Shown here one piece after another: positions 1 through 64,000 of a stretch of 64,000 nt of DNA; the first letter of the stretch is position 1, and the number at the start of each line of letters is the position of its first letter. The DNA comes from an uncultured Pelagibacteraceae bacterium (GTDB taxonomy: Bacteria > Pseudomonadota > Alphaproteobacteria > Pelagibacterales > Pelagibacteraceae), in NCBI GenBank assembly GCA_902533075.1, contig CACAKN010000004.1, positions 1 through 64,000 on the forward strand, given 5' to 3'. Both the position numbers and the translations under genes were made by a program. The notes under the pieces are model-generated. The model searched no databases. It worked only from the letters and a program-made list of their open reading frames with translations, and was not told where the DNA came from.

Positions 1-366
1 TTCATTAAAAAAGATACAAGAAATCAAAATTATAAATATGGGAGAAGAAGTATATATAATTCCCATATTGGTGACGGTAGTAGTTTGACCCGCTAAAAAA
101 GGAAAAGCACCACAAACACCGCAACCAGTTGCTCCTAAGAAAAAAAGTTTTTTATATTCTTTTTTTATAATTCTATAATTTTTTTTTAGAGATAAATAAG
201 TAAAAGGTAAGAGGATCAAGAAAACTAATGTCCATCTCCAAAATGCTAAAGATATTGGTGGCACATATTCTATGCCTCCTCGAGCCACAACTAAATTTGA
301 TGCCATAAAAATAGGTTGAATAAATAATAGTGAAAATGCAAAAAGATTTTTAGTTTTTGTGCTCAA
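1..366 (-). CDS. EamA/DMT-family permease, partial (runs off window; probable TTG start at 364-366)
   Basis: Reverse-strand translation STKTKNLFAFSLLFIQPIFMASNLVVARGGIEYVPPISLAFWRW...FPFLAGQTTTVTNMGIIYTSSPIFI resembles EamA permeases. Confidence 0.7.
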   Translation of the reverse strand, partial: MSTKTKNLFAFSLLFIQPIFMASNLVVARGGIEYVPPISLAFWRWTLVFLILLPFTYLSLKKNYRIIKKEYKKLFFLGATGCGVCGAFPFLAGQTTTVTNMGIIYTSSPIFIILISCIFFNE

Positions 367-385
367 TAATTTACTTTTGGATTAT

Positions 386-562
386 CTATTTTTTATCAAA
401 GAAGGCTTCATAAACCATCATAAAGATTGCAATTCCCATCAAAATGTAGACAGGTAATACATCAAAAAAACCAATCATGGATGATCTAGTTAATGTAAAT
501 GCAAGACCAACTAAGAAAGCAATAGCAAGTAAAGAACCTAAAAATGTTGTAAATTTTTGCAT
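386..562 (-). CDS. small membrane protein (58 aa from internal Met)
   Basis: ORF track; start at 562 avoids overlap with the amidase gene; two hydrophobic segments. Confidence 0.55.
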   Translation of the reverse strand: MQKFTTFLGSLLAIAFLVGLAFTLTRSSMIGFFDVLPVYILMGIAIFMMVYEAFFDKK

Positions 563-563
563 T

Positions 564-1880
564 TTAATTATTACATTCCTTTTCCAACCAATTAGCAACC
601 CCTAAAAATCTATGATCATCGTAGCGATCACCTATTAACTGGACTCCTAACGGTAAATTATTTTCACCCTCAAGTAATGGAAGAGAAATACAAGGTGTTC
701 CTAAGTAAGACCATACTTTATTAAATTCTGCCGTTCCAGTACTCTTTAAACCTTTAGGTGCTACACCTGGGCTTGAGGGTGACAACACACCATGGTAATC
801 CTCAAAGACTTCTTGGTATGACTCATAACTTCTTTTTTTGAAATCAATAGCTTCAGCATATTCCTTAGCTGAATGTTTATTACCTTTGGATATAGCAGTT
901 TGCATATATTTTGATAGTTTAGATTTGAACTTTTTATAATACATTCCAAAATTATTAGCTAGATCAGTCTCATGAATAATTTGGTGATATTTATGAATAT
1001 CTTTAAAATATGACGGAGTATCAAACACTTCAATATTTTTAAACGATTTGATAAAATATTCAAAAGACTCTCTGGATTTTTTATCAATTATTTTCCAATA
1101 ATAAAAAATAAACTTAGGTTCATAAGCTGGACCTTTTTTTGTTTCCTCTAAAATGTTTTCAGCTGAGTAATAAATAGTTGCTTGATCATGGTGATCTTTT
1201 TTAATTAAAACTTTTGCTAATAATGCTACATCTTCAACAGTTCTGCCAAAAAGACCCATGTGGTCTAAAGTGTATGAAGTTCTTAAAACCCCATTTCTTG
1301 AAATTAAACCATAGGTTGGTTTATATCCAACAACTCCACAGTAAGAAGCTGGTCTTATAACTGATCCGCCTGTCTGTGATCCAATTGAAAGCGGCGCCAT
1401 TAAAGATGCAACAGTAGCAGCTGAGCCGCTAGAAGAGCCTCCTGGTGTTCGTGTATAATCGTGTGGATTTGTTGTCTTAGGCGGTCCCAAATATGCTAAT
1501 TCTGATGTAGAAGTTTTACCCATAATAATTGCACCAGCAGAATTTAATAGTTCAACTATCTCGGCATTTTGAGAATAAGATTTGCCTTTTCTTATGGAAG
1601 TACCACATTCCGTTGGCATATCTAGTGTTCCTATTATATCTTTAATAGCTATTGGAACTCCATGTAATGAACCTACTGGCTTTCCTGATCTTCTGTGTTC
1701 ATCTGCATCAGCAGCTTTCTCTAACAAAACTTTTTTATCGAAGTGTACCCAGGCTTTAATATATTTTTCAAATTTGTTTATTCTTTCAATATATTTTTCA
1801 CAAATTTCGACAGATGTTAAATTGCCTTCTTTAATTTTTAAGGCCATCTCCTCAACTCTTAACGAAAATATATCAATCAT
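564..1880 (-). CDS. amidase (amidase signature family, GatA-like)
   Basis: GGSSSGSAATVAS and GSQTGGSVIRPASYCG motifs. Confidence 0.9.
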   Translation of the reverse strand: MIDIFSLRVEEMALKIKEGNLTSVEICEKYIERINKFEKYIKAWVHFDKKVLLEKAADADEHRRSGKPVGSLHGVPIAIKDIIGTLDMPTECGTSIRKGKSYSQNAEIVELLNSAGAIIMGKTSTSELAYLGPPKTTNPHDYTRTPGGSSSGSAATVASLMAPLSIGSQTGGSVIRPASYCGVVGYKPTYGLISRNGVLRTSYTLDHMGLFGRTVEDVALLAKVLIKKDHHDQATIYYSAENILEETKKGPAYEPKFIFYYWKIIDKKSRESFEYFIKSFKNIEVFDTPSYFKDIHKYHQIIHETDLANNFGMYYKKFKSKLSKYMQTAISKGNKHSAKEYAEAIDFKKRSYESYQEVFEDYHGVLSPSSPGVAPKGLKSTGTAEFNKVWSYLGTPCISLPLLEGENNLPLGVQLIGDRYDDHRFLGVANWLEKECNN

Positions 1881-1886
1881 CTTTTA

Positions 1887-3245
1887 TTAGTCTGCAAACA
1901 ATACGTCTGGTAGCCATAACGCAATTCCAGGGAACATATACATTAAAAACATTCCAAAAATAACTATACTTAAAAATGGCATGATCCCTCTAAATATATC
2001 TAACAATTCAACATTGGTTTTCTGAACACCTTTAAGATAATATGCAGACATTGCCATTGGAGGTGTCAAAAAAGATGTTTGTAAATTTAAAGCAATTAAC
2101 ATTGCAAAAAAATATGGGTTAACATCAAATATCTCAAGAAGCGGAAGAAATATAGGGACAAAAATAATTAAAATTTCGGTCCATTCTAAAGGCCATCCTA
2201 AAAGGAAGATTATTATTTGAGTTATAATTAAAAATTGCCATGTAGTTATATTAATTGATGTAAAAAAATGTTCAAATACCTCATGTCCTCCTAAGTAAGA
2301 AAATACTGAAGAAAAAGTCCAAGATCCAATAAATAACCACATTATCATTGCAGTAGTTTTTGCTGTTAGAAAAACGGACTCCTTAAAATTTTGCCATTTG
2401 AGTGTTTTGTAAAACCAAGAAAGTATCAATGCTCCAAAAGCGCCTGCAGCAGCTGCTTCTGCAGGGGTTGCGATTCCTGCTAAAATTGTTCCAAGAACTA
2501 ACATTATTAAACCAAATAAAGGAACAAATGAAACTAATACCTCTTTTAAAATTTCAGATCTTGGAGGAATGTCTTCCGCGGGAGGTCTTGGCGCCAGCGA
2601 AGGATTTAGCCATGCTCTTGTTACAGCATAAGCAATATATAGACCCGCGAGCATTAATCCTGGGAAGATTGCAGCAGCAAACAATCTCAATGGTGATAAT
2701 TGTGCAATTACAGAATAAACAATTAGCATAATACTCGGTGGTATTAGAATTCCCAAACAACCACCACTGCAAATTATTCCTGAAGCAAATTTTTTATCAT
2801 ATCCAGCTTTGACCATTGCTGGCCAAGCTAATAAACCCATTAAAGTTACTACTGCTCCAATAATCCCTGTTGCTGTTGAAAATAAAGTACATGTTATCAA
2901 AGCTGCTACAGCCATAGACGCCGGTAATCTGTGCGCTGCTAACCTAATTGCAAAAAACAATTTAGCTACTATTCCAGCTCTTTCGACCAAATACCCCATA
3001 AATAAGAATAGTGGTACTGCGGTAAGCACGTTATTATCCATGACCGTGTAAGTATTCTTAACAAATAAAGAAAATATTCTGTTATCAAAAAGGTGATCCA
3101 TCAAAACAGGATCATAATAAGCATAATATCCAAAACCTATTCCCATTGCCATTAAAGTAAAAGCTATTGGAAATCCTAATAAAACAGAAAATAAAAAAAC
3201 ACCCATCATTAAAATTGCTACTTCAGGATTAGTAAGACCAAACAT
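1887..3245 (-). CDS. TRAP transporter large permease (DctM-like)
   Basis: Polytopic 452-aa protein with SGGCLGILIPPSIMLIVY motif; adjacent to DctQ and DctP. Confidence 0.93.
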   Translation of the reverse strand: MFGLTNPEVAILMMGVFLFSVLLGFPIAFTLMAMGIGFGYYAYYDPVLMDHLFDNRIFSLFVKNTYTVMDNNVLTAVPLFLFMGYLVERAGIVAKLFFAIRLAAHRLPASMAVAALITCTLFSTATGIIGAVVTLMGLLAWPAMVKAGYDKKFASGIICSGGCLGILIPPSIMLIVYSVIAQLSPLRLFAAAIFPGLMLAGLYIAYAVTRAWLNPSLAPRPPAEDIPPRSEILKEVLVSFVPLFGLIMLVLGTILAGIATPAEAAAAGAFGALILSWFYKTLKWQNFKESVFLTAKTTAMIMWLFIGSWTFSSVFSYLGGHEVFEHFFTSINITTWQFLIITQIIIFLLGWPLEWTEILIIFVPIFLPLLEIFDVNPYFFAMLIALNLQTSFLTPPMAMSAYYLKGVQKTNVELLDIFRGIMPFLSIVIFGMFLMYMFPGIALWLPDVLFAD

Positions 3246-3249
3246 AATT

Positions 3250-3825
3250 TTATTTAATTTCCTCTTGAGAATTTCTCATTAAAATTTTTTCTGTTTCCTC
3301 TGCGACTACCATTCTCGCAGGCCAATGACCAGTTTGAATGCAAATTATTGATCGGAATACTTCTCCTATACCTTGAATGATCAACATAATGCCAGCTGCA
3401 GGTATCATAGATTTGACCATATAAATTTGAATTTGAGCAGGACTACTCCAACTGGTTTCTTTTACCTTCCAAGCCTGAGCAGCATATTCATAACCATAAA
3501 AAGCTAAAGCCATAACTCCTGGAAAAAAGAAAAGAAAATAAAGAACTAAATCAATCCATGCCTGAGTTCTTTGGCTAAATAATCTATAAATAACATCTCC
3601 TCTAACATGAGCTTCTGTAGCTAAACAGTATGCACCTGACATCATTAATATAGCTCCATACATTTGCATACTAAAATCAAAATTCCACAAAGTTGGCTTG
3701 TTGAAAGCATAAGCCATTACTACTTCATAAACGGTACCACCCATTAAAATAACAATACACCATGCAAAAGCTTTTCCCATTGAAGTACTCAAAGTGTCTG
3801 CAAATTTAATGTAAGATGACAACAT
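3250..3825 (-). CDS. TRAP transporter small permease (DctQ-like)
   Basis: Four-TM small protein between DctM and DctP genes. Confidence 0.88.
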   Translation of the reverse strand: MLSSYIKFADTLSTSMGKAFAWCIVILMGGTVYEVVMAYAFNKPTLWNFDFSMQMYGAILMMSGAYCLATEAHVRGDVIYRLFSQRTQAWIDLVLYFLFFFPGVMALAFYGYEYAAQAWKVKETSWSSPAQIQIYMVKSMIPAAGIMLIIQGIGEVFRSIICIQTGHWPARMVVAEETEKILMRNSQEEIK

Positions 3826-3859
3826 AATTTTTTAAAGTATAGTAAATTTAAATAAAAAA

Positions 3860-3883
3860 AAAGGGGGTTTTTAAACCCCCTTT
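3860..3883 (-). terminator. hairpin between dctP and dctQ (attenuator/terminator)
   Basis: AAAGGGGGTTT-TT-AAACCCCCTTT perfect inverted repeat directly after the dctP stop codon. Confidence 0.75.
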
Positions 3884-3903
3884 ATTTGAATTTTAAAAGC
3901 TAA

Positions 3904-5058
3904 TTAAATTTTAACTTTTGCAATTGGACCAAACTCATTTTCATAAGCTAATTTGTAGTTCGGTTGATTCATCAACAGATACTTCATTGTTCTCTTAGCA
4001 TATGCTTTCTGAGATGCGATAATTTTCTTAAAGAAAGGATCTTTACCAGAAAATTCTCCAACTATTTTGTCCCAACCTTTTAACTGTTCAGCTAAAATAG
4101 CATCAGATGTTTGGTATACGTTAACCTTGTGTGTATTCATTAACTTGGCTAAGTCAGCTGAATATCTCACCAAAGCTTTAAAGTAGTTATCCGAGTTTGC
4201 AGCGTAAGCAGCATTTTTCAGGATAGCTTGATGAGCAGGTGAAAGGCTGTTGTATCTCTTCTTGTTCACTGGTATCTCAAACATTTCTTGAGACTGGTGA
4301 AAACTACCTAAGTGATAGTGTTTTGATACATCTTGCATTCCAAACTGTGAGTCTGATGTTGGGTTGTTAAATTCAGCAGCATCAATCAAACCAGTTTTCA
4401 TAGCTGGTTGAATCTCACCGCCTGGTAATTGTCTTACGACCATTCCCATAGCAGTTAAAACGTTAGTCGCAAGACCAACTGTTCTATACTTCATTCCTTT
4501 AACATCAGATACTTTTGTTACGTTCTTTTTGAACCAACCAAAAGGCTGTGCTGGCATAGGCATATGGAAAAAACCAATATAATCAAATCCTACTTTAGCA
4601 AGAGTTTCATCATATAATTTTCTTCCTCCACCATACTCCATCCATCCCATTACTTCTTGAGATGACATTCCATATGAAGGACCAGTTCCAAAAAGTGAAG
4701 CTGCAGGATTTTTACCATACCAATATGCTGTCACCCAGTGACCCATATCAAGGTTTCCATCACTTACCGCTGCTCCGATTTCTGAAGTTTTTACAACTGC
4801 ACCCACTGGCTGAAGATCTATTTTTAATGATCCTCCAGACATGTCGCTAACCATTTTTGCATAGTCCCCTGCCATTTCAAAAAAGATATTAGCGCCTGAA
4901 GGCCAAGCAGCTTGCATCTTTAATGTTACTGGCGCTGCATGTGCTATGTTAGGCATTGCAACTGTAGCAGCTGCTACTGCTCCGGCTTTAGCAGCAGTTT
5001 TAAAGAACTTACGTCTTGAAGATGTTTTAACCTTCAATGATTTATTTTCTTTCGTCAT
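3904..5058 (-). CDS. TRAP transporter substrate-binding protein (DctP; TakP/lactate-type subgroup likely), Tat signal
   Basis: SRRKFFKTAAKAGAVAAATVAMPNIAHA twin-arginine leader; PGGEIQPAMKTGLIDAAEFNNPTSD signature; AGGAG before ATG. Confidence 0.92.
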   Translation of the reverse strand: MTKENKSLKVKTSSRRKFFKTAAKAGAVAAATVAMPNIAHAAPVTLKMQAAWPSGANIFFEMAGDYAKMVSDMSGGSLKIDLQPVGAVVKTSEIGAAVSDGNLDMGHWVTAYWYGKNPAASLFGTGPSYGMSSQEVMGWMEYGGGRKLYDETLAKVGFDYIGFFHMPMPAQPFGWFKKNVTKVSDVKGMKYRTVGLATNVLTAMGMVVRQLPGGEIQPAMKTGLIDAAEFNNPTSDSQFGMQDVSKHYHLGSFHQSQEMFEIPVNKKRYNSLSPAHQAILKNAAYAANSDNYFKALVRYSADLAKLMNTHKVNVYQTSDAILAEQLKGWDKIVGEFSGKDPFFKKIIASQKAYAKRTMKYLLMNQPNYKLAYENEFGPIAKVKI

Positions 5059-5176
5059 TATTACTCCTATTAAAGTTAATTAACTCGATTAATTTAAACA
5101 CAGAATTTAATTAGAGTCTTTCTAAAAAAAAGCGTAGATGTCGCAGAAATTGAATTAAATACAATCCCAGGTAGAA

Positions 5177-6130
5177 TTAATTCACTTTGTTTTTACAATT
5201 ACCTGTTTTAAAAAATTCATCAATATTATCAATTGCTAAATTGGCCATTGCTATTCTGGTATCTTTAGTGGCACTTCCAAGATGAGGTAAAATAAAAGCA
5301 GATTTTATTTTTGAATAACCGGGATTTAAATTAGGTTCATTTTTATAAACATCTAAACCAACAGCATAAATTTTTCTTCTATTTAAAGCATCGATCAAAG
5401 CCTCATCATCAACGATGTCTCCTCTTGCAACATTAGTTATTACTGCTCCTTTTGGAAAATACTCAACTGTTTCACTGTTAATCATATTTTCAGTTTCTTT
5501 TGTAGCTGGGCAACAAATGGATAGAACGTCTGAAACTGAAAGAAGACTTTTTAAATTGTCATGATAAATTGCACCATTTTCTTTTTCAGGATTTAATTTT
5601 GATCGGTTATGATAATGAATTATCATCCCTAATGATTTAGCAATTCTAGCTATTTTTTGACCAATTCTTCCCATTCCTAAAACACCTAATCTTGTTCCAG
5701 TTAATTGTTTTCCAATTAGATAATCTGCAGACCATTTCCAACCACCTTCTCTCGCTGACTCAATTCCTTCGGCTGCTCTTCTGCACGCACCTAAAATCAA
5801 AAGAACTCCTATTTCAGCAGTTGCATCAGACAAAACGTCTGGTGTATTTGTAACTGCTATGCCTCTTTTTTTTGCAGCTTCTAAATCAATATTTCCAAAA
5901 CCCACTGCGAAGTTAGAAATTATTTTGACAGTATTTGGAAGCTTATTGATTGTTTCTTGATCCATTTTTTCTGTAAGTGATGATAAAATTCCATCACAAC
6001 CTTTAGACATTTCAATTACTTTTGATTGTGAATATAATTCATCATTTGAATTAAAAATAGGATCAAAAATTTTTGTAGCTTTATCTTCACTTTCTTTAAT
6101 CAGTTTTCTTGTAATTAAAATTTTTTTCAT
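5177..6130 (-). CDS. D-2-hydroxyacid dehydrogenase (glyoxylate/hydroxypyruvate reductase type)
   Basis: GVLGMGRIGQKIARIAKSLGM NAD-binding motif and FILPHLGSAT. Confidence 0.88.
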   Translation of the reverse strand: MKKILITRKLIKESEDKATKIFDPIFNSNDELYSQSKVIEMSKGCDGILSSLTEKMDQETINKLPNTVKIISNFAVGFGNIDLEAAKKRGIAVTNTPDVLSDATAEIGVLLILGACRRAAEGIESAREGGWKWSADYLIGKQLTGTRLGVLGMGRIGQKIARIAKSLGMIIHYHNRSKLNPEKENGAIYHDNLKSLLSVSDVLSICCPATKETENMINSETVEYFPKGAVITNVARGDIVDDEALIDALNRRKIYAVGLDVYKNEPNLNPGYSKIKSAFILPHLGSATKDTRIAMANLAIDNIDEFFKTGNCKNKVN

Positions 6131-6148
6131 TAGATATCTTAAATTAAA

Positions 6149-7522
6149 TTAATTAAGATCAAATATTTTACCAGGATTCATTATGTTGTTTGGGTCCAAA
6201 GTTCTTTTGATTGATTTCATTACGGGAATATTGTCAGGATGTTGTTCTAGCAAATACTCTTTTTTATGAAGCCCTACTCCATGTTCACCTGTTATAGTTC
6301 CATTAAGTTCTAGTGCTTTTTTTATTAATGTATCGTTAAAAGCTCTAATTTGTTTATACATTTCTTTTTTTGCGGGATCATAAGGTAAAACTACATGAAA
6401 ATTCCCATCACCCATATGACCTACCATTGGAGCTCTTACTCCAAATTTTTTTGCTTGCTCTTCTGCATGTTTTACGCACTCTGTAATCTTTGAAATTGGA
6501 ACACATACATCAGTGGAATAAACTCTTCCGTTATTATGTAGAGCTTTAACAGAATAATAGACATCCCATCTTGCTCTCCAAATTTTATTTCTCTCTTCTA
6601 AATCTTTTGCCCATTTAAATGAGCTTCCATTATTATCTTTTGATATTTCCTCTACTATTTTTATATTTTCATTATTTGATATCTCTGATCCATGAAATTC
6701 AAAAAATAAAGTTGGAACTGCCTCAACATCTTTTAACTTTGAATAATTGATACTTATACCCATTTGATCACCATTAAGCATTTCAATTCTGGCAATTGGA
6801 ACACCGTACTGAATAACCTGCTGAGCTGTCATGACCGCATCCTCTAAAGAAGAAAAATGGCATATAGCACTCATTATGCTTTCTGGTATAGGAGATAATC
6901 TTAAATGAACTTCGGTTATAATGCCCAAAGTCCCTTCTGCTCCAATAAATAGATTTGTTAAATTATAGCCTGCTGATGTTTTTTTAGTCCTACCACCTGT
7001 TTTTATAATCTCACCATTAGGTAAAACAACGGTAAGACCTGAAATAACTGTTTTCATAGTTCCATATTTTACAGCCATGGTACCTGAGGCTGAAGTTGAA
7101 GCCATCCCACCCAGCGCAGCATTTGCTCCTGGATCAATTGGAAAAAAAACACCATCTTCCCTTAAATACTCATTTAATTGTTCTTTTGTTACACAAGCTT
7201 GAACTCTACAATCAAAATCTTCTACATTAACACTTAAAATTTTATTCATTTTTTCCAAACAAATAGTAATACCATTTTCAATACCTACAACATTTCCTTC
7301 TAAAGACGTTCCTGTTCCAAATGGAACAACTGGAATTTTATGTTCATTACATAGTTTCAGTATTTTTGAAACTTCCTCATTGGTCTCTGGAAAAACTACT
7401 GCTTGGGATAAAATTGGATCATAGGTATCTTCTCCTCTAGCATAATTAGCCCGAGCAGACTCAGAGGTTGAAAATCTACTATTAAATATTTTCTTTAACT
7501 CTGTTTGAACATGTTCATTCAT
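6149..7522 (-). CDS. FAD-binding oxidase, GlcD/D-lactate dehydrogenase family
   Basis: VPFGTGTSLEGNVVG, LFIGAEGTLGIITE, GEHGVGLHKKEYL motifs. Confidence 0.9.
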   Translation of the reverse strand: MNEHVQTELKKIFNSRFSTSESARANYARGEDTYDPILSQAVVFPETNEEVSKILKLCNEHKIPVVPFGTGTSLEGNVVGIENGITICLEKMNKILSVNVEDFDCRVQACVTKEQLNEYLREDGVFFPIDPGANAALGGMASTSASGTMAVKYGTMKTVISGLTVVLPNGEIIKTGGRTKKTSAGYNLTNLFIGAEGTLGIITEVHLRLSPIPESIMSAICHFSSLEDAVMTAQQVIQYGVPIARIEMLNGDQMGISINYSKLKDVEAVPTLFFEFHGSEISNNENIKIVEEISKDNNGSSFKWAKDLEERNKIWRARWDVYYSVKALHNNGRVYSTDVCVPISKITECVKHAEEQAKKFGVRAPMVGHMGDGNFHVVLPYDPAKKEMYKQIRAFNDTLIKKALELNGTITGEHGVGLHKKEYLLEQHPDNIPVMKSIKRTLDPNNIMNPGKIFDLN

Positions 7523-7561
7523 ATTTAAAGATATTAGTAAAGATTAAGAGAAAAATACACC

Positions 7562-8728
7562 TTATTTGCTTAACATTTTCTTTATATTTTCCAATGCTTG
7601 AGAAATATCATCTCTTGACGCAGCAAAACTAAATCTTACATAATTCTGGCATGTTTCACCAAATGCTGATCCAGGCACAATTGCTACCCCAGCCTCATGC
7701 ATAGCCTTCCTTGCAAATTCCGAACCATTCATTCCAGTTCCGATGACTTTAGGAAATGCATAAAAGGCTCCTCCAGGCAAACTACATTCTATCCCTGGTA
7801 AATCATTTAAACCTTTATAAATTAAGTCTCTTCTTTGAGTAAATTTTTCCATCATTTCATTAATTGAGTCATCTGGTCCATCTAGTGCTGCGATGCCAGC
7901 AAATTGAGCAGCAGCATTAACACAAGAAACGCTATTAATTAATAATTTATTTACATGTTCAATTAAATGTTGTGGCCAAAAACTCCAACCAAGTCTCCAT
8001 CCTGTCATTGAATAAGCTTTACTCCATCCCTCTAATACTATTAATCTTTCTCTTAATTCTGGATAATGGAAAAATGAAGGCATTTCTTTACCATCAAAAA
8101 TTTGTCTACTATAAATTTCGTCACTTAATATTGTCACATGAGGATGTCTTTTCAGACCATCAGCTAAAAAATCTATATCTTTTTTCTCAACAAAGCTTCC
8201 TGTTGGATTGTTCGGGTTAATTAAAATTAATAATCGTGTATTATCTGTAATTAAAGATAATACCTTATCAGGATTAAATTTAAGATCTTTATCCTCTGTT
8301 AAATCATAAGGAACAGATTTTGAGCCTGTATAATTAATCATCGACTCATAAATTGGGAAAGCTGGTGTAGGATGTATAATTTCCGCCCCTGGTTCACCAA
8401 AACATTGTATGGCATAATGCATTGTTGGCTTTCCACCAGGCATAATAAGAATTCTTCCAAAGTCTACATCAACACTGTAACGTTTTTTAATCCACCTAGT
8501 TACGGCTTGACGGCATTCGGGAATACCATTTGACATAACATATCCATGATGTCCATCATCCAGTGCTTTTTTAGCTGCTTCAACAACATGTTTTGGTGTT
8601 TTAAAATCTGGCTGTCCTAATCCCAAGTGTATCATAGGTTTTCCCTGAGCTTCCAATTTTTTTGCTTCCGCAAGAACTGTAAATGCTGATTCGGTGCCTA
8701 GTCTTTCTAAACTTTTAGCCAGTTTCAT
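7562..8728 (-). CDS. pyridoxal-phosphate aminotransferase class I/II
   Basis: NPNNPTGSF, SDEIYS, GWSKAYSMTGWRLGW motifs. Confidence 0.9.
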   Translation of the reverse strand: MKLAKSLERLGTESAFTVLAEAKKLEAQGKPMIHLGLGQPDFKTPKHVVEAAKKALDDGHHGYVMSNGIPECRQAVTRWIKKRYSVDVDFGRILIMPGGKPTMHYAIQCFGEPGAEIIHPTPAFPIYESMINYTGSKSVPYDLTEDKDLKFNPDKVLSLITDNTRLLILINPNNPTGSFVEKKDIDFLADGLKRHPHVTILSDEIYSRQIFDGKEMPSFFHYPELRERLIVLEGWSKAYSMTGWRLGWSFWPQHLIEHVNKLLINSVSCVNAAAQFAGIAALDGPDDSINEMMEKFTQRRDLIYKGLNDLPGIECSLPGGAFYAFPKVIGTGMNGSEFARKAMHEAGVAIVPGSAFGETCQNYVRFSFAASRDDISQALENIKKMLSK

Positions 8729-8739
8729 ATTTTTTTCCC

Positions 8740-9891
8740 CTATTTTCTATAAATTAATTTCGAATTATTCAACTCTTTTAAATTTTTACAACCCATTAAA
8801 ACCATGTTTCTATTAATTTCATCGTGCATATTTTGAAGTAAATGCTCAACACCTTTTTGACCCCCTGCGGCTAAAGAGAACAAAAACATCTTACCAAAAC
8901 TACATGCTTTTGCTCCTGCAGCTATGGCCTTCAAAACATGAGTTCCCCTTCGAACTCCTCCATCTAAAATAATTTCGAGTTTATCACCTACGGCATCAGA
9001 AATTGCTTTTACTTGGTCAAAAGGAGACCTAGAACCATCTAATTGACGTCCACCATGATTAGAAATCATTATTGCAGTACATCCAATATCAATAGCTTTC
9101 TTTGCATCTTCAACTGACATCACACCTTTTAAAGCAAAAGGCCCGTTCCACTTTTTTGCACAATACTCAGCATCTTTCCAGCCCATTGCAGGATCATATT
9201 GCTCATTAATATATTCAATTACTGATTTTGCGATGTTTGTTCCTTTGTCAGTTTTTTTTTTAACATTTGATAATTCAAATCTTTTACCAGTTAAATAATT
9301 AAAAACCCATCCAGGGCGCATTGCAAAGCTCATTAAACTTTGAAGTGTGAGTTTTGGTGGAGTAGTAAATCCTGTTCTATGATCTTTTTCTCTATTGCCA
9401 GCAACCAAAGTATCTACAGTTAAACACATAGCATCAAAACCTGATCTTCTGGATCTGTCAATCAAGTCATCTGAAATAGATCTATCCTTATGAACATAAA
9501 GCTGAAATAATTTTGGACCACTTGAAATATTTGACACTTCTTCAATCGTATTATTTCCCATGGATGACATGCTATAAAATGTATTAAATTTTTCTGCAGC
9601 TCTAGCTGAGGCTCTATCTCCTTCTGGATGATACAATCTCTGCATAGCTGCTGGGGAGAGAAATATAGGCATATCAATTTTTCGTCCAAACAAAGTGGTT
9701 GATAAATCCGGCTTACCTACACTTGCTAAAATATTAGGAACTAAATCACATTCTTCGAATGAGTCAGTATTTCTTCTAAGAGTACTCTCATCATCTGCTC
9801 CACCATCAATATAATGAAAAATTGGTGATGGTAATTTTTTTTTTGCTAATTTTCTAAAGTCCTCAAAATTGTAACAATTTTTCAAGCTCAT
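8740..9891 (-). CDS. FMN-dependent alpha-hydroxy acid oxidase/dehydrogenase (LldD family), copy 1
   Basis: ISNHGGRQLDGSRSPFDQ active-site motif; ILDGGVRRGTHVLKAIAAGA. Confidence 0.92.
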   Translation of the reverse strand: MSLKNCYNFEDFRKLAKKKLPSPIFHYIDGGADDESTLRRNTDSFEECDLVPNILASVGKPDLSTTLFGRKIDMPIFLSPAAMQRLYHPEGDRASARAAEKFNTFYSMSSMGNNTIEEVSNISSGPKLFQLYVHKDRSISDDLIDRSRRSGFDAMCLTVDTLVAGNREKDHRTGFTTPPKLTLQSLMSFAMRPGWVFNYLTGKRFELSNVKKKTDKGTNIAKSVIEYINEQYDPAMGWKDAEYCAKKWNGPFALKGVMSVEDAKKAIDIGCTAIMISNHGGRQLDGSRSPFDQVKAISDAVGDKLEIILDGGVRRGTHVLKAIAAGAKACSFGKMFLFSLAAGGQKGVEHLLQNMHDEINRNMVLMGCKNLKELNNSKLIYRK

Positions 9892-11042
9892 TATCTTCTA
9901 AATCGTAAGTTATCTCGATTTAGATCACTAATTTTTGTACATCCCATCAGTTTCATATCTCTAACTAACTCGGACTTGTATAATTCAAGAGCTCTTTCAA
10001 CACCTGGTTGACCTGCTGCTGCAAGCGCATAAAGATAAAGTCTTCCACCAGAACAGGCTTTTGCACCAAGAGATAATGCTTTAAGCATATGAGTTCCTCG
10101 ATGAATTCCTCCTTCACATATAACATCAAGTTTATCTCCAACTGCATCAACAATTTCTGCAAGCTGATCAAATGGTGATCTCGATCCATCCAATTGTCTT
10201 CCACCATGATTTGAAACCATGATACCAGTACATCCTATATCAACTGCTTTTTTAGCATCTTCTACACTCATTATGCCTTTAAGTGCAAAATGACCCCCCC
10301 ATTGAGAACAAAGTTTTTCTGCATCTTTCCAATTCATAGATTGATCTAACATTGTTGAAAAGTAGTTTCCTATCGAAGAATTTGTGCTTGTACCCTCTTT
10401 CACAAAATCTTGAAGATGAGGTAATTCAAATTTACCTTTTGTTAGATAATTTATTCCCCACATTGGTTTTGTGGCAAAACTAAATAAGCTTGATAAAGTC
10501 AATTTAGGTGGAGAAGTAAACCCAGTTCTTAAATCTCTTTCACGATTTCCACCCGTAATAGTGTCAACTGTTAGAGCCATGACATCAAACTTAGCTGCTT
10601 TTGCTCTTTCTAAGCAAGAGTCATTTAAGCCTCTATCTTTGTGGAAATAAAATTGAAACATTTTTGGAGTATCAATCATAGATGATATCTCCTCAACACT
10701 GACTGTTGCCAAAGCCGACACTCCAAACATCGTATTAAATTTTTTTGCAGCTTTTCCTACTGCTCGTTCTCCGTCATAATGAAAAAGTCTTTGCAGTGCA
10801 GTAGGTGATAAATAAAAAGGTAAATCTAATTTTTTTCCAAAAATTGTAGTTGACAAATCAACTTCTTCAACTCCTCTTAAAACATTTGGAACTAAATCAA
10901 CATCATCAAAAGCACTTGTATTTCTAGCATATGTTATTTCATCATCGGCAGCTCCATCAATATAATGAAATATAGGTGATGGTAGCTTTTTTTTTGCTAG
11001 TTTTCTAAAATCACTAAAATTGTGACAATTTTTTAAATTCAT
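9891..11042 (-). CDS. FMN-dependent alpha-hydroxy acid oxidase/dehydrogenase (LldD family), copy 2
   Basis: VSNHGGRQLDGSRSPFDQ motif; clear paralog of the adjacent gene. Confidence 0.92.
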   Translation of the reverse strand: MNLKNCHNFSDFRKLAKKKLPSPIFHYIDGAADDEITYARNTSAFDDVDLVPNVLRGVEEVDLSTTIFGKKLDLPFYLSPTALQRLFHYDGERAVGKAAKKFNTMFGVSALATVSVEEISSMIDTPKMFQFYFHKDRGLNDSCLERAKAAKFDVMALTVDTITGGNRERDLRTGFTSPPKLTLSSLFSFATKPMWGINYLTKGKFELPHLQDFVKEGTSTNSSIGNYFSTMLDQSMNWKDAEKLCSQWGGHFALKGIMSVEDAKKAVDIGCTGIMVSNHGGRQLDGSRSPFDQLAEIVDAVGDKLDVICEGGIHRGTHMLKALSLGAKACSGGRLYLYALAAAGQPGVERALELYKSELVRDMKLMGCTKISDLNRDNLRFRR

Positions 11043-11050
11043 GAAAAAAC

Positions 11051-11560
11051 TTAAAACTTTTTTAGAAGATTAAACATATAACTATTTGCCCCAGGATTTT
11101 TATCTCCTAAACTCGCATTAGATAAATGATTATATGAAAATCCAATTTGACTATCTCTAGGTAATTCTAAAGAAAGTTGAATTTCACTCTTAAATTCTAG
11201 TGCATGACCAAGATCTTTGCCATTTCCCTCATTGTAATACCCTGGAGTAAAACTTGGTGTTAAATTAAGAGACCCAAGCTTATAGTGAGCTTGCACACCA
11301 GTATAAAAATAAGTAGCATTATCAGCTGTAATCATTGCTCCTGTTATTGGAGAAAGATTCCCAAAAAAAGTATCTCTGTTTAAATCCTCATTTTGATGTT
11401 GAAAACCAATTAATGTAGATCTTTTTCCATCATCACTAAAATCAAACATTCCAGTATAAACATTAAATTCAGTGTTATTATTTTTTTCGATCTCATCAGC
11501 TATTGTTGAAAAACTAAAAAAAAATAAAATAAATATTATTGCTAATCTTTTTAAATTCAT
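11051..11560 (-). CDS. outer-membrane acyloxyacyl hydrolase / PagL-like lipid A deacylase
   Basis: Signal peptide; GFSYNHLSNASLGDKNPGANSYMF resembles the PagL-type His-x-Ser-Asn catalytic region. Confidence 0.72.
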   Translation of the reverse strand: MNLKRLAIIFILFFFSFSTIADEIEKNNNTEFNVYTGMFDFSDDGKRSTLIGFQHQNEDLNRDTFFGNLSPITGAMITADNATYFYTGVQAHYKLGSLNLTPSFTPGYYNEGNGKDLGHALEFKSEIQLSLELPRDSQIGFSYNHLSNASLGDKNPGANSYMFNLLKKF

Positions 11561-11573
11561 AAATGAAATATAC

Positions 11574-11936
11574 TTAGTTTTTTTTAATAATAAATAATTT
11601 AAATATTATTGCACCACCAATCAAAAATAACAATATAGGCAATAACCAGAGAAAATAAGTGTTTTTATCGAATTTTGGGTCATATAAAATCCACTTACCA
11701 TACCTATCTTCTAGAAAATTATAAATTTGTTTTTCAGTCAAACCTTCATCTAATTTTTGTTTTACAACTATTTTAAGGCTATTTGCAAATTCGGAGTCTG
11801 AGTCATAAACTGATTGTCCCTGACAAATTAAACACCTTAAATTTTTTGTAATTTCATTTTGTGAGGAGCTATTAGCATTTGAAAAAATTAAGCTATAAAA
11901 AAAAATTAAAATAACTGGAAATTTTAAAATTTTCAT
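11574..11936 (-). CDS. ccmH: cytochrome c-type biogenesis protein CcmH
   Basis: NLRCLICQGQSVYDSDSEFA (CxxC motif) plus C-terminal TM. Confidence 0.92.
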   Translation of the reverse strand: MKILKFPVILIFFYSLIFSNANSSSQNEITKNLRCLICQGQSVYDSDSEFANSLKIVVKQKLDEGLTEKQIYNFLEDRYGKWILYDPKFDKNTYFLWLLPILLFLIGGAIIFKLFIIKKN

Positions 11937-12451
11937 TTCACTAATCCTTCTATTTCTAATAATGAACTTTGATTTAGTGGTCCAATAATTTTTTTAACAA
12001 TTTTTCTATTATATATCAAAAAAGTTTCTGGAACTCCATACGCTCCCCATTCAACAGCAATAGTTCCATTCTTATCAGTGATAATAGTATTGTATGGATT
12101 ACTTAATTCTTCTAAAAAATTTTTTGCTTTTTTAACATCATCTTTATAATTAAGACCAATTATTTTAAGATTTTTTTTATTACTTAGCTCAATAAGATAA
12201 GAATGTTCGTCTCTACAGGGCACACACCAGGATGCCCATATATTTAATAAATAAAATTTTTCTTTTTCAAAAATTTGTGTTGAATTTATTATTTTGTCAG
12301 TTTCAAATACTTTTGCGTTAAAATTCGGGATACTTTTTTCATTTTGGATAGTTGGTGTATAGATATTAGAATTTTGTAAACCTCTATAAAAAATAAAGAA
12401 TATCATCAAAAAAATTATAATTAAAAAAAAAGGAAAAAATTTAATCTTCAT
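11933..12451 (-). CDS. ccmG: thiol:disulfide interchange protein CcmG/DsbE
   Basis: NIWASWCVPCRDEH thioredoxin motif and YGVPETFLI. Confidence 0.9.
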   Translation of the reverse strand: MKIKFFPFFLIIIFLMIFFIFYRGLQNSNIYTPTIQNEKSIPNFNAKVFETDKIINSTQIFEKEKFYLLNIWASWCVPCRDEHSYLIELSNKKNLKIIGLNYKDDVKKAKNFLEELSNPYNTIITDKNGTIAVEWGAYGVPETFLIYNRKIVKKIIGPLNQSSLLEIEGLVK

Positions 12452-14319
12452 ATTTTTTTTCTAAATAAACTATGTAAACCTCCAAAGCTAATTAACAATA
12501 CAGAAATCCATATCCAAATCATGTAAGGTTTAATTTGATATCTTATATTAAAGTAATCTTGGTTTTGTACCATATTCATAGTTATGAATTTATCAGAATA
12601 TAAATTTGTTTTTATATCTGCCTCACTCGTGACAATATTAGGTTGATTGTAAATTCTTAGCTCAGGTTTAAGTGTCAAACTATTGCCGTCAATATTCTCT
12701 ATCTCGAACTTTCCAATAATCGCTTGAAAATTTTGTTCATTTTTATAATCAACTTTTTCAAATTTTATTTTAAATTTTTCCGACTGAAATGTTTCTCCAA
12801 TTTTTAGATTTGTAATAACTTCTGTTGAAAAAATACTATTTAACAAAATACTTAAAATTAATAAGCTAAAACCAAAGTGAGCAATACCTTGTGATAAGTT
12901 TTTAAATTTATTTATTATTAAATCTCTCAACGATCCAAAAAATAAATAAAATGAAGCCGTAAACAATATAGTATTATTGAGAAAATTTATATCTAGCTTA
13001 CTTACAATGAATATTGATAAAAAAAATGAAATTATCAAAAATAAAACTAAGTGAAATTTATTTTGTAAATCTGATTTTATCCACTTTAGCTTTGGACCAA
13101 CCATCATCGCAAATAAAAATGGAACTAAAAAAGGTATTATTAATTTATTATAAAATGGTGGTCCAACAGATATTTTTTCTGATGACAAAACCTCTAAAAA
13201 AATTGGATAAATTGTCCCTATTAAAATTACAGATAAAAAATACATCATAAACCAGTTGTTAATCAAGATTGATGTTTCCTTACTTAACCAAAAAAATGGA
13301 TTTGTGTTTTTATTTTCAACTTTATGAAAAAATAAAAAAATAAAAAGAGACATAAAGATTAAAGAAAACAAAAAAATTAAAATAAACAAACCTCTTTGAG
13401 GGTCATTAGCAAACGTATGAACAGAATTTAAAATTCCTGACCTAACTAAAAAAGTACCGCTCATGCTTAGGGTAAATGTTGCTATTGATAAAATTACTGC
13501 CCACGAAGTTAAAATTAATCTTTTTTCTAAAACTAAAATACAATGTAAAAGAGTTGTTAAAGCTAACCATGGCATTAATGATACATTTTCAACAGGATCC
13601 CAAAACCAAAAACCACCCCAACCCAATTCATAGTAAGCCCAAATTGAACCTAATAAAATTCCTAAGGTTAAAAAAATCCATGAAATTAAAACCCAATTTT
13701 TTATATCTTTTGCCCATTCTTTTGAGATATAATTAAGAGTTGTTGCCGCCAAAGCTGAGGAAAAAATTATAGATGACCCAACATAACCTAAATAGAGAAT
13801 TGGGGGATGTATTGCTAAAGCAGGATCTTGTAAAATTGGATTCAAACCCAAACCTTCCTTGGGTACTGGAAAAATATGGCTAAATGGATTGGATGTTTTT
13901 AACAAAAAAACGAAAAAGCCAATTATAATTATTTGTTGAAATAATAAAGTAAGAATTATATATTTTTTTGGCTGTTTTGAAGATTTAATTAAAAATAAAA
14001 GTATAAATAAAGTTAACACTAAAAGCCAAAGTAAAAGACTTCCCTCATGGTTTCCCCATGTTCCTGAAACTTTATAAAATAAAGGTTTTGTCGTATGAGA
14101 ATGATTAAAAACTGTTGCGTTACTGAAATCTGAATTAATAAATGATAAGACTAGACAAATAAAACTAACTACTACAAAAAAAAATTGTAAAAAAGTAAAT
14201 GATAAAATTTTTTTATCTAGTTTGTTATAAACATTGAAGTCCTTTAATGAATAAAAAAATATAAAGAAAGAACAACAAAGTCCAAAAAATAAAGAGTAAG
14301 ATCCTAATAAACTAGCCAA
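12448..14319 (-). CDS. ccmF: heme lyase CcmF
   Basis: WGGFWFWDPVENVSLMPWL signature; polytopic. Confidence 0.95.
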   Translation of the reverse strand: MASLLGSYSLFFGLCCSFFIFFYSLKDFNVYNKLDKKILSFTFLQFFFVVVSFICLVLSFINSDFSNATVFNHSHTTKPLFYKVSGTWGNHEGSLLLWLLVLTLFILLFLIKSSKQPKKYIILTLLFQQIIIIGFFVFLLKTSNPFSHIFPVPKEGLGLNPILQDPALAIHPPILYLGYVGSSIIFSSALAATTLNYISKEWAKDIKNWVLISWIFLTLGILLGSIWAYYELGWGGFWFWDPVENVSLMPWLALTTLLHCILVLEKRLILTSWAVILSIATFTLSMSGTFLVRSGILNSVHTFANDPQRGLFILIFLFSLIFMSLFIFLFFHKVENKNTNPFFWLSKETSILINNWFMMYFLSVILIGTIYPIFLEVLSSEKISVGPPFYNKLIIPFLVPFLFAMMVGPKLKWIKSDLQNKFHLVLFLIISFFLSIFIVSKLDINFLNNTILFTASFYLFFGSLRDLIINKFKNLSQGIAHFGFSLLILSILLNSIFSTEVITNLKIGETFQSEKFKIKFEKVDYKNEQNFQAIIGKFEIENIDGNSLTLKPELRIYNQPNIVTSEADIKTNLYSDKFITMNMVQNQDYFNIRYQIKPYMIWIWISVLLISFGGLHSLFRKKI

Positions 14320-14322
14320 AAC

Positions 14323-14742
14323 TTACTTTTCCTCCAATGCTTCTTTTACTTCTGGTGGCATATAATTTTCATCGTGTTTTGCCAGAATTTTAGTAGCTGA
14401 AAAAAAATTTCTATCTTTCAAATAACCCTCTGCTACAACACCTTTTCCTTCCTCAAAAAGATTTGGAATAGCACCAGAATAAATTACATTTATTTCATTC
14501 TTAAAATCAGTGATAACAAATGTTAACTCATAAGAGTTAACAAATATTGAATCGTTTTTTACCATTCCGCCCACTCTTATCTTTTTTTTTTGTAATTCAG
14601 GTAAAACTTTTAATTCAGTAGGAGATTGAAAATAAACCACATTTTCTTCTAATGATTTTAAAACTAGAAATACTGTTAACGCTAGTGTTATTATAAATAA
14701 TAATACAAAAATAATTCTAAATTTAACTTTACGACCATACAT
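14323..14742 (-). CDS. ccmE: cytochrome c maturation heme chaperone CcmE
   Basis: [12 protein letters not shown] heme-binding His motif. Confidence 0.93.
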
Positions 14743-14752
14743 GATTTAAAAA

Positions 14753-14980
14753 TTAAATACTTTGAGTGTTAGACAAGATTTCTTTGTTGATACTTTGAGA
14801 TTTTGCAAAAGCAGCTCTTTCAGAATTTAATTTTCCAAATTTAGCGATAAATTTATTTTTTTCTTTTATATGCTGAGTTTTGATAACAATATATAAAAAT
14901 ACAAAGCTTAAAAGAGTAAATGCAAAAGATGACCAAACATATACTCCATAACCATTCATAAATAATATTTCATTTGTCAT
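14753..14980 (-). CDS. ccmD: heme exporter protein D (CcmD-like)
   Basis: Small single-TM protein (NGYGVYVWSSFAFTLLSFVFLY) between ccmE and ccmC. Confidence 0.75.
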   Translation of the reverse strand: MTNEILFMNGYGVYVWSSFAFTLLSFVFLYIVIKTQHIKEKNKFIAKFGKLNSERAAFAKSQSINKEILSNTQSI

Positions 14981-15684
14981 AATCTATCTAACCCTTTGTT
15001 TTTAATCTTTATCAGTTCTGTATTATATTTCATTAAAAAAATTAACAGAGAAAATAGGGCAAATGCCGCAGTCATAATCATTAAAGGAAATAACATTGAA
15101 GTATGAATTGTTGACTTTGATAAAATATTAATTGAGGCAGGTTGATGTAAGGTATTCCACCAATCTACTGAATACTTAATTATAGGTAAATTAATAATTC
15201 CAAAAATAGTGATAATTGTCGTAATTTTGAATGCTTTGTCATTATTCTCATAAATTCTCCACGCAATTAAATACATTAGATAGAATAAAACTAAAATTAA
15301 CATAGATGTAATCCTTGCATCCCATGCCCACCAAGTTCCCCATGTTGGTTTTCCCCAAATTGAACCTGTAACTAAAGCTATTATATTAAATACAAAACCT
15401 GATGGCGCCAAACTTTTTGCAATCAGAAAAAAATTCCTTAACTTAAAAATATATCCAACTACCGACAGAAAAGTGATTGTAGAAAAAATACCCAATGTGA
15501 TCCATGCCGCTGGTACATGAACATACATTATTCGGACAGCGTGACTTTGTTTGTAATCTTCAGGAGAAAAGACAAGAGCCTCTGTTAAACCAATTGAAAG
15601 AATTAATATAAATAAAAATAAAACATATCGGGGTGCTTTAGAAGTTATTGAAAAAATTCTATTAGGTTCAAAATATTTAAACAT
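14977..15684 (-). CDS. ccmC: heme exporter protein CcmC
   Basis: WGTWWAWDARITSMLILVLFYL signature. Confidence 0.94.
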   Translation of the reverse strand: MFKYFEPNRIFSITSKAPRYVLFLFILILSIGLTEALVFSPEDYKQSHAVRIMYVHVPAAWITLGIFSTITFLSVVGYIFKLRNFFLIAKSLAPSGFVFNIIALVTGSIWGKPTWGTWWAWDARITSMLILVLFYLMYLIAWRIYENNDKAFKITTIITIFGIINLPIIKYSVDWWNTLHQPASINILSKSTIHTSMLFPLMIMTAAFALFSLLIFLMKYNTELIKIKNKGLDRL

Positions 15685-15732
15685 ATAAATTGTAATTTTA
15701 TTAATTTATTAATTTTTATTATGAAAAATTCA

Positions 15733-15794
15733 TCTGATCAAGAATGTAGAGGGAGATAATAACGAAGGGTAAATAATTAACACTCTTGATCAGA
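15733..15794. repeat. long imperfect inverted repeat / candidate structured RNA or regulatory element
   Basis: TCTGATCAAGA-A-TGT (15733-15747) pairs with ACA-C-TCTTGATCAGA (15780-15794), 32-nt loop; adjacent hairpin ATGAA-AAA-TTCAT at 15721-15733. Confidence 0.6.
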
Positions 15795-15861
15795 ATCTAC
15801 CAATATTACTTAATTGCTGTGTCAAAGATTTGAGCTAAATGTGTTTAAATAATGATTTATT

Positions 15862-16182
15862 TTAGTTTGAGGGCTTAAAATAGCCGGAACCTTTTTTTCC
15901 AGAGAAAATTTCCTCAATTAGAGGATGTTTAATAGGTTCATCTGAGTCATCCATTAGTAAATTTTGCTCTGATACGTATGCTTCATATGTGATTTCATCA
16001 TTTTCAGCCAACAGATGATAAAAAGGTTGATCTTTTCTTGGTCTCACATTTTTTGGAATGGATTGATACCACTCCTCTGAATTATTAAACTCAAAGTCTA
16101 CATCATAAATCACACCTCTAAACTCAAAGTGCTTGTGTTTTACAATGTCTCCTATGGAAAATTTAGCTTTTTGAATTGCCAT
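15862..16182 (-). CDS. hspQ: heat shock protein HspQ
   Basis: FSIGDIVKHKHFEFRGVIYDVDFEF...RPRKDQPFYHLLAEN. Confidence 0.88.
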   Translation of the reverse strand: MAIQKAKFSIGDIVKHKHFEFRGVIYDVDFEFNNSEEWYQSIPKNVRPRKDQPFYHLLAENDEITYEAYVSEQNLLMDDSDEPIKHPLIEEIFSGKKGSGYFKPSN

Positions 16183-16272
16183 TGATATTAGTATGGGTAT
16201 TTAAAGAAAAAAATCAATGATAAAAATATAAAGTTTTTGAGAAAATATTATTTATGCTAATATCTTTTATAC

Positions 16273-16824
16273 GTGAATAAATCTTTTTTAAAGTTTCTTA
16301 CTGATTTTGGCCCACTAATAATTTTTTTTTACTACTATTACGATAGTGGAAAAGATTTAAAAATTGCAATTCCACCCTTTATAATTGCGACAATTATAGC
16401 ATTAGCTGTAATGTGGTTTTTAGAAAAAAAATTACCCAAAGTTCCCCTGCTAAGTGGAATATTAATTACTCTTTTCGGTGGATTAACAATTTACTTTAAT
16501 AATCCTGTTTTTATCTACCTAAAGCCAACAATTATTAATATACTATTTGGATTGGCACTTATGTTTGGAAAATATTTTACTGATGAACCAATTCTTAAAA
16601 AATTGATGGGTAAATCAGTTTCATTAACTAATCAAGGTTGGGAAATTTTAAATAAAAGATGGATTTATTTTTTTTTCAGCCTCGCGTTACTCAATGAAAT
16701 AGTTTGGAGAACACAATCTGAAGAGTTTTGGGTAAATTTTAAAGTTTGGGGTCTATTGCCAATCACATTTATATTTACAGCTTTTCAAATAGGGTTAATT
16801 AATAAATATAAAAATAATGAATAA
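16273..16824 (+). CDS. yciB: intracellular septation protein A family (YciB/IspZ), GTG start
   Basis: KFLTDFGPLIIFFYYYY...; about 180-aa polytopic protein. Confidence 0.85.
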   Translation: MNKSFLKFLTDFGPLIIFFYYYYDSGKDLKIAIPPFIIATIIALAVMWFLEKKLPKVPLLSGILITLFGGLTIYFNNPVFIYLKPTIINILFGLALMFGKYFTDEPILKKLMGKSVSLTNQGWEILNKRWIYFFFSLALLNEIVWRTQSEEFWVNFKVWGLLPITFIFTAFQIGLINKYKNNE

Positions 16825-17164
16825 TAATTTAAGATTAATAGTAAATAACACAAATAATAGAAATGTAGAAGATAAGCATTTTTTTGAAAAAGATGAGTTA
16901 AAAACTATTTTAGATTTATATGCCAAAATGGTTTCTGAAGGCTCATGGAAAGATTATGGTTTAAGCATATCCGGAAAACAAGTTGGTTTTAGTGTTTTTA
17001 AAAATGCCACTGAAAATGCGCTTTATAAAATCTGTAAAAATTTCAGGCCTAAAAATAATAATCTTAAATATTTAATTACAGATACAAACGGTAAAATATT
17101 AAAAAATTCGTCAGAATTAGAACTATTATTAAAAAATACTAACTGGAAAAAACTTCAAAAATAA
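16817..17164 (+). CDS. DUF2794-like conserved protein
   Basis: FFEKDELKTILDLYAKMVSEGSWKDYGLSISGKQVGFSVFKNA resembles alphaproteobacterial DUF2794. Confidence 0.75.
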   Translation: MNNNLRLIVNNTNNRNVEDKHFFEKDELKTILDLYAKMVSEGSWKDYGLSISGKQVGFSVFKNATENALYKICKNFRPKNNNLKYLITDTNGKILKNSSELELLLKNTNWKKLQK

Positions 17165-17166
17165 AA

Positions 17167-17928
17167 TTATCTTCTCTGCCCAAAAAGTCTCAAAAGCATA
17201 ATGAATAAGTTAATGAAATCTAAGTAAAGAGTTAAAGCACCCATTACAGCCTTTTTACCAATTAACTCACCTGTATCACTTGCTGAGTACATATTTTTAA
17301 TTTTTTGGGTATCATAAGCGGTAAGACCAACAAAAATTAGAACTCCTAGAATTGAAATCACAAAATACATCATCGAGGATTTCATAAAAATATTTACTAT
17401 TGAAGCTATAATAATTCCAATTAACCCCATCATTAAAAAAGATCCTAACTTTGTAAGATCTCTTTTAGTTGTATAACCATAAATACTCATCGCCCCAAAA
17501 GTTGCTGACGTTATGAAAAAAACTCTTGTAACACTCATACCAGTGTAAACTAACAAAATTGAAGATAAAGATAGTCCCATTAATGCTGCGAAAACCCAAA
17601 AGGTCGTTTGAGCTTTTGATGCACTCATTTTGTTAATTCCAAAACTCATGTAAAAAACAATTCCTAGAGGGGCTAACATTACTAACCATTTTAATCCAGA
17701 TAAATAAATCGCATTACCCATTTGTGTTAGTGCTACGATAGATCCTGAAGCGTCAGTCACAACTGACATTTTAAATGTAATAAGAGCAATTATTCCAGTA
17801 AGCAAAATCCCGGTTGCCATGTAATTATAAACCTTAAGCATGTAGGCTCTCAGGCCTTCATCAGTTACTGCAGTCTCTTGTGTGGCTGCTCTCGATCTAG
17901 CAAGTATTCCTTTTTTGTTAAATTCCAT
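17167..17928 (-). CDS. Bax inhibitor-1 (YccA/YbhL) family membrane protein
   Basis: Seven-TM protein; GLTAYDTQKIKNMY and ALTLYLDFINLFIMLLRLFGQRR. Confidence 0.92.
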   Translation of the reverse strand: MEFNKKGILARSRAATQETAVTDEGLRAYMLKVYNYMATGILLTGIIALITFKMSVVTDASGSIVALTQMGNAIYLSGLKWLVMLAPLGIVFYMSFGINKMSASKAQTTFWVFAALMGLSLSSILLVYTGMSVTRVFFITSATFGAMSIYGYTTKRDLTKLGSFLMMGLIGIIIASIVNIFMKSSMMYFVISILGVLIFVGLTAYDTQKIKNMYSASDTGELIGKKAVMGALTLYLDFINLFIMLLRLFGQRR

Positions 17929-18011
17929 GATTATAAGAATATATAGTCTTTTACTAATTATTCAAGATACCTTAAAAGATTATAAAAATAATTAATTCTT
18001 AAAAAACCTTA

Positions 18012-19049
18012 ATGAATTACAAAAAATTAGGAAATACGGATCTAGAAGTAAGTACAATTTGTCTCGGAACAATGACTTGGGGTGAACAGAACACTCAAGC
18101 AGAGGGTTTTCAACAAATGGATTATGCTTTAGATCAAGGTGTAAATTTTTGGGATACAGCAGAAATTTATTCTATTCCTCCAAGAGAAGAAACATTCGGT
18201 AAAACTGAAGAAATTATAGGTCATTGGTTTGAAAAAACAAAAAAAAGAGGCGCAGTAATTCTTGCGTCAAAAGTTTGTGGACCCATGAGAGAATATGTGA
18301 GAGGTGGTGGAAATCAATTTGGTAAAAAAAATATTACAGAAGCTTTAGAAGGAAGCTTAAGAAGATTAAAGACAGATTACATCGATTTATATCAACTTCA
18401 CTGGCCTGAAAGAAATACAAACTTTTTTGGTAAACTAGGTTACGAACATGGTGATGATGGTGAGTGGACTAAATTTGAAGATATTCTTGAAAATCTTAAA
18501 AAATTTATAGATCAGGGAAAAATAAGATATGTCGGTTTATCTAATGAAACTCCATGGGGCCTATCTAAATTTTTAGAAATTTCTAAAGATAAGCATCTTC
18601 CAAGAATGCTTTCAGTTCAAAACCCATATAATTTACTTAATAGATCTTATGAAGTGGGTCTGGCTGAAATGTCAGTAAGAGAACAAGCAGGACTATTAGC
18701 TTACTCTCCTCTTGCTTGTGGATATCTTTCGGGCAAATATAGAAATAATCAATTACCTAAAAAATCCAGAATTGCACTCCATAAAGATTTCTGGACCAGA
18801 TATAGTAAGCCTAATGCAGAAAAAGCAATCGAAGCTTACTATGAGGTAGCCAAAAAGTATAAATTGGACTTAGCACAGATGTCTTTAAAATTTTTGGAGC
18901 TTCAACCTTTTGTGACTTCTGTTATAATTGGTGCTACTACAATGGAGCAGTTGAAAACTAATATAGAAAGTGTAAATATAAATTTATCTGATGAAGTAAT
19001 AAATGAAATTAATGAAGTACAAAAAATTTATCCAAATCCATGTCCATAA
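18012..19049 (+). CDS. aldo/keto reductase (Tas-like)
   Basis: LGNTDLEVSTICLGTMTWGEQNT; YIDLYQLHWP; GLSNETPWG. Confidence 0.92.
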   Translation: MNYKKLGNTDLEVSTICLGTMTWGEQNTQAEGFQQMDYALDQGVNFWDTAEIYSIPPREETFGKTEEIIGHWFEKTKKRGAVILASKVCGPMREYVRGGGNQFGKKNITEALEGSLRRLKTDYIDLYQLHWPERNTNFFGKLGYEHGDDGEWTKFEDILENLKKFIDQGKIRYVGLSNETPWGLSKFLEISKDKHLPRMLSVQNPYNLLNRSYEVGLAEMSVREQAGLLAYSPLACGYLSGKYRNNQLPKKSRIALHKDFWTRYSKPNAEKAIEAYYEVAKKYKLDLAQMSLKFLELQPFVTSVIIGATTMEQLKTNIESVNINLSDEVINEINEVQKIYPNPCP

Positions 19050-19552
19050 TTAAAAAAATTTTATCTTTAACAATAATTCTTTTGGTAATACTAATTTCAA
19101 AAACATTTGCAACTGATTTAAAAAAAGTTGGCAAATTCAAAGATTGGGAAGTAATGGTAATGTCAGAGGCTTCTGGTAAAGTGTGCTTTGCCCAATCCAC
19201 CCCAGTTCTTCAAGCACCAAAAAAAAATAAAAGAGATGCAAGACTATTTGTAACTTTTAGACCTGGTGAAAAAATTTCAAATGAAATTAGTACAACTGCA
19301 GGATATAAATTTAATAAAAACAATTCTGTTTTAGCAGTTTCAGGAAATAACAAATTTAAATTTGATATTAAGCAGCAAGGTTTTGCATGGATGACCAGCA
19401 ACAAAAAAGAAAACATTATGGTTAGAGTAATGAAAAAAGGGTCAAGAATTATGGTGAAAGGCTATAATGAAAAAGGTTCCCAAACTATAGATCATTATTC
19501 ACTACTTGGTTTTACAAAAGCATATGGTACAGCAAAAAAAGCTTGCAGTTAA
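19040..19552 (+). CDS. invasion-associated locus B (IalB) family protein
   Basis: Signal peptide; DWEVMVMSEASGKVCFAQSTPV and FAWMTSNKKENIMVRVMKKG. Confidence 0.75.
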   Translation: MSIIKKILSLTIILLVILISKTFATDLKKVGKFKDWEVMVMSEASGKVCFAQSTPVLQAPKKNKRDARLFVTFRPGEKISNEISTTAGYKFNKNNSVLAVSGNNKFKFDIKQQGFAWMTSNKKENIMVRVMKKGSRIMVKGYNEKGSQTIDHYSLLGFTKAYGTAKKACS

Positions 19553-19555
19553 TTA

Positions 19556-20743
19556 ATGAAATCAAAAAAAAGAATTGTATTAGCTTATTCTGGTGGCTTA
19601 GATACATCCATAATCCTTAAATGGCTTCAAGAAAATTATAAGGCAGAGGTAATTTGTTATACTGCAGATATTGGTCAAGAAATTGATAAGAAAAAAATTA
19701 TTTCAAATGCTAAAAAACTTGGAGTTAAAAATATAATTATAAAGGATTTAAAAAATATATTTATAAAAGATTATGTTTTTCCGATGTTGAGAGGTCATGC
19801 GGTATATGAGGGAGTTTACCTGTTGGGAACTTCAATAGCGAGACCCCTTATTGCAAAAGATCAAATAAAAGTTGCAAAAAAATATAAAGCATATGCTGTA
19901 TCCCACGGATCGACTGGAAAAGGGAATGATCAAGTTAGATTTGAACTTGGCTATCATTACTTTGGTCCAAAAATAAAAATAATTGCTCCGTGGAGAATAT
20001 GGAAATTAAAATCAAGAACAGACTTAATAAATTATGCAAAAAAAAATAAAATTTCTATTCCAAGAGATAAAAAAGGTGCTCCACCTTTTTCAGTTGATGA
20101 TAATTTATTTCATACTTCAACTGAAGGTAAGGTTTTAGAAAACCCAAAAAACTCTGCACCAGAATTGATTTTTCAAAGAACTGTTTCACCAGAAAAAGCA
20201 CCAAATAAACCCACATTTGTTTCAATTAATTTTAGAAACGGAGATCCAATGGGGGTTAATGGAAAAAAATTAACTCCAGCAAAGTTGCTTGAAAAACTTA
20301 ATCAATTAGCTGGAAAAAATGGAGTAGGGAGAGTTGATCTTGTTGAAAATAGATTTTTAGGAATTAAGTCGAGAGGAGTTTATGAAACTCCTGGAGGAAC
20401 TTTGTTAATTCATGCTCATAGAGCAATCGAGTCTGTTACTTTAGATAAAGAAACAATGCATAAAAAGGAAAATATAATGCCAAGATATGCTGAGCTTATC
20501 TATAATGGTTATTGGTATTCAAAAGAAAGATTTAAACTTCAGAAAATTGTCGATTTAAAAAAAAATAAAGTTAATGGGACTGTTAAACTTAAACTTTATA
20601 AAGGAAATATTACTATAATTTCTAGACAAACTAAAAGTTCTGCTTACTCATTAAAAAAAGTTTCATTTGAAGAAAATAAAACATTCAATAAATCCAATGT
20701 TGAAAAATTTATTAATTTTCATAAGAAAAAACTACGTTCTTAA
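19556..20743 (+). CDS. argG: argininosuccinate synthase
   Basis: AYSGGLDTSIILKWL; SHGSTGKGNDQVRFELGY; DDNLFHTSTEG. Confidence 0.97.
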   Translation: MKSKKRIVLAYSGGLDTSIILKWLQENYKAEVICYTADIGQEIDKKKIISNAKKLGVKNIIIKDLKNIFIKDYVFPMLRGHAVYEGVYLLGTSIARPLIAKDQIKVAKKYKAYAVSHGSTGKGNDQVRFELGYHYFGPKIKIIAPWRIWKLKSRTDLINYAKKNKISIPRDKKGAPPFSVDDNLFHTSTEGKVLENPKNSAPELIFQRTVSPEKAPNKPTFVSINFRNGDPMGVNGKKLTPAKLLEKLNQLAGKNGVGRVDLVENRFLGIKSRGVYETPGGTLLIHAHRAIESVTLDKETMHKKENIMPRYAELIYNGYWYSKERFKLQKIVDLKKNKVNGTVKLKLYKGNITIISRQTKSSAYSLKKVSFEENKTFNKSNVEKFINFHKKKLRS

Positions 20744-20800
20744 TAAGGTTTAGGTCAATTTATCATTTGTTTAATTTGTTAGAAAATATATCTTGTAATC

Positions 20801-21259
20801 ATGGAATCGTTTAAAAATTGGATGAAAGAAGCAGCAAACATTTTATTTGATGATAGTAAAAATGATTTAAGAGCTCTTCCAAAGACTGTTAGATTGCAAA
20901 TTCTGTTAGTCTTAAGTTTTATTTGGACTACTGTTTTTAGTTTATATGTATTTTCATACACCACTTTTGCATTTGGTTGGGCAGGACTTTTTGTAGCCCA
21001 CGTTGGATTAATATTTGCAGTTTATATGACGTTTAAACATTTCCATAGAGCTGAGGAAAGTTCTGCTAGTGTTTTCAAAACAAAAAATTTTGATCCATTT
21101 AAAATAATGGTTATTGTTTTTGTGGTTGTGTTTATCTTCGTTTTTTCAAAAGGGATTGAAGTATTAACAAGTCCTAACCCCTATTCTTATTCAATTCCTT
21201 ACGATGGTTCTTCAAAATCAGTGTTTGAAAAATGGCTACCATTTAGTAAAGATAAGTAA
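20801..21259 (+). CDS. membrane protein of unknown function
   Basis: ORF with several hydrophobic segments, co-directional with psiE-like gene. Confidence 0.6.
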   Translation: MESFKNWMKEAANILFDDSKNDLRALPKTVRLQILLVLSFIWTTVFSLYVFSYTTFAFGWAGLFVAHVGLIFAVYMTFKHFHRAEESSASVFKTKNFDPFKIMVIVFVVVFIFVFSKGIEVLTSPNPYSYSIPYDGSSKSVFEKWLPFSKDK

Positions 21260-21639
21260 TGGAAAAAATTGCCAAAAATTTACAACTAGTTTTAATGGTA
21301 ATCATTTTAATTAGCACTGTTATAGCGGTTGGAATTGAAATTAATAAAATGTTTCTTGTTAAGTCAGTAACTTTAGCTGATTTACTATTAATGTTTCTTT
21401 ACTTAGAAGTGTTGGCAATGGTTAGAGTTTTTTGGGATCAACAATCGATTAGCATAACCTTGCCACTTTTAATAGCAATCACTGCACTTGCACGATTTAT
21501 TATTCTTCAAGGAAAAGAAATGGATCCAACAGCATTGGTTTATGAGGCAGTAGCTATAGTTCTCATTGCTGGAGCGATTGTTATCTTAAGATTAAGACAT
21601 AGTGATAAATTAGGTCTTAAAAGAAAAAAAAATAAATAA
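21259..21639 (+). CDS. PsiE-like (phosphate-starvation-inducible) membrane protein
   Basis: Four-TM protein with LLLMFLYLEVLAMVRVFW and ALARFIILQGKEMD. Confidence 0.7.
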   Translation: MEKIAKNLQLVLMVIILISTVIAVGIEINKMFLVKSVTLADLLLMFLYLEVLAMVRVFWDQQSISITLPLLIAITALARFIILQGKEMDPTALVYEAVAIVLIAGAIVILRLRHSDKLGLKRKKNK

Positions 21640-21644
21640 TCTTA

Positions 21645-22787
21645 ATGAATTTTGGGACGTCAAGAGCTTCGGCTATCGAAAATCTTAATAGATTTGTAGA
21701 CCAAAATTTATTTGAATATTCTAAGTTAAGAAATTTTGATTATGGTCCAGACAATAGATCAAATATTTCGTGCCTTTCACCTTATATTACTCACGGAATT
21801 ATATCAGAATTAGAAGTAATCAAAAAATCATTAAGCAAATTTTCATTCTCTAAAAATGAAAAATTCATTCAAGAAGTTTTATGGCGAACATATTGGAAGG
21901 GTTGGTTAGAATTAAGACCTAATGTTTGGACTGATTATTTAAATGAATTAAGAAAAATTCGTAAAGAATTTAAAGACAATCAAAACTATAAAAATGCAAT
22001 AGAGGGTAATACAAACATCGAGTGTTTTAATGAATGGATAAAAGAATTAAAAGAAACTAATTATTTACACAATCACGCAAGGATGTGGTTTGCAAGTATC
22101 TGGATTTTTACTTTGGATTTACCTTGGCAACTGGGTGCAGAATTTTTTATGAAACATCTTTATGATGGAGATGCTGCATCCAATACTTTAGGATGGAGAT
22201 GGGTTGCCGGAATTCAAACACAAGGAAAAAATTATCTGGCTAGTGAATGGAACATTAAAAAATTTACCAACAACAGATTTAGTAATATCAAACTTAATGA
22301 AAATGCTCCTCCGAAAACAAGCGATAAAACTTATGCTGCATCAAAATTGGAGTTTAACAATCCACAAAATCTTGAAGAAAAAAATCTTCTTATTTTTGAA
22401 AATAATTTGTCTTTTGAAATAAGTGATTTTAAAGATCAAAAATTTAAAAAGATTTTTTTAATTTCTAACAAAAATGAGAACCGAACCATAGAACTCAGTG
22501 AAAAATTATTAAAATTCAAGTCTCAATTAATTGAAGATCAAAAAAAGAGATTGGAAGAAAAATCAATCAATACTGAAATTATAGATTTAAGTGAGATACA
22601 GAATATTAATGAAACTTATTATGGTTTATATCCTACAGTTGGTGAAAACCTAGATTTTATAAATACAAATAATTTAAAAATAGAATTTCTGTATAGAAAA
22701 TTAGACGAATTTTCTTGGCAATATTGTAATAAAGGTTTTTTTAATTTTAAAAATTATATTCCAAAAATAATTACAACTTTTAATTAA
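21645..22787 (+). CDS. photolyase/cryptochrome-type FAD-binding protein with apparent domain permutation
   Basis: SCLSPYITHGIIS; NYLHNHARMWFASIWIFTLDLPWQLGAEFF; LYDGDAASNTLGWRWVAGIQTQGKNYLASEWNIKKFTNNRF; N-terminal antenna domain absent. Confidence 0.88.
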   Translation: MNFGTSRASAIENLNRFVDQNLFEYSKLRNFDYGPDNRSNISCLSPYITHGIISELEVIKKSLSKFSFSKNEKFIQEVLWRTYWKGWLELRPNVWTDYLNELRKIRKEFKDNQNYKNAIEGNTNIECFNEWIKELKETNYLHNHARMWFASIWIFTLDLPWQLGAEFFMKHLYDGDAASNTLGWRWVAGIQTQGKNYLASEWNIKKFTNNRFSNIKLNENAPPKTSDKTYAASKLEFNNPQNLEEKNLLIFENNLSFEISDFKDQKFKKIFLISNKNENRTIELSEKLLKFKSQLIEDQKKRLEEKSINTEIIDLSEIQNINETYYGLYPTVGENLDFINTNNLKIEFLYRKLDEFSWQYCNKGFFNFKNYIPKIITTFN

Positions 22788-23005
22788 AACCACCTAAACA
22801 TTCCGATAATTCCAGCCGTTGCATAAAAGAATTGTAAAAATAATATTCCTCTATGACCACCCCTATAAGCCCAAATTCCAATTAAAATTGCAGATATAAG
22901 TAATAAACAAAAACCAAAAAATTCTATTCCAATATTTAAGGCAACAAATAATGAATATAAAATTGCCGTAATAACCCCTGCCCATTCAAAAATTTTATTA
23001 TTCAT
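22784..23005 (-). CDS. small membrane protein of unknown function
   Basis: 73-aa hydrophobic ORF. Confidence 0.55.
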   Translation of the reverse strand: MNNKIFEWAGVITAILYSLFVALNIGIEFFGFCLLLISAILIGIWAYRGGHRGILFLQFFYATAGIIGMFRWF

Positions 23006-23020
23006 AAAAGTTTCTTAAAT

Positions 23021-23149
23021 TTAGCTTAGCTTAGAACACTTCTTAGAACAATATTTTACTCTATCCCAATTTAGTTTCCATTTCTTTCGCCAAACAAAAG
23101 GTCTTTTGCAAACTGGACAAGTTTTGGATGGTAAATTTTCTTTTCTCAT
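23021..23149 (-). CDS. DUF2256-like zinc-ribbon micro-protein (42 aa; not in ORF track)
   Basis: Own translation: MRKENLPSKTCPVCKRPFVWRKKWKLNWDRVKYCSKKCSKLS; ATGA overlap with the upstream photolyase stop. Confidence 0.85.
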   Translation of the reverse strand: MRKENLPSKTCPVCKRPFVWRKKWKLNWDRVKYCSKKCSKLS

Positions 23150-24639
23150 CAAATTGTATTTTGTTTAATAAATTTATCAGCCTCAGATAAAATCAATTTT
23201 TTTCTATCTGTTTTCATTTTATCAAAAATTCTTACCATCATTGATAGTCTTGGGTTAGTTAAAAAAAATTTTCTGTTTCGATCTATAAATCTCCAATAAA
23301 GACCATCCATTGTATTGCACCACTCTCCTTTTTTAAAATCCATCATCTTCATAAAATAAGCAGACCCACAGATATATGGTTTTGTTGCAAATATTCCGCC
23401 ATCACTAAATAGTCCCATACCATAAACATTTGGTACCATTACCCAGTCAGAAGAGTCTACAAACATTTCCATAAACCATTTGTAAACTACGTTTGGCTTA
23501 ATCTCACAAAGGTTCATAATGTTAGATAAAATCATCAGTCTTTCAATGTGATGAGACCAGCCATGGTTTAATGCATTCTTAATTGCATAATCTAATGGTG
23601 GCAAACCTGTGGTTCCATCATACCAAGTCTTTTTCATTTTTCTATTTTGTTTAAAAAAATTTTTTGTTTCCATTTCCTCTGAATAACTTTGATAAATTCC
23701 TCGCATAAACTCTCTCCAACCAATTACCTGACGAATGTAGCCTTCTAAAGAATTCATTCTTATTTTATTTTTTTTATGAAATTCTAAAACTTTTTGAATA
23801 ATAAATTCAGGAGTAATTAAACCTAAATTGATATAGGGGCTTAAAGCACTGTGAAATAAAATATTATCTTTTTGATTTACTGCATCTTCATAATCACCAA
23901 ACAAATTTGATTTTTCTTTTATAAAAAAATTTAGTAGTTTAACCACATCATCAAATTCTGTAGCCAACCAAAAGTAATCTGTACTACCTGGATGATCTTT
24001 AAATAATTTTTCTACGATAGGTTTTAATTTTTTCGTGTGATTAGTTTCATTAATTTTAGGAAATTTTGGTATTGAAATATCTTTTGGTAATTTATTTCTG
24101 TTATCCTCATCAAAGCTCCACTTTCCTCCAATTGGATTTCCATCAGCACCCATTAATATTCCTGATTTTTTTCGAACCTCTTTGTAAAATGTTGCCATAA
24201 AAGGTTTTTTTGATTTTCTTAAGTAATTTTTGAATTCACCTCTTGAGTTTAAAAACATAGGAGTTTGAACAACATTCCAATTAATTTTTTCTTTTTTAAA
24301 AAATTGAGAAATTTTTTTTTCAAAAAACTTATCTTCGATTTCAAAACTAGTAATCTCTTTAATTTTTTTTGAATTAATAATCTTTTTTAATTTTTTAAGA
24401 TAATCATCTTTAAATTCTTTATCCTCAATTTTTGTGTATTCTAATTTAAATTTATTCTTTTTGAGTTTATCTGCATAAGATCGCATGGAAGATAAGAATA
24501 ATAGTATTTTCTGCTTATGATGTTTTTCATAAGTACATAAACCATTGTCTTCTGCCATAAAGAATATATGGTCTTTTTTGAAGCGGTCGAGGTATTTTGA
24601 TGGAAATAATTGATTACCAAGTATAAAAAATAACTTCAT
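23149..24639 (-). CDS. cryptochrome/(6-4) photolyase-related protein (FeS-BCP/PhrB-like)
   Basis: LFFILGNQLFP; GWSHHIERLMILSN; GMGLFSDGGIFATKPYICGSAYFMKMM. Confidence 0.88.
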   Translation of the reverse strand: MKLFFILGNQLFPSKYLDRFKKDHIFFMAEDNGLCTYEKHHKQKILLFLSSMRSYADKLKKNKFKLEYTKIEDKEFKDDYLKKLKKIINSKKIKEITSFEIEDKFFEKKISQFFKKEKINWNVVQTPMFLNSRGEFKNYLRKSKKPFMATFYKEVRKKSGILMGADGNPIGGKWSFDEDNRNKLPKDISIPKFPKINETNHTKKLKPIVEKLFKDHPGSTDYFWLATEFDDVVKLLNFFIKEKSNLFGDYEDAVNQKDNILFHSALSPYINLGLITPEFIIQKVLEFHKKNKIRMNSLEGYIRQVIGWREFMRGIYQSYSEEMETKNFFKQNRKMKKTWYDGTTGLPPLDYAIKNALNHGWSHHIERLMILSNIMNLCEIKPNVVYKWFMEMFVDSSDWVMVPNVYGMGLFSDGGIFATKPYICGSAYFMKMMDFKKGEWCNTMDGLYWRFIDRNRKFFLTNPRLSMMVRIFDKMKTDRKKLILSEADKFIKQNTI

Positions 24640-24666
24640 AATTAAATATAACTAATAAAATTTTTT

Positions 24667-25377
24667 ATGTCAGAAAAATATATTGTTTTTGGTGCGACAG
24701 GTTCAATCGGATCAAGTTTAGCAGAACAATTAGTAAGTTCAGGAAATAGCGTTCATTTAGTTGCAAGAAATGAAGCTGAGCTTAAAAATATTTCTGATAA
24801 ACTAGGATGTACATCTACTGTGGCTGATGTTTTGGGGGAAGGATTTATTGATAAAGTAAAAAATGATATCTCAGAAACCAAAGGTATTGCTTACTGTGTA
24901 GGTTCAATTGATTTAAAACCTTTAAGAATGGTTACAGAACAAGATTTTAACAAATGTATGAAACTAAATCTTTATTCTGCAGTTGAGGCTATTAAAGGAT
25001 ACCAGGAAAGTTTAAAAAAAAATAAAGGATCAGTTGTTCTATTTTCTACAGTAGCTGCTCAAAGAGGATTTACTAATCATGCTATAATTGCTTCTACAAA
25101 AGCTGCGGTTGAAGGATTAACTGTTTCTTTAGCAGCTGAATTTGCACCAAACATCAGAGTTAACTGTATAGCTCCCAGTCTAACACATTCTAAGATTGCT
25201 GAACCAATGTTAAAAAATAAAGCTCTAGCTGATGGTATTGCAAAAGCTCATCCATTAAAGAGATTGGGTGAGGGAAAAGATTCTGCATCACTAGCAAAGT
25301 TTCTTATTACAGAAGATAGTTCTTGGGTTACAGGACAAATAATTGCAGTAGATGGTGGAAGATCTAAACTTTCTTAA
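24667..25377 (+). CDS. short-chain dehydrogenase/reductase (SDR)
   Basis: VFGATGSIGSSLAEQL; GQIIAVDGGRS. Confidence 0.92.
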   Translation: MSEKYIVFGATGSIGSSLAEQLVSSGNSVHLVARNEAELKNISDKLGCTSTVADVLGEGFIDKVKNDISETKGIAYCVGSIDLKPLRMVTEQDFNKCMKLNLYSAVEAIKGYQESLKKNKGSVVLFSTVAAQRGFTNHAIIASTKAAVEGLTVSLAAEFAPNIRVNCIAPSLTHSKIAEPMLKNKALADGIAKAHPLKRLGEGKDSASLAKFLITEDSSWVTGQIIAVDGGRSKLS

Positions 25378-25378
25378 A

Positions 25379-26446
25379 GTGAAAAAAGTTTTACTTTTAA
25401 CACTATTAATTTTTTTTTTTAACTCAAAATCTTTTTCTCAAAATTATAATTTTCAAAAATTAGCAAAATTTGATGAACCATGGGGTTCATCATTTTTGAA
25501 TAAAGATGAATTAATAATTACAGAGAAAAGTGGAAAAATAAAAATTGTAAATATAAAATCCAACAAAATTTCTGAAGTTGATCATAATTTAAATTTTTTA
25601 GATTATGGTCAAGGAGGACTGTTAGATATTCTATTTAAAGATAATTTTGTTTATATTTCCTATTCTGAAAACAGAGGTAATTGGAAATCGAGCACTTCAA
25701 TTGCAAAAGCAAAATTTGATAAAATAAAATTGAATTTTAAAAATATTTTTCAAGCTGAACCTCCAATTGACTCAGGTTATCATTTTGGCTCAAGATTGGT
25801 AATTAAAGATAATTATCTTTTTGCATCAGCTGGTGAGAGAGGACAAGGTATGATTGCACAAGATCCTACAAGTCATCCTGGAAGTATTATAAGAATTCAT
25901 TTAGATGGAAGTATTCCTAATGACAATCCTAAATTTGAAGGTAATCCTAACTGGCTTCCTGAAATTTATCAAATTGGAATTCGAAACCCTCAAGGTTTAA
26001 CACTATCCCCTTTTGATGGAAAAATTTATATGAGTAACCATGGTGCAAAAGGAGGTGACTGGTTTGGAGAGGTAAAAAAAGCTGAAAACTATGGTTGGAA
26101 AATATTAGGCTGGGGTGGAAAAAATTATAGTGGAACTAAAATTGGACCTAAATGGAAACCCGGTTTTACAAAAGCGATTCAATATTGGGTACCTTCTATA
26201 GCTACTAGTGCAATAACTATTTACAAAGGGAATGAATTTAAAGAATGGAACAGTCATGCACTAATTACGTCTCTCAAAGATAAATCATTAAGAAAATTAA
26301 TATTTGATGATAAATTAAATGTTAAAGAAGAGATTATTTTTAAAGACAAAATTGGAAGAATAAGAGATATACAAATTCATCCAAATAACGGAAAAGTTTA
26401 TTTTTTAGCTGGAGATAGTTTGTGGTTAATGGAAAAAAGTTTATAA
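25379..26446 (+). CDS. PQQ-dependent sugar (aldose) dehydrogenase family, exported (GTG start)
   Basis: PWGSSFLNKDELIITEKSG; QIGIRNPQGLTLSPFDGKIYMSNHG; signal peptide. Confidence 0.85.
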   Translation: MKKVLLLTLLIFFFNSKSFSQNYNFQKLAKFDEPWGSSFLNKDELIITEKSGKIKIVNIKSNKISEVDHNLNFLDYGQGGLLDILFKDNFVYISYSENRGNWKSSTSIAKAKFDKIKLNFKNIFQAEPPIDSGYHFGSRLVIKDNYLFASAGERGQGMIAQDPTSHPGSIIRIHLDGSIPNDNPKFEGNPNWLPEIYQIGIRNPQGLTLSPFDGKIYMSNHGAKGGDWFGEVKKAENYGWKILGWGGKNYSGTKIGPKWKPGFTKAIQYWVPSIATSAITIYKGNEFKEWNSHALITSLKDKSLRKLIFDDKLNVKEEIIFKDKIGRIRDIQIHPNNGKVYFLAGDSLWLMEKSL

Positions 26447-27495
26447 ATTCTTTATTAATTTTAATTGGAATTTTTTTTTTTAACTGTTTAAGTATTGCAA
26501 TGGAAAAACCTTATCATCATTTACCGGATGGAACCTTTAGAAACCCCGAAGGATCACCCAAAAGAGACCCCAACGTCAAATGGTCTTATAAAATATTTAA
26601 TCAAGAAAAAAAGAAGCTTGATATGACAGTACCAAAAGATCATGTTGTAGAAAAAGAAAAAGTTTTATTAGATCTTAAAAAATATCAGGAAGATGATTAT
26701 ATTGCCTGGATTGGTCATGCAACTTTTTTGATAAAGCTAGGTCAAACTACGATTATTACTGATCCTGTATTCTCAAAAAATGCAGGTCCACTAATCTTTG
26801 GACCAGATAGATTTACTGAGCCAGCTTTAACACTTAACGAAATTCCAAAAATAGATTTATTTTTACTAACTCATAATCATTACGACCATCAAGATATGTC
26901 CACTATTAGAAAATTTCCTTATAAAGATGCAAAAGTCTTACTTCCTTTAAGATTAGGCAAATACTTTAAAAGATATAAAGATGTAAATGAAATGGATTGG
27001 TATGATGAAATTAAAATTAATGATAATTTAAAAATTACATTTCTACCTGCTGTTCATTGGTCTAAAAGAAGTTTAACTGATACTAACAAAACTTTATGGG
27101 GAAACTTTTTAATTGAATATGATGGAAAAAAAATTTTATTCGCATGTGATACTGGAATTGGGAATATTTATAAAGACATAGGAAATAAGTATGGTCCTAT
27201 TGATCTCACACTAATCAATATAGGTGCTTACAATTTTTATCCTATAATGCCACTCAAAGATAAATCTGTTTATCACACTAACCCAGAAGAAGCTTTGGAG
27301 GTTGCACAAAATTTGAAAAGTAGAAAAGTAATTGGTATGCATTGGGGAACTTTTGTTCTATCTTTAGAGCCTATCATGGAACCACCAATTCGATTTAAAA
27401 ATAGTGCAGAAAAATATGGATTTAAAAAAGAAAATGCAATAATTTATAAAATAGGTCAGTTTGGATCATTAAAAAAACTGCTTAATTATAATTAA
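26422..27495 (+). CDS. MBL-fold metallo-hydrolase (UlaG/NAPE-PLD-like), exported
   Basis: WIGHATFLIKLGQTTIITDPVF; LLTHNHYDHQDM; MHWGTFVLS. Confidence 0.88.
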   Translation: MVNGKKFINSLLILIGIFFFNCLSIAMEKPYHHLPDGTFRNPEGSPKRDPNVKWSYKIFNQEKKKLDMTVPKDHVVEKEKVLLDLKKYQEDDYIAWIGHATFLIKLGQTTIITDPVFSKNAGPLIFGPDRFTEPALTLNEIPKIDLFLLTHNHYDHQDMSTIRKFPYKDAKVLLPLRLGKYFKRYKDVNEMDWYDEIKINDNLKITFLPAVHWSKRSLTDTNKTLWGNFLIEYDGKKILFACDTGIGNIYKDIGNKYGPIDLTLINIGAYNFYPIMPLKDKSVYHTNPEEALEVAQNLKSRKVIGMHWGTFVLSLEPIMEPPIRFKNSAEKYGFKKENAIIYKIGQFGSLKKLLNYN

Positions 27496-27755
27496 TTATC
27501 TAATAATTTTTTTTTCGCTTTTTCAAATTCTTCTTGAGTTAAAGCGCCGTCTTTTAAAAGATTATTTAACTTATCTAGTTCTTCACTAAGGTTTTTATTT
27601 TTTTCAGAAAAATTTTCATTCTCATTATTTTCTAAGTTTTCATTCTCTTTGTTGGCATTTTTAGCGCTCATACCTTTCATGATAGCGTTGCCACCTAAGT
27701 AAAGTACAAACGCAAATATTGGAATTACGAGGCCAAAAAAAATAATCTTTTCCAT
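27492..27755 (-). CDS. SHOCT-domain small membrane protein
   Basis: N-terminal TM, C-terminal LDKLNNLLKDGALTQEEFEKAKKKLL. Confidence 0.78.
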   Translation of the reverse strand: MEKIIFFGLVIPIFAFVLYLGGNAIMKGMSAKNANKENENLENNENENFSEKNKNLSEELDKLNNLLKDGALTQEEFEKAKKKLLDN

Positions 27756-27758
27756 TAA

Positions 27759-27962
27759 TTAATCTTCATCCTCCTCTCTCCAATTTTTTTCATACATTAA
27801 CCATGCTGCATATATTACTGATGCTGTACCAACAATCATACCATAATCAAAGCCTGTCTGCATATCGTATAGATACCACCCTAATTGAGTCGCACCAATT
27901 GGAGGAATTGTGAGTATGGCCATAATAATTGCAATTCTATATGGATATTTTGGTTTTTTCAT
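27759..27962 (-). CDS. small membrane protein of unknown function
   Basis: 67-aa hydrophobic ORF tightly spaced with SHOCT gene. Confidence 0.5.
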   Translation of the reverse strand: MKKPKYPYRIAIIMAILTIPPIGATQLGWYLYDMQTGFDYGMIVGTASVIYAAWLMYEKNWREEDED

Positions 27963-27992
27963 AAACTACTTTAACAATAAACAATTGGTAAT

Positions 27993-28670
27993 TTAAGTTT
28001 TAGATCTAAATATGTGACTAAATACACCTGACCAAATTAATTCATAATTCAAATTAATGAGAAATTTGTAAGTTTCACTTTCTTTCAAATTTTTATCATG
28101 AATTTCTACACAAATAAGTTCAGGATTAGTCATTTCAAATGAAAGTCCTTTTAAAACTTTTAAATCTGCACCCTCAACATCTATATCTAACAAATCAATT
28201 TTTTTATTTTCTAAATTAGAAAATTTGAGTACTTCATTAAGGGAAAATGATTGAATCTTTTTTTTCTTAATTTCTCCTTGAAGAGATTTTTTTGCTTGAT
28301 CGTAATCAATAGTACTTAACTGACTCAATTCTTTTTGAAAAAACATATCAATTATTTCTTTTTTATCAGATATTGCAAAATTGTAATTAAGGTCGTTTGG
28401 TCTCAAGTATTTAAATAATTCAATTGAAAAACTGTGAATATCAATATTTATTCCTTTCCAACCTTTTTTATATAATAAAAAAGTATTATTTCTATGAATG
28501 GGATGATAGCAGCCAACATCAACGTAGAAACCTTTTTGCTTATTTTTAAAATAATCGGCTATGATAAGATCTTCACCATCCATAGCATAAGTTTTTCTCT
28601 TTTTAAAATATTTGTGTTTAATGTAAATATTATGAAGAATATGAAGTTTTTTTTTAATTCTGAAAAACAT
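27993..28670 (-). CDS. FkbM-family methyltransferase
   Basis: GFYVDVGCYHPIHRNNTFLLYKKGWKGINID; KIDLLDIDVEGADLKVLKG. Confidence 0.85.
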   Translation of the reverse strand: MFFRIKKKLHILHNIYIKHKYFKKRKTYAMDGEDLIIADYFKNKQKGFYVDVGCYHPIHRNNTFLLYKKGWKGINIDIHSFSIELFKYLRPNDLNYNFAISDKKEIIDMFFQKELSQLSTIDYDQAKKSLQGEIKKKKIQSFSLNEVLKFSNLENKKIDLLDIDVEGADLKVLKGLSFEMTNPELICVEIHDKNLKESETYKFLINLNYELIWSGVFSHIFRSKT

Positions 28671-28708
28671 TATTTATAAACTTAATAGATAAAAAATGTT
28701 TTTAAAAT

Positions 28709-29554
28709 CTATTTTTGAGATCTTTTAAAACAATCAATTGTATTTTTAAGCAAACAGGCAATAGTCATCGGTCCTACACCTCCTGGAACTGGTGTTAAAG
28801 CTTTTGCATTTTTTGAAACTTCATCAAATGCTACATCACCAACAATTCCTTTGTCTGTTTTGTTTATACCAACATCAATAACAATAGTATCTTTCTTTAC
28901 CCAGTCACCTTTTACAAGTTCTGGAATTCCCACTGCAGCAATAATTATATCTGCCTCTAAACACTCTGCTTTTAAATCTTTAGTCTTGGAATGTGTAATT
29001 GTAACCGTGCAGTTTTCTTTTAAGAGAAGTTGCGTCATTGGTTTTCCATTTAGATTTGACCTTCCTACTACAACTGCTTTTTTTCCACTCAAATTTGACT
29101 CAATCTTTTTAATTAATAAATAACATCCTAAAGGTGTGCACGGTACTGAACTTTCATAACCAGATGAAAGATTACCAACATTCATTGGATGAAATCCGTC
29201 AACATCTTTTGAAGGATGAATGGCTTCAATAACCTTTTGTTTATCAATATGTTTTGGAAGTGGTAATTGAACTAAGATCCCAGATACTGTTATATCTTTG
29301 TTAAGTTCATCTATTTTATCCAAAACTACTTTTTCTTCTACAGAACTAGGATACTTAATCACATCAGATTTTAAACCTACTTCATTTGCTGATTTTTCTT
29401 TGTTACGAACATAAATTTGACTCGGTGTTAAATCGCCAATTAAAATTACCGTGAGACCTGGAACTTTATTATATTTACTTTTAAGGATTGATACTTCTTT
29501 TTTAAGCTCTTCTCTTAATTCTGCTGCTGCTTTTTTTCCATCAATTAAAATCAT
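28709..29554 (-). CDS. folD: bifunctional methylenetetrahydrofolate dehydrogenase/cyclohydrolase
   Basis: GILVQLPLPKHID; VVGRSNLNGKPM; TPVPGGVGPMTIACLL. Confidence 0.97.
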   Translation of the reverse strand: MILIDGKKAAAELREELKKEVSILKSKYNKVPGLTVILIGDLTPSQIYVRNKEKSANEVGLKSDVIKYPSSVEEKVVLDKIDELNKDITVSGILVQLPLPKHIDKQKVIEAIHPSKDVDGFHPMNVGNLSSGYESSVPCTPLGCYLLIKKIESNLSGKKAVVVGRSNLNGKPMTQLLLKENCTVTITHSKTKDLKAECLEADIIIAAVGIPELVKGDWVKKDTIVIDVGINKTDKGIVGDVAFDEVSKNAKALTPVPGGVGPMTIACLLKNTIDCFKRSQK

Positions 29555-29558
29555 ATAT

Positions 29559-29849
29559 TTAGAAAATCATTGGTGCAATGTACAGCTTCATACACATTTC
29601 TATAAACCAAATCAATAGAAGTAAAATTATTGGAGATATATCAAGAGTTCCTAAATTTGGTAAAAAGCGCCTTATTTTATTTAAAATTGGATCAGTAAGT
29701 CGGTAACTTAATTCTAAAATAGAATAAACAAACTTATTTTGGGTATTTAGTATATTAAAAGCTATTAACCAGCTCACTATAACATTTGCTATAACTACAT
29801 AAGAGTAAAGTTTTAATATTTGTAAAATCAAATAAAAAATGGCTATCAT
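29559..29849 (-). CDS. YggT family membrane protein
   Basis: VIANVIVSWLIAFNILNTQN and SYRLTDPILNKIRRFLPNLGTLDISPIILLLLI. Confidence 0.88.
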   Translation of the reverse strand: MIAIFYLILQILKLYSYVVIANVIVSWLIAFNILNTQNKFVYSILELSYRLTDPILNKIRRFLPNLGTLDISPIILLLLIWFIEMCMKLYIAPMIF

Positions 29850-30931
29850 TTTTTTTCGATATAAATTGAAGAACTTGGGAATGCAAATGATGCTTTATTA
29901 TTTTCAACAATTTGTTTAATTTCTATAGCTAGTCGTTCCTTTACAGAAAGCCATTCATTCCAACTATTAGATTTTGTAAAACAACGAATATACATATCAA
30001 TTGAACTGTCAGAAAACTTATCTACTCTCACAGCAATTCCTACACTAGTATTAAAATCATCACTTTTCATGATATGACTCTCTATTTGATTTCTAATAGT
30101 TTTTAATTGATCAACTGTTGTGTCGTATTGAAGAGTAATAATCCAACTTATCAACCAATTAGATGTTTCACTTACATTTGTAACTGCATTTTCAGCAAAT
30201 TGAAAATTTGGAATAATTGCTAATGATTTGTCAAATTTTCTAATTGTTGTTGATCTAAAACCAATTTTTTCAACAATACCTTCTATAATTCCATCCACTA
30301 AAATCCAATCTCCAATTTTAAATCTTTTTTCAACAAGGACCAAGATTCCTGAAATGAGATTTTTAAATAGATCCTGTGCACCCAAAGCTACTGCTACACC
30401 AAATAAACCAAGTCCTGCAATTATAGGACCTATCTTGATACCCCATAATTCTAAGACTGCCGCAAGTCCCAATATAAAAATAAGGATCTTTAAAGATTTT
30501 ATAATCCATCCAATTAATTCTCTTGTCAAAAGTTTATCAAGTCCGCTTAAAATATAAGACACAGGTTCTATAACTTGATGAATAACCCAAAAGATTAATA
30601 TTGTAATTAACGTTCTATTAATTGTATCAACAATCTCTCTACCCTCTGATGAAAAGGTCATGTAATAACTTGCAATAAAAAAACCTAAAACGATTGGTAA
30701 AAATCTTGCTGGACCAACTAGTGATGAAACAAAAGTATCGTCTAATTTATTTGTGGTCCTTTTAGAGATTATTTCTAATTTTTTGATAATTAGTTTACTT
30801 ATTAATCCTCTAAAAACTAAAAAAACTAAAAATATTCCTATTCCAATTAAAATTTGAAGAATGTCTACACCAAGAATTCCTTTATTCCATACTGATAAAA
30901 ATATTTCAGAAAAATTATAAAATAATTCCAT
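29846..30931 (-). CDS. MscS-type mechanosensitive ion channel
   Basis: GLGLFGVAVALGAQDLFKNLISGILVLVEKRFKIGDWI. Confidence 0.92.
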   Translation of the reverse strand: MELFYNFSEIFLSVWNKGILGVDILQILIGIGIFLVFLVFRGLISKLIIKKLEIISKRTTNKLDDTFVSSLVGPARFLPIVLGFFIASYYMTFSSEGREIVDTINRTLITILIFWVIHQVIEPVSYILSGLDKLLTRELIGWIIKSLKILIFILGLAAVLELWGIKIGPIIAGLGLFGVAVALGAQDLFKNLISGILVLVEKRFKIGDWILVDGIIEGIVEKIGFRSTTIRKFDKSLAIIPNFQFAENAVTNVSETSNWLISWIITLQYDTTVDQLKTIRNQIESHIMKSDDFNTSVGIAVRVDKFSDSSIDMYIRCFTKSNSWNEWLSVKERLAIEIKQIVENNKASFAFPSSSIYIEKK

Positions 30932-30933
30932 AT

Positions 30934-31632
30934 TTAAATTTTATATAACAAAAACTCCTCTTCTCCAGGGTTAAAAAGAAAAATCTTTTTCCACTTGATT
31001 TCATTCAATATTGCTGAGGTTTTTTCACCTAAACACATTAAATTAGTATTCATCCATAAATCTTCCAATTTATTGACCTTTATTATATTTAAAAGACTAG
31101 ACGCGCTATTCTGAGAATAAACATATACTATATCCGGCATATTTAGCTGAAGTTCTTTTAAAAAGTTTTCATCAATTTTTTTATTATGACTTGAACGGTA
31201 GTTAATAATTCTTTTTACTCTCAATCCTTCGTTAGTTAGTTGGTTATTTAAATCTGATGAAATTATTTCACCACTTACGTATAATAAAAATTTATCTTTA
31301 GCCTCATAATTTTGTAAAATAATCTCTTTTAGATTTGAAACATTACCTTCAGCAGAAATGGTGTTTTGAAAACCTTCGCTTCTTGCCCTTTTTTCAGTCA
31401 CGTCACCTACACAATAACAATTAATATTTTTATCAAATTTTTCTGAATGAAAAAATTTTACAGCATTTGCACTAGTAAAAATTATTCCTCCATACTCAGA
31501 TGTATTAATTTCTTTATAGTTTACTTTTTCAATATAAAGAAGAGGGAGATGTGAAACCTGGTGTCCCAAAGATTTAAACTTAAAAATCATTTCTGAAGAA
31601 TCTTCTAGAGGTCTAGTTAATAAGATGTGCAT
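30934..31632 (-). CDS. hemD: uroporphyrinogen-III synthase
   Basis: LTRPLEDSSEMIFKFKSLGHQV; IIFTSANAVKFF; adjacent to hemC. Confidence 0.85.
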   Translation of the reverse strand: MHILLTRPLEDSSEMIFKFKSLGHQVSHLPLLYIEKVNYKEINTSEYGGIIFTSANAVKFFHSEKFDKNINCYCVGDVTEKRARSEGFQNTISAEGNVSNLKEIILQNYEAKDKFLLYVSGEIISSDLNNQLTNEGLRVKRIINYRSSHNKKIDENFLKELQLNMPDIVYVYSQNSASSLLNIIKVNKLEDLWMNTNLMCLGEKTSAILNEIKWKKIFLFNPGEEEFLLYKI

Positions 31633-31633
31633 A

Positions 31634-32551
31634 TTATTTTTTATAAGAATTATTTGATTTTTTTTTTAAAATTTGACCAACTTCTTTACCAAGTTCCATA
31701 AAGTCTTCAATATTTGCTGTTTTTTTTTCATAAAATCTTTGAGAACCATCTAAAGAAAAAAGTTCTGCCTCAACAAAAATTTTATTTCCTTTTATAACAG
31801 AATGAGCGCCTATTGCAGTTTCGCAATCTCCTTCTAAAATTTTAAGAATATTTCTCTCTGTATATGCCCTTTTGTAAGTTTCTTTATGATTAATTTTTTC
31901 CAAAATAGAATATACATCCTGATCATTCTCTCTACATTGTAAAGCAATAATTCCTTGACCTACACTTGGAATAATATCTTCAACCGAAAAAATTTCAGAA
32001 ATTTCATTTTCTAAATTTAAATATTTAATTCCAATATAAGATAACATTATAGCATCGTACAACCCTTCCTTCAATTTTTTTACTCTTGTATCAATATTTC
32101 CCCTGATGAGTTTACAGTGAATATCAGGTCTCAATTTTTTTATTTGAAATTCCCTTCTGTATGAAGAGGTTCCAACAGTCGATCTTAAATTTAGTTCTTC
32201 AAGTTTTTTTTTATTTACTGTTAATAAAATTTCTCTTGGATCATTTCTTTCTAAAAATGATTCAGTTCTGAGCCCTTTTGTTTCTTTAGCTGGCATATCT
32301 TTAAGTGCGTGAACAGCTATATCAATATCTGCATTTAAAAGCTCTTTCTCTATATTGCTTGAAAATAATCCTTTTCCCCCGAATTCAGATAGTCTTATAT
32401 CCTGAAGCTGATCACCTTTTGTCGTTATTGATTTTATAAGAATATTTTTTTCATCTAAATTAGTGTTTTCAATAATTTTTTCTTTGACCTTTTGAGCATA
32501 AATCAATGCTAACTTGCTACCTCTAGATCCAATTGTTATTATTTTTTTCAT
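31634..32551 (-). CDS. hemC: hydroxymethylbilane synthase (porphobilinogen deaminase)
   Basis: IGSRGSKLALIYAQKVK; HALKDMPA; LEGDCETAIGAH. Confidence 0.96.
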   Translation of the reverse strand: MKKIITIGSRGSKLALIYAQKVKEKIIENTNLDEKNILIKSITTKGDQLQDIRLSEFGGKGLFSSNIEKELLNADIDIAVHALKDMPAKETKGLRTESFLERNDPREILLTVNKKKLEELNLRSTVGTSSYRREFQIKKLRPDIHCKLIRGNIDTRVKKLKEGLYDAIMLSYIGIKYLNLENEISEIFSVEDIIPSVGQGIIALQCRENDQDVYSILEKINHKETYKRAYTERNILKILEGDCETAIGAHSVIKGNKIFVEAELFSLDGSQRFYEKKTANIEDFMELGKEVGQILKKKSNNSYKK

Positions 32552-32605
32552 AAAAATTTATTTCTTACTTGTATTGAGATTGTACAATTAATAAAAACTA
32601 TTTGA

Positions 32606-33679
32606 ATGAGCAAAAAACCCTTAATTCTCGGAATAGAATCTAGCTGTGATGAGACAGCCGCCTCTTTAATAACTGAAAATGACAAAGGAATACCCATTGT
32701 TTTGTCAAATATAGTTTCTAGCCAAGTTGAAATACATAAAGAATTCGGTGGAGTTGTACCAGAATTAGCAGCACGATCACATATAGAAAAAATAGATTTA
32801 ATTGTTAAAAAAGCAATAAGTGATAGTGGGAAAAAAATTGAAGATATAGATGCAGTGGCATCGACTGCTGGACCTGGTTTAATCGTTTGTTTATCAGTGG
32901 GATTAAGTTTTGGAAAAGCTTTTGCTAAATCAATCAACAAACCATTTATAGCTGTAAACCATTTAGAAGGACACGCTTTAAGTCCAAGACTAAATTCAAA
33001 AATTGAATTTCCTTATCTTCTTCTATTAATTTCAGGAGGACATTCACAATATTTAAATGTTCAACAACTTGGAAAATATAAAAGATTGGGCACAACAATA
33101 GATGATGCTTTAGGAGAAGCATTTGACAAGACTGCAAAACTTTTAGGAATTGAATTTCCCGGTGGACCTCAAATTGAAATTTTAGCAAAAAAAGGAAACC
33201 CGAACGCTTATGATTTGCCAAAACCAATAATCAACAAAGGAGGGTGCAATTTATCATTTGCTGGTCTAAAAACTGCAGTATTGAAAATATCCAAAACAAT
33301 TAAAACAGATAAAGAAAAATTTGACCTTGCGGCTTCTTTTCAAAAAACAATCGAAGAGATATTATATAAAAAAACCAAAATTGCATTTACTGAATTTGAA
33401 AAACAAAATAATTCTAAAAAAAAAACTTTTGTAGTTGCGGGAGGTGTTGCAGCAAATAAGAAAATTAGATCAATTTTAGATAAATTATGTGAAGAAAGTA
33501 ATTATCAAAGTATATTTCCACCAATAAAGTTTTGTGGAGATAATGCTGCAATGATTGCAATGGTTGGGTTAGAAAAATTTAAATTAAAACAGTTTAGTCA
33601 TTTAGATCATCCTGCAAAACCTAGATGGTCTTTGGATGAAGATGCTTCTTTTTTAAAGGGCGCAGGAGTACAACTGTAA
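32606..33679 (+). CDS. tsaD: tRNA N6-adenosine threonylcarbamoyltransferase
   Basis: LGIESSCDETAASL; NHLEGHALSPRL; LLISGGHSQ. Confidence 0.97.
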   Translation: MSKKPLILGIESSCDETAASLITENDKGIPIVLSNIVSSQVEIHKEFGGVVPELAARSHIEKIDLIVKKAISDSGKKIEDIDAVASTAGPGLIVCLSVGLSFGKAFAKSINKPFIAVNHLEGHALSPRLNSKIEFPYLLLLISGGHSQYLNVQQLGKYKRLGTTIDDALGEAFDKTAKLLGIEFPGGPQIEILAKKGNPNAYDLPKPIINKGGCNLSFAGLKTAVLKISKTIKTDKEKFDLAASFQKTIEEILYKKTKIAFTEFEKQNNSKKKTFVVAGGVAANKKIRSILDKLCEESNYQSIFPPIKFCGDNAAMIAMVGLEKFKLKQFSHLDHPAKPRWSLDEDASFLKGAGVQL

Positions 33680-34092
33680 TGCAATATTGGTTATTAAAAT
33701 CTGAACCAGATGTTTGGTCTATCGATCAACAAAAAAAAGCTGGAGCAAAAGGAGCTCCCTGGGATGGTGTAAGAAATTATCAAGCCGCTAAAAATTTAAA
33801 ATCTATGAAAAAAGATGATCAGTGTTTTTTTTATCATTCAAATATTGGAAAAGAGATAGTTGGAATAGTTGAGGTAATAGAAGAATATTACCCAGATAAA
33901 ACAGACCAATCTGGTCGGTTTGTTGCCGTAACTGTAAAATTTCTCAGAAAATTAGATAAGCCTATTTCTCTTGAAGAAATTAAAAAAAATGAGAAATTAA
34001 GCCATTTATCATTAATAAAACAAAGTAGATTGTCTGTAATGCCTATAGATTCTAAAAGCTGGAAAATTTTAAACAACATGGGTAAGATTTAA
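33679..34092 (+). CDS. EVE-domain protein
   Basis: [15 protein letters not shown]...[28 protein letters not shown]. Confidence 0.92.
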
Positions 34093-34103
34093 AAAAAATA
34101 ATT

Positions 34104-36206
34104 ATGCCAAAAAAGAAAAGAAAATCAAAAAAGAAAAAAAAATCTTCAAAAAAAAGAGGAAAAATTTTCAAAAAAAAGTCTTTAAAAAAAAGAGGAAAAA
34201 TTTTCAAAAGAAAATCAAAAAAGAAAAAAAGTGTAATAAAAAAAAAATTTAAAAAAGAAAATTCTGCATCAGAAGAATTAATATTTAAAACAAGACCGGA
34301 GTGGGTAAAAAGTGGCCTAGCAAATAAAATTCAGTATCAAAATAAATATAATGAATCTATAAAAAATAATAACTCTTTTTGGAAAAAAGAAGGAAAAAGA
34401 ATTACTTGGATAAAGCCATACAAAAAAATTAAAGATGTAAAATATAGCAAGAATGGGGTGAAAATAAAATGGTTTGAAGATGGAACATTAAATGCATCAG
34501 CTAATTGTATTGACAGACATTTAAAAGATAAAAAAGACAAAACTGCGATTATTTGGGTCGGCGATGATCCTAAAGATAACCAAAAAATTTCATATAAACA
34601 ACTCCATAATAAAGTTTCAAAAGCGGCAAATGGATTAAAAAAATTAGGAATAAAAAAGGGAGATAGGGTAACAATATATCTTACAATGATACCTGAACTA
34701 GCAATACTTATGTTGGCATGTGCAAGAATTGGTGCGATTCACTCAATAATATTTGGCGGTTTTTCAGCTGAGTCTATTTCAGGAAGAGTGAATGATTGTG
34801 AATCTGAATATATTATTACTGCTGATGAAGGCGTGAGAGGTGGCAAAACTATTCCGTTAAAAGCTACAACTGATGAAGCTTTAAATAATTGTCCTAATGT
34901 TAAAAAATGTATTGTTGTAAAAAGAACTGGTAACTACATATATTGGAATAGTGAAAGAGATGTTTGGTACGATGATTTAATAAAAGATGTATCAAATCAT
35001 TGTGAGCCTGAGGAAATGAATGCAGAAGATCCTTTGTTTATATTGTATACGTCTGGTTCGACTGGGAAGCCAAAAGGAGTATTACACACCACGGGTGGAT
35101 ATATGGTTTACGCTTCTATGACTCATCAGTACATTTTTAATTATAAACCTAAAGATATATATTGGTGTACTGCAGATATTGGATGGGTAACAGGTCATAG
35201 CTATATTATTTATGGACCTCTATCAAATGGTGCAACTACAATAATGTTTGAAGGAGTTCCAAATTACCCTGATAGTTCTAGATGGTGGCAAATTGTAGAT
35301 AAATATAAAGTTAATACTTTTTATACTGCACCAACAGCTATTAGAGCCTTAATGAGAGAGGGAGATGATCCTGTTAATAAAACATCAAGAAAATCATTAA
35401 AATTACTTGGAACTGTTGGGGAACCTATAAATCCTGAGGCTTGGATGTGGTATTACAGAACTGTTGGTAATTCAAAATGTCCTATTGTTGATACTTGGTG
35501 GCAAACAGAAACCGGCGGTATATTAATTTCTCCACAAACTGGGGCTATTCCTTTAAAACCTGGGTCTGCAACAAAGCCTTTTTACGGAATTAAACCTGTT
35601 CTTGTAGATAAAGATGGTAAAGAAATTAAAGGTGCTGGTGAAGGAAGACTTTGTATAGCTCAGTCTTGGCCAGGTCAAATGAGAACAGTTTATGGAGATC
35701 ATCAAAGATTTATTGATACATACTTTTCTCAATTCGAAGGAAAATATTTCACTGGTGATGGTTGTAAAAGAGATAAAGATGGGTACTACTGGATAACAGG
35801 AAGAGTTGATGACGTTATTATAGTTTCAGGTCATAATCTTGGTACAGCAGAAATAGAGAGTGCTTTTGTTGCTCATCCAAAAGTTGCGGAAGCAGCAGTA
35901 GTTGGGTATCCACATGATATTAAGGGAAATGGCTTATATTGTTACGTAACTTTAAATGCTGGTGAAACAGAAACAGGGGAATTAGAAAGAGATCTAAAAC
36001 TCTGGGTAAGAAAACAAATTGGTCCTCTAGCTACTCCAGATTTAATTCATTTTTCTCCAGGACTTCCAAAAACTAGATCCGGAAAAATAATGAGAAGAAT
36101 TTTAAGAAAAATTGCTGCAAATGAACATGAACAATTAGGTGATACTACTACTTTAGCTGATCCAAGTGTTGTGGAGAGCTTAGTTGAAAATAGAAAAAAT
36201 ACCTAA
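34104..36206 (+). CDS. acsA: acetyl-CoA synthetase with Lys/Arg-rich N-terminal extension
   Basis: [41 protein letters not shown]; first about 55 residues are highly basic. Confidence 0.95.
34148..34209 (+). repeat. two copies of a 36-nt-period tandem repeat in acsA 5' end
   Basis: AAAAAAAAGAGGAAAAATTTTCAAAA at 34148-34173 and 34184-34209; encodes [12 protein letters not shown] / [12 protein letters not shown]. Confidence 0.85.
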
Positions 36207-36826
36207 AATTTTATTCTTTCTTTAAATTCCTTTTTAACAACATCCCATTTTAAAATCACAGAATTTAAAACAATTTTACGATCAAGTGTTTTCAATTCGT
36301 CAGCTATAGGAGCCCATTTGTATAATGACAATGCACTTGGATTAAACGGAAGAGCCTCAAAATAAATATTCCAATCAATATTTTTAAATCTTTCTTCAAA
36401 ATTTTTTTTTGCGTCTTCGATTATATTCTGTGGCATTTTATTTGTAGTTTCATCATCTAAAATTTTTAAGAATATTTCTTTTGCTTTATTTACATCTTGA
36501 TAATTCATATTTGACTTAAGATATGAAAATATAAAAAATGTTAAGTCTTGAAGAGCAACGGCATAAATATTCCATTTAGCTAAATTCACAGATTTCATAA
36601 ACTCATCATTTTCGAAATGAAGAACATATCTTGTGCCCATTCTAGTTTTTAAATATCCGTAAAGAGTTACTTGACTTACCCAAGCTGACTTGGTCTGTAT
36701 AAATTCTTCTAAATCATCAAAGTTAGCTAAATTTTTTTTTGGCAAAAATGCTTTAAACATAGCAAAAAGATAAATTTTAAAGTCATTCCAAGACAAGTCT
36801 TTCCAGGTCAGTTTATATTTTCCCAT
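36203..36826 (-). CDS. conserved-looking protein of unknown function
   Basis: 207-aa ORF filling a gap between acsA and the symporter; no motif recognised. Confidence 0.65.
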
Positions 36827-36951
36827 AAAATCCCTTATTTTCTTGATTTATACCCCAAAAACATCCCTAATATGAACAATTTTAACACTTTAAATCTCTT
36901 TCATAATGGTTATGGTTTTGGCCAGTTATAACTAAAAAGAGAGAGGTATAA

Positions 36952-37212
36952 ATGTCAAAACAAGCACAACACTGGGAAAAAACCAGAGGATTGTTAATAA
37001 TGACTTTAGCAATTTGGTTTGTATTCTCAATTGGCATCTTCCTATTCGGGGCTGAAATGAATGAAATGACGGGGCCTTTTGGTTATCCGTTAACTTATTG
37101 GTTCACTTGTCAGGGTTCTCTTGGAATTTTCGTAATCCTAATTTTTTGGTTTGCGAATAGACAAGAAAAAATTGATGAGGAATTCGGCTTTTCAGAAAGA
37201 GGGGATGACTAA
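36952..37212 (+). CDS. DUF4212 small subunit of sodium:solute symporter
   Basis: HWEKTRGLLIMTLAIWFVFSIGIFLFG...FGYPLTYWFTCQGS; strong SD AGAGAGAGG; next to symporter. Confidence 0.9.
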   Translation: MSKQAQHWEKTRGLLIMTLAIWFVFSIGIFLFGAEMNEMTGPFGYPLTYWFTCQGSLGIFVILIFWFANRQEKIDEEFGFSERGDD

Positions 37213-39023
37213 TGATTAAAGGTAATTTTATAGACAATTTGCCAAAAGTTTATGGAATATATACAGGAGGTTTCCTGGCTTTCATAATCATTATGGCGAT
37301 TGGAGAGCAGATGGGTATGACATCGAAAACAATAGGTATTTGTTTCGTTGCCTTCACAGTAGCCATCTATGCTATAATTGGTTATCTATCACGTACTGCT
37401 CAAGCTGATGCGTATTACGTAGCTGGAAGACAAGTTCCAACCGTTTTCAACGGAATGGCAACTGCAGCTGACTGGATGTCAGGTGCATCATTCGTTGCAA
37501 TGGCAGGTGGTATTTACTTTAAAGGTTACGGATATATGGCACTACTTGTAGGTTGGACCGGTGGATACGTATTAGTTGCATCTTTATTAGCACCATACTT
37601 AAGAAAATTTGGCTGTTACACAGTTCCAGATTTTATTGGTACAAGATACGGTGGTAATTTAACAAGGTTTCTTGCAGTAGTAGTTTTAACTGTTGCTTCA
37701 TTTACCTATGTGACTGCACAAATTAACGCTACAGGTACAATTGCATCTGTTGCACTTGATATTCCATTCCAATACGCTGTATACGTTGGACTAGTAAGTA
37801 TCTTATTATGTTCAATGTTAGGTGGTATGAGAGGAGTAACTTGGACACAGGTAGCACAATATATCGTACTAATCATAGCTTACTTATTACCAGTATTCTG
37901 GATCAGTAACAAAATGGGTGCGGGTTTCTTCCCACACTTTATGTTGGCTGATGAAGTGGCTAGAATTGGTGAATTAGAGCAACAGTTTGGTTTTGTGAAA
38001 AACTCTGCTGGTGATCTTGCGAATGTACCAAAAGGATTAGCTGGAATAACTAAGGCTCACTCAGCGGTTAACGCTACACCGTGGGCATTTATTTCGTTAG
38101 CGCTTGCAATGATGATGGGAACAGCTTCATTGCCTCACGTGATGATGAGATATTTCACTACTCCAAGTGTAAAAGCAGCTAGAAAATCAGTAGGTTGGTC
38201 ATTATTCTTTATCTTCCTGCTTTATTCTTCTGCTCCAATGTTAGCGACACTTTCTAAATTGTCATTGATTGATCCGTCATTACCAACTGGTATTATCGGT
38301 AAATCAATAGCAGAAGTTCAAGCGATAGATTGGTATCAAAACTGGAACCAAGCTAATCTGATGTTTGTTAGCGACTTTAACGGAAATGGAACTCTTGAAT
38401 TAAATGAGTTTTTCATGGGTGGTAAAGCCGTTGTGTTAGCAACTCCAGAAATAGCTGGATTACCATACGTAATCTCAGGTCTGGTTGCTGCTGGAGGTAT
38501 GGCTGCTGCCATGTCAACAGCTGATGGTTTGATTCTAGCAATAGCAAACGCAATCTCACACGATGTTTACTATAAAATCATCGATCCAAAAGCTGAGACT
38601 GCTAAGAGACTAGTTGTTGCAAGGGTATTACTTGTAGTAATTGGTTTTGCTGGAGCAACTATTGCGGCAATGGAAATCCAAGGTATCTTAGGTTCAGTAA
38701 TCTGGGCGTTTGACTTTGCGATGTCTGGATTGTTCTTCCCACTTGTACTTGGTGTATGGTGGAAGAGAGCTAACAGAGAAGGTGCTATAGCTGGTATGGC
38801 TTTAGGATTAATTTCTGGTGCTGGTTACCTAATTTGGGTAAGAAACGGCGGAAGTGGATTCTTAGGTATTACGCAGTTAACGTTTGGTATCTTTGGTTCA
38901 GCTGTCAGCTTAGTAGCTATGGTTGTTGTAAGTTTAATTACTTCAGAGCCAAGTGCTGCTACACAAAGAATGGTTGATGAGGTTCGTGTACCAGCTGGTA
39001 GATCGATCCTTGGCAAACAATAA
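37212..39023 (+). CDS. sodium:solute symporter, acetate-permease-like (ActP/VC_2705 type)
   Basis: ADAYYVAGRQVPTVFNGMATAADWMSGASF; polytopic; downstream of acsA. Confidence 0.92.
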   Translation: MIKGNFIDNLPKVYGIYTGGFLAFIIIMAIGEQMGMTSKTIGICFVAFTVAIYAIIGYLSRTAQADAYYVAGRQVPTVFNGMATAADWMSGASFVAMAGGIYFKGYGYMALLVGWTGGYVLVASLLAPYLRKFGCYTVPDFIGTRYGGNLTRFLAVVVLTVASFTYVTAQINATGTIASVALDIPFQYAVYVGLVSILLCSMLGGMRGVTWTQVAQYIVLIIAYLLPVFWISNKMGAGFFPHFMLADEVARIGELEQQFGFVKNSAGDLANVPKGLAGITKAHSAVNATPWAFISLALAMMMGTASLPHVMMRYFTTPSVKAARKSVGWSLFFIFLLYSSAPMLATLSKLSLIDPSLPTGIIGKSIAEVQAIDWYQNWNQANLMFVSDFNGNGTLELNEFFMGGKAVVLATPEIAGLPYVISGLVAAGGMAAAMSTADGLILAIANAISHDVYYKIIDPKAETAKRLVVARVLLVVIGFAGATIAAMEIQGILGSVIWAFDFAMSGLFFPLVLGVWWKRANREGAIAGMALGLISGAGYLIWVRNGGSGFLGITQLTFGIFGSAVSLVAMVVVSLITSEPSAATQRMVDEVRVPAGRSILGKQ

Positions 39024-39036
39024 AAAATATTAATAG

Positions 39037-39058
39037 AGGGGCGATTAATTTCGCCCCT
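39037..39058 (+). terminator. GC-rich hairpin downstream of symporter
   Basis: AGGGGCGA-TTAATT-TCGCCCCT followed by short T-rich stretch. Confidence 0.75.
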
Positions 39059-39092
39059 TTAAATTCACTTCATTTTCCAATATAAAATTTGA

Positions 39093-39449
39093 ATGTCCGC
39101 CAACTTTCATCCTTTAGTTTACATAATTGATTACATATTAGGTGTTATTATGTGGACCTTAATTGGAAGAGTGGCCATGAATATCTTCCAAAAAGAAGAC
39201 TCACAGTTTTTTTTTATGAAAGTATTTGTAAAATTTACTAATCCGTTAATAAGATTATTTAAACCTTTAACACCAACATTTATTATTCAACCATTGGTTC
39301 CATTATATGTTGCGTGGTTTTTTTTTATGATAAGATTTTACGTTATGCCTTGGGTTTTGGGTTATTCTGTGATGGGAATGTTATCTTTTCCTCTGGAAAG
39401 TGAGATTTCGAGACAAATTTACCAATTTTTTAATTCAATTAAATTTTAA
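39093..39449 (+). CDS. membrane protein of unknown function (YggT-like topology)
   Basis: 118-aa hydrophobic ORF MSANFHPLVYIIDYILGVIMWTLIGRVAMNIF. Confidence 0.65.
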   Translation: MSANFHPLVYIIDYILGVIMWTLIGRVAMNIFQKEDSQFFFMKVFVKFTNPLIRLFKPLTPTFIIQPLVPLYVAWFFFMIRFYVMPWVLGYSVMGMLSFPLESEISRQIYQFFNSIKF

Positions 39450-39477
39450 AAATTGATACTAGTAAATTTAGTTATCA

Positions 39478-40137
39478 ATGAAAAAAATACAAATTTCACC
39501 ATCAATTCTATCAGCTGATTTCAGTCAATTAGGAAATGAAATTAAAAGATTAGAAGATGCGGGAGCAGATATGATACATGTAGATGTAATGGATGGTCAT
39601 TTTGTCCCCAATTTAACAATCGGACCTCCAGTTATTAAGGCATTAAAGAAGCAATCTTCAATATTATTTGATGTGCACTTAATGATTTCTCCCGTTCATA
39701 AATATATTAAAGCTTATGCAGATGCTGGTGCAGATATAATTACCATTCACCCTGAAGCGACGGATGATTTAAAATCTTCAATTTCAAAAATCAAGGAATT
39801 AAAAAGAAAGGTTGGTGTTTCGCTTAATCCTGAAACAAAAATTGATACAATAATAAATTTTTTAGAAGATATTAATTTAGTTCTAATTATGAGTGTTAAT
39901 CCTGGTTTCGGTGGTCAAAAATTTATGCCTGAGGTATTAAGCAAAATAAAAGAATTAAAAAAAATTCAGGAAGAAAAAAAATTAAACTTTGACATTGAAA
40001 TTGACGGTGGAATAAATTTTGATAATGCTAAAATTGCAATTAATGCAGGAGCAAATATATTAGTATCAGGTACTACAATTTTTAAAAGTAATAACGGAGA
40101 TATCAAAAAAAATATTGAATTATTAAAATCAAATTAA
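39478..40137 (+). CDS. rpe: ribulose-phosphate 3-epimerase
   Basis: SPSILSADFSQLGNEI; HVDVMDGHFVPNLTIGP; MSVNPGFGGQKF. Confidence 0.97.
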   Translation: MKKIQISPSILSADFSQLGNEIKRLEDAGADMIHVDVMDGHFVPNLTIGPPVIKALKKQSSILFDVHLMISPVHKYIKAYADAGADIITIHPEATDDLKSSISKIKELKRKVGVSLNPETKIDTIINFLEDINLVLIMSVNPGFGGQKFMPEVLSKIKELKKIQEEKKLNFDIEIDGGINFDNAKIAINAGANILVSGTTIFKSNNGDIKKNIELLKSN

Positions 40138-40141
40138 TTTC

Positions 40142-41749
40142 ATGATTTATATAAATCGATTTTTTTTTAATTTTATTAATCAATTAAGAAAAATTTATTT
40201 AAATTCAAATTTTTATGATAAGAAGATTTCTAATATAAATAAACAAGATCTTATTTATAAACCAAGCCCACATTTATTATCTTCCTTAATTAAGTATCAA
40301 AAAAAAAAGTTTAAAATTGAAGATTTTTCTTTAAATAAAATTTGGACCGAAAATAATTTGAGTAAAAAGGAATTTAAAAAACTCAATAATTTTTTTTGGT
40401 TTTTTAGTTTAGATTTAAAATCATCTAAAAAAAATACTCAAACAGTAATTACAAATTGGATAAAAAATAACGAAAAATATAATCACAAAAGTTGGAGTTT
40501 TGACCTAACAGCTAAGAGGATAATTGCCTGGTTGTCATGTCACAACCTGTCCTTTGAGGAAGGTAACCAAGAATATAAAGATACCTTTAATGCAGTTATA
40601 AAGAAACAGACCAATCATTTGATTAATGAAATAAATCAGTCAAAATTAATTGATGATAAATTGATAGGTTGCGCTTCAATTATTCTTGTGGGACTTTGTT
40701 ATCAAAATGATAAAAATTATTTATCTTTTGGATCATCTTTCCTAAAAAAAATATCAAAATTAACGTTAGATAATTATGGTTTCCCCAAATCAAGAAATAT
40801 TAATCAATTAATTTTATATCTTAAATATTTTATTTTAATACGTGAATGGTTCAAAGAATGCCAATCAACTGTTCCTGAATTTATTGATGAAACTATCTAT
40901 TACCTAGGACAAGGATATGCTTTTTTTCAAAATAATTCTGGTTCAACCTTTTTATTTAATGGCAATAATATCTCGAATAATGAGGAATTCGATAATTATT
41001 TAAAAAGACTTGGTTATAAATTTAAAAATGAGAAACAAGATTTCGGAGGGTATACAATTTTTAGAGATAAAAAAATATGCCTAATAATGGATAACGGCTC
41101 TACTCCAAACATGAAGTATACAAGAGATTATCAATCTGGAGCTTTGTCATTTGAAATCATAACCAATGGAAAAAAGTTAATTAGTAATTGTGGGTATTTC
41201 AAAGATAATCATAAACTTAATCGATTATCAAAATCTTCAGCAGCTCAGAGTACACTAATAATTGACGATAATTCTTCATGTCAATTTTCTAAAATAAATA
41301 ATTTTTTTTTTATAAAAAACGGTTTGAAAATAATAAATAAAAACTATGTGTTTGAAAAAAACTATTGGAAAATAAGTGCCTCCCATGATGGTTACTTAAA
41401 AAAATATAACTCAATACATGAGAGGGAGATAGAATTTTATCCTGAGAAAATGAGTTTTGTTGGTACAGACAAAATAATTAAAAAAAAAACTAATAATAAT
41501 TATAAATTTGATATTCGATTTCATTTAGAACCGAGTGTTAAATTAATGAAAACACAAGATAAAAAAACGATCTTAATTGAATTAAATGATGAAGGATGGA
41601 AATTTACCTGTGATAATTATGATATTAATATTGATAATGGTTTATATTTCGGTAATAAAAATTTATACATAGAAAATCAAAATATTTTCATTAGTGGTAT
41701 TTCTAACAACCAAATTGAAAAAATTAAGTGGGAAATTAAAAAAATATGA
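40142..41749 (+). CDS. heparinase II/III family protein
   Basis: GGYTIFRDKKICLIMDNG...SGALSFEIITNGKKLISNCGYF; position between rpe and purH. Confidence 0.8.
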   Translation: MIYINRFFFNFINQLRKIYLNSNFYDKKISNINKQDLIYKPSPHLLSSLIKYQKKKFKIEDFSLNKIWTENNLSKKEFKKLNNFFWFFSLDLKSSKKNTQTVITNWIKNNEKYNHKSWSFDLTAKRIIAWLSCHNLSFEEGNQEYKDTFNAVIKKQTNHLINEINQSKLIDDKLIGCASIILVGLCYQNDKNYLSFGSSFLKKISKLTLDNYGFPKSRNINQLILYLKYFILIREWFKECQSTVPEFIDETIYYLGQGYAFFQNNSGSTFLFNGNNISNNEEFDNYLKRLGYKFKNEKQDFGGYTIFRDKKICLIMDNGSTPNMKYTRDYQSGALSFEIITNGKKLISNCGYFKDNHKLNRLSKSSAAQSTLIIDDNSSCQFSKINNFFFIKNGLKIINKNYVFEKNYWKISASHDGYLKKYNSIHEREIEFYPEKMSFVGTDKIIKKKTNNNYKFDIRFHLEPSVKLMKTQDKKTILIELNDEGWKFTCDNYDINIDNGLYFGNKNLYIENQNIFISGISNNQIEKIKWEIKKI

Positions 41750-43284
41750 TGAAAAAAATTAAATCAGCATTAATTTCAGTGTCAGATAAATCAAACTTAG
41801 AGTCTATTTTAAAGATTTTAAAAAAAAATAACGTTAAACTAATAAGTTCTGGAGGAACTTTTAAGAAAATTAAAAAACTCAAATACAAATGTACAGAAGT
41901 ATCTAAATATACAGGATTTAATGAAATTCTAAATGGCAGGGTAAAAACATTACATCCTAAAATTCATGCTGGAATTTTAAACAAAAGAAATAACAAGCTT
42001 CATCAGAAACAATTAAAAAAAAATGGCTTCGAAAATATAGATTTAGTTTTAGTCAATTTTTATCCTTTTGAACAAATGTTAAAGAAAACCAAGAATCATA
42101 AAAAAATTTTAGAAAATATAGATATTGGTGGGCCTTCATTAGTGAGAGCTGCAGCAAAGAATTATAATGATGTTACTGTTGTAACTTCAATTAGTCAATA
42201 TTCTGAACTAATTAATCAATTGCAAGTAAACAATGGTTCAACTTCTCTTAAATTTAGAGAGAAAATGTCTAGATTAGCTTTCACAGAAACAGCCTATTAC
42301 GACTCTCTGATATCAAATTATTTTAATAATTTTTCGAATATTGATTTTCCACAAAAAAAAATTACTCATTCAAATCTTATCGAAAAGCTAAGATATGGAG
42401 AAAATCCTCATCAAAAAAGCGCTGCTTACACGATAGAAGAAACTGCCAAAATTGATAAGATACATGGCAAACAACTCAGCTATAACAATTATAACGATAT
42501 TTTTTCAGCATTAATGATATCTAAATCACTACCCAAAAATACAGGTACAGTAATTGTAAAACATGCTAACCCTTGTGGTGTATCAGCAATCAAAGGTAAA
42601 CTTAATAGTTTTAATGCAGCATTAGCATGTGATCCAATAAGCGCATTTGGAGGAGTAGTTTCGTGTAATTTTAAAATTACAAAACCTTTAGTTTATAAAT
42701 TAAATAAAATTTTCTTAGAGGTAATAATTGCAAATGGTTTTGATAAGCAGGCAATTAAATTATTAAAATCAAAAAAAAATTTGAGGTTAATAGATGCATC
42801 AAAATTTTCATTTAAAAAATCTTTAAAATTTAATTCTTATGATGATACTTTTTTAATACAATCAGAAGATAATCAAATATTCGATAGAAAAAATTTTAAA
42901 GTTGTTTCCAAAAAAAAACCGAGTAAATCACAATTTAATAATTTAATATTTGCTTTTAATGTTTGTCGTTATGTTAAATCTAATGCGATTGTAATTGCCA
43001 GTAATAAATCCACAGTAGGTATAGGATCAGGACAACCAAGTAGACTAGATAGTTGTAGTATTGCTATCAATAAAATGAATAAATTTTCAAAAAATAAAAA
43101 AGAATTAGTTGCTGCTTCAGATGCTTTTTTTCCTTTTGTAGATGGGATGGAAAAGTTAATACAATCTGGGGTATCTGCTGTAATTCAGCCTGCAGGATCC
43201 ATAAGAGATAAAGAAATTATTAAATTTGCAAATGAAACTAATAGTGTCTTAATTTTTTCTAAAACAAGGCACTTTAGACATTAG
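41746..43284 (+). CDS. purH: bifunctional AICAR formyltransferase/IMP cyclohydrolase
   Basis: ALISVSDKSNLESI; GGRVKTLHPKIHAG equivalent; KHANPCGVS; SDAFFPFVDG. Confidence 0.97.
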   Translation: MMKKIKSALISVSDKSNLESILKILKKNNVKLISSGGTFKKIKKLKYKCTEVSKYTGFNEILNGRVKTLHPKIHAGILNKRNNKLHQKQLKKNGFENIDLVLVNFYPFEQMLKKTKNHKKILENIDIGGPSLVRAAAKNYNDVTVVTSISQYSELINQLQVNNGSTSLKFREKMSRLAFTETAYYDSLISNYFNNFSNIDFPQKKITHSNLIEKLRYGENPHQKSAAYTIEETAKIDKIHGKQLSYNNYNDIFSALMISKSLPKNTGTVIVKHANPCGVSAIKGKLNSFNAALACDPISAFGGVVSCNFKITKPLVYKLNKIFLEVIIANGFDKQAIKLLKSKKNLRLIDASKFSFKKSLKFNSYDDTFLIQSEDNQIFDRKNFKVVSKKKPSKSQFNNLIFAFNVCRYVKSNAIVIASNKSTVGIGSGQPSRLDSCSIAINKMNKFSKNKKELVAASDAFFPFVDGMEKLIQSGVSAVIQPAGSIRDKEIIKFANETNSVLIFSKTRHFRH

Positions 43285-43618
43285 CTTCCTTGTCAATTTT
43301 TGCAGCTAATATAAAATCATTCTCTGATAAACCTTCAATTGCATGGGTGGTAATATTTATTTTTGCATACCCCCAACCAAATAAAATATCTGGATGATGA
43401 CCTTCCTCTTCAGATATTTTGCCAACTTTATTAACGAAATTTTGACTTTTTAAGAAATTTTCAAAAGTAAATTTTTTTTCTAAAAAGAAAATTTTATTTT
43501 CATTTTGAACAATTTTCCAACCATCAACTTTTTTTTGATATTTATGAATTTCATTAATATCAAATGGCACAGCTCCACCCTCACAAGGTACACATTTTTT
43601 TTTTGTTAAATCACTCAT
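43274..43618 (-). CDS. pterin-4a-carbinolamine dehydratase-like
   Basis: KISEEEGHHPDILFGWGYAKINITTHAIEGLSENDF. Confidence 0.9.
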   Translation of the reverse strand: MSDLTKKKCVPCEGGAVPFDINEIHKYQKKVDGWKIVQNENKIFFLEKKFTFENFLKSQNFVNKVGKISEEEGHHPDILFGWGYAKINITTHAIEGLSENDFILAAKIDKEANV

Positions 43619-43622
43619 AATT

Positions 43623-43697
43623 TGGAGCGGGCAAAGGGGGTCGAACCCTCGACCTTCTCGTTGGCAACGAGACGCTCTACCACTGAGCTATGCCCGC
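43623..43697 (-). tRNA. tRNA-Gly (anticodon GCC), CCA encoded
   Basis: GCGGGCATAGCTCAGTGGTAGAGCGTCTCGTTGCCAACGAGAAGGTCGAGGGTTCGACCCCCTTTGCCCGCTCCA folds as cloverleaf. Confidence 0.97.
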
Positions 43698-43764
43698 TTA
43701 AAAAAATATTATAGTTAGACATTTTTTTTAATTCAAGTAATATTAAATATGATATATTTAGCTA

Positions 43765-44415
43765 ATGAACAAAGAAAATTTACCAAAAAAAATAGCTGTT
43801 TTCCCACTTAGTAATTTTATAATATTTCCAAAAACTACTGTCCCACTAAATATCTTTGAGCCTAGATACATAGACATGATTAACGATAGCATGAAATCTG
43901 ATAAATTTGTTGGTATGATACAACCCAAAGCATCTAAAGATAACAATAATAATTTTAATCCCCAACTTCACGAAATAGGATGTATGGGTAAAATAACAAG
44001 TTTCAAAGAGACTGAGGACTCAAGATTTTTAATTGAACTAAAGGGTATTATTAGATTTAAAATTACAAAAGAAATTCAATCAACTAAGAAATATAGAGAG
44101 TGTGAAGTAAATTTTGCAGATTATTTTGAAGATTTAGAAAATAAAAAAGAAAATATAAAATTCTCTGATTTAGAACTTATTTTTAAAGATTTAAAATCAC
44201 TTTTTGAAAAAAGAGGTTTTATAATTAATTGGAGAGGATTAGAAAAACAAAGTTTAGATGAAACTATCAATGCTCTTGCTATGGCCTCTCCCTTCACAAT
44301 TGAGGAAAAACAAGTTTTATTAGAAGCAAAAAATTTAAATATGCGAAAGACAAAGATTGCTGAAATACTTACTACTTATTCATTTGATCAATTTAATAAT
44401 ACAACGATACAATAG
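43765..44415 (+). CDS. LON substrate-binding-domain protein (Lon N-terminal-like, no protease domain)
   Basis: IAVFPLSNFIIFPKTTVPLNIFEPRYIDMI. Confidence 0.88.
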   Translation: MNKENLPKKIAVFPLSNFIIFPKTTVPLNIFEPRYIDMINDSMKSDKFVGMIQPKASKDNNNNFNPQLHEIGCMGKITSFKETEDSRFLIELKGIIRFKITKEIQSTKKYRECEVNFADYFEDLENKKENIKFSDLELIFKDLKSLFEKRGFIINWRGLEKQSLDETINALAMASPFTIEEKQVLLEAKNLNMRKTKIAEILTTYSFDQFNNTTIQ

Positions 44416-44418
44416 TAT

Positions 44419-45486
44419 TTAAATTTCAATACCGTTATCAGCAAATTTTGTAAATAAATTATTTATAATTTTATTCCTACCTAAAAGTTTGATTGATTTA
44501 CTAAAAACTTTCATTTCAGTTTTACTTTCCATTCTAAAAAATTCATAAATAAAATCTATTCCTCTTGAGAAAATATAATTTTTATTTTTCATATTTTTTT
44601 CAAAATCTAAACAAATTGAGGTATCCAAATCTAATCCGTGTATTTGCTTAAAATTAATCAATCTAAGTATTTCTTTAATATCTCTAATTGACATATTAAA
44701 ACCCTGTCCAGCATGTGGATGCAACCTGTGCAAAATGTCTCCAAAAGCAATTACATTTTTATGATAATATGACCTTAAGTTTGAAGATGTTAATTCAAAA
44801 TGATAAATTTTATTTATTCTCAAAATTTTATATTTATTATTATATTTTCTTATTAATGCCTTCAAATCTACAACTTTTTTTCCTCTAATGGAAAAAACTA
44901 CAGAAGTTTCTGTTGAAGAAATTGGTAAAAAAGCGATTGGTCCTTTTTTAGTAAAAATCTGGATAGCTGTGTTATTTTGTAATTTCTTATGTTTGAAAGA
45001 AGTTATATGAGCAAAACTATCATATTTTTTCTCAATTTTTTTATTGAAAAATTTGTTTGTTATATAATTTTGGTTTTCACAGTTAAAGATTAACTTATAA
45101 TTACTTTTCATTAAGAGATTGTAATCTATCTTTTTTTTAAAATTTACTAACTTATTTTTTTTCAAATCTAAATATAAAGAATTATATAAATCAACATTTC
45201 TTACTATTGAAAAAAGATTTTTATTATTTTCAAAGTTCAATATCTTTTCATTTTTTAAATTATCACTATAAATTTCTATTTTATTTACGTTCCATAATAG
45301 TTTTTCAATTTTTAATATATTTCTATTGAAGAAATTAATGTTATCTTTAGAAATTCCTAAGGTTTGTATTTTGTCGTATTTTCTTAATTTTTTGTTTGCA
45401 AATATATCTATTTTTATACCTTGATTAATTAGTGCTTTAGCCAATGCTAAGCTTGTCAAACCATTGCCTATTATTGATACTTTCAT
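44419..45486 (-). CDS. UbiH/UbiF-type FAD-dependent hydroxylase, divergent
   Basis: MKVSIIGNGLTSLALAKAL; FGDILHRLHPHAGQGFNMSIRDI; start at internal Met 45486. Confidence 0.82.
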   Translation of the reverse strand: MKVSIIGNGLTSLALAKALINQGIKIDIFANKKLRKYDKIQTLGISKDNINFFNRNILKIEKLLWNVNKIEIYSDNLKNEKILNFENNKNLFSIVRNVDLYNSLYLDLKKNKLVNFKKKIDYNLLMKSNYKLIFNCENQNYITNKFFNKKIEKKYDSFAHITSFKHKKLQNNTAIQIFTKKGPIAFLPISSTETSVVFSIRGKKVVDLKALIRKYNNKYKILRINKIYHFELTSSNLRSYYHKNVIAFGDILHRLHPHAGQGFNMSIRDIKEILRLINFKQIHGLDLDTSICLDFEKNMKNKNYIFSRGIDFIYEFFRMESKTEMKVFSKSIKLLGRNKIINNLFTKFADNGIEI

Positions 45487-45516
45487 AATAATTTTAATTT
45501 TAACAACAAAAATTAG

Positions 45517-47643
45517 ATGATACAAAGTGGTAAATTTGATTCACCTAATATGGATATAAAAAAACTAGCAAATTCAGCATTAATTTTTACGATTAATAGA
45601 TTGATAGAAATTTTTGGTGTTTTTACTTTTTGTTTAGGAATTTTACTTTTTATAACACTAATTACTTATTCTCCCACAGATCCAAATTTTATATTTCCAG
45701 AAAATACAGAAATAAAAAATTTACTAGGATTCCAAGGAAGCTATATTTCTGATCTTTTTATTCAATCAGTAGGTTTGGTATCATATCTCATACCAGTTTC
45801 TTTTATTTTTACGGGGATTAATATTTTTAGAAATAAAGAAATATTTTTATTATTAGAGAATACTTTTTATATTATTATTTATATTTTCTTCGGATCATTA
45901 TTTCTGGATATCTTTTATAAAGATACTTTTATTTTTTATATTAATGGAAATGGTGGTTTTGTTGGAAGCTTTTTAAATAAAATTTTTTTCAAAAATATTT
46001 TACCTACATACAATAATATCTTTTATTATTTTTTAATTTTTTTAACAGTTTTATTATTTTTGAAAAGTATAAATTTTAATCCTAAAAATTTTATAAAATC
46101 TATTAACAAGATGATAAAAGCTTTCTCATATCGAAAAGAAAAAAACTATACTAATAAAGACGAATTAATAAATGAATATATTCCTCAGGATCAAATCAAA
46201 AATTTAATTCAGGAAGATCTTCCTTTTATAAAAGCTGAGGCTAATCAATCTTTAAAAAACTCAAATAAATTTACACTTCCCTCTACAGATTTATTAAAAG
46301 AACCATCAAAAAAAGAAAGGTCTAATACAAACAAAAATGAAAATAACGATCCTAAATTTCTTGAAAAGATTCTTCTTGATTTCGGTGTAAGTGGGAGCAT
46401 AAAAAAAATAAGTCATGGTCCAGTTGTTACTTTAAATGAATTTGAGCCTGCTGCTGGAGTTAAAGTTTCAAAAATCATAAATCTTTCAGATGATATAGCT
46501 CGAAATACAAGTTCAGAATCAGCTCGTATTGCAACAATACCAGGCAGTAATACTGTGGGTATAGAGTTGCCAAACTTATCAAGAGAAAATGTATACCTAA
46601 GCGAAATATTAAATAATTCTGATTTTAAAAAAAAAGAAATAAAATTACCTATAGCATTAGGAAAAAGTATTTCTGGAACTGCAATTGTCAGTGATTTAAC
46701 TTCAATGCCACATTTATTAATTGCTGGGACAACAGGTTCAGGAAAATCGGTTTGTATTAATACTATAATTTTATCTCTACTCTTTAAACACACTCCTGAG
46801 AGATGTAAATTTATTTTAATTGATCCAAAAATGTTGGAACTTTCAACTTATGAAGGTGTCCCCCATTTACTTTGTCCTGTAATTACAGAAGCAAAAAAAG
46901 CTGCCTCTGTTTTAGGTTGGGTAGTTAAAGAAATGGAAAGTAGATATAGATTAATGACTAAAGAAGGAGTTAGGAATATCGATGGATATAATGCAAAACA
47001 CAAACTACCAATGCCCTATATTGTGGTAGTAGTTGATGAAATGTCAGACTTAATGTTAGTTGCAAGTAAAGAGATAGAAAATTATATTCAAAAGCTGTCT
47101 CAAATGGCGAGAGCTGCAGGTATTCATATTATTATGGCAACCCAAAGACCAAGTGTTGATGTAATTACTGGAACTATAAAAGCTAATTTCCCAACTCGTA
47201 TTTCGTTTCAAGTAACATCAAAAATAGATAGTAGAACAATTCTTGGTGAACAAGGAGCTGAACAATTATTGGGAAAAGGTGATATGCTTTACATGTCATC
47301 AGCGAATAAAATTGTAAGAATTCACGCGCCATTTGTTTCTGATAATGAGATCGAAAAGATTAATAATTTTTTAAGATCTCAAGCCGAACCAGATTATGTC
47401 GATGAAATTTTAAATTTTGCTGATGAAAAAGAAATAGGTGACGGTTCAAAAAATCAAGGTGATAAAGATGAATTATACCAAACTGCAGTTGAAATAATCA
47501 AATCAGAGGGAAAGGCATCAACATCATTTTTACAAAGAAAACTTCAAATTGGATACAATAGGGCTGCAAGAATTATTGATATGATGGAAGATGAAGGCAT
47601 TGTTAGCAAAGCAAATCATGTTGGAAAAAGAGATGTACTTTAA
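45517..47643 (+). CDS. ftsK: DNA translocase FtsK
   Basis: GTTGSGKSVCINTII Walker A; MATQRPSVDVITGTIKANFPTRISF; C-terminal winged helix. Confidence 0.97.
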   Translation: MIQSGKFDSPNMDIKKLANSALIFTINRLIEIFGVFTFCLGILLFITLITYSPTDPNFIFPENTEIKNLLGFQGSYISDLFIQSVGLVSYLIPVSFIFTGINIFRNKEIFLLLENTFYIIIYIFFGSLFLDIFYKDTFIFYINGNGGFVGSFLNKIFFKNILPTYNNIFYYFLIFLTVLLFLKSINFNPKNFIKSINKMIKAFSYRKEKNYTNKDELINEYIPQDQIKNLIQEDLPFIKAEANQSLKNSNKFTLPSTDLLKEPSKKERSNTNKNENNDPKFLEKILLDFGVSGSIKKISHGPVVTLNEFEPAAGVKVSKIINLSDDIARNTSSESARIATIPGSNTVGIELPNLSRENVYLSEILNNSDFKKKEIKLPIALGKSISGTAIVSDLTSMPHLLIAGTTGSGKSVCINTIILSLLFKHTPERCKFILIDPKMLELSTYEGVPHLLCPVITEAKKAASVLGWVVKEMESRYRLMTKEGVRNIDGYNAKHKLPMPYIVVVVDEMSDLMLVASKEIENYIQKLSQMARAAGIHIIMATQRPSVDVITGTIKANFPTRISFQVTSKIDSRTILGEQGAEQLLGKGDMLYMSSANKIVRIHAPFVSDNEIEKINNFLRSQAEPDYVDEILNFADEKEIGDGSKNQGDKDELYQTAVEIIKSEGKASTSFLQRKLQIGYNRAARIIDMMEDEGIVSKANHVGKRDVL

Positions 47644-48190
47644 TAGAATTATTTGTCTAATTATAGTTTTTAATTGTTTAACAAACAATGTCTCAGCCTC
47701 AATTAAAGATAATATACTTAATAAGTTCAAGAATATTGAAAATATCTCATTTAATTTTGAACAAAATATAAATGGGAAAATAGAAAATGGTAATTGTATA
47801 ATAAAATACCCAAAAAAAATTTATTGCAAATATGACCTTAGTAATCAAAAAATTTTAGTGTCTAATGGAAAATCTTTAGTAATTAAAACCTTAAGTAGTT
47901 ATTATTTATATCCATTAGAAAAGACTCCTTTAAACTCAATTTTAAATAAAGCTTTCTTAATAAAAAAAATAGAAAATTTAAAAGAGAGAAATGTCGGCAA
48001 AAACTTTATTAATTATAAATTTGTTGAAAATGAAAATGAAATTAATCTATTTTTTGACAAAAAAACCTTTAATCTAATTGGTTGGCAAACAATTGATATA
48101 TATCAAAATATTAGTATTACCTATCTGTCATCTATAAAGAGAAATCAAAAATTAAATAAAGATTTGTTTGTAATACCAAAACAAAATTGA
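47633..48190 (+). CDS. lolA: outer-membrane lipoprotein carrier protein LolA-like
   Basis: Signal peptide, NISFNFEQNINGKIENGNCIIKYPKKIYCKYD; position after ftsK. Confidence 0.82.
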   Translation: MYFNRIICLIIVFNCLTNNVSASIKDNILNKFKNIENISFNFEQNINGKIENGNCIIKYPKKIYCKYDLSNQKILVSNGKSLVIKTLSSYYLYPLEKTPLNSILNKAFLIKKIENLKERNVGKNFINYKFVENENEINLFFDKKTFNLIGWQTIDIYQNISITYLSSIKRNQKLNKDLFVIPKQN

Positions 48191-48191
48191 T

Positions 48192-48695
48192 TTATAATAG
48201 TACAGTTTCTGTTTTAAAGATTTTCATACCTCTAGAGATATAATTGTTTAAAGCATTTTTATGATCTAATGAACATGTATGAACCCAGACTCTTTTGGGT
48301 TTGTTTAGAAACGAATTTTTAATAGCTTTTGATAATAAAAATGAACCTAATTTTTTGTTTTGATATTCTTCCAATACTCCCAGATAAGCTATTTCAACTT
48401 CATCCTTTTCTGGATGTAAAATAAGTTCAAAATATCCTGCTATATCTTTTATGCTTTTTAAAACATAAGTTTTTACATTTTTATTTGAAACATAATCAAT
48501 CCATTGCTTTTCAGTCCAAACTAGCCTATCTACCCAATGATGGTTTTTTCCTATTTTTTTGTAAAAAAATTTATTTAATTGGAAATCAACTGGATCTACA
48601 AGACTAATAGAATACTTTTCTGATAAACCAGTAGTCTCCTTTAAATCTTCTAAAAAATTTATTTCCAAGTAATTTCTCTGAATTTTTTTATTCAC
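48192..48695 (-). CDS. GNAT-family N-acetyltransferase
   Basis: VEIAYLGVLEEYQNKKLGSFLLSKAIKNSF; HTCSLDHKNALNNYISRGMKIFKTE. Confidence 0.88.
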   Translation of the reverse strand: MNKKIQRNYLEINFLEDLKETTGLSEKYSISLVDPVDFQLNKFFYKKIGKNHHWVDRLVWTEKQWIDYVSNKNVKTYVLKSIKDIAGYFELILHPEKDEVEIAYLGVLEEYQNKKLGSFLLSKAIKNSFLNKPKRVWVHTCSLDHKNALNNYISRGMKIFKTETVLL

Positions 48696-49057
48696 TCAAC
48701 CATCTTACCCACTTTTTCACCTCCAAATAAATGAAAGTGTAAATGAGGTACCTCTTGGCCACCATGTTCACTGATATTGGCTAAAGCTCTATAACCTTTT
48801 CCTGTATCAACAGAAATACCTAATTTTTTAGCTACTATATTAATTCCTTTTAATAAACCTACCATTTCATCAGGTGATGCATTCAAACTAAAATCGTCTA
48901 GATCAATGTATTTTCCCTTTGGTATTACAAGTGCATGCACTTTTTTTTGAGGATTTATGTCATAAAATGATAATACAAAATCATCTTCATAAATTTTTTT
49001 ACACGGAATTTCTCCTCTTAAAATTTTTGCAAAAATATTATTATCATCGTAACTCAT
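48692..49057 (-). CDS. HIT-family hydrolase (HinT-like)
   Basis: IFAKILRGEIPCKKIYED; HGGQEVPHLHFHLFGG. Confidence 0.93.
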   Translation of the reverse strand: MSYDDNNIFAKILRGEIPCKKIYEDDFVLSFYDINPQKKVHALVIPKGKYIDLDDFSLNASPDEMVGLLKGINIVAKKLGISVDTGKGYRALANISEHGGQEVPHLHFHLFGGEKVGKMVE

Positions 49058-49325
49058 TTTTTCTTTTATTTAATTCCTCCATAACATCTTCAATTTTTAC
49101 ATCATTACCCTCTAAATACATTATTAAATGATAAAAAACATCTGCAGCTTCATGAATTTTGTTTGAATTATTTTCAACAGCTTCGATTAGTTCATTTATT
49201 TCCTCTAAAACTTTTTCTTTGCTCAAGGATTTATCACTAAGTAGTTTATTTGTATAAGATCCATCTACAGGAGTTTTTTTTCGCTCTCTTGCGAGATTAA
49301 ATAAACTTTCTAAAGTATTTAGCAT
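49044..49325 (-). CDS. hisE: phosphoribosyl-ATP diphosphatase
   Basis: EEINELIEAVENNSNKIHEAADVFYHLIMYL; in his cluster. Confidence 0.9.
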   Translation of the reverse strand: MLNTLESLFNLARERKKTPVDGSYTNKLLSDKSLSKEKVLEEINELIEAVENNSNKIHEAADVFYHLIMYLEGNDVKIEDVMEELNKRKNELR

Positions 49326-49326
49326 A

Positions 49327-50082
49327 CTAAATTCTAACAGGTATTCCTTTCGAGTCCAAATAATCCTTAGCTTCTTTTACAGAATATTTTCCATAATGAA
49401 ATATAGAAGCTGCCAAAACTGCGCTAGCTTTTCCCAATTTAATTCCATCAACTAGGTGATCTAAGTTACCTACACCACCAGATGCAATAACTGGAATATT
49501 TACTTTGGATGAAATTTTTGTCATCAAATCAATATCATAGCCAACTTGAGTTCCGTCTCTGTCCATTGAGGTTACCAATATTTCTCCTGCACCATTTTCC
49601 TCCATTTGTTTTGCATACTCTAGCGCATCGATGCTACTATTGTTTCTTCCTCCATGAGTGAATACTTCCCATTTATCCCCATTCTTTTTTGCATCAATTG
49701 CAACTACAATACATTGAGACCCAAATTTCTTTGAACTATCAATAACAACTTTTGGGTTTTCAACCGCTGCAGTATTTATTGAAACTTTATCAGCCCCACA
49801 ACTGAGTAATTTATTAATATCCTCAACACTTCGAACACCACCCCCAACAGTTAAAGGGACAAAACATTTTTTTGAAGTTTTTTCTACAACATCATAAATA
49901 GTATCTCTATTTTCATTTGAGGCAGTAATATCTAAAAAACAAATTTCGTCTGCTCCACCATCGCTATAGATTTTAGCTTGTTCTACAGGATCACCTGCAT
50001 CTTTTAAATCAACAAAGTTTATACCTTTAACGACGCGACCATTTTTAACATCTAAACAAGGAATTATTCTATTTTTAAGCAT
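49327..50082 (-). CDS. hisF: imidazole glycerol phosphate synthase cyclase subunit
   Basis: [29 protein letters not shown]. Confidence 0.97.
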
Positions 50083-50791
50083 CTTCTTTTACTAATTCTT
50101 CTAATTTTATATCACCATCATAAATTGCTTTACCAACTATTATACCCTCAATATTTTTTAAATTCTTTGCTTTTTTAATATCATCTATTGACGAAACTCC
50201 ACCGGATATAACCACAGGGCAATTTGATAGTTCAGCAACTTTCATTGTTTCATCAAAATTTGGACTTTGTTTCATGCCATCTCTATTAATATCTGTATAA
50301 ATCAATCTACTAACACCATAGTCATTAACTTGTTTCAAATAATCTAAAGTTAATTGATTAGAACTTTCTTTCCATCCCGATACTGACAAATACCCATCTT
50401 TAGCATCTAAACCTAAAGCAATTTTATTTGGAAATTTTTCACACGATTCTTTTAAAAAATTTTTATCTTTTATAGCAGCACTTCCTAAAATTACTTTTTC
50501 AACACCAACATCGATATATTTTTGAATACTATCAAAATTTCTTATACCACCACCTATCTCAATATTTAGATCAAATTTAGCAACTATATCTTTAATAATA
50601 TCATGATTAGCTGTTTTACCAGTTAAAGCTCCATCTAAATCAATTATGTGAAAATTTTTAAATCCATATTCTTTATATTTTTCAGCTTGTTCAATTGGGG
50701 ACATTTCATACTCGGTTTTGTTATCGAAATCTCCTTTAACTAATCTTACACACTTTTTATCTTTTATATCTATGGCTGGAAATATTTTCAT
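50075..50791 (-). CDS. hisA: phosphoribosylformimino-AICAR ribotide isomerase
   Basis: [29 protein letters not shown]. Confidence 0.96.
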
Positions 50792-51418
50792 TTACAAATT
50801 TAAAAAATTATTGATTATTTTAAGACCAATCTTATCACTCTTTTCAGGGTGAAATTGGGTTCCAAAGATATTTTCTTTTTCAACAGAGCAAACAATATTT
50901 GATGAATAATCAGTTGTTGCTGATATCACATTTTTATCTTCTGGAATAAATTCATAACTGTGAACAAAATACATATGAGATTTATCGTTTATATCCTTAA
51001 AAATTTTACTTTCTTTAACAATGTTGATTTGATTCCAACCAATGTGAGGAAGTTTAAATTTTCCATTTTGGTTATCAATTTTTGAAACCTTTCCTGAAAT
51101 CCAACCCAATCCTTGTGTTTCACTTTCTTCATAACCAATATCAGCGAACATTTGTAAGCCAACGCAAATTCCAAAAAGAGGTTTTTTATTAGTCATTGCA
51201 AATTCATTTAAAGTTTCTTTTAGACCATTAATTTTGTTCAAAGCATCTATACAACTTTTAAATGAGCCCTGACCTGGTAAAACTACTTTATCACTTAATT
51301 TAATCTTATTTAAATCTGAGGTTACCTCGATATTCACTTTATCTTCAGCGACTTCTTTAAAAGAGTTTATTACCGAGCTTATATTGCCCGATTTATAATC
51401 AACAATTGAAACGTTCAT
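50792..51418 (-). CDS. hisH: imidazole glycerol phosphate synthase glutaminase subunit
   Basis: LPGQGSFKSC; LFGICVGLQMF; FGTQFHPEKS. Confidence 0.96.
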   Translation of the reverse strand: MNVSIVDYKSGNISSVINSFKEVAEDKVNIEVTSDLNKIKLSDKVVLPGQGSFKSCIDALNKINGLKETLNEFAMTNKKPLFGICVGLQMFADIGYEESETQGLGWISGKVSKIDNQNGKFKLPHIGWNQINIVKESKIFKDINDKSHMYFVHSYEFIPEDKNVISATTDYSSNIVCSVEKENIFGTQFHPEKSDKIGLKIINNFLNL

Positions 51419-51423
51419 TAAAT

Positions 51424-52014
51424 TTATAAAGAACCTTTTGTAGAAGGAATTGTTTTTTTGTTCCTCGGATCTATTTCCAATGCAGTTCTCAAAGATCTGG
51501 CAAGCCCTTTAAAGCAAGATTCAATTATATGGTGACTATTATCCCCATAAATATTTTCAACATGTAATGTAATTCCTGCTGCTTGTGAAAACGCCTGAAA
51601 CCATTCTTTAAATAGTTCAGTATCCATCTCTCCAAGTTTTTCTACTTTCAGGTTTACTTTCCAAATTAAATAAGGACGATTTGAAATATCAATTGCTACA
51701 CGTGATAGAGTTTCGTCCATTGGGATCATCGCGTGAGCATACCTTCTAATTCCAACGGATTTTTTTAAAGCTTTTTTTAAAGCCTCACCAATCGCGATTC
51801 CTGTATCCTCTGTTGTATGATGAAGGTCAATATGAGTGTCACCTTTAGCTTTAATATTCATATCAATTGATGAGTGCTTGGATAATTGTTCAAGCATATG
51901 ATTTAAAAAACCTATTCCTGTGTCAATTTTGTATTTACCTTTTCCGTCGATATTTAAATCAACACTAATGCTGGTCTCTTTTGTTTTTCGACTAATTTTG
52001 CCTTTACGCTTCAT
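51424..52014 (-). CDS. hisB: imidazoleglycerol-phosphate dehydratase
   Basis: [28 protein letters not shown]. Confidence 0.96.
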
Positions 52015-52070
52015 AATTAAAAACAGGTATACATATATTATTCAATTATGGCAATAATACTAAACCTGGG

Positions 52071-52098
52071 CTTGAACTATTCAATTTAATATCCATTT
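52071..52098 (+). promoter_or_regulatory. sigma32-like promoter upstream of hslVU
   Basis: CTTGAA (52071-52076), 14-nt spacer, ATCCATTT (52091-52098) against CTTGAA...CCCCATnT. Confidence 0.5.
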
Positions 52099-52105
52099 AT
52101 AAGCT

Positions 52106-52621
52106 ATGACAACGATTGTATTAGTAAGAAAAAACAATGAAGTAGTGGTTGCGGGTGATGGACAAGTAAGTATGGGAAATACTGTCGTAAAGAGCACGGC
52201 GTCAAAAGTAAGAAAAATTGAAAAAAGAGATGTGGTAGCAGGTTTCGCTGGATCTACTGCAGATGCATTAACATTATTTGAGAGATTAGAAGCTAAAATA
52301 GAAAAACACGCTGGAAATTTATCAAGAGCAGCAGTTGAATTAGCAAAAGATTGGAGAACAGATAAATATTTAAGAAGATTGGAAGCCTTAATGGCAATTG
52401 GTGACAAAGAAAATAGCTATATTATTTCTGGCACTGGTGATGTTTTGGAACCTGAAGGTGATGTAATAGGGATCGGGTCTGGTGGTAACTATGCTTTAGC
52501 AGCGGGTAAAGTTTTAATTGATACAGATTTAAGTGCTGAACAAGTAGCAAAAAAATCAATTGAAGTTGCATCAGAAATTTGTGTTTTTACAAATAATAAT
52601 ATTAAAGTTGAAAAAATTTAA
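52106..52621 (+). CDS. hslV: ATP-dependent protease subunit HslV
   Basis: [29 protein letters not shown] with Thr at position 2. Confidence 0.97.
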
Positions 52622-53994
52622 TGGAAAAATCTAACGTAACACCACTTGTTCCAAAAGATAAGAATGCTAATGAAAATGAAAAACTTGTTAGCTCTTTATC
52701 TCCAAGAGAAATTGTTTCAGAATTAGATCGTTTTGTTGTAGGTCAAAACAAAGCAAAAAAAGCAGTTGCGGTAGCTCTCAGAAATAGATGGAGAAGACAG
52801 GCTTTAAAAGGTGAAATGAAAAATGAAGTTTTACCAAAAAATATACTTATGATTGGACCAACTGGTGTTGGTAAAACGGAAATATCGAGAAGACTTTCAA
52901 AATTAGCGGAAGCTCCTTTTGTAAAAGTAGAAGCAACAAGATTTACTGAGGTAGGTTATGTTGGAAGAGATGTCGAACAAATTGTCCGAGATTTAGTGGA
53001 GATAGCTATATCAATGGAAAAAGTTAAGAAAAGAAAAGAGGTATTTGCTCAAGCACAAAAGCTTGCTGAGGAAAAAGTTTTGGATGCCTTGGTTGGAAAA
53101 AAAGCAAGTTTAGCAACTAGAGAAAGTTTCAGAAAAAGATTAAGAAATGGTGATTTAGATGAAAATGAAATTGAGATAGCAGTAAGTGATGCTGGTAGTA
53201 ATAGCACCTCTTTTGAGATACCTGGAATGCCTGGTGCGAATGTAGGAATGATAAACATTGGAGAAATGATCGGAAAGTCTATGGGGACAAAAGAAAAAAA
53301 GAAAAAGATGACTGTAAAAGAGTCTCATGAGATTTTAATTAATGATGAATCAGACAAATTAATTGAACAAGACAAAATTATAAAATCAGCTAAAATTTCC
53401 ACTGAAAATAATGGAATCGTATTTCTGGATGAGATAGATAAAATATCCGGTAGAACAGATAGAGTTGGTGGAGATGTATCACGAGAAGGTGTTCAAAGAG
53501 ATTTGCTACCCCTTATTGAAGGAACCACGGTAAATACAAAATATGGCCCAATAAAAACTGATCATATTTTATTTATAGCTTCTGGAGCTTTTCAACTTGC
53601 AAAACCATCAGACTTACTTCCAGAGTTACAGGGTAGACTTCCTATAAGAGTTGAGCTTGAGGCACTAACTAGTGAAGATTTTAAAAGAATTTTAAAAGAG
53701 CCGGATTTTAGTTTAATAAAGCAATATATTGCCTTACTTAAAACTGAGAATGTTGAACTAGAATTTTCAGACGATGGTATTGATACAATTGCAAATATTG
53801 CATCTGAAGTAAATGCTACTGTAGAAAATATAGGTGCAAGACGTTTACACACTATTATTGAAAAGATTTTAGATGAGATAAGTTTTACTGCAACAGACCG
53901 TGCTGGAGAAAAAATAATAATTAATAAAGAATATATAAACAACAACTTAGATTCTTTAGTTAAAGATACGGATTTATCAAAATTTATTTTATAA
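52621..53994 (+). CDS. hslU: ATP-dependent protease ATPase subunit HslU
   Basis: [48 protein letters not shown]. Confidence 0.97.
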
Positions 53995-54402
53995 TTTTTT
54001 TTTTAAATTTATATAAAAAGCACCACTTCCACCATCCTCAATTTCTGCATCTTGAATACTGTTAATCAAACTCATTAACTCTTTATTATTTTTAATAAAT
54101 TCAGGAACAGAATATTTCAAAATACCTAAATCTTTTGATACATAGGGATTTTTTTTATTTTGCGAATGAATTCCTTTACCCGTCACAATAATTAATCTAT
54201 TGACCTTATTATTGTGTGCATTAAAGATTAAGTCTGTAATTTTTTTATTAGCCTCATCTAAAGAATACCCATGAAGATCAAAGGTATATGTTTTTTTTAT
54301 CTTTCTTTCTTCAATTTTGTCATCTTTGCTTGGAAGACTCTCATCATTTGACAAAAAATTATCCCAGTCTTTTTTATCTTTATCTGAAATTTTATTATTC
54401 AA
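53989..54402 (-). CDS. Smr-domain protein
   Basis: [32 protein letters not shown]. Confidence 0.9.
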
Positions 54403-54999
54403 TTAAGTTAATATTTCAACAAGCTGCCAATTTGGATTTGTTGACCTTGTATTTCTAGAAAAGACCCATGTATCATATATTTTTTTTATCTTTTCCGGAT
54501 CACCAGATATAATTTTCTTATCTTTGTCTTTAATACAAGTTATCACCTCAGCTACAAAATCTACAGTAACTTTTAATATATCATTTGATTTTTTATGTTC
54601 TTTAATATCAGCTTTATCTATTCCAATAAAAGTTATTTCTGCAAAATGACCTCTTTGACTTCTTTCCTTAAGAGCTTCATCGAATTGATCGTGTATTTTT
54701 TTACTTAAAAGTGGTTTACTTTTTACTAACTTATTATCATCATCACTAAAGTCTGTTATAATTGTTTCGTAGGCTATTTTTGCACCTTTTAAAAAATCTT
54801 TTTGAGCATTTTCATCAAAATTTTCTTTTTGATGAGTTTTTATTTTTGGATCAATATTCTTTAAAATTTCCTCAAATTGCGGAGGGGCCTTTCCTTCAAA
54901 ACCTGTTCTTTTTCCTAAAATCCCCCTTAATCTTAAAAAAATAAAACCAGCAATCATTGCAAGTAAAATGATGTCTATATATTCAAAACTATAATTCAT
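54403..54999 (-). CDS. Tim44-like domain protein
   Basis: N-terminal TM, FLKGAKIAYETIITDFSDDDN, C-terminal WVFSRNTRSTNPNWQLVEI. Confidence 0.88.
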   Translation of the reverse strand: MNYSFEYIDIILLAMIAGFIFLRLRGILGKRTGFEGKAPPQFEEILKNIDPKIKTHQKENFDENAQKDFLKGAKIAYETIITDFSDDDNKLVKSKPLLSKKIHDQFDEALKERSQRGHFAEITFIGIDKADIKEHKKSNDILKVTVDFVAEVITCIKDKDKKIISGDPEKIKKIYDTWVFSRNTRSTNPNWQLVEILT

Positions 55000-55056
55000 T
55001 AGATTAATTTAATTACTATGTTGATTAATTTCAACTAGCAATTACATTAAAGACAA

Positions 55057-55482
55057 ATGAACACACTATTATTAACAATTATATTAGTTCCAATAATCGA
55101 AATTTACCTATTTATTAAAATTGGCTCACAAATAGGAGCATTTAATACAATTTCACTCATATTTATTACTGCAATTATTGGGGTCGTCTATGCAAGATAT
55201 GAAGGCCTGAACACTTTAAAATCTGGATTGTCACAATTATTTAAAAATGAGGTACCCGCTTATGAAATAATATCGGGCGCTGCTATTGCTTTTGCAGCTT
55301 TACTTTTAATTATACCTGGGTTTGCAACTGATACGATTGGTTTTTTATTAATTTTTCCTTTAACAAGAAAACTTTTTTTTAAAAAAATTTCAACAAAATT
55401 TGAAAAAAATAGAAAAGAAAAAAAAAATTTTATTGAGGGCGAATATGAAGATATAGAAGACGATAATGACAGAAAAATTTAA
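55057..55482 (+). CDS. fxsA: FxsA family membrane protein
   Basis: LVPIIEIYLFIKIGSQIGAFNTI; ALLLIIPGFATDTIGFLL. Confidence 0.88.
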   Translation: MNTLLLTIILVPIIEIYLFIKIGSQIGAFNTISLIFITAIIGVVYARYEGLNTLKSGLSQLFKNEVPAYEIISGAAIAFAALLLIIPGFATDTIGFLLIFPLTRKLFFKKISTKFEKNRKEKKNFIEGEYEDIEDDNDRKI

Positions 55483-55888
55483 AATTCTTGCTAAATTTAT
55501 AAAAGACGCTTCAAGTGAAACAGCTGATATCGAAACATATTTATTTGTTAAAGAAAATATTTCTAAATACCAACTAAATATCGACATAACTTCTAAAGCA
55601 CTTAAAAATAAACTTATAGAGGTTAATACGACACTAAAATTTGAGGATAAAGAACCTAATGATAAAAAATCTTATTATGAAATAGTTTATGCGGCAATAG
55701 TCAAAATTAATGATGATATTAAAGAAAAAAAAGATTTAGAAAAAATTATATTGTGTGATGTACCAACAAAAATATTTCCTGATTTAGAAAATTCCTTTAT
55801 AAATTTAATGCATAACTCGGGACACCCAGGTGTTAAATTAGAAAAAAAAGTAGATTTTAATAAATTATACAATGAAAAATTTAATTAA
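55466..55888 (+). CDS. secB: protein-export chaperone SecB-like
   Basis: FIKDASSETADIETYLF; IFPDLENSFINLMHNSGHPGVKLEKKVDF; position after fxsA. Confidence 0.8.
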   Translation: MTEKFKILAKFIKDASSETADIETYLFVKENISKYQLNIDITSKALKNKLIEVNTTLKFEDKEPNDKKSYYEIVYAAIVKINDDIKEKKDLEKIILCDVPTKIFPDLENSFINLMHNSGHPGVKLEKKVDFNKLYNEKFN

Positions 55889-56547
55889 AAAAAATTTTTT
55901 TTCAAACTACCTTTAATATAATCTTTGTGTTTTTTTAATTCTTCATTAGAAGGTATAATTATTTTTTTATAATATGAAATTGGTTTATCAATTTCTTTTT
56001 TTAAATTAAAATCTTTATCATGTAAATCTAAAGTTGGTTCTTTTTGATCGATCAAATTAATGTAAACTTTAGCCAACAAGTCACAATCAACTAAAGCTGT
56101 ATGTAGTGTTCTGTTTGTATTATCAATTCGATATCTTTTACATAAAGCATCTAAACTTATTGATGAACCAGGAAATTTATCTCTGGCTAAAATTAATGTG
56201 TCGATAATTTTATTATCAATTGTTTTTTTTCCAAGAATTTTTAGCTCATTATTTAAGTGAGATAAATCAAACTCAGCGTTATGAATAATAAGATTTTTAT
56301 CTCTAATAAAAGTTAAGAATTCATCAACAATTTCACTAAATTTTTTTTTCTTTGACAAAAATTCATCAGTGTAACCGTGAATTTCAAGTGCCTTTTCAGA
56401 AACTTTTCTTTCAGGATTTAAATAGCAATGAAATCTATTTTTTGTTGGAATTAGATTATCTAGCTCAATACATCCAATCTCAACAATTCTGTGTCCATCT
56501 TTGACAGACAAGCCTGTGGTCTCTGTATCTAATACTATTTCTTTCAT
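55885..56547 (-). CDS. dnaQ: DNA polymerase III epsilon subunit
   Basis: EIVLDTETTGLSVKDGHRIVEIGCIEL; LIIHNAEFDLSHLN. Confidence 0.95.
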   Translation of the reverse strand: MKEIVLDTETTGLSVKDGHRIVEIGCIELDNLIPTKNRFHCYLNPERKVSEKALEIHGYTDEFLSKKKKFSEIVDEFLTFIRDKNLIIHNAEFDLSHLNNELKILGKKTIDNKIIDTLILARDKFPGSSISLDALCKRYRIDNTNRTLHTALVDCDLLAKVYINLIDQKEPTLDLHDKDFNLKKEIDKPISYYKKIIIPSNEELKKHKDYIKGSLKKNFF

Positions 56548-57117
56548 TTATAATATTTCATTTAAAATATTTTCTATACTTATTTTAACAGAGTTTTTTC
56601 TAAAATTATTCTTAATTACAAAATGAGATCTTTTTTTTTTATAATCAAGTGGAAGTTGAATTTTTTTGAATAATTTTATTAACTTTGGATTAAAATTTTT
56701 TCTACCCTTTAATCTAAGAGAAATATCTTTTTTTTTGGACTGAACAAATACCAAAATATCATTTTTACTATTTATTTTATTTTCAAGAAATAAAGGTATA
56801 TCCAATATTACAATTTTTTTATTTTTGTTTTTTTGCAAAAATATTTGCATTTTTTTTCTAATTTCAAAATGAACTATTTTAATAATTTTTTTTAGATTTT
56901 GATTATTGTCTAATATAGCTTTTTGAACCTGATTTTTATCTACTGGATAAGATTTAAAAAAGTTAGGTAATTTTTTATTAAGTTTAAAAAATATTTTCTT
57001 ATTTTTTTTATATAATTTACCAACTTCATAATCAGCATTAAACACTGGATAACCAAAACTTTTAGCTACAAAAGTTTTTCCTGATCCAATATCTCCTAAA
57101 ACTGCAATTCTTTTCAT
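56548..57117 (-). CDS. coaE: dephospho-CoA kinase
   Basis: AVLGDIGSGKTFVAKSFG; VILDIPLFLEN. Confidence 0.88.
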   Translation of the reverse strand: MKRIAVLGDIGSGKTFVAKSFGYPVFNADYEVGKLYKKNKKIFFKLNKKLPNFFKSYPVDKNQVQKAILDNNQNLKKIIKIVHFEIRKKMQIFLQKNKNKKIVILDIPLFLENKINSKNDILVFVQSKKKDISLRLKGRKNFNPKLIKLFKKIQLPLDYKKKRSHFVIKNNFRKNSVKISIENILNEIL

Positions 57118-57908
57118 TGATATAAAAGTTTTATTACTTTATCATTAATTTTAGGCTCTACGTTGTGCCATATCTTAAAAGCTATTAAAGCCTGATAAAT
57201 AAACATCATTTTACCATTTTCTACTATGCTCCCTAATTTAATTCCTTTATTTAAAAAATTAGTGGTTTTTGGATTATATATTACATCATAAAAAAATTTA
57301 TCTTTTCCGATTTTTGAAAAGTCTAAATCTAATTCATCATCTTTATTCAATCCTAAACTTGTTGCATTTATAATCATATCAAAATCAGGAACATCCCCCC
57401 AATCAATTATAGTTATATTTTTAAATAAACTTTTTAAGTTCTCTGCTCTACTTTTAGTTCTATTGCTTACAAAAATATCATTTGCACCCATTTTGTTTAG
57501 AGCAAAGATTATTGACGGAACAACACCACCAGCCCCTAATATGAAAATTTTTTTATTCTTAACCTGAAAATTTTTATCTTTAATTCCCAACTCAAAACCG
57601 CCAACATCAGTGTTATGTCCAATCATTTTTTCACCATCTAAAGAAATCGTGTTCACAGATTGAGTTGCATTAGCCTCTGGTGATAGCTCATTCAAATATG
57701 GAATAATTTTTTTTTTGAAAGGTATGGTTATATTGACCCCGTAAATACCATTTTTTTTAATGTTTAAAATAAAATCCTCGACTTCGTTGATAGCCAATTT
57801 TTTTTTATGATAAATGGCTTTAATTTTGTTATCATTAATCCAGTGATTATGTAGTTTGGGTGACAATGAGTGGTCTATCGGGTTTCCTATCACAAAATAT
57901 TTTTTCAT
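57114..57908 (-). CDS. aroE: shikimate dehydrogenase
   Basis: VIGNPIDHSLSPKLHNHWI; GVNITIPFKK; FILGAGGVVPSII. Confidence 0.95.
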   Translation of the reverse strand: MKKYFVIGNPIDHSLSPKLHNHWINDNKIKAIYHKKKLAINEVEDFILNIKKNGIYGVNITIPFKKKIIPYLNELSPEANATQSVNTISLDGEKMIGHNTDVGGFELGIKDKNFQVKNKKIFILGAGGVVPSIIFALNKMGANDIFVSNRTKSRAENLKSLFKNITIIDWGDVPDFDMIINATSLGLNKDDELDLDFSKIGKDKFFYDVIYNPKTTNFLNKGIKLGSIVENGKMMFIYQALIAFKIWHNVEPKINDKVIKLLYQ

Positions 57909-57920
57909 TATAAGTTTTTT

Positions 57921-58505
57921 CTAATTTAAGTTTTCCAAATATTCTTTTATTTTTTTTACTGGCAATCCCATTATTGTATCTTTATCACCTTCAATTTTTG
58001 AAAATAAATTTCTACCTTCGCTCTCTATTTGATAAACATTGTAAGCATATAAATTTTCATCAGATATCTTAGATAAGTATTTTTTTAGATCTACATCTGA
58101 AAAATTTTTCATTTGCAATATAGCTTTATCCGTATGATTCCAAATCATCGATCCATTTTTAGAAATACATACTGAACTTATTAAGTGATGCATTTTTCCA
58201 TTGAGTTTCTTAAGAATTTTTAAAGCTTCTTGCCTATCTTCGGGTTTTGATATTAGTTCACCTTCCAAATCTATTACACTATCAGCTCCTAAAACTAAAT
58301 CAGAATTATTATTTTGGCTTACTTTGTTCGCTTTTAATTCAGCTAAATTTTTTGAAATTATTTCTGGAGATGCCTTAATTCTTAATAACGTTTTCTTAAT
58401 CACATCTTCATCGATATTAGATGGTTTAACTGTGCTTGATATATTGTGTTTATCAAGAATTTCTTTTCTTACTTTACTTTTTGATGCAAGTATTAAATCA
58501 ACCAT
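57921..58505 (-). CDS. maf: Maf-family nucleotide pyrophosphatase
   Basis: LILASKSKVRKEIL; LVLGADSVIDLEGELISKPEDRQEAL. Confidence 0.93.
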   Translation of the reverse strand: MVDLILASKSKVRKEILDKHNISSTVKPSNIDEDVIKKTLLRIKASPEIISKNLAELKANKVSQNNNSDLVLGADSVIDLEGELISKPEDRQEALKILKKLNGKMHHLISSVCISKNGSMIWNHTDKAILQMKNFSDVDLKKYLSKISDENLYAYNVYQIESEGRNLFSKIEGDKDTIMGLPVKKIKEYLENLN

Positions 58506-59322
58506 TTTCTTTATAAATTTCGTAAATCTTAATTATTGAAGCAGCAGTTTCTTCAACAGATTTTCTTGTTACGTCTATAGTTGGCCATTTATATTTTTTA
58601 AAAGTATTCTTTGCATCATCAACTTCTTTTCTAATTTTATCAAGATCAGTGTATGATTTGTTCTCGGTTTCTTTTAAAGAATTCATTCTGTTTTTTCTTA
58701 TATCAACGAGTCTCTCTGGTTCTGTATTCAAACCAACAACACAAGAAATTTTTGGATTTTTTTTTAATATTTCTGGAATTGAATTTTCATTTACTAATGG
58801 AATATTAGATGTCTTAAAGCCTTTGTTGGCTAAATAAATTGATGTTGGTGTTTTACTGGTTCTGCTTACACCTAATAAAATAATATCTGATTTATTAATT
58901 TCTTTTAATAAATTTCCATCATCATGATTTATTGTAAACTGTATTGCTGCAATCCTTTTGTAGTACTCATCATTTAAAGCATATTGACCGCTGGGTTGAT
59001 GCGATGCTTTTTGATTTAAAAGTTTTGAAAAACTTAAAATTAATTCTCCTAATACTCCAAAGCATGGAATTTTTTTATCTTCGCTTGTGTTTGCTAAATA
59101 CTTTGCTAAATGAGTATCAACGATTGAATATAAAATTATTGAATTATCATTCTTTTCCGCTTCAGACAGAATTCTAAAAATTTGATTTTCAGTTCTCGTG
59201 AATGAGTATGTGTGAATTTTATAATTGTTGTTTTTAAATTGAGCTTTAATGGCAATGAAAATTCTTTCTAACATTTCGCCTGTAGAATCTGATATAAGAT
59301 AAATTTGGTGTGTATTACTCAT
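58498..59322 (-). CDS. ppsR: pyruvate,phosphate dikinase regulatory protein (DUF299)
   Basis: IYLISDSTGEMLERIF; DIILLGVSRTSKTPTSIYLANKGFKTSNIPLV. Confidence 0.93.
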   Translation of the reverse strand: MSNTHQIYLISDSTGEMLERIFIAIKAQFKNNNYKIHTYSFTRTENQIFRILSEAEKNDNSIILYSIVDTHLAKYLANTSEDKKIPCFGVLGELILSFSKLLNQKASHQPSGQYALNDEYYKRIAAIQFTINHDDGNLLKEINKSDIILLGVSRTSKTPTSIYLANKGFKTSNIPLVNENSIPEILKKNPKISCVVGLNTEPERLVDIRKNRMNSLKETENKSYTDLDKIRKEVDDAKNTFKKYKWPTIDVTRKSVEETAASIIKIYEIYKENG

Positions 59323-59604
59323 GTATTAAGTGTTAATAAATTTTTATTATTTAAATCATATTTAATTATTTTAACATTTTAAAATTTATGTTGTAAAACC
59401 TGGTTTTTATTCACATTATTAAACAACTGAATAAAAATTTCTAAAAATTTATATGTTTTGTTAATAAGCTTCAATTTTTCATATATATTTAATAAATTTA
59501 AAACACTAAATGTTAATAAATTGTTTATAAAATGTTCATTAAATTTAATCATCCTAATTCACAAGTTATACTAATAATACAATCTTATATATTTAATTAT
59601 TATT
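59323..59604. other. putative chromosomal replication origin (oriC)
   Basis: Long AT-rich gap in alphaproteobacterial ppsR-hemE context; TTATTCACA at 59407-59415, TAATTCACA at 59555-59563, TGTTAATAA at 59331-59339, 59459-59467 and 59511-59519, TGTTTATAA at 59522-59530. Confidence 0.75.
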
Positions 59605-60606
59605 ATGTCACCAATTAGAGAAGTAATATCGGATAAAAAAACGAATATAAACCCTATATGGATTATGAGGCAAGCAGGAAGGTACTTGCCAGAGTTTAGA
59701 GAAATAAGAAAAAAAAATCCTAATTTTATAAAACTATGTTTAAATCAAAAATTATCATCTGAAATAACGCTTCAGCCATTAAAAAGATTTGAATTAGATG
59801 CAGCTATTATTTTTTCTGATATCTTAATGTTGCCATATGGTTTAAATCAAAAAGTTGAATTTAAAAAAAATCTTGGGCCTTTATTAGGAAAATTAAATCT
59901 AAATGAGATTTCACAATTAAGCGAGGAAGAATTTGTAAAAAAAATTAATCAAGTATACAAAGCTATAAAGTTAGTCAGTGGTAATCAATTACTCAAAAAT
60001 AAAGACACTATAGGATTTGTTGGAGCTCCTTGGACATTATTAGTATATATGATCAACAAACGCTCCCCAAAATTTAAATTAATAGATAATTTTTTTAGTG
60101 ATAAAACTTCAATTAAAAAAATATTAGAAATATTAGATAAATTTATAAAAATTCATATTAAAAATCAAATTGACAACGGTGCTAAAATTATCCAAATTTT
60201 TGATAGTTGGGCAGGATTATTAAATGAAAGTGATCTTTTAAAATATATTTATAATCCAACTTTGTCTTTAGTAGAATTTACAAAGTCTCTAAATGTTCCC
60301 GTCATATGTTTCCCAAAGGGAATAAAAAATTATAAAGAATACTCTGAATTTATTAAACCAGACGCTATTAGCATAGATTATGAGGTCGATCCTTCTTTAA
60401 TTAGTAAAGAAATAAAAATACCTGTTCAAGGAGGAATGGATCCTAAAGTTTTGTTAACTGATAAAGAAACTATAAAAAAAGAGGCAAAAAGATACCTAGA
60501 TATATTTAAAGATCATCCTTATATCTTTAATTTAGGACATGGAATCTTACCAGAAACAGATCCTGGTATGATGGACTATTTAGTAAAAACTGTGAAAGAT
60601 TATTAA
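59605..60606 (+). CDS. hemE: uroporphyrinogen decarboxylase
   Basis: IWIMRQAGRYLPEFREIR; GFVGAPWTLLVYMI; NLGHGILPETDP. Confidence 0.97.
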   Translation: MSPIREVISDKKTNINPIWIMRQAGRYLPEFREIRKKNPNFIKLCLNQKLSSEITLQPLKRFELDAAIIFSDILMLPYGLNQKVEFKKNLGPLLGKLNLNEISQLSEEEFVKKINQVYKAIKLVSGNQLLKNKDTIGFVGAPWTLLVYMINKRSPKFKLIDNFFSDKTSIKKILEILDKFIKIHIKNQIDNGAKIIQIFDSWAGLLNESDLLKYIYNPTLSLVEFTKSLNVPVICFPKGIKNYKEYSEFIKPDAISIDYEVDPSLISKEIKIPVQGGMDPKVLLTDKETIKKEAKRYLDIFKDHPYIFNLGHGILPETDPGMMDYLVKTVKDY

Positions 60607-60607
60607 T

Positions 60608-61720
60608 ATGGATTACGTGCAACCAAAAAGAAAAACAAAAGTTGTGTTTGTACAACTTGGATCACCATCTGAACCAACAACTAAAGCTTTGAGAAAATAT
60701 CTTCGAAAATTTTTAGGTGATCCAAGAGTTGTTGACATTAACCCTTGGCTTTGGAAGATAATTTTGAATTGTTTCGTATTACCTTTTAGACCACGAAAAT
60801 CAGCAAAACTTTATGCGAGAATTTGGGATGGTGAAAGCTTTCCGTTGATTACCAATACCAGAGATTTCACAAAAAATGTTAGTGAGGAACTAAAAAAGAT
60901 AGATCCACAAGGTTATGTCGAAGTTAATCACGCTTTTTTGTTATCACCGCCGTATGTAAATGAAGTTTATGATAGTTGGGAAGAAGATTTAAAAAAAGGA
61001 ACTGGAGCAACAAAGCTTCTTGTAATACCAATGTTTCCACAATATTCCGAAAGCACTATAGCTTCGGGAATAGATGCGCTAGCAAAAGAGCTATCAAAAA
61101 GAGTAAAAATACCAACTTTTGAGGTAATAACAAATTTTCATAGAACACACGCTTTCATAGACAATTCAGTTAATCAAGTAGACTCAAAATTAGAAGAACT
61201 AATAAAACAAGGGAAGAAAATTGATAGTTTAATAATAACTTTTCATGGAATGCAAAAGAGAAGGATTGTTAATAAAGGAGACGATTATTATCGTCATTGT
61301 TATGAAACTTTTTGTCTTATTATAAAAAATCTTAAAAATATCAAACCAGAACAATGCTTGATGAGTTTTCAAAGTCGTTTTGGATCTGAGGAATGGATAA
61401 CACCATATACCGAGGATGTAGTTAAAAAATTAATATCAGAAGGAAAAAAAGAAATCGCAATATATTCTCCAAGCTTTGTTGCAGATTGTCTAGAGACTAC
61501 CGATGAATTGGGCCATGAGCTGGTAAATGAGGCAAAAGAATTAGGCGGCAATATCTATCCAATAGAATGTTTAAATACTAATAAAAATTGGTGTAAAGAT
61601 TTTGCCAAATATACTTTTACTCAAGCAGAGGGTTCGGCGCAGGATAAAGAGGATATAGAATATAAACTTGACAAAAAATATTATCAAGAAATGCCAGAAC
61701 TAGTGATGAATAAAACATAG
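60608..61720 (+). CDS. hemH: ferrochelatase
   Basis: VFVQLGSPSEPTTKALRKYLRKFLGDPRVVDI; TFHGMQKRRI; SPSFVADCLET. Confidence 0.96.
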   Translation: MDYVQPKRKTKVVFVQLGSPSEPTTKALRKYLRKFLGDPRVVDINPWLWKIILNCFVLPFRPRKSAKLYARIWDGESFPLITNTRDFTKNVSEELKKIDPQGYVEVNHAFLLSPPYVNEVYDSWEEDLKKGTGATKLLVIPMFPQYSESTIASGIDALAKELSKRVKIPTFEVITNFHRTHAFIDNSVNQVDSKLEELIKQGKKIDSLIITFHGMQKRRIVNKGDDYYRHCYETFCLIIKNLKNIKPEQCLMSFQSRFGSEEWITPYTEDVVKKLISEGKKEIAIYSPSFVADCLETTDELGHELVNEAKELGGNIYPIECLNTNKNWCKDFAKYTFTQAEGSAQDKEDIEYKLDKKYYQEMPELVMNKT

Positions 61721-61729
61721 TACCTTAAT

Positions 61730-62248
61730 ATGCATGACACATTGATAATTTATTCTAGTACAGATGGTCACACAAAAACTATTTGTAAAAGAATATCGAA
61801 TTTTTTAAATAATAAAAACGAGATTAAAATCATATCTCTGAATGAGGCAGCAAAGATTGATTTGTCTTTATTTAATAAAATAATAATAGGAGCTAGTATC
61901 AGATATGGCAAACACTCTAATAAGCTTTATAAATTTATTACATTAAATAAAAGTATATTAGACCAAAAACAAAGCATTTTTTTTTCAGTAAATGTAGTAG
62001 CAAGAAAATTAGAAAAAAATACTCCTGAAACAAATCCTTATATTAAAAAATTTTTAAAAATTTCTAATTGGAGACCCAAAAAAATAGGTGTATTTGCTGG
62101 CAGAGTCGATTATCCAAATTACGGTTTTTTTGACAAATATGTAATCAAATTTATTATGTTTTTAACAAATGGTCCTACAGACACATCACAATCTTATGAA
62201 TTTACAGATTGGTCAAAAGTAGATGAATTTGCGAAAGAATTGGCTTAA
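61730..62248 (+). CDS. hemG: flavodoxin-type protoporphyrinogen IX dehydrogenase (HemG-like)
   Basis: LIIYSSTDGHTKTICKRI; IIGASIRYGKHS; FFSVNVVARK; TNGPTDTSQSYEFTDW. Confidence 0.88.
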   Translation: MHDTLIIYSSTDGHTKTICKRISNFLNNKNEIKIISLNEAAKIDLSLFNKIIIGASIRYGKHSNKLYKFITLNKSILDQKQSIFFSVNVVARKLEKNTPETNPYIKKFLKISNWRPKKIGVFAGRVDYPNYGFFDKYVIKFIMFLTNGPTDTSQSYEFTDWSKVDEFAKELA

Positions 62249-62344
62249 ATCATCCTAAAAAGCGTTCAAAAGTGTTGATTTTAAGATCTTTCAAAAATTG
62301 AGGAACACTCTTGTAAAAGTTGTAATAGTATATATATTAGTGCC

Positions 62345-62364
62345 ATTATTAAGTCCTTAATAAT
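62345..62364. promoter_or_regulatory. perfect inverted repeat just upstream of rho
   Basis: ATTATTAAG-TC-CTTAATAAT, 7 bp before the rho ATG. Confidence 0.5.
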
Positions 62365-62371
62365 TTAAATC

Positions 62372-63640
62372 ATGAACATTCAAGAACTAAAACTAAAATC
62401 ATCTGAACAACTCATTACTCAGGCTGAGGAATTGGGTATTGAAAATGCTAGTACTCTTAGAAAGCAAGAGATACTTTTTGCAATTTTAAAAAAAGTTGCA
62501 GAGAAAGAGGAAATAACTGGTGCAGGTGTTTTGCAGCTTTTACAAGATGGATTTGGTTTTCTCAGGGCCATGGAGTCAAATTATCTTCCAGGTCCGGATG
62601 ATATTTACGTTAGCCCAAGTCAAATACGAAAATTTGGTTTAAGAACAGGTGATACAGTTGAAGGACCAGTTAGAGCACCAAAAGAAGGTGAAAGATATTT
62701 TGCTTTACTTCAAGTAAGTAAAATTAACTTTGAAGAATCTGAAAAATCTAGACACAAGATTGCATTTGATAATCTAACCCCACTTTACCCTGACAAGCAA
62801 CTCGTCATGGAAGTAGAAATGACTAAAACTGAAAAAAAACCAGATTTAACCCCAAGATTGATTGATTTAGTGAGCCCTATAGGCAAAGGACAGAGATCTA
62901 TTATTATATCACCGCCTAAAGCTGGAAAAACAATGATTTTACAAAGTATTGCGAATTCAATAGCTAAGAATTATCCCGAATGTTATTTGATTGTATTATT
63001 AATTGATGAAAGACCTGAGGAAGTTACAGACATGCAAAGAACAGTAAAAGGTGAAGTGATTAGTTCTACTTTTGATGAACCGGCCCAACGTCACGTTGCT
63101 GTAGCAGAAATGGTTATAGAAAAAGCAAAAAGGTTAACAGAGCACAAAAAAGATGTGGTTATTCTCTTAGATTCAATAACAAGATTAGGAAGGGCTTATA
63201 ATGCTGTAATACCAAGCTCTGGTAAAGTTTTGACTGGAGGAGTAGATGCTAATGCGCTTCAAAGACCAAAGAGATTTTTTGGAGCAGCAAGAAATATTGA
63301 GGAAGGCGGATCTTTGACAATTATATCCACAGCACTAATTGATACTGGAAGTAGAATGGATGAAGTGATTTTTGAGGAATTTAAAGGGACTGGTAATAGC
63401 GAAACAGTTTTAGATAGAAAAATTGCGGATAAGAGAATTTATCCAGCGATCGATATTACAAAATCAGGAACTAGAAGAGAGGAGTTACTGTTTGATAAAA
63501 ATGATTTGCAAAAAATGAATGTACTAAGAAGGATAATTGCTCCAATGGGCACAATGGATGCAATAGAGTTTATTAGCTCAAAATTAAAGGATACAAAAAA
63601 CAATAGTGAATTTTTTAATTCAATGAACAAACCAGCTTAA
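62372..63640 (+). CDS. rho: transcription termination factor Rho
   Basis: [54 protein letters not shown]. Confidence 0.98.
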
Positions 63641-63645
63641 AACCA

Positions 63646-64000
63646 ATGACTTTGCTTAGTAACGAGCAAAAAATAAAATTACAACAATTATACAATAATA
63701 AAAAATTTGCTGAATTAGAACTTGAAATTGAATTCATTTCAGATTTTAAAACACGCTCAGCTTTTTTGTCAAATTTACTTGGTGTTGTTAAGTTAAAAAA
63801 AATATCAAAAAAAGACAAAGATTGGAGCGACGCAAGAGAGTTATTTTTAGATGCCCATAACAAAGATCCAAATTATATAGACGCGTTGTGTAATTATGCC
63901 CATATAAGTGTAAAATTAAGAGATTATGAAATTGCCTATAAAAAATTAGTAGAAAGAAAAAAAAAAGAATATAATCCGAAAATTAATGAAGCTTTAGCTA
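63646..64000 (+). CDS. TPR-like protein, partial (runs off window)
   Basis: Own translation MTLLSNEQKIKLQQLYNNKKFAELELEIEFISDFKTRSAFLSNLLGVVKLKK...FLDAHNKDPNYIDALCNYAHISVKLRDYEIAYKKL; helical repeat pattern. Confidence 0.7.
   Translation, partial: MTLLSNEQKIKLQQLYNNKKFAELELEIEFISDFKTRSAFLSNLLGVVKLKKISKKDKDWSDARELFLDAHNKDPNYIDALCNYAHISVKLRDYEIAYKKLVERKKKEYNPKINEALA

Follow-up and report, generated by a model that had tools for sequence, protein, structure and literature searches.

A FAD-domain-first photolyase of SAR11, probably of NewPHL/Phr7 type, with a likely displaced counterpart of the canonical N-terminal domain at its C-terminus

NewPHL photolyases were described by Emmerich et al. 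(2020, Nucleic Acids Res 48:12845; as cited in PMC9426592 and PMC13274461) as carrying the FAD domain first, followed by a C-terminal 'Z-domain', and the passages of PMC13274461 (2026) that cite this work credit NewPHLs/SPLs with repair of CPDs in single-stranded DNA and with an 'inverted domain topology'. A 2022 mBio study (PMC9426592) gives Phr7 an N-terminal FAD domain and a C-terminal Z-domain, notes that the Phr7 enzymes of D. shibae and M. mesophilicum have been shown to be single-strand CPD photolyases, and also describes the split Phr4/Phr5 and the fused Phr6, which have the reverse order and Fe-S cysteines; SAR11 is unmentioned in its text. PMC8948257 reports a Trp dyad for NewPHL, and PMC12083526 states that the FAD-contacting Asn (E. 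coli N378) is conserved in NewPHL. A literature search on circular permutation in photolyases returned nothing relevant, and the name 'SPL-28' found no match in the literature search.

We analysed the first 64,000 nucleotides (the window) of contig CACAKN010000004.1 from an uncultured Pelagibacteraceae (SAR11) bacterium. The plus-strand ORF at 21645–22787 starts with ATG and encodes a 380-aa protein, identical in translation to that quoted in an earlier, sequence-only reading of this DNA. It comprises, all on the plus strand, a helical FAD/DNA-binding photolyase domain (residues 1–210; 21645–22274; placed by Pfam, alignment and residue scoring), a variable interdomain linker (residues ~211–242; 22275–22370) delimited by alignment and showing no regular structure in the AlphaFold2 model, and a C-terminal alpha/beta domain in the 'Z-domain' position (residues 243–380; 22371–22784; alignment, AlphaFold2 and HHalign), which ends in a conserved RxxDxxxW....GFFxFKxxIP motif. 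We regard the gene as very probably encoding a NewPHL/Phr7-type CPD photolyase of the SPL (short photolyase-like) clade, whose tail is the counterpart of the canonical N-terminal domain (N-domain), displaced by gene fusion; the assignment to NewPHL/Phr7 is made from the position in the family and from published features, the studied enzymes being compared by description.

The sequence-only reading had the protein opening with its FAD domain and lacking an N-terminal alpha/beta domain. This is borne out by Pfam, which places PF03441 (FAD_binding_7) at residues 74–198 of the window protein (E 3e-18) and finds nothing N-terminal of it, and by alignments in which solved full-length photolyases begin to match from their residue ~180–228 at residue 3–10 of the window protein, indicating that the whole canonical N-domain is absent from the front. 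An N-terminal domain overlooked in frame upstream, which the same reading had raised as a possible error, is ruled out by the Pfam result together with a PsiE-family gene (21259–21639) whose stop lies 6 bases before the photolyase start.

On the minus strand, the window holds a convergent neighbour (23149–24639), a homologue of prokaryotic 6-4 photolyases (DPRP/FeS-BCP family) in which the CxxC...C Fe-S cysteines seem to be missing (KPYICGSAYFMKMMDFKKGEWCNTMDG, compared with KPYAAGGSYINKMSDYCKGC in another alphaproteobacterium); in several other SAR11 genomes, too, a gene of this family is found close to the NewPHL gene. It is directly followed by a gene for a 42-aa DUF2256 protein (23021–23149, minus strand; PF10013, E 2e-19), which overlaps its stop codon and lies under the cut-off of the ORF list. 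A 73-aa putative membrane protein (22784–23005, minus strand), weakly similar to NMN_transporter (E 0.013), is encoded between the photolyase genes, and the 3′ end of its gene overlaps that of the NewPHL gene.

The window protein was matched in 22 of 241 Alphaproteobacteria genomes at E ≤ 1e-30, mostly by fused forms and in three by tail-less relatives. At all six tail-less loci examined, one of them from Deinococcus QL22, a small alpha/beta ORF (~130–170 aa) lies directly downstream, its start usually overlapping the stop of the tail-less SPL by a few bases. A profile of these partner ORFs, searched against the 241 genomes, gave seven strong matches, every one directly downstream of a tail-less SPL, and the next three were N-domains of ordinary class I-type photolyases. 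HHalign aligned the split partner with the canonical N-domain end to end at 97.9% probability (E 5.6e-13; HHalign E-values are those of single comparisons) with a score of 79, where none of 60 shuffles exceeded 18, and blastp aligned it with the Deinococcus fused tail at ~32% identity (E ~1e-20). The Deinococcus fused protein itself carries PF03441 at 63–179 and then PF00875 at 261–356 (E 6.7e-4), and a second Deinococcus tail and split ORFs match PF00875 as well. For most split ORFs and Deinococcus tails no other relevant Pfam family matches better, if any does (down to 1.8e-4), these PF00875 matches falling below Pfam's curated cut-off. By sequence comparison, the split partner is clearly homologous to the canonical N-domain. 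In Deinococcus sp. QL22 (L156, 1884–3175) the FAD and alpha/beta parts are two genes with a 4-base overlap; on three other Deinococcus plasmids they are fused.

A tree built from FAD domains sets the SPL clade apart from class I (support 100/99) and unites the fused alphaproteobacterial family in one clade (100/99), inside which the member from Ruegeria sp. TM1040, of the same bacterial family as Dinoroseobacter, is grouped; the Deinococcus fusions fall among the split forms (98/96). Every form having both pieces has the FAD domain in front, and the survey of homologues proposed in the sequence-only reading found this order in the fused alphaproteobacterial and Deinococcus forms alike. The simplest account is that neighbouring genes fused, probably on more than one occasion, and that a FAD-domain gene thereby joined the alpha/beta gene downstream of it to yield the C-terminal alpha/beta domain. 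Repeated splitting instead of repeated fusion is also possible. The earlier description of the protein as circularly permuted thus holds for the reversed order and for a tail akin to N-domain homologues, but the route was probably fusion of adjacent genes. We see about an even chance that the alpha/beta domain is present throughout the SPL/NewPHL clade, as a separate downstream gene or a C-terminal fusion, and that SPLs are not one-domain relics; if so, the proposal of SPLs as domain-less ancestors of all photolyases would need revision, and some SPL/NewPHL members would be two-subunit photolyases.

Residues 243–380 of the window protein are probably a relocated, divergent counterpart of the canonical N-domain. 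The alpha/beta character given to the tail by the sequence-only reading is confirmed over ~135 aa by the full-protein AlphaFold2 model (mean pLDDT 72, pTM 0.73, from a shallow 41-sequence alignment), in which five strands alternate with helices as b-a-b-a-b-a-b-a-b, followed by two C-terminal helices (pLDDT mostly 70–93). The structural search it had suggested was less informative: the tail-only AlphaFold2 model was poor (pLDDT 53) and gave no convincing match in Foldseek, and with the full model Foldseek retrieved photolyases over a stretch as long as the FAD domain (~200 columns), by sequential alignments that are blind to permutation. The tail alone, too divergent in sequence, matched no Pfam family, and a PDB profile search with it returned chance matches only. 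Direct HHalign comparison of the SAR11/alphaproteobacterial tails with canonical N-domains was weak (score 20.7–27.7, at times within the shuffle range), and the tail was identified via the split partners in its place. Against the split partner these tails score 32–35, ~7 SD above shuffled profiles (12 ± 3, maximum 23) and in register from the first strand, whereas control comparisons with response-regulator, ETF and Usp profiles score 12–20.

The near-noise direct comparison and the unmatched tail-only model would suit a protein that lost its N-terminal domain and gained an unrelated C-terminal Rossmann-like domain, the likeness being convergent. We consider this unlikely, given the in-register match to the split partners, well above shuffles and controls, and the position of the tail after the FAD domain, the same as that of the Deinococcus tail, a PF00875 homologue. 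The choice left by the sequence-only reading, between a domain swap and loss plus a new tail, falls in favour of the swap, since the nearest relatives of the tail are ORFs downstream of tail-less SPLs that are themselves N-domain homologues. The evidence for N-domain origin is strong for the alpha/beta piece across the clade, and moderate, not conclusive, for the window tail itself.

Alignment to E. coli photolyase equates E77, W80, N143, M147 and W186 of the window protein with E274, W277, N341, M345 and W384, N180 with N378, and W184/W161 with W382/W359. The positions of E. coli E274, W277, N341, M345, W384, D372, D374 and N378 are invariant in all 30 fused alphaproteobacterial rows, as are W184 and W161 among the 30 representatives of this family. 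The column of E. coli W306 holds W in 17/17 class I rows and in 0/30 fused-family rows, so that a Trp dyad is left. The Fe-S CxxC is absent from every fused alphaproteobacterial row scored (29 of 30) and present in 3/3 Deinococcus fused rows and in four of the five split rows scored. The N-terminal helical domain would bind FAD and a UV-damaged pyrimidine dimer, and blue light would excite FADH–, from which an electron would pass to the dimer and split the cyclobutane ring; flavin photoreduction would proceed via the dyad W184 and W161, and the two domains probably pack together as they do in normal photolyases. By analogy with NewPHLs, the window protein may repair CPDs on single-stranded DNA. 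The missing third Trp of the electron-transfer chain and the other photolyase homologues in SAR11 genomes would also accord with a sensory cryptochrome-like protein without repair activity, but the tested lesion-contact and FAD residues are all invariant (30/30 family rows) and related NewPHLs are reported as CPD photolyases (PMC9426592), and such a sensor is improbable.

Most genomes of the window's genus (SAR11) have the photolyase gene (182 of 199, and 95 of 103 among the best, high-quality ones), in the same frame and nearly always at full length. The closest named contigs, Pelagibacteraceae single-cell genomes, encode proteins 97% identical to the window protein. Alphaproteobacterial homologues outside SAR11 are more divergent than those within the genus; plasmid records of Ruegeria, Asticcacaulis, Novosphingobium, Niveispirillum and Peteryoungia match at 33–35% identity over 98–99% of the query. 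Within SAR11, purifying selection acts on the tail (median dN/dS ~0.15) as well as on the FAD part (~0.08). The full-length gene in SAR11 relatives, its genus-wide presence and the selection on the tail establish the tail as real, and refute the idea that faulty annotation or assembly joined a truncated photolyase gene to a chance extension downstream; we found no point in favour of such an artefact, which the same frame in other alphaproteobacteria also contradicts. The viral contigs searched held no relatives of the window protein, and the phages searched matched the FAD domain only.

Between the window gene (21645–22784) and several SAR11 relatives, synonymous divergence (pS) is ~0.5 in the FAD half and 0.08–0.3 in the tail, a sharp difference suggesting that the 3′ half of the SAR11 gene may have recombined. 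Beside six of the non-SAR11 homologues there are often genes for DUF3429 membrane proteins, and also an NAD(P)/FAD amine-oxidase-like gene or AarF/UbiB kinases.

Among known systems, class I CPD photolyases share with the window protein a homologous FAD domain and active site, but have the alpha/beta domain first and a Trp triad and form a separate clade; the window protein shows no PF00875 before its FAD domain and lies outside the class I clade (100/99). Like the SPLs of Xu et al. (2021, Mol Biol Evol 38:4505; as described in other papers), it belongs to a clade of its own beside class I photolyases and has no N-terminal alpha/beta domain; unlike in that description, the alpha/beta domain sits C-terminally or is encoded by the gene that follows. 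Phr4+Phr5 and Phr6 of marine Synechococcus and Cyanobium (PMC9426592) share the reverse order, and the split and Deinococcus forms resemble them, but their Fe-S cysteines are absent from the SAR11/alphaproteobacterial family. With NewPHL, none of the compared features differs: the FAD domain is first and an atypical short alpha/beta 'Z-domain' last, the Fe-S cysteines are missing, and the Trp dyad and the FAD-contacting Asn are conserved. Since the window protein fits Phr7/NewPHL on every tested feature, its architecture is already known, and what we add is modest. A photolyase of the single-strand-DNA type with reversed order is placed in almost all genomes of a SAR11 genus that is abundant in the sea, and split-gene intermediates link the poorly characterised Z-domain by sequence to the ordinary photolyase N-domain, a link that bears on the claim of ancestral domain-less short photolyases.

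Follow-up and report, generated by a model that had tools for sequence, protein, structure and literature searches.

Introduction

Where does the chromosome of a SAR11 cell begin to replicate? Few cells on Earth are as abundant as those of SAR11, and estimates of their growth from metagenomes depend on knowing the replication start. A motif-level map of the origin across the order gives such estimates an exact anchor, fragmented genomes included. We found no published motif-level account of a SAR11 oriC in the literature searched; the oriC of HTCC1062 is described as "manually identified", with no details given in the part of the source that mentions it (PMC4033161). The origins of Caulobacter (Cori) and Rickettsia both lie between hemE and a COG1806 gene (PMC1914354).

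The locus analysed here lies in a window of 64,000 nucleotides from an uncultured Pelagibacteraceae bacterium (contig C4 of a 37-contig genome that is 75% complete). The closest relatives that carry a name are single-cell genomes and MAGs of uncultured Pelagibacteraceae (SAR11). An earlier note, made from the letters of this DNA, placed a putative oriC in the AT-rich gap between the divergent genes ppsR and hemE (59323–59604) and proposed that it works through degenerate DnaA boxes.

Results

The 282 bp of the gap separate the start codon of ppsR (PEP synthase/PPDK regulator; 58498–59322, minus strand) from that of hemE (uroporphyrinogen decarboxylase; 59605–60606, plus strand; TIGR01464, 315 bits). 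The gap has a GC content of 13%, against 22–36% in 2-kb blocks of the window, and thus shows the high AT content that marks origins of the hemE/COG1806 type. Its coordinates, length, composition and divergent neighbours were all verified, and the gene names given in the earlier note are borne out: ppsR, maf, aroE, coaE, dnaQ, secB and fxsA lie to one side of the gap, and to the other lie hemE, hemH, hemG and rho. The description of the gap as the longest in the window holds for the interior, but an ORF-free stretch of 563 bp at the cut left edge exceeds it. Across 78 SAR11 loci, this one included, ppsR and hemE are divergent and 255–286 bp apart. The least conserved part of the gap spans 59437–59508 (mean major-base frequency 0.56), where close relatives nonetheless share AATAAGCTTCAATTTT.

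The genes downstream of hemE vary. In the window, a ferrochelatase and the flavodoxin-type protoporphyrinogen dehydrogenase HemG precede rho (60608–62248), and in relatives HemJ is found at that place, as a HemJ-like ORF after a ferrochelatase-like ORF (L007, 2502–3938) and as HemJ in the genome G012; the loci concerned include L096 (19488–19919). This difference within the genus looks as if one type of enzyme has taken the place of another beside oriC.

DnaA boxes are strongly over-represented in the gap. With at most one mismatch, TTATNCACA occurs six times against 0.97 expected, a count that none of 300 dinucleotide shuffles match, and exact TTATTMACA occurs four times against 0.10 expected (0/300 dinucleotide-preserving shuffles). 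Exact TTATNMACA occurs 226 times across 77 distinct SAR11 gaps, with at least one in each, compared with 13.5 in shuffled sequence (about 17-fold); because these 77 sequences share ancestry, the counts gauge conservation rather than independent events.

Seven box-like sites, A to G, are spread along the gap, together with a degenerate partner of box B. Box A (TTATTAACA; 59331–59339, minus strand) lies beside ppsR and is matched by exact TTATNMACA in 40/77 gaps and with at most one mismatch in 60/77. Box B (TTATTCACA; 59407–59415, plus strand) is exact in 34/77 and within one mismatch in 61/77; its partner (59426–59434, minus strand) reads TTATTCAGT here, and 21/77 gaps carry exact TTATNMACA at this place. 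Towards hemE, boxes D (TTATTAACA; 59511–59519; exact 25/77, at most one mismatch 57/77), E (TTATAAACA; 59522–59530; 6/77 and 43/77) and F (a weak box, TAATGAACA here; 59533–59541; 21/77 and 45/77) are co-oriented on the minus strand and spaced 11 bp apart. Box G (TAATTCACA; 59555–59563, plus strand) is exact TTATNMACA in 50/77 gaps and within one mismatch in 69/77, and its A59561 and C59562 are found in 100% of the 77 gaps. This genome carries a T-to-A change in box G, which reads TTATTCACA or TTATTAACA in most relatives. Box C, another copy of TTATTAACA (59459–59467, minus strand), is exact in 1/77 gaps and within one mismatch in 7/77, and is probably not a functional box, since conservation is missing.

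All of the 9-mers picked out in the earlier note (A to E and G) are in place, and the minus-strand site at 59533, box F, is an addition to that list. Compared over the 77 relatives, A, B, D, F and G are kept, E more weakly, and C is not. The word degenerate is apt only in part, as TTATTMACA is the usual box of the clade and DnaA keeps the canonical recognition motif; in this genome the protein carries RDHTT, along with its N-terminal, ATPase and C-terminal domains.

Adjoining hemE, and unnoticed in the earlier note, is an array of four DnaA-trio-like triplets, ATA CTA ATA ATA (59568–59579, plus strand; complement 3′-TAT GAT TAT TAT-5′), which follows box G after a 4-bp spacer. Aligning the 77 gaps reveals conservation with a period of three, the middle T being present in 97/84/59/88% and the third-base A in 96/97/97/98% of sequences across the four triplets. 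The consensus reads ATA, nTA, [CA][TA]A, [AC]TA, and the third triplet is the weakest, with a middle T in only 59%. The AT-rich stretch on the 3′ side (59580–59604, plus strand) is likely the first DNA to open, judging from its sequence; a sister family has TATATATA after its triplets.

In the basal unwinding system (BUS), three or more triplets follow a DnaA box after a spacer no longer than 16 bp, and DnaA grips the strand on which the triplets have a central A (PMC8287927, PMC6669920). Box G, its 4-bp spacer and the four triplets show this layout: the triplets have the NTN form, and three or more of them fall within 16 bp of the box. By sequence they form a putative DnaA-trio element of this system. 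A composite pattern of box and triplets has 36 exact matches in the 77 gaps compared with 0.1 in shuffled sequence. In its strict form, TTATTCACA-N4-5-TAnTAnnAnTA, it has 42 matches in 115 genomes of the genus, against three for the reversed pattern used as a control, and comparison with the coordinates of ppsR matches places 41 of the 42 in this gap, upstream of ppsR by no more than about 260 bp. The strict pattern is missing from many relatives because the boxes vary; a relaxed form is matched just once in the genome to which the window belongs (59555–59579). In one genome, G129, the ppsR match (C2, 75003–75825) is split into two overlapping pieces in different frames, reflecting a frameshift or an assembly error, and its sole composite match is on a different contig from the ppsR match.

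We then considered where the gap lies on complete chromosomes. In G012, a closed genome of the same genus (1,343,202 bp), it occupies 1,261,949–1,262,209 and falls within the GC-skew trough, between AT and purine skew minima near 1,231,000 and a cumulative GC-skew minimum at 1,290,841, 29 kb from the gap (maximum at 615,774). The minimum of intergenic GC skew lies at 1,248,499, that of gene-strand bias at 1,287,660 and that of GC3 at 1,308,452, 46 kb from the gap; the keto curve is an outlier (1,088,112). As these minima spread over 1.23–1.31 Mb, with keto at 1.09 Mb, skew alone locates an origin only to within tens of kilobases. Sampled skew in two closed genomes of other genera switches at or beside the gap. 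In G069 the switch falls at 145–195 kb and the gap, here between ppsR and rho, at about 141 kb, within the sampled block; in G065 the switch falls at 1,040–1,090 kb and the gap at 1,090 kb. In each case none of 100 permutations did as well. The sampled signal of G079, a close relative, is not significant, and its best fit lies about 130 kb from the gap.

In G012, parB lies 9 kb from the gap, in the order hemE, hemJ, rho, mnmE, gidA, gidB, parA, parB (parB and hemJ identified by search, the other names read from translations). The gap holds two exact copies of TTATNCACA, of which that genome has 54 in all, and no other 262-bp segment of the chromosome does so. It also ranks first among the 178 intergenic regions of at least 120 bp, with three exact TTATNMACA matches where the others have at most one each; this genome-wide ranking is that of the relative G012, not of the window's genome.

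Could the true origin lie elsewhere near the skew trough, at dnaA or at another cluster of boxes? The offsets of the cumulative GC-skew and GC3 minima from the gap would allow for this, and dnaA itself is 63 kb away in G012. However, the 598-bp intergenic stretch by dnaA in that genome contains no box, and its other box-like clusters, with one other composite match (1,290,814; 1,310,688; 1,324,370), lie mostly within genes. We rejected these clusters as origins on the ground that they are mostly coding sequence, and an origin away from the gap is extremely improbable.

A different concern is that the gap serves only as a two-way promoter for ppsR and hemE, with its motifs regulatory and its DnaA boxes controlling hemE. 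Points in favour are that the triplets, 25 bp ahead of hemE, share bases with TATACT, a possible −10 element, and that DnaA acts as a gene regulator elsewhere in the alphaproteobacteria (PMC2877005). Loci with changed neighbours speak to this point. A search of 12 genomes of the sister family (f2) gave no match to ppsR, yet at nine loci of this family (within L102–L110) a gap of 262–275 bp between maf and hemE ends in a box and triplets beside hemE. Their triplets are near-textbook CTA; L109, for example, reads CACAGGCACAACTACTACTACTACCTTATATATATA, near the known consensus. In G069 (locus L245, 10329–10681), rho follows ppsR and hemE is absent there, and the 353-bp gap retains TTATAAACATGACCTAATAACAAAACTAA. 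The module is thus kept both without a ppsR match and without adjacent hemE, and outlives either neighbour, indicating that the gap is not merely a promoter. Nor are promoters marked by conservation with a three-base period and fixed spacing, and the box cluster of G012 is unique to the gap. We therefore regard a purely regulatory role as very unlikely; a promoter may overlap the origin, as both can coexist.

Sites for the regulators of other origins were sought in the same gaps. IHF sites (WATCAN5WTR) number zero in the window's gap and 24 in the 77 gaps, with 27.2 in shuffled sequence, and show no enrichment. As IHF provides an accessory site and not the origin core, this reduces the likeness to Caulobacter Cori and leaves the origin claim intact. 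GANTC, the CcrM site, is depleted (3 versus 11.4 expected in the 77 gaps). Neither being enriched, IHF and CcrM sites were rejected as origin elements. CtrA-type TTAA-N7-TTAA occurs 37 times in the 77 gaps, weakly above the shuffles (20.9 ± 5.8, maximum 44). The gene ctrA is reported absent from Pelagibacter (PMC2877005), and a published statement on CcrM in SAR11 is ambiguous, terming the clade an exception yet crediting it with a homolog (PMC3973325).

Discussion

We conclude that the ppsR–hemE gap is very probably, at about 94%, the oriC at which replication of this SAR11 chromosome begins. The oriC proposed in the earlier note is supported by the excess of boxes, the conservation of the gap, the skew trough of G012, the proximity of parB and the rank of the box cluster. 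What was computed for this reading comprises the positions of the sites, their conservation and spacing, genome-wide uniqueness, the position of the gap in the skew trough and the proximity of parB. The origin is of an expected kind, with the clade's own form of DnaA box and, unnoticed in the earlier note, a conserved signal for DNA opening. The latter extends the basal unwinding system, as read from these alignments, to a streamlined lineage reported without ctrA, and the bases to test are named.

By analogy with the basal unwinding system of B. subtilis, a course of initiation can be proposed. DnaA would bind box B, boxes D, E and F, which share one orientation, and box G, the putative site of loading in the unwinding module. 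A filament of DnaA would then grow from box G onto one strand of the triplets at 59568–59579, the duplex would be opened into the AT-rich stretch beside hemE, and the helicase would be loaded at this opened stretch. Each of these steps, from the loading of DnaA and the growth of its filament to the opening of the strands and the loading of the helicase, is inferred from the B. subtilis system. More tentatively, the SAR11 origin could be among the smallest of free-living alphaproteobacteria, consisting of DnaA boxes and a basal unwinding module without control by CtrA, CcrM or IHF, in which case the timing of initiation might depend on DnaA alone.

The SAR11 gap shares with Caulobacter Cori and the Rickettsia origin the same two divergent flanking genes, COG1806 being ppsR (PMC1914354), as well as an AT content above the genome mean, DnaA boxes and nearby parAB. 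At 255–286 bp it is shorter than the 383–404 bp of Rickettsia and Caulobacter (PMC1914354); in the other alphaproteobacteria compared that have this arrangement, the gap measures 214–577 bp, mostly 300–577 bp with one at 214 bp. Unlike origins of the Caulobacter and Rickettsia type, that of SAR11 has boxes of the form TTATTMACA, unenriched IHF sites, depleted GANTC and CtrA-type sites weakly above shuffles. The box-plus-triplet layout is not evident in 15 other alphaproteobacterial gaps, L190 perhaps excepted. As in the basal unwinding system of B. subtilis (PMC6669920, PMC8287927), three or more in-register triplets with a central A on the complementary strand come no more than 16 bp after the SAR11 box, and AT-rich DNA follows them. 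Despite this likeness, most SAR11 triplets have the form NTA, where those of B. subtilis are mainly CTA, the third is looser, and there is no GC-rich spacer. The sister family has near-textbook CTACTACTACTA.
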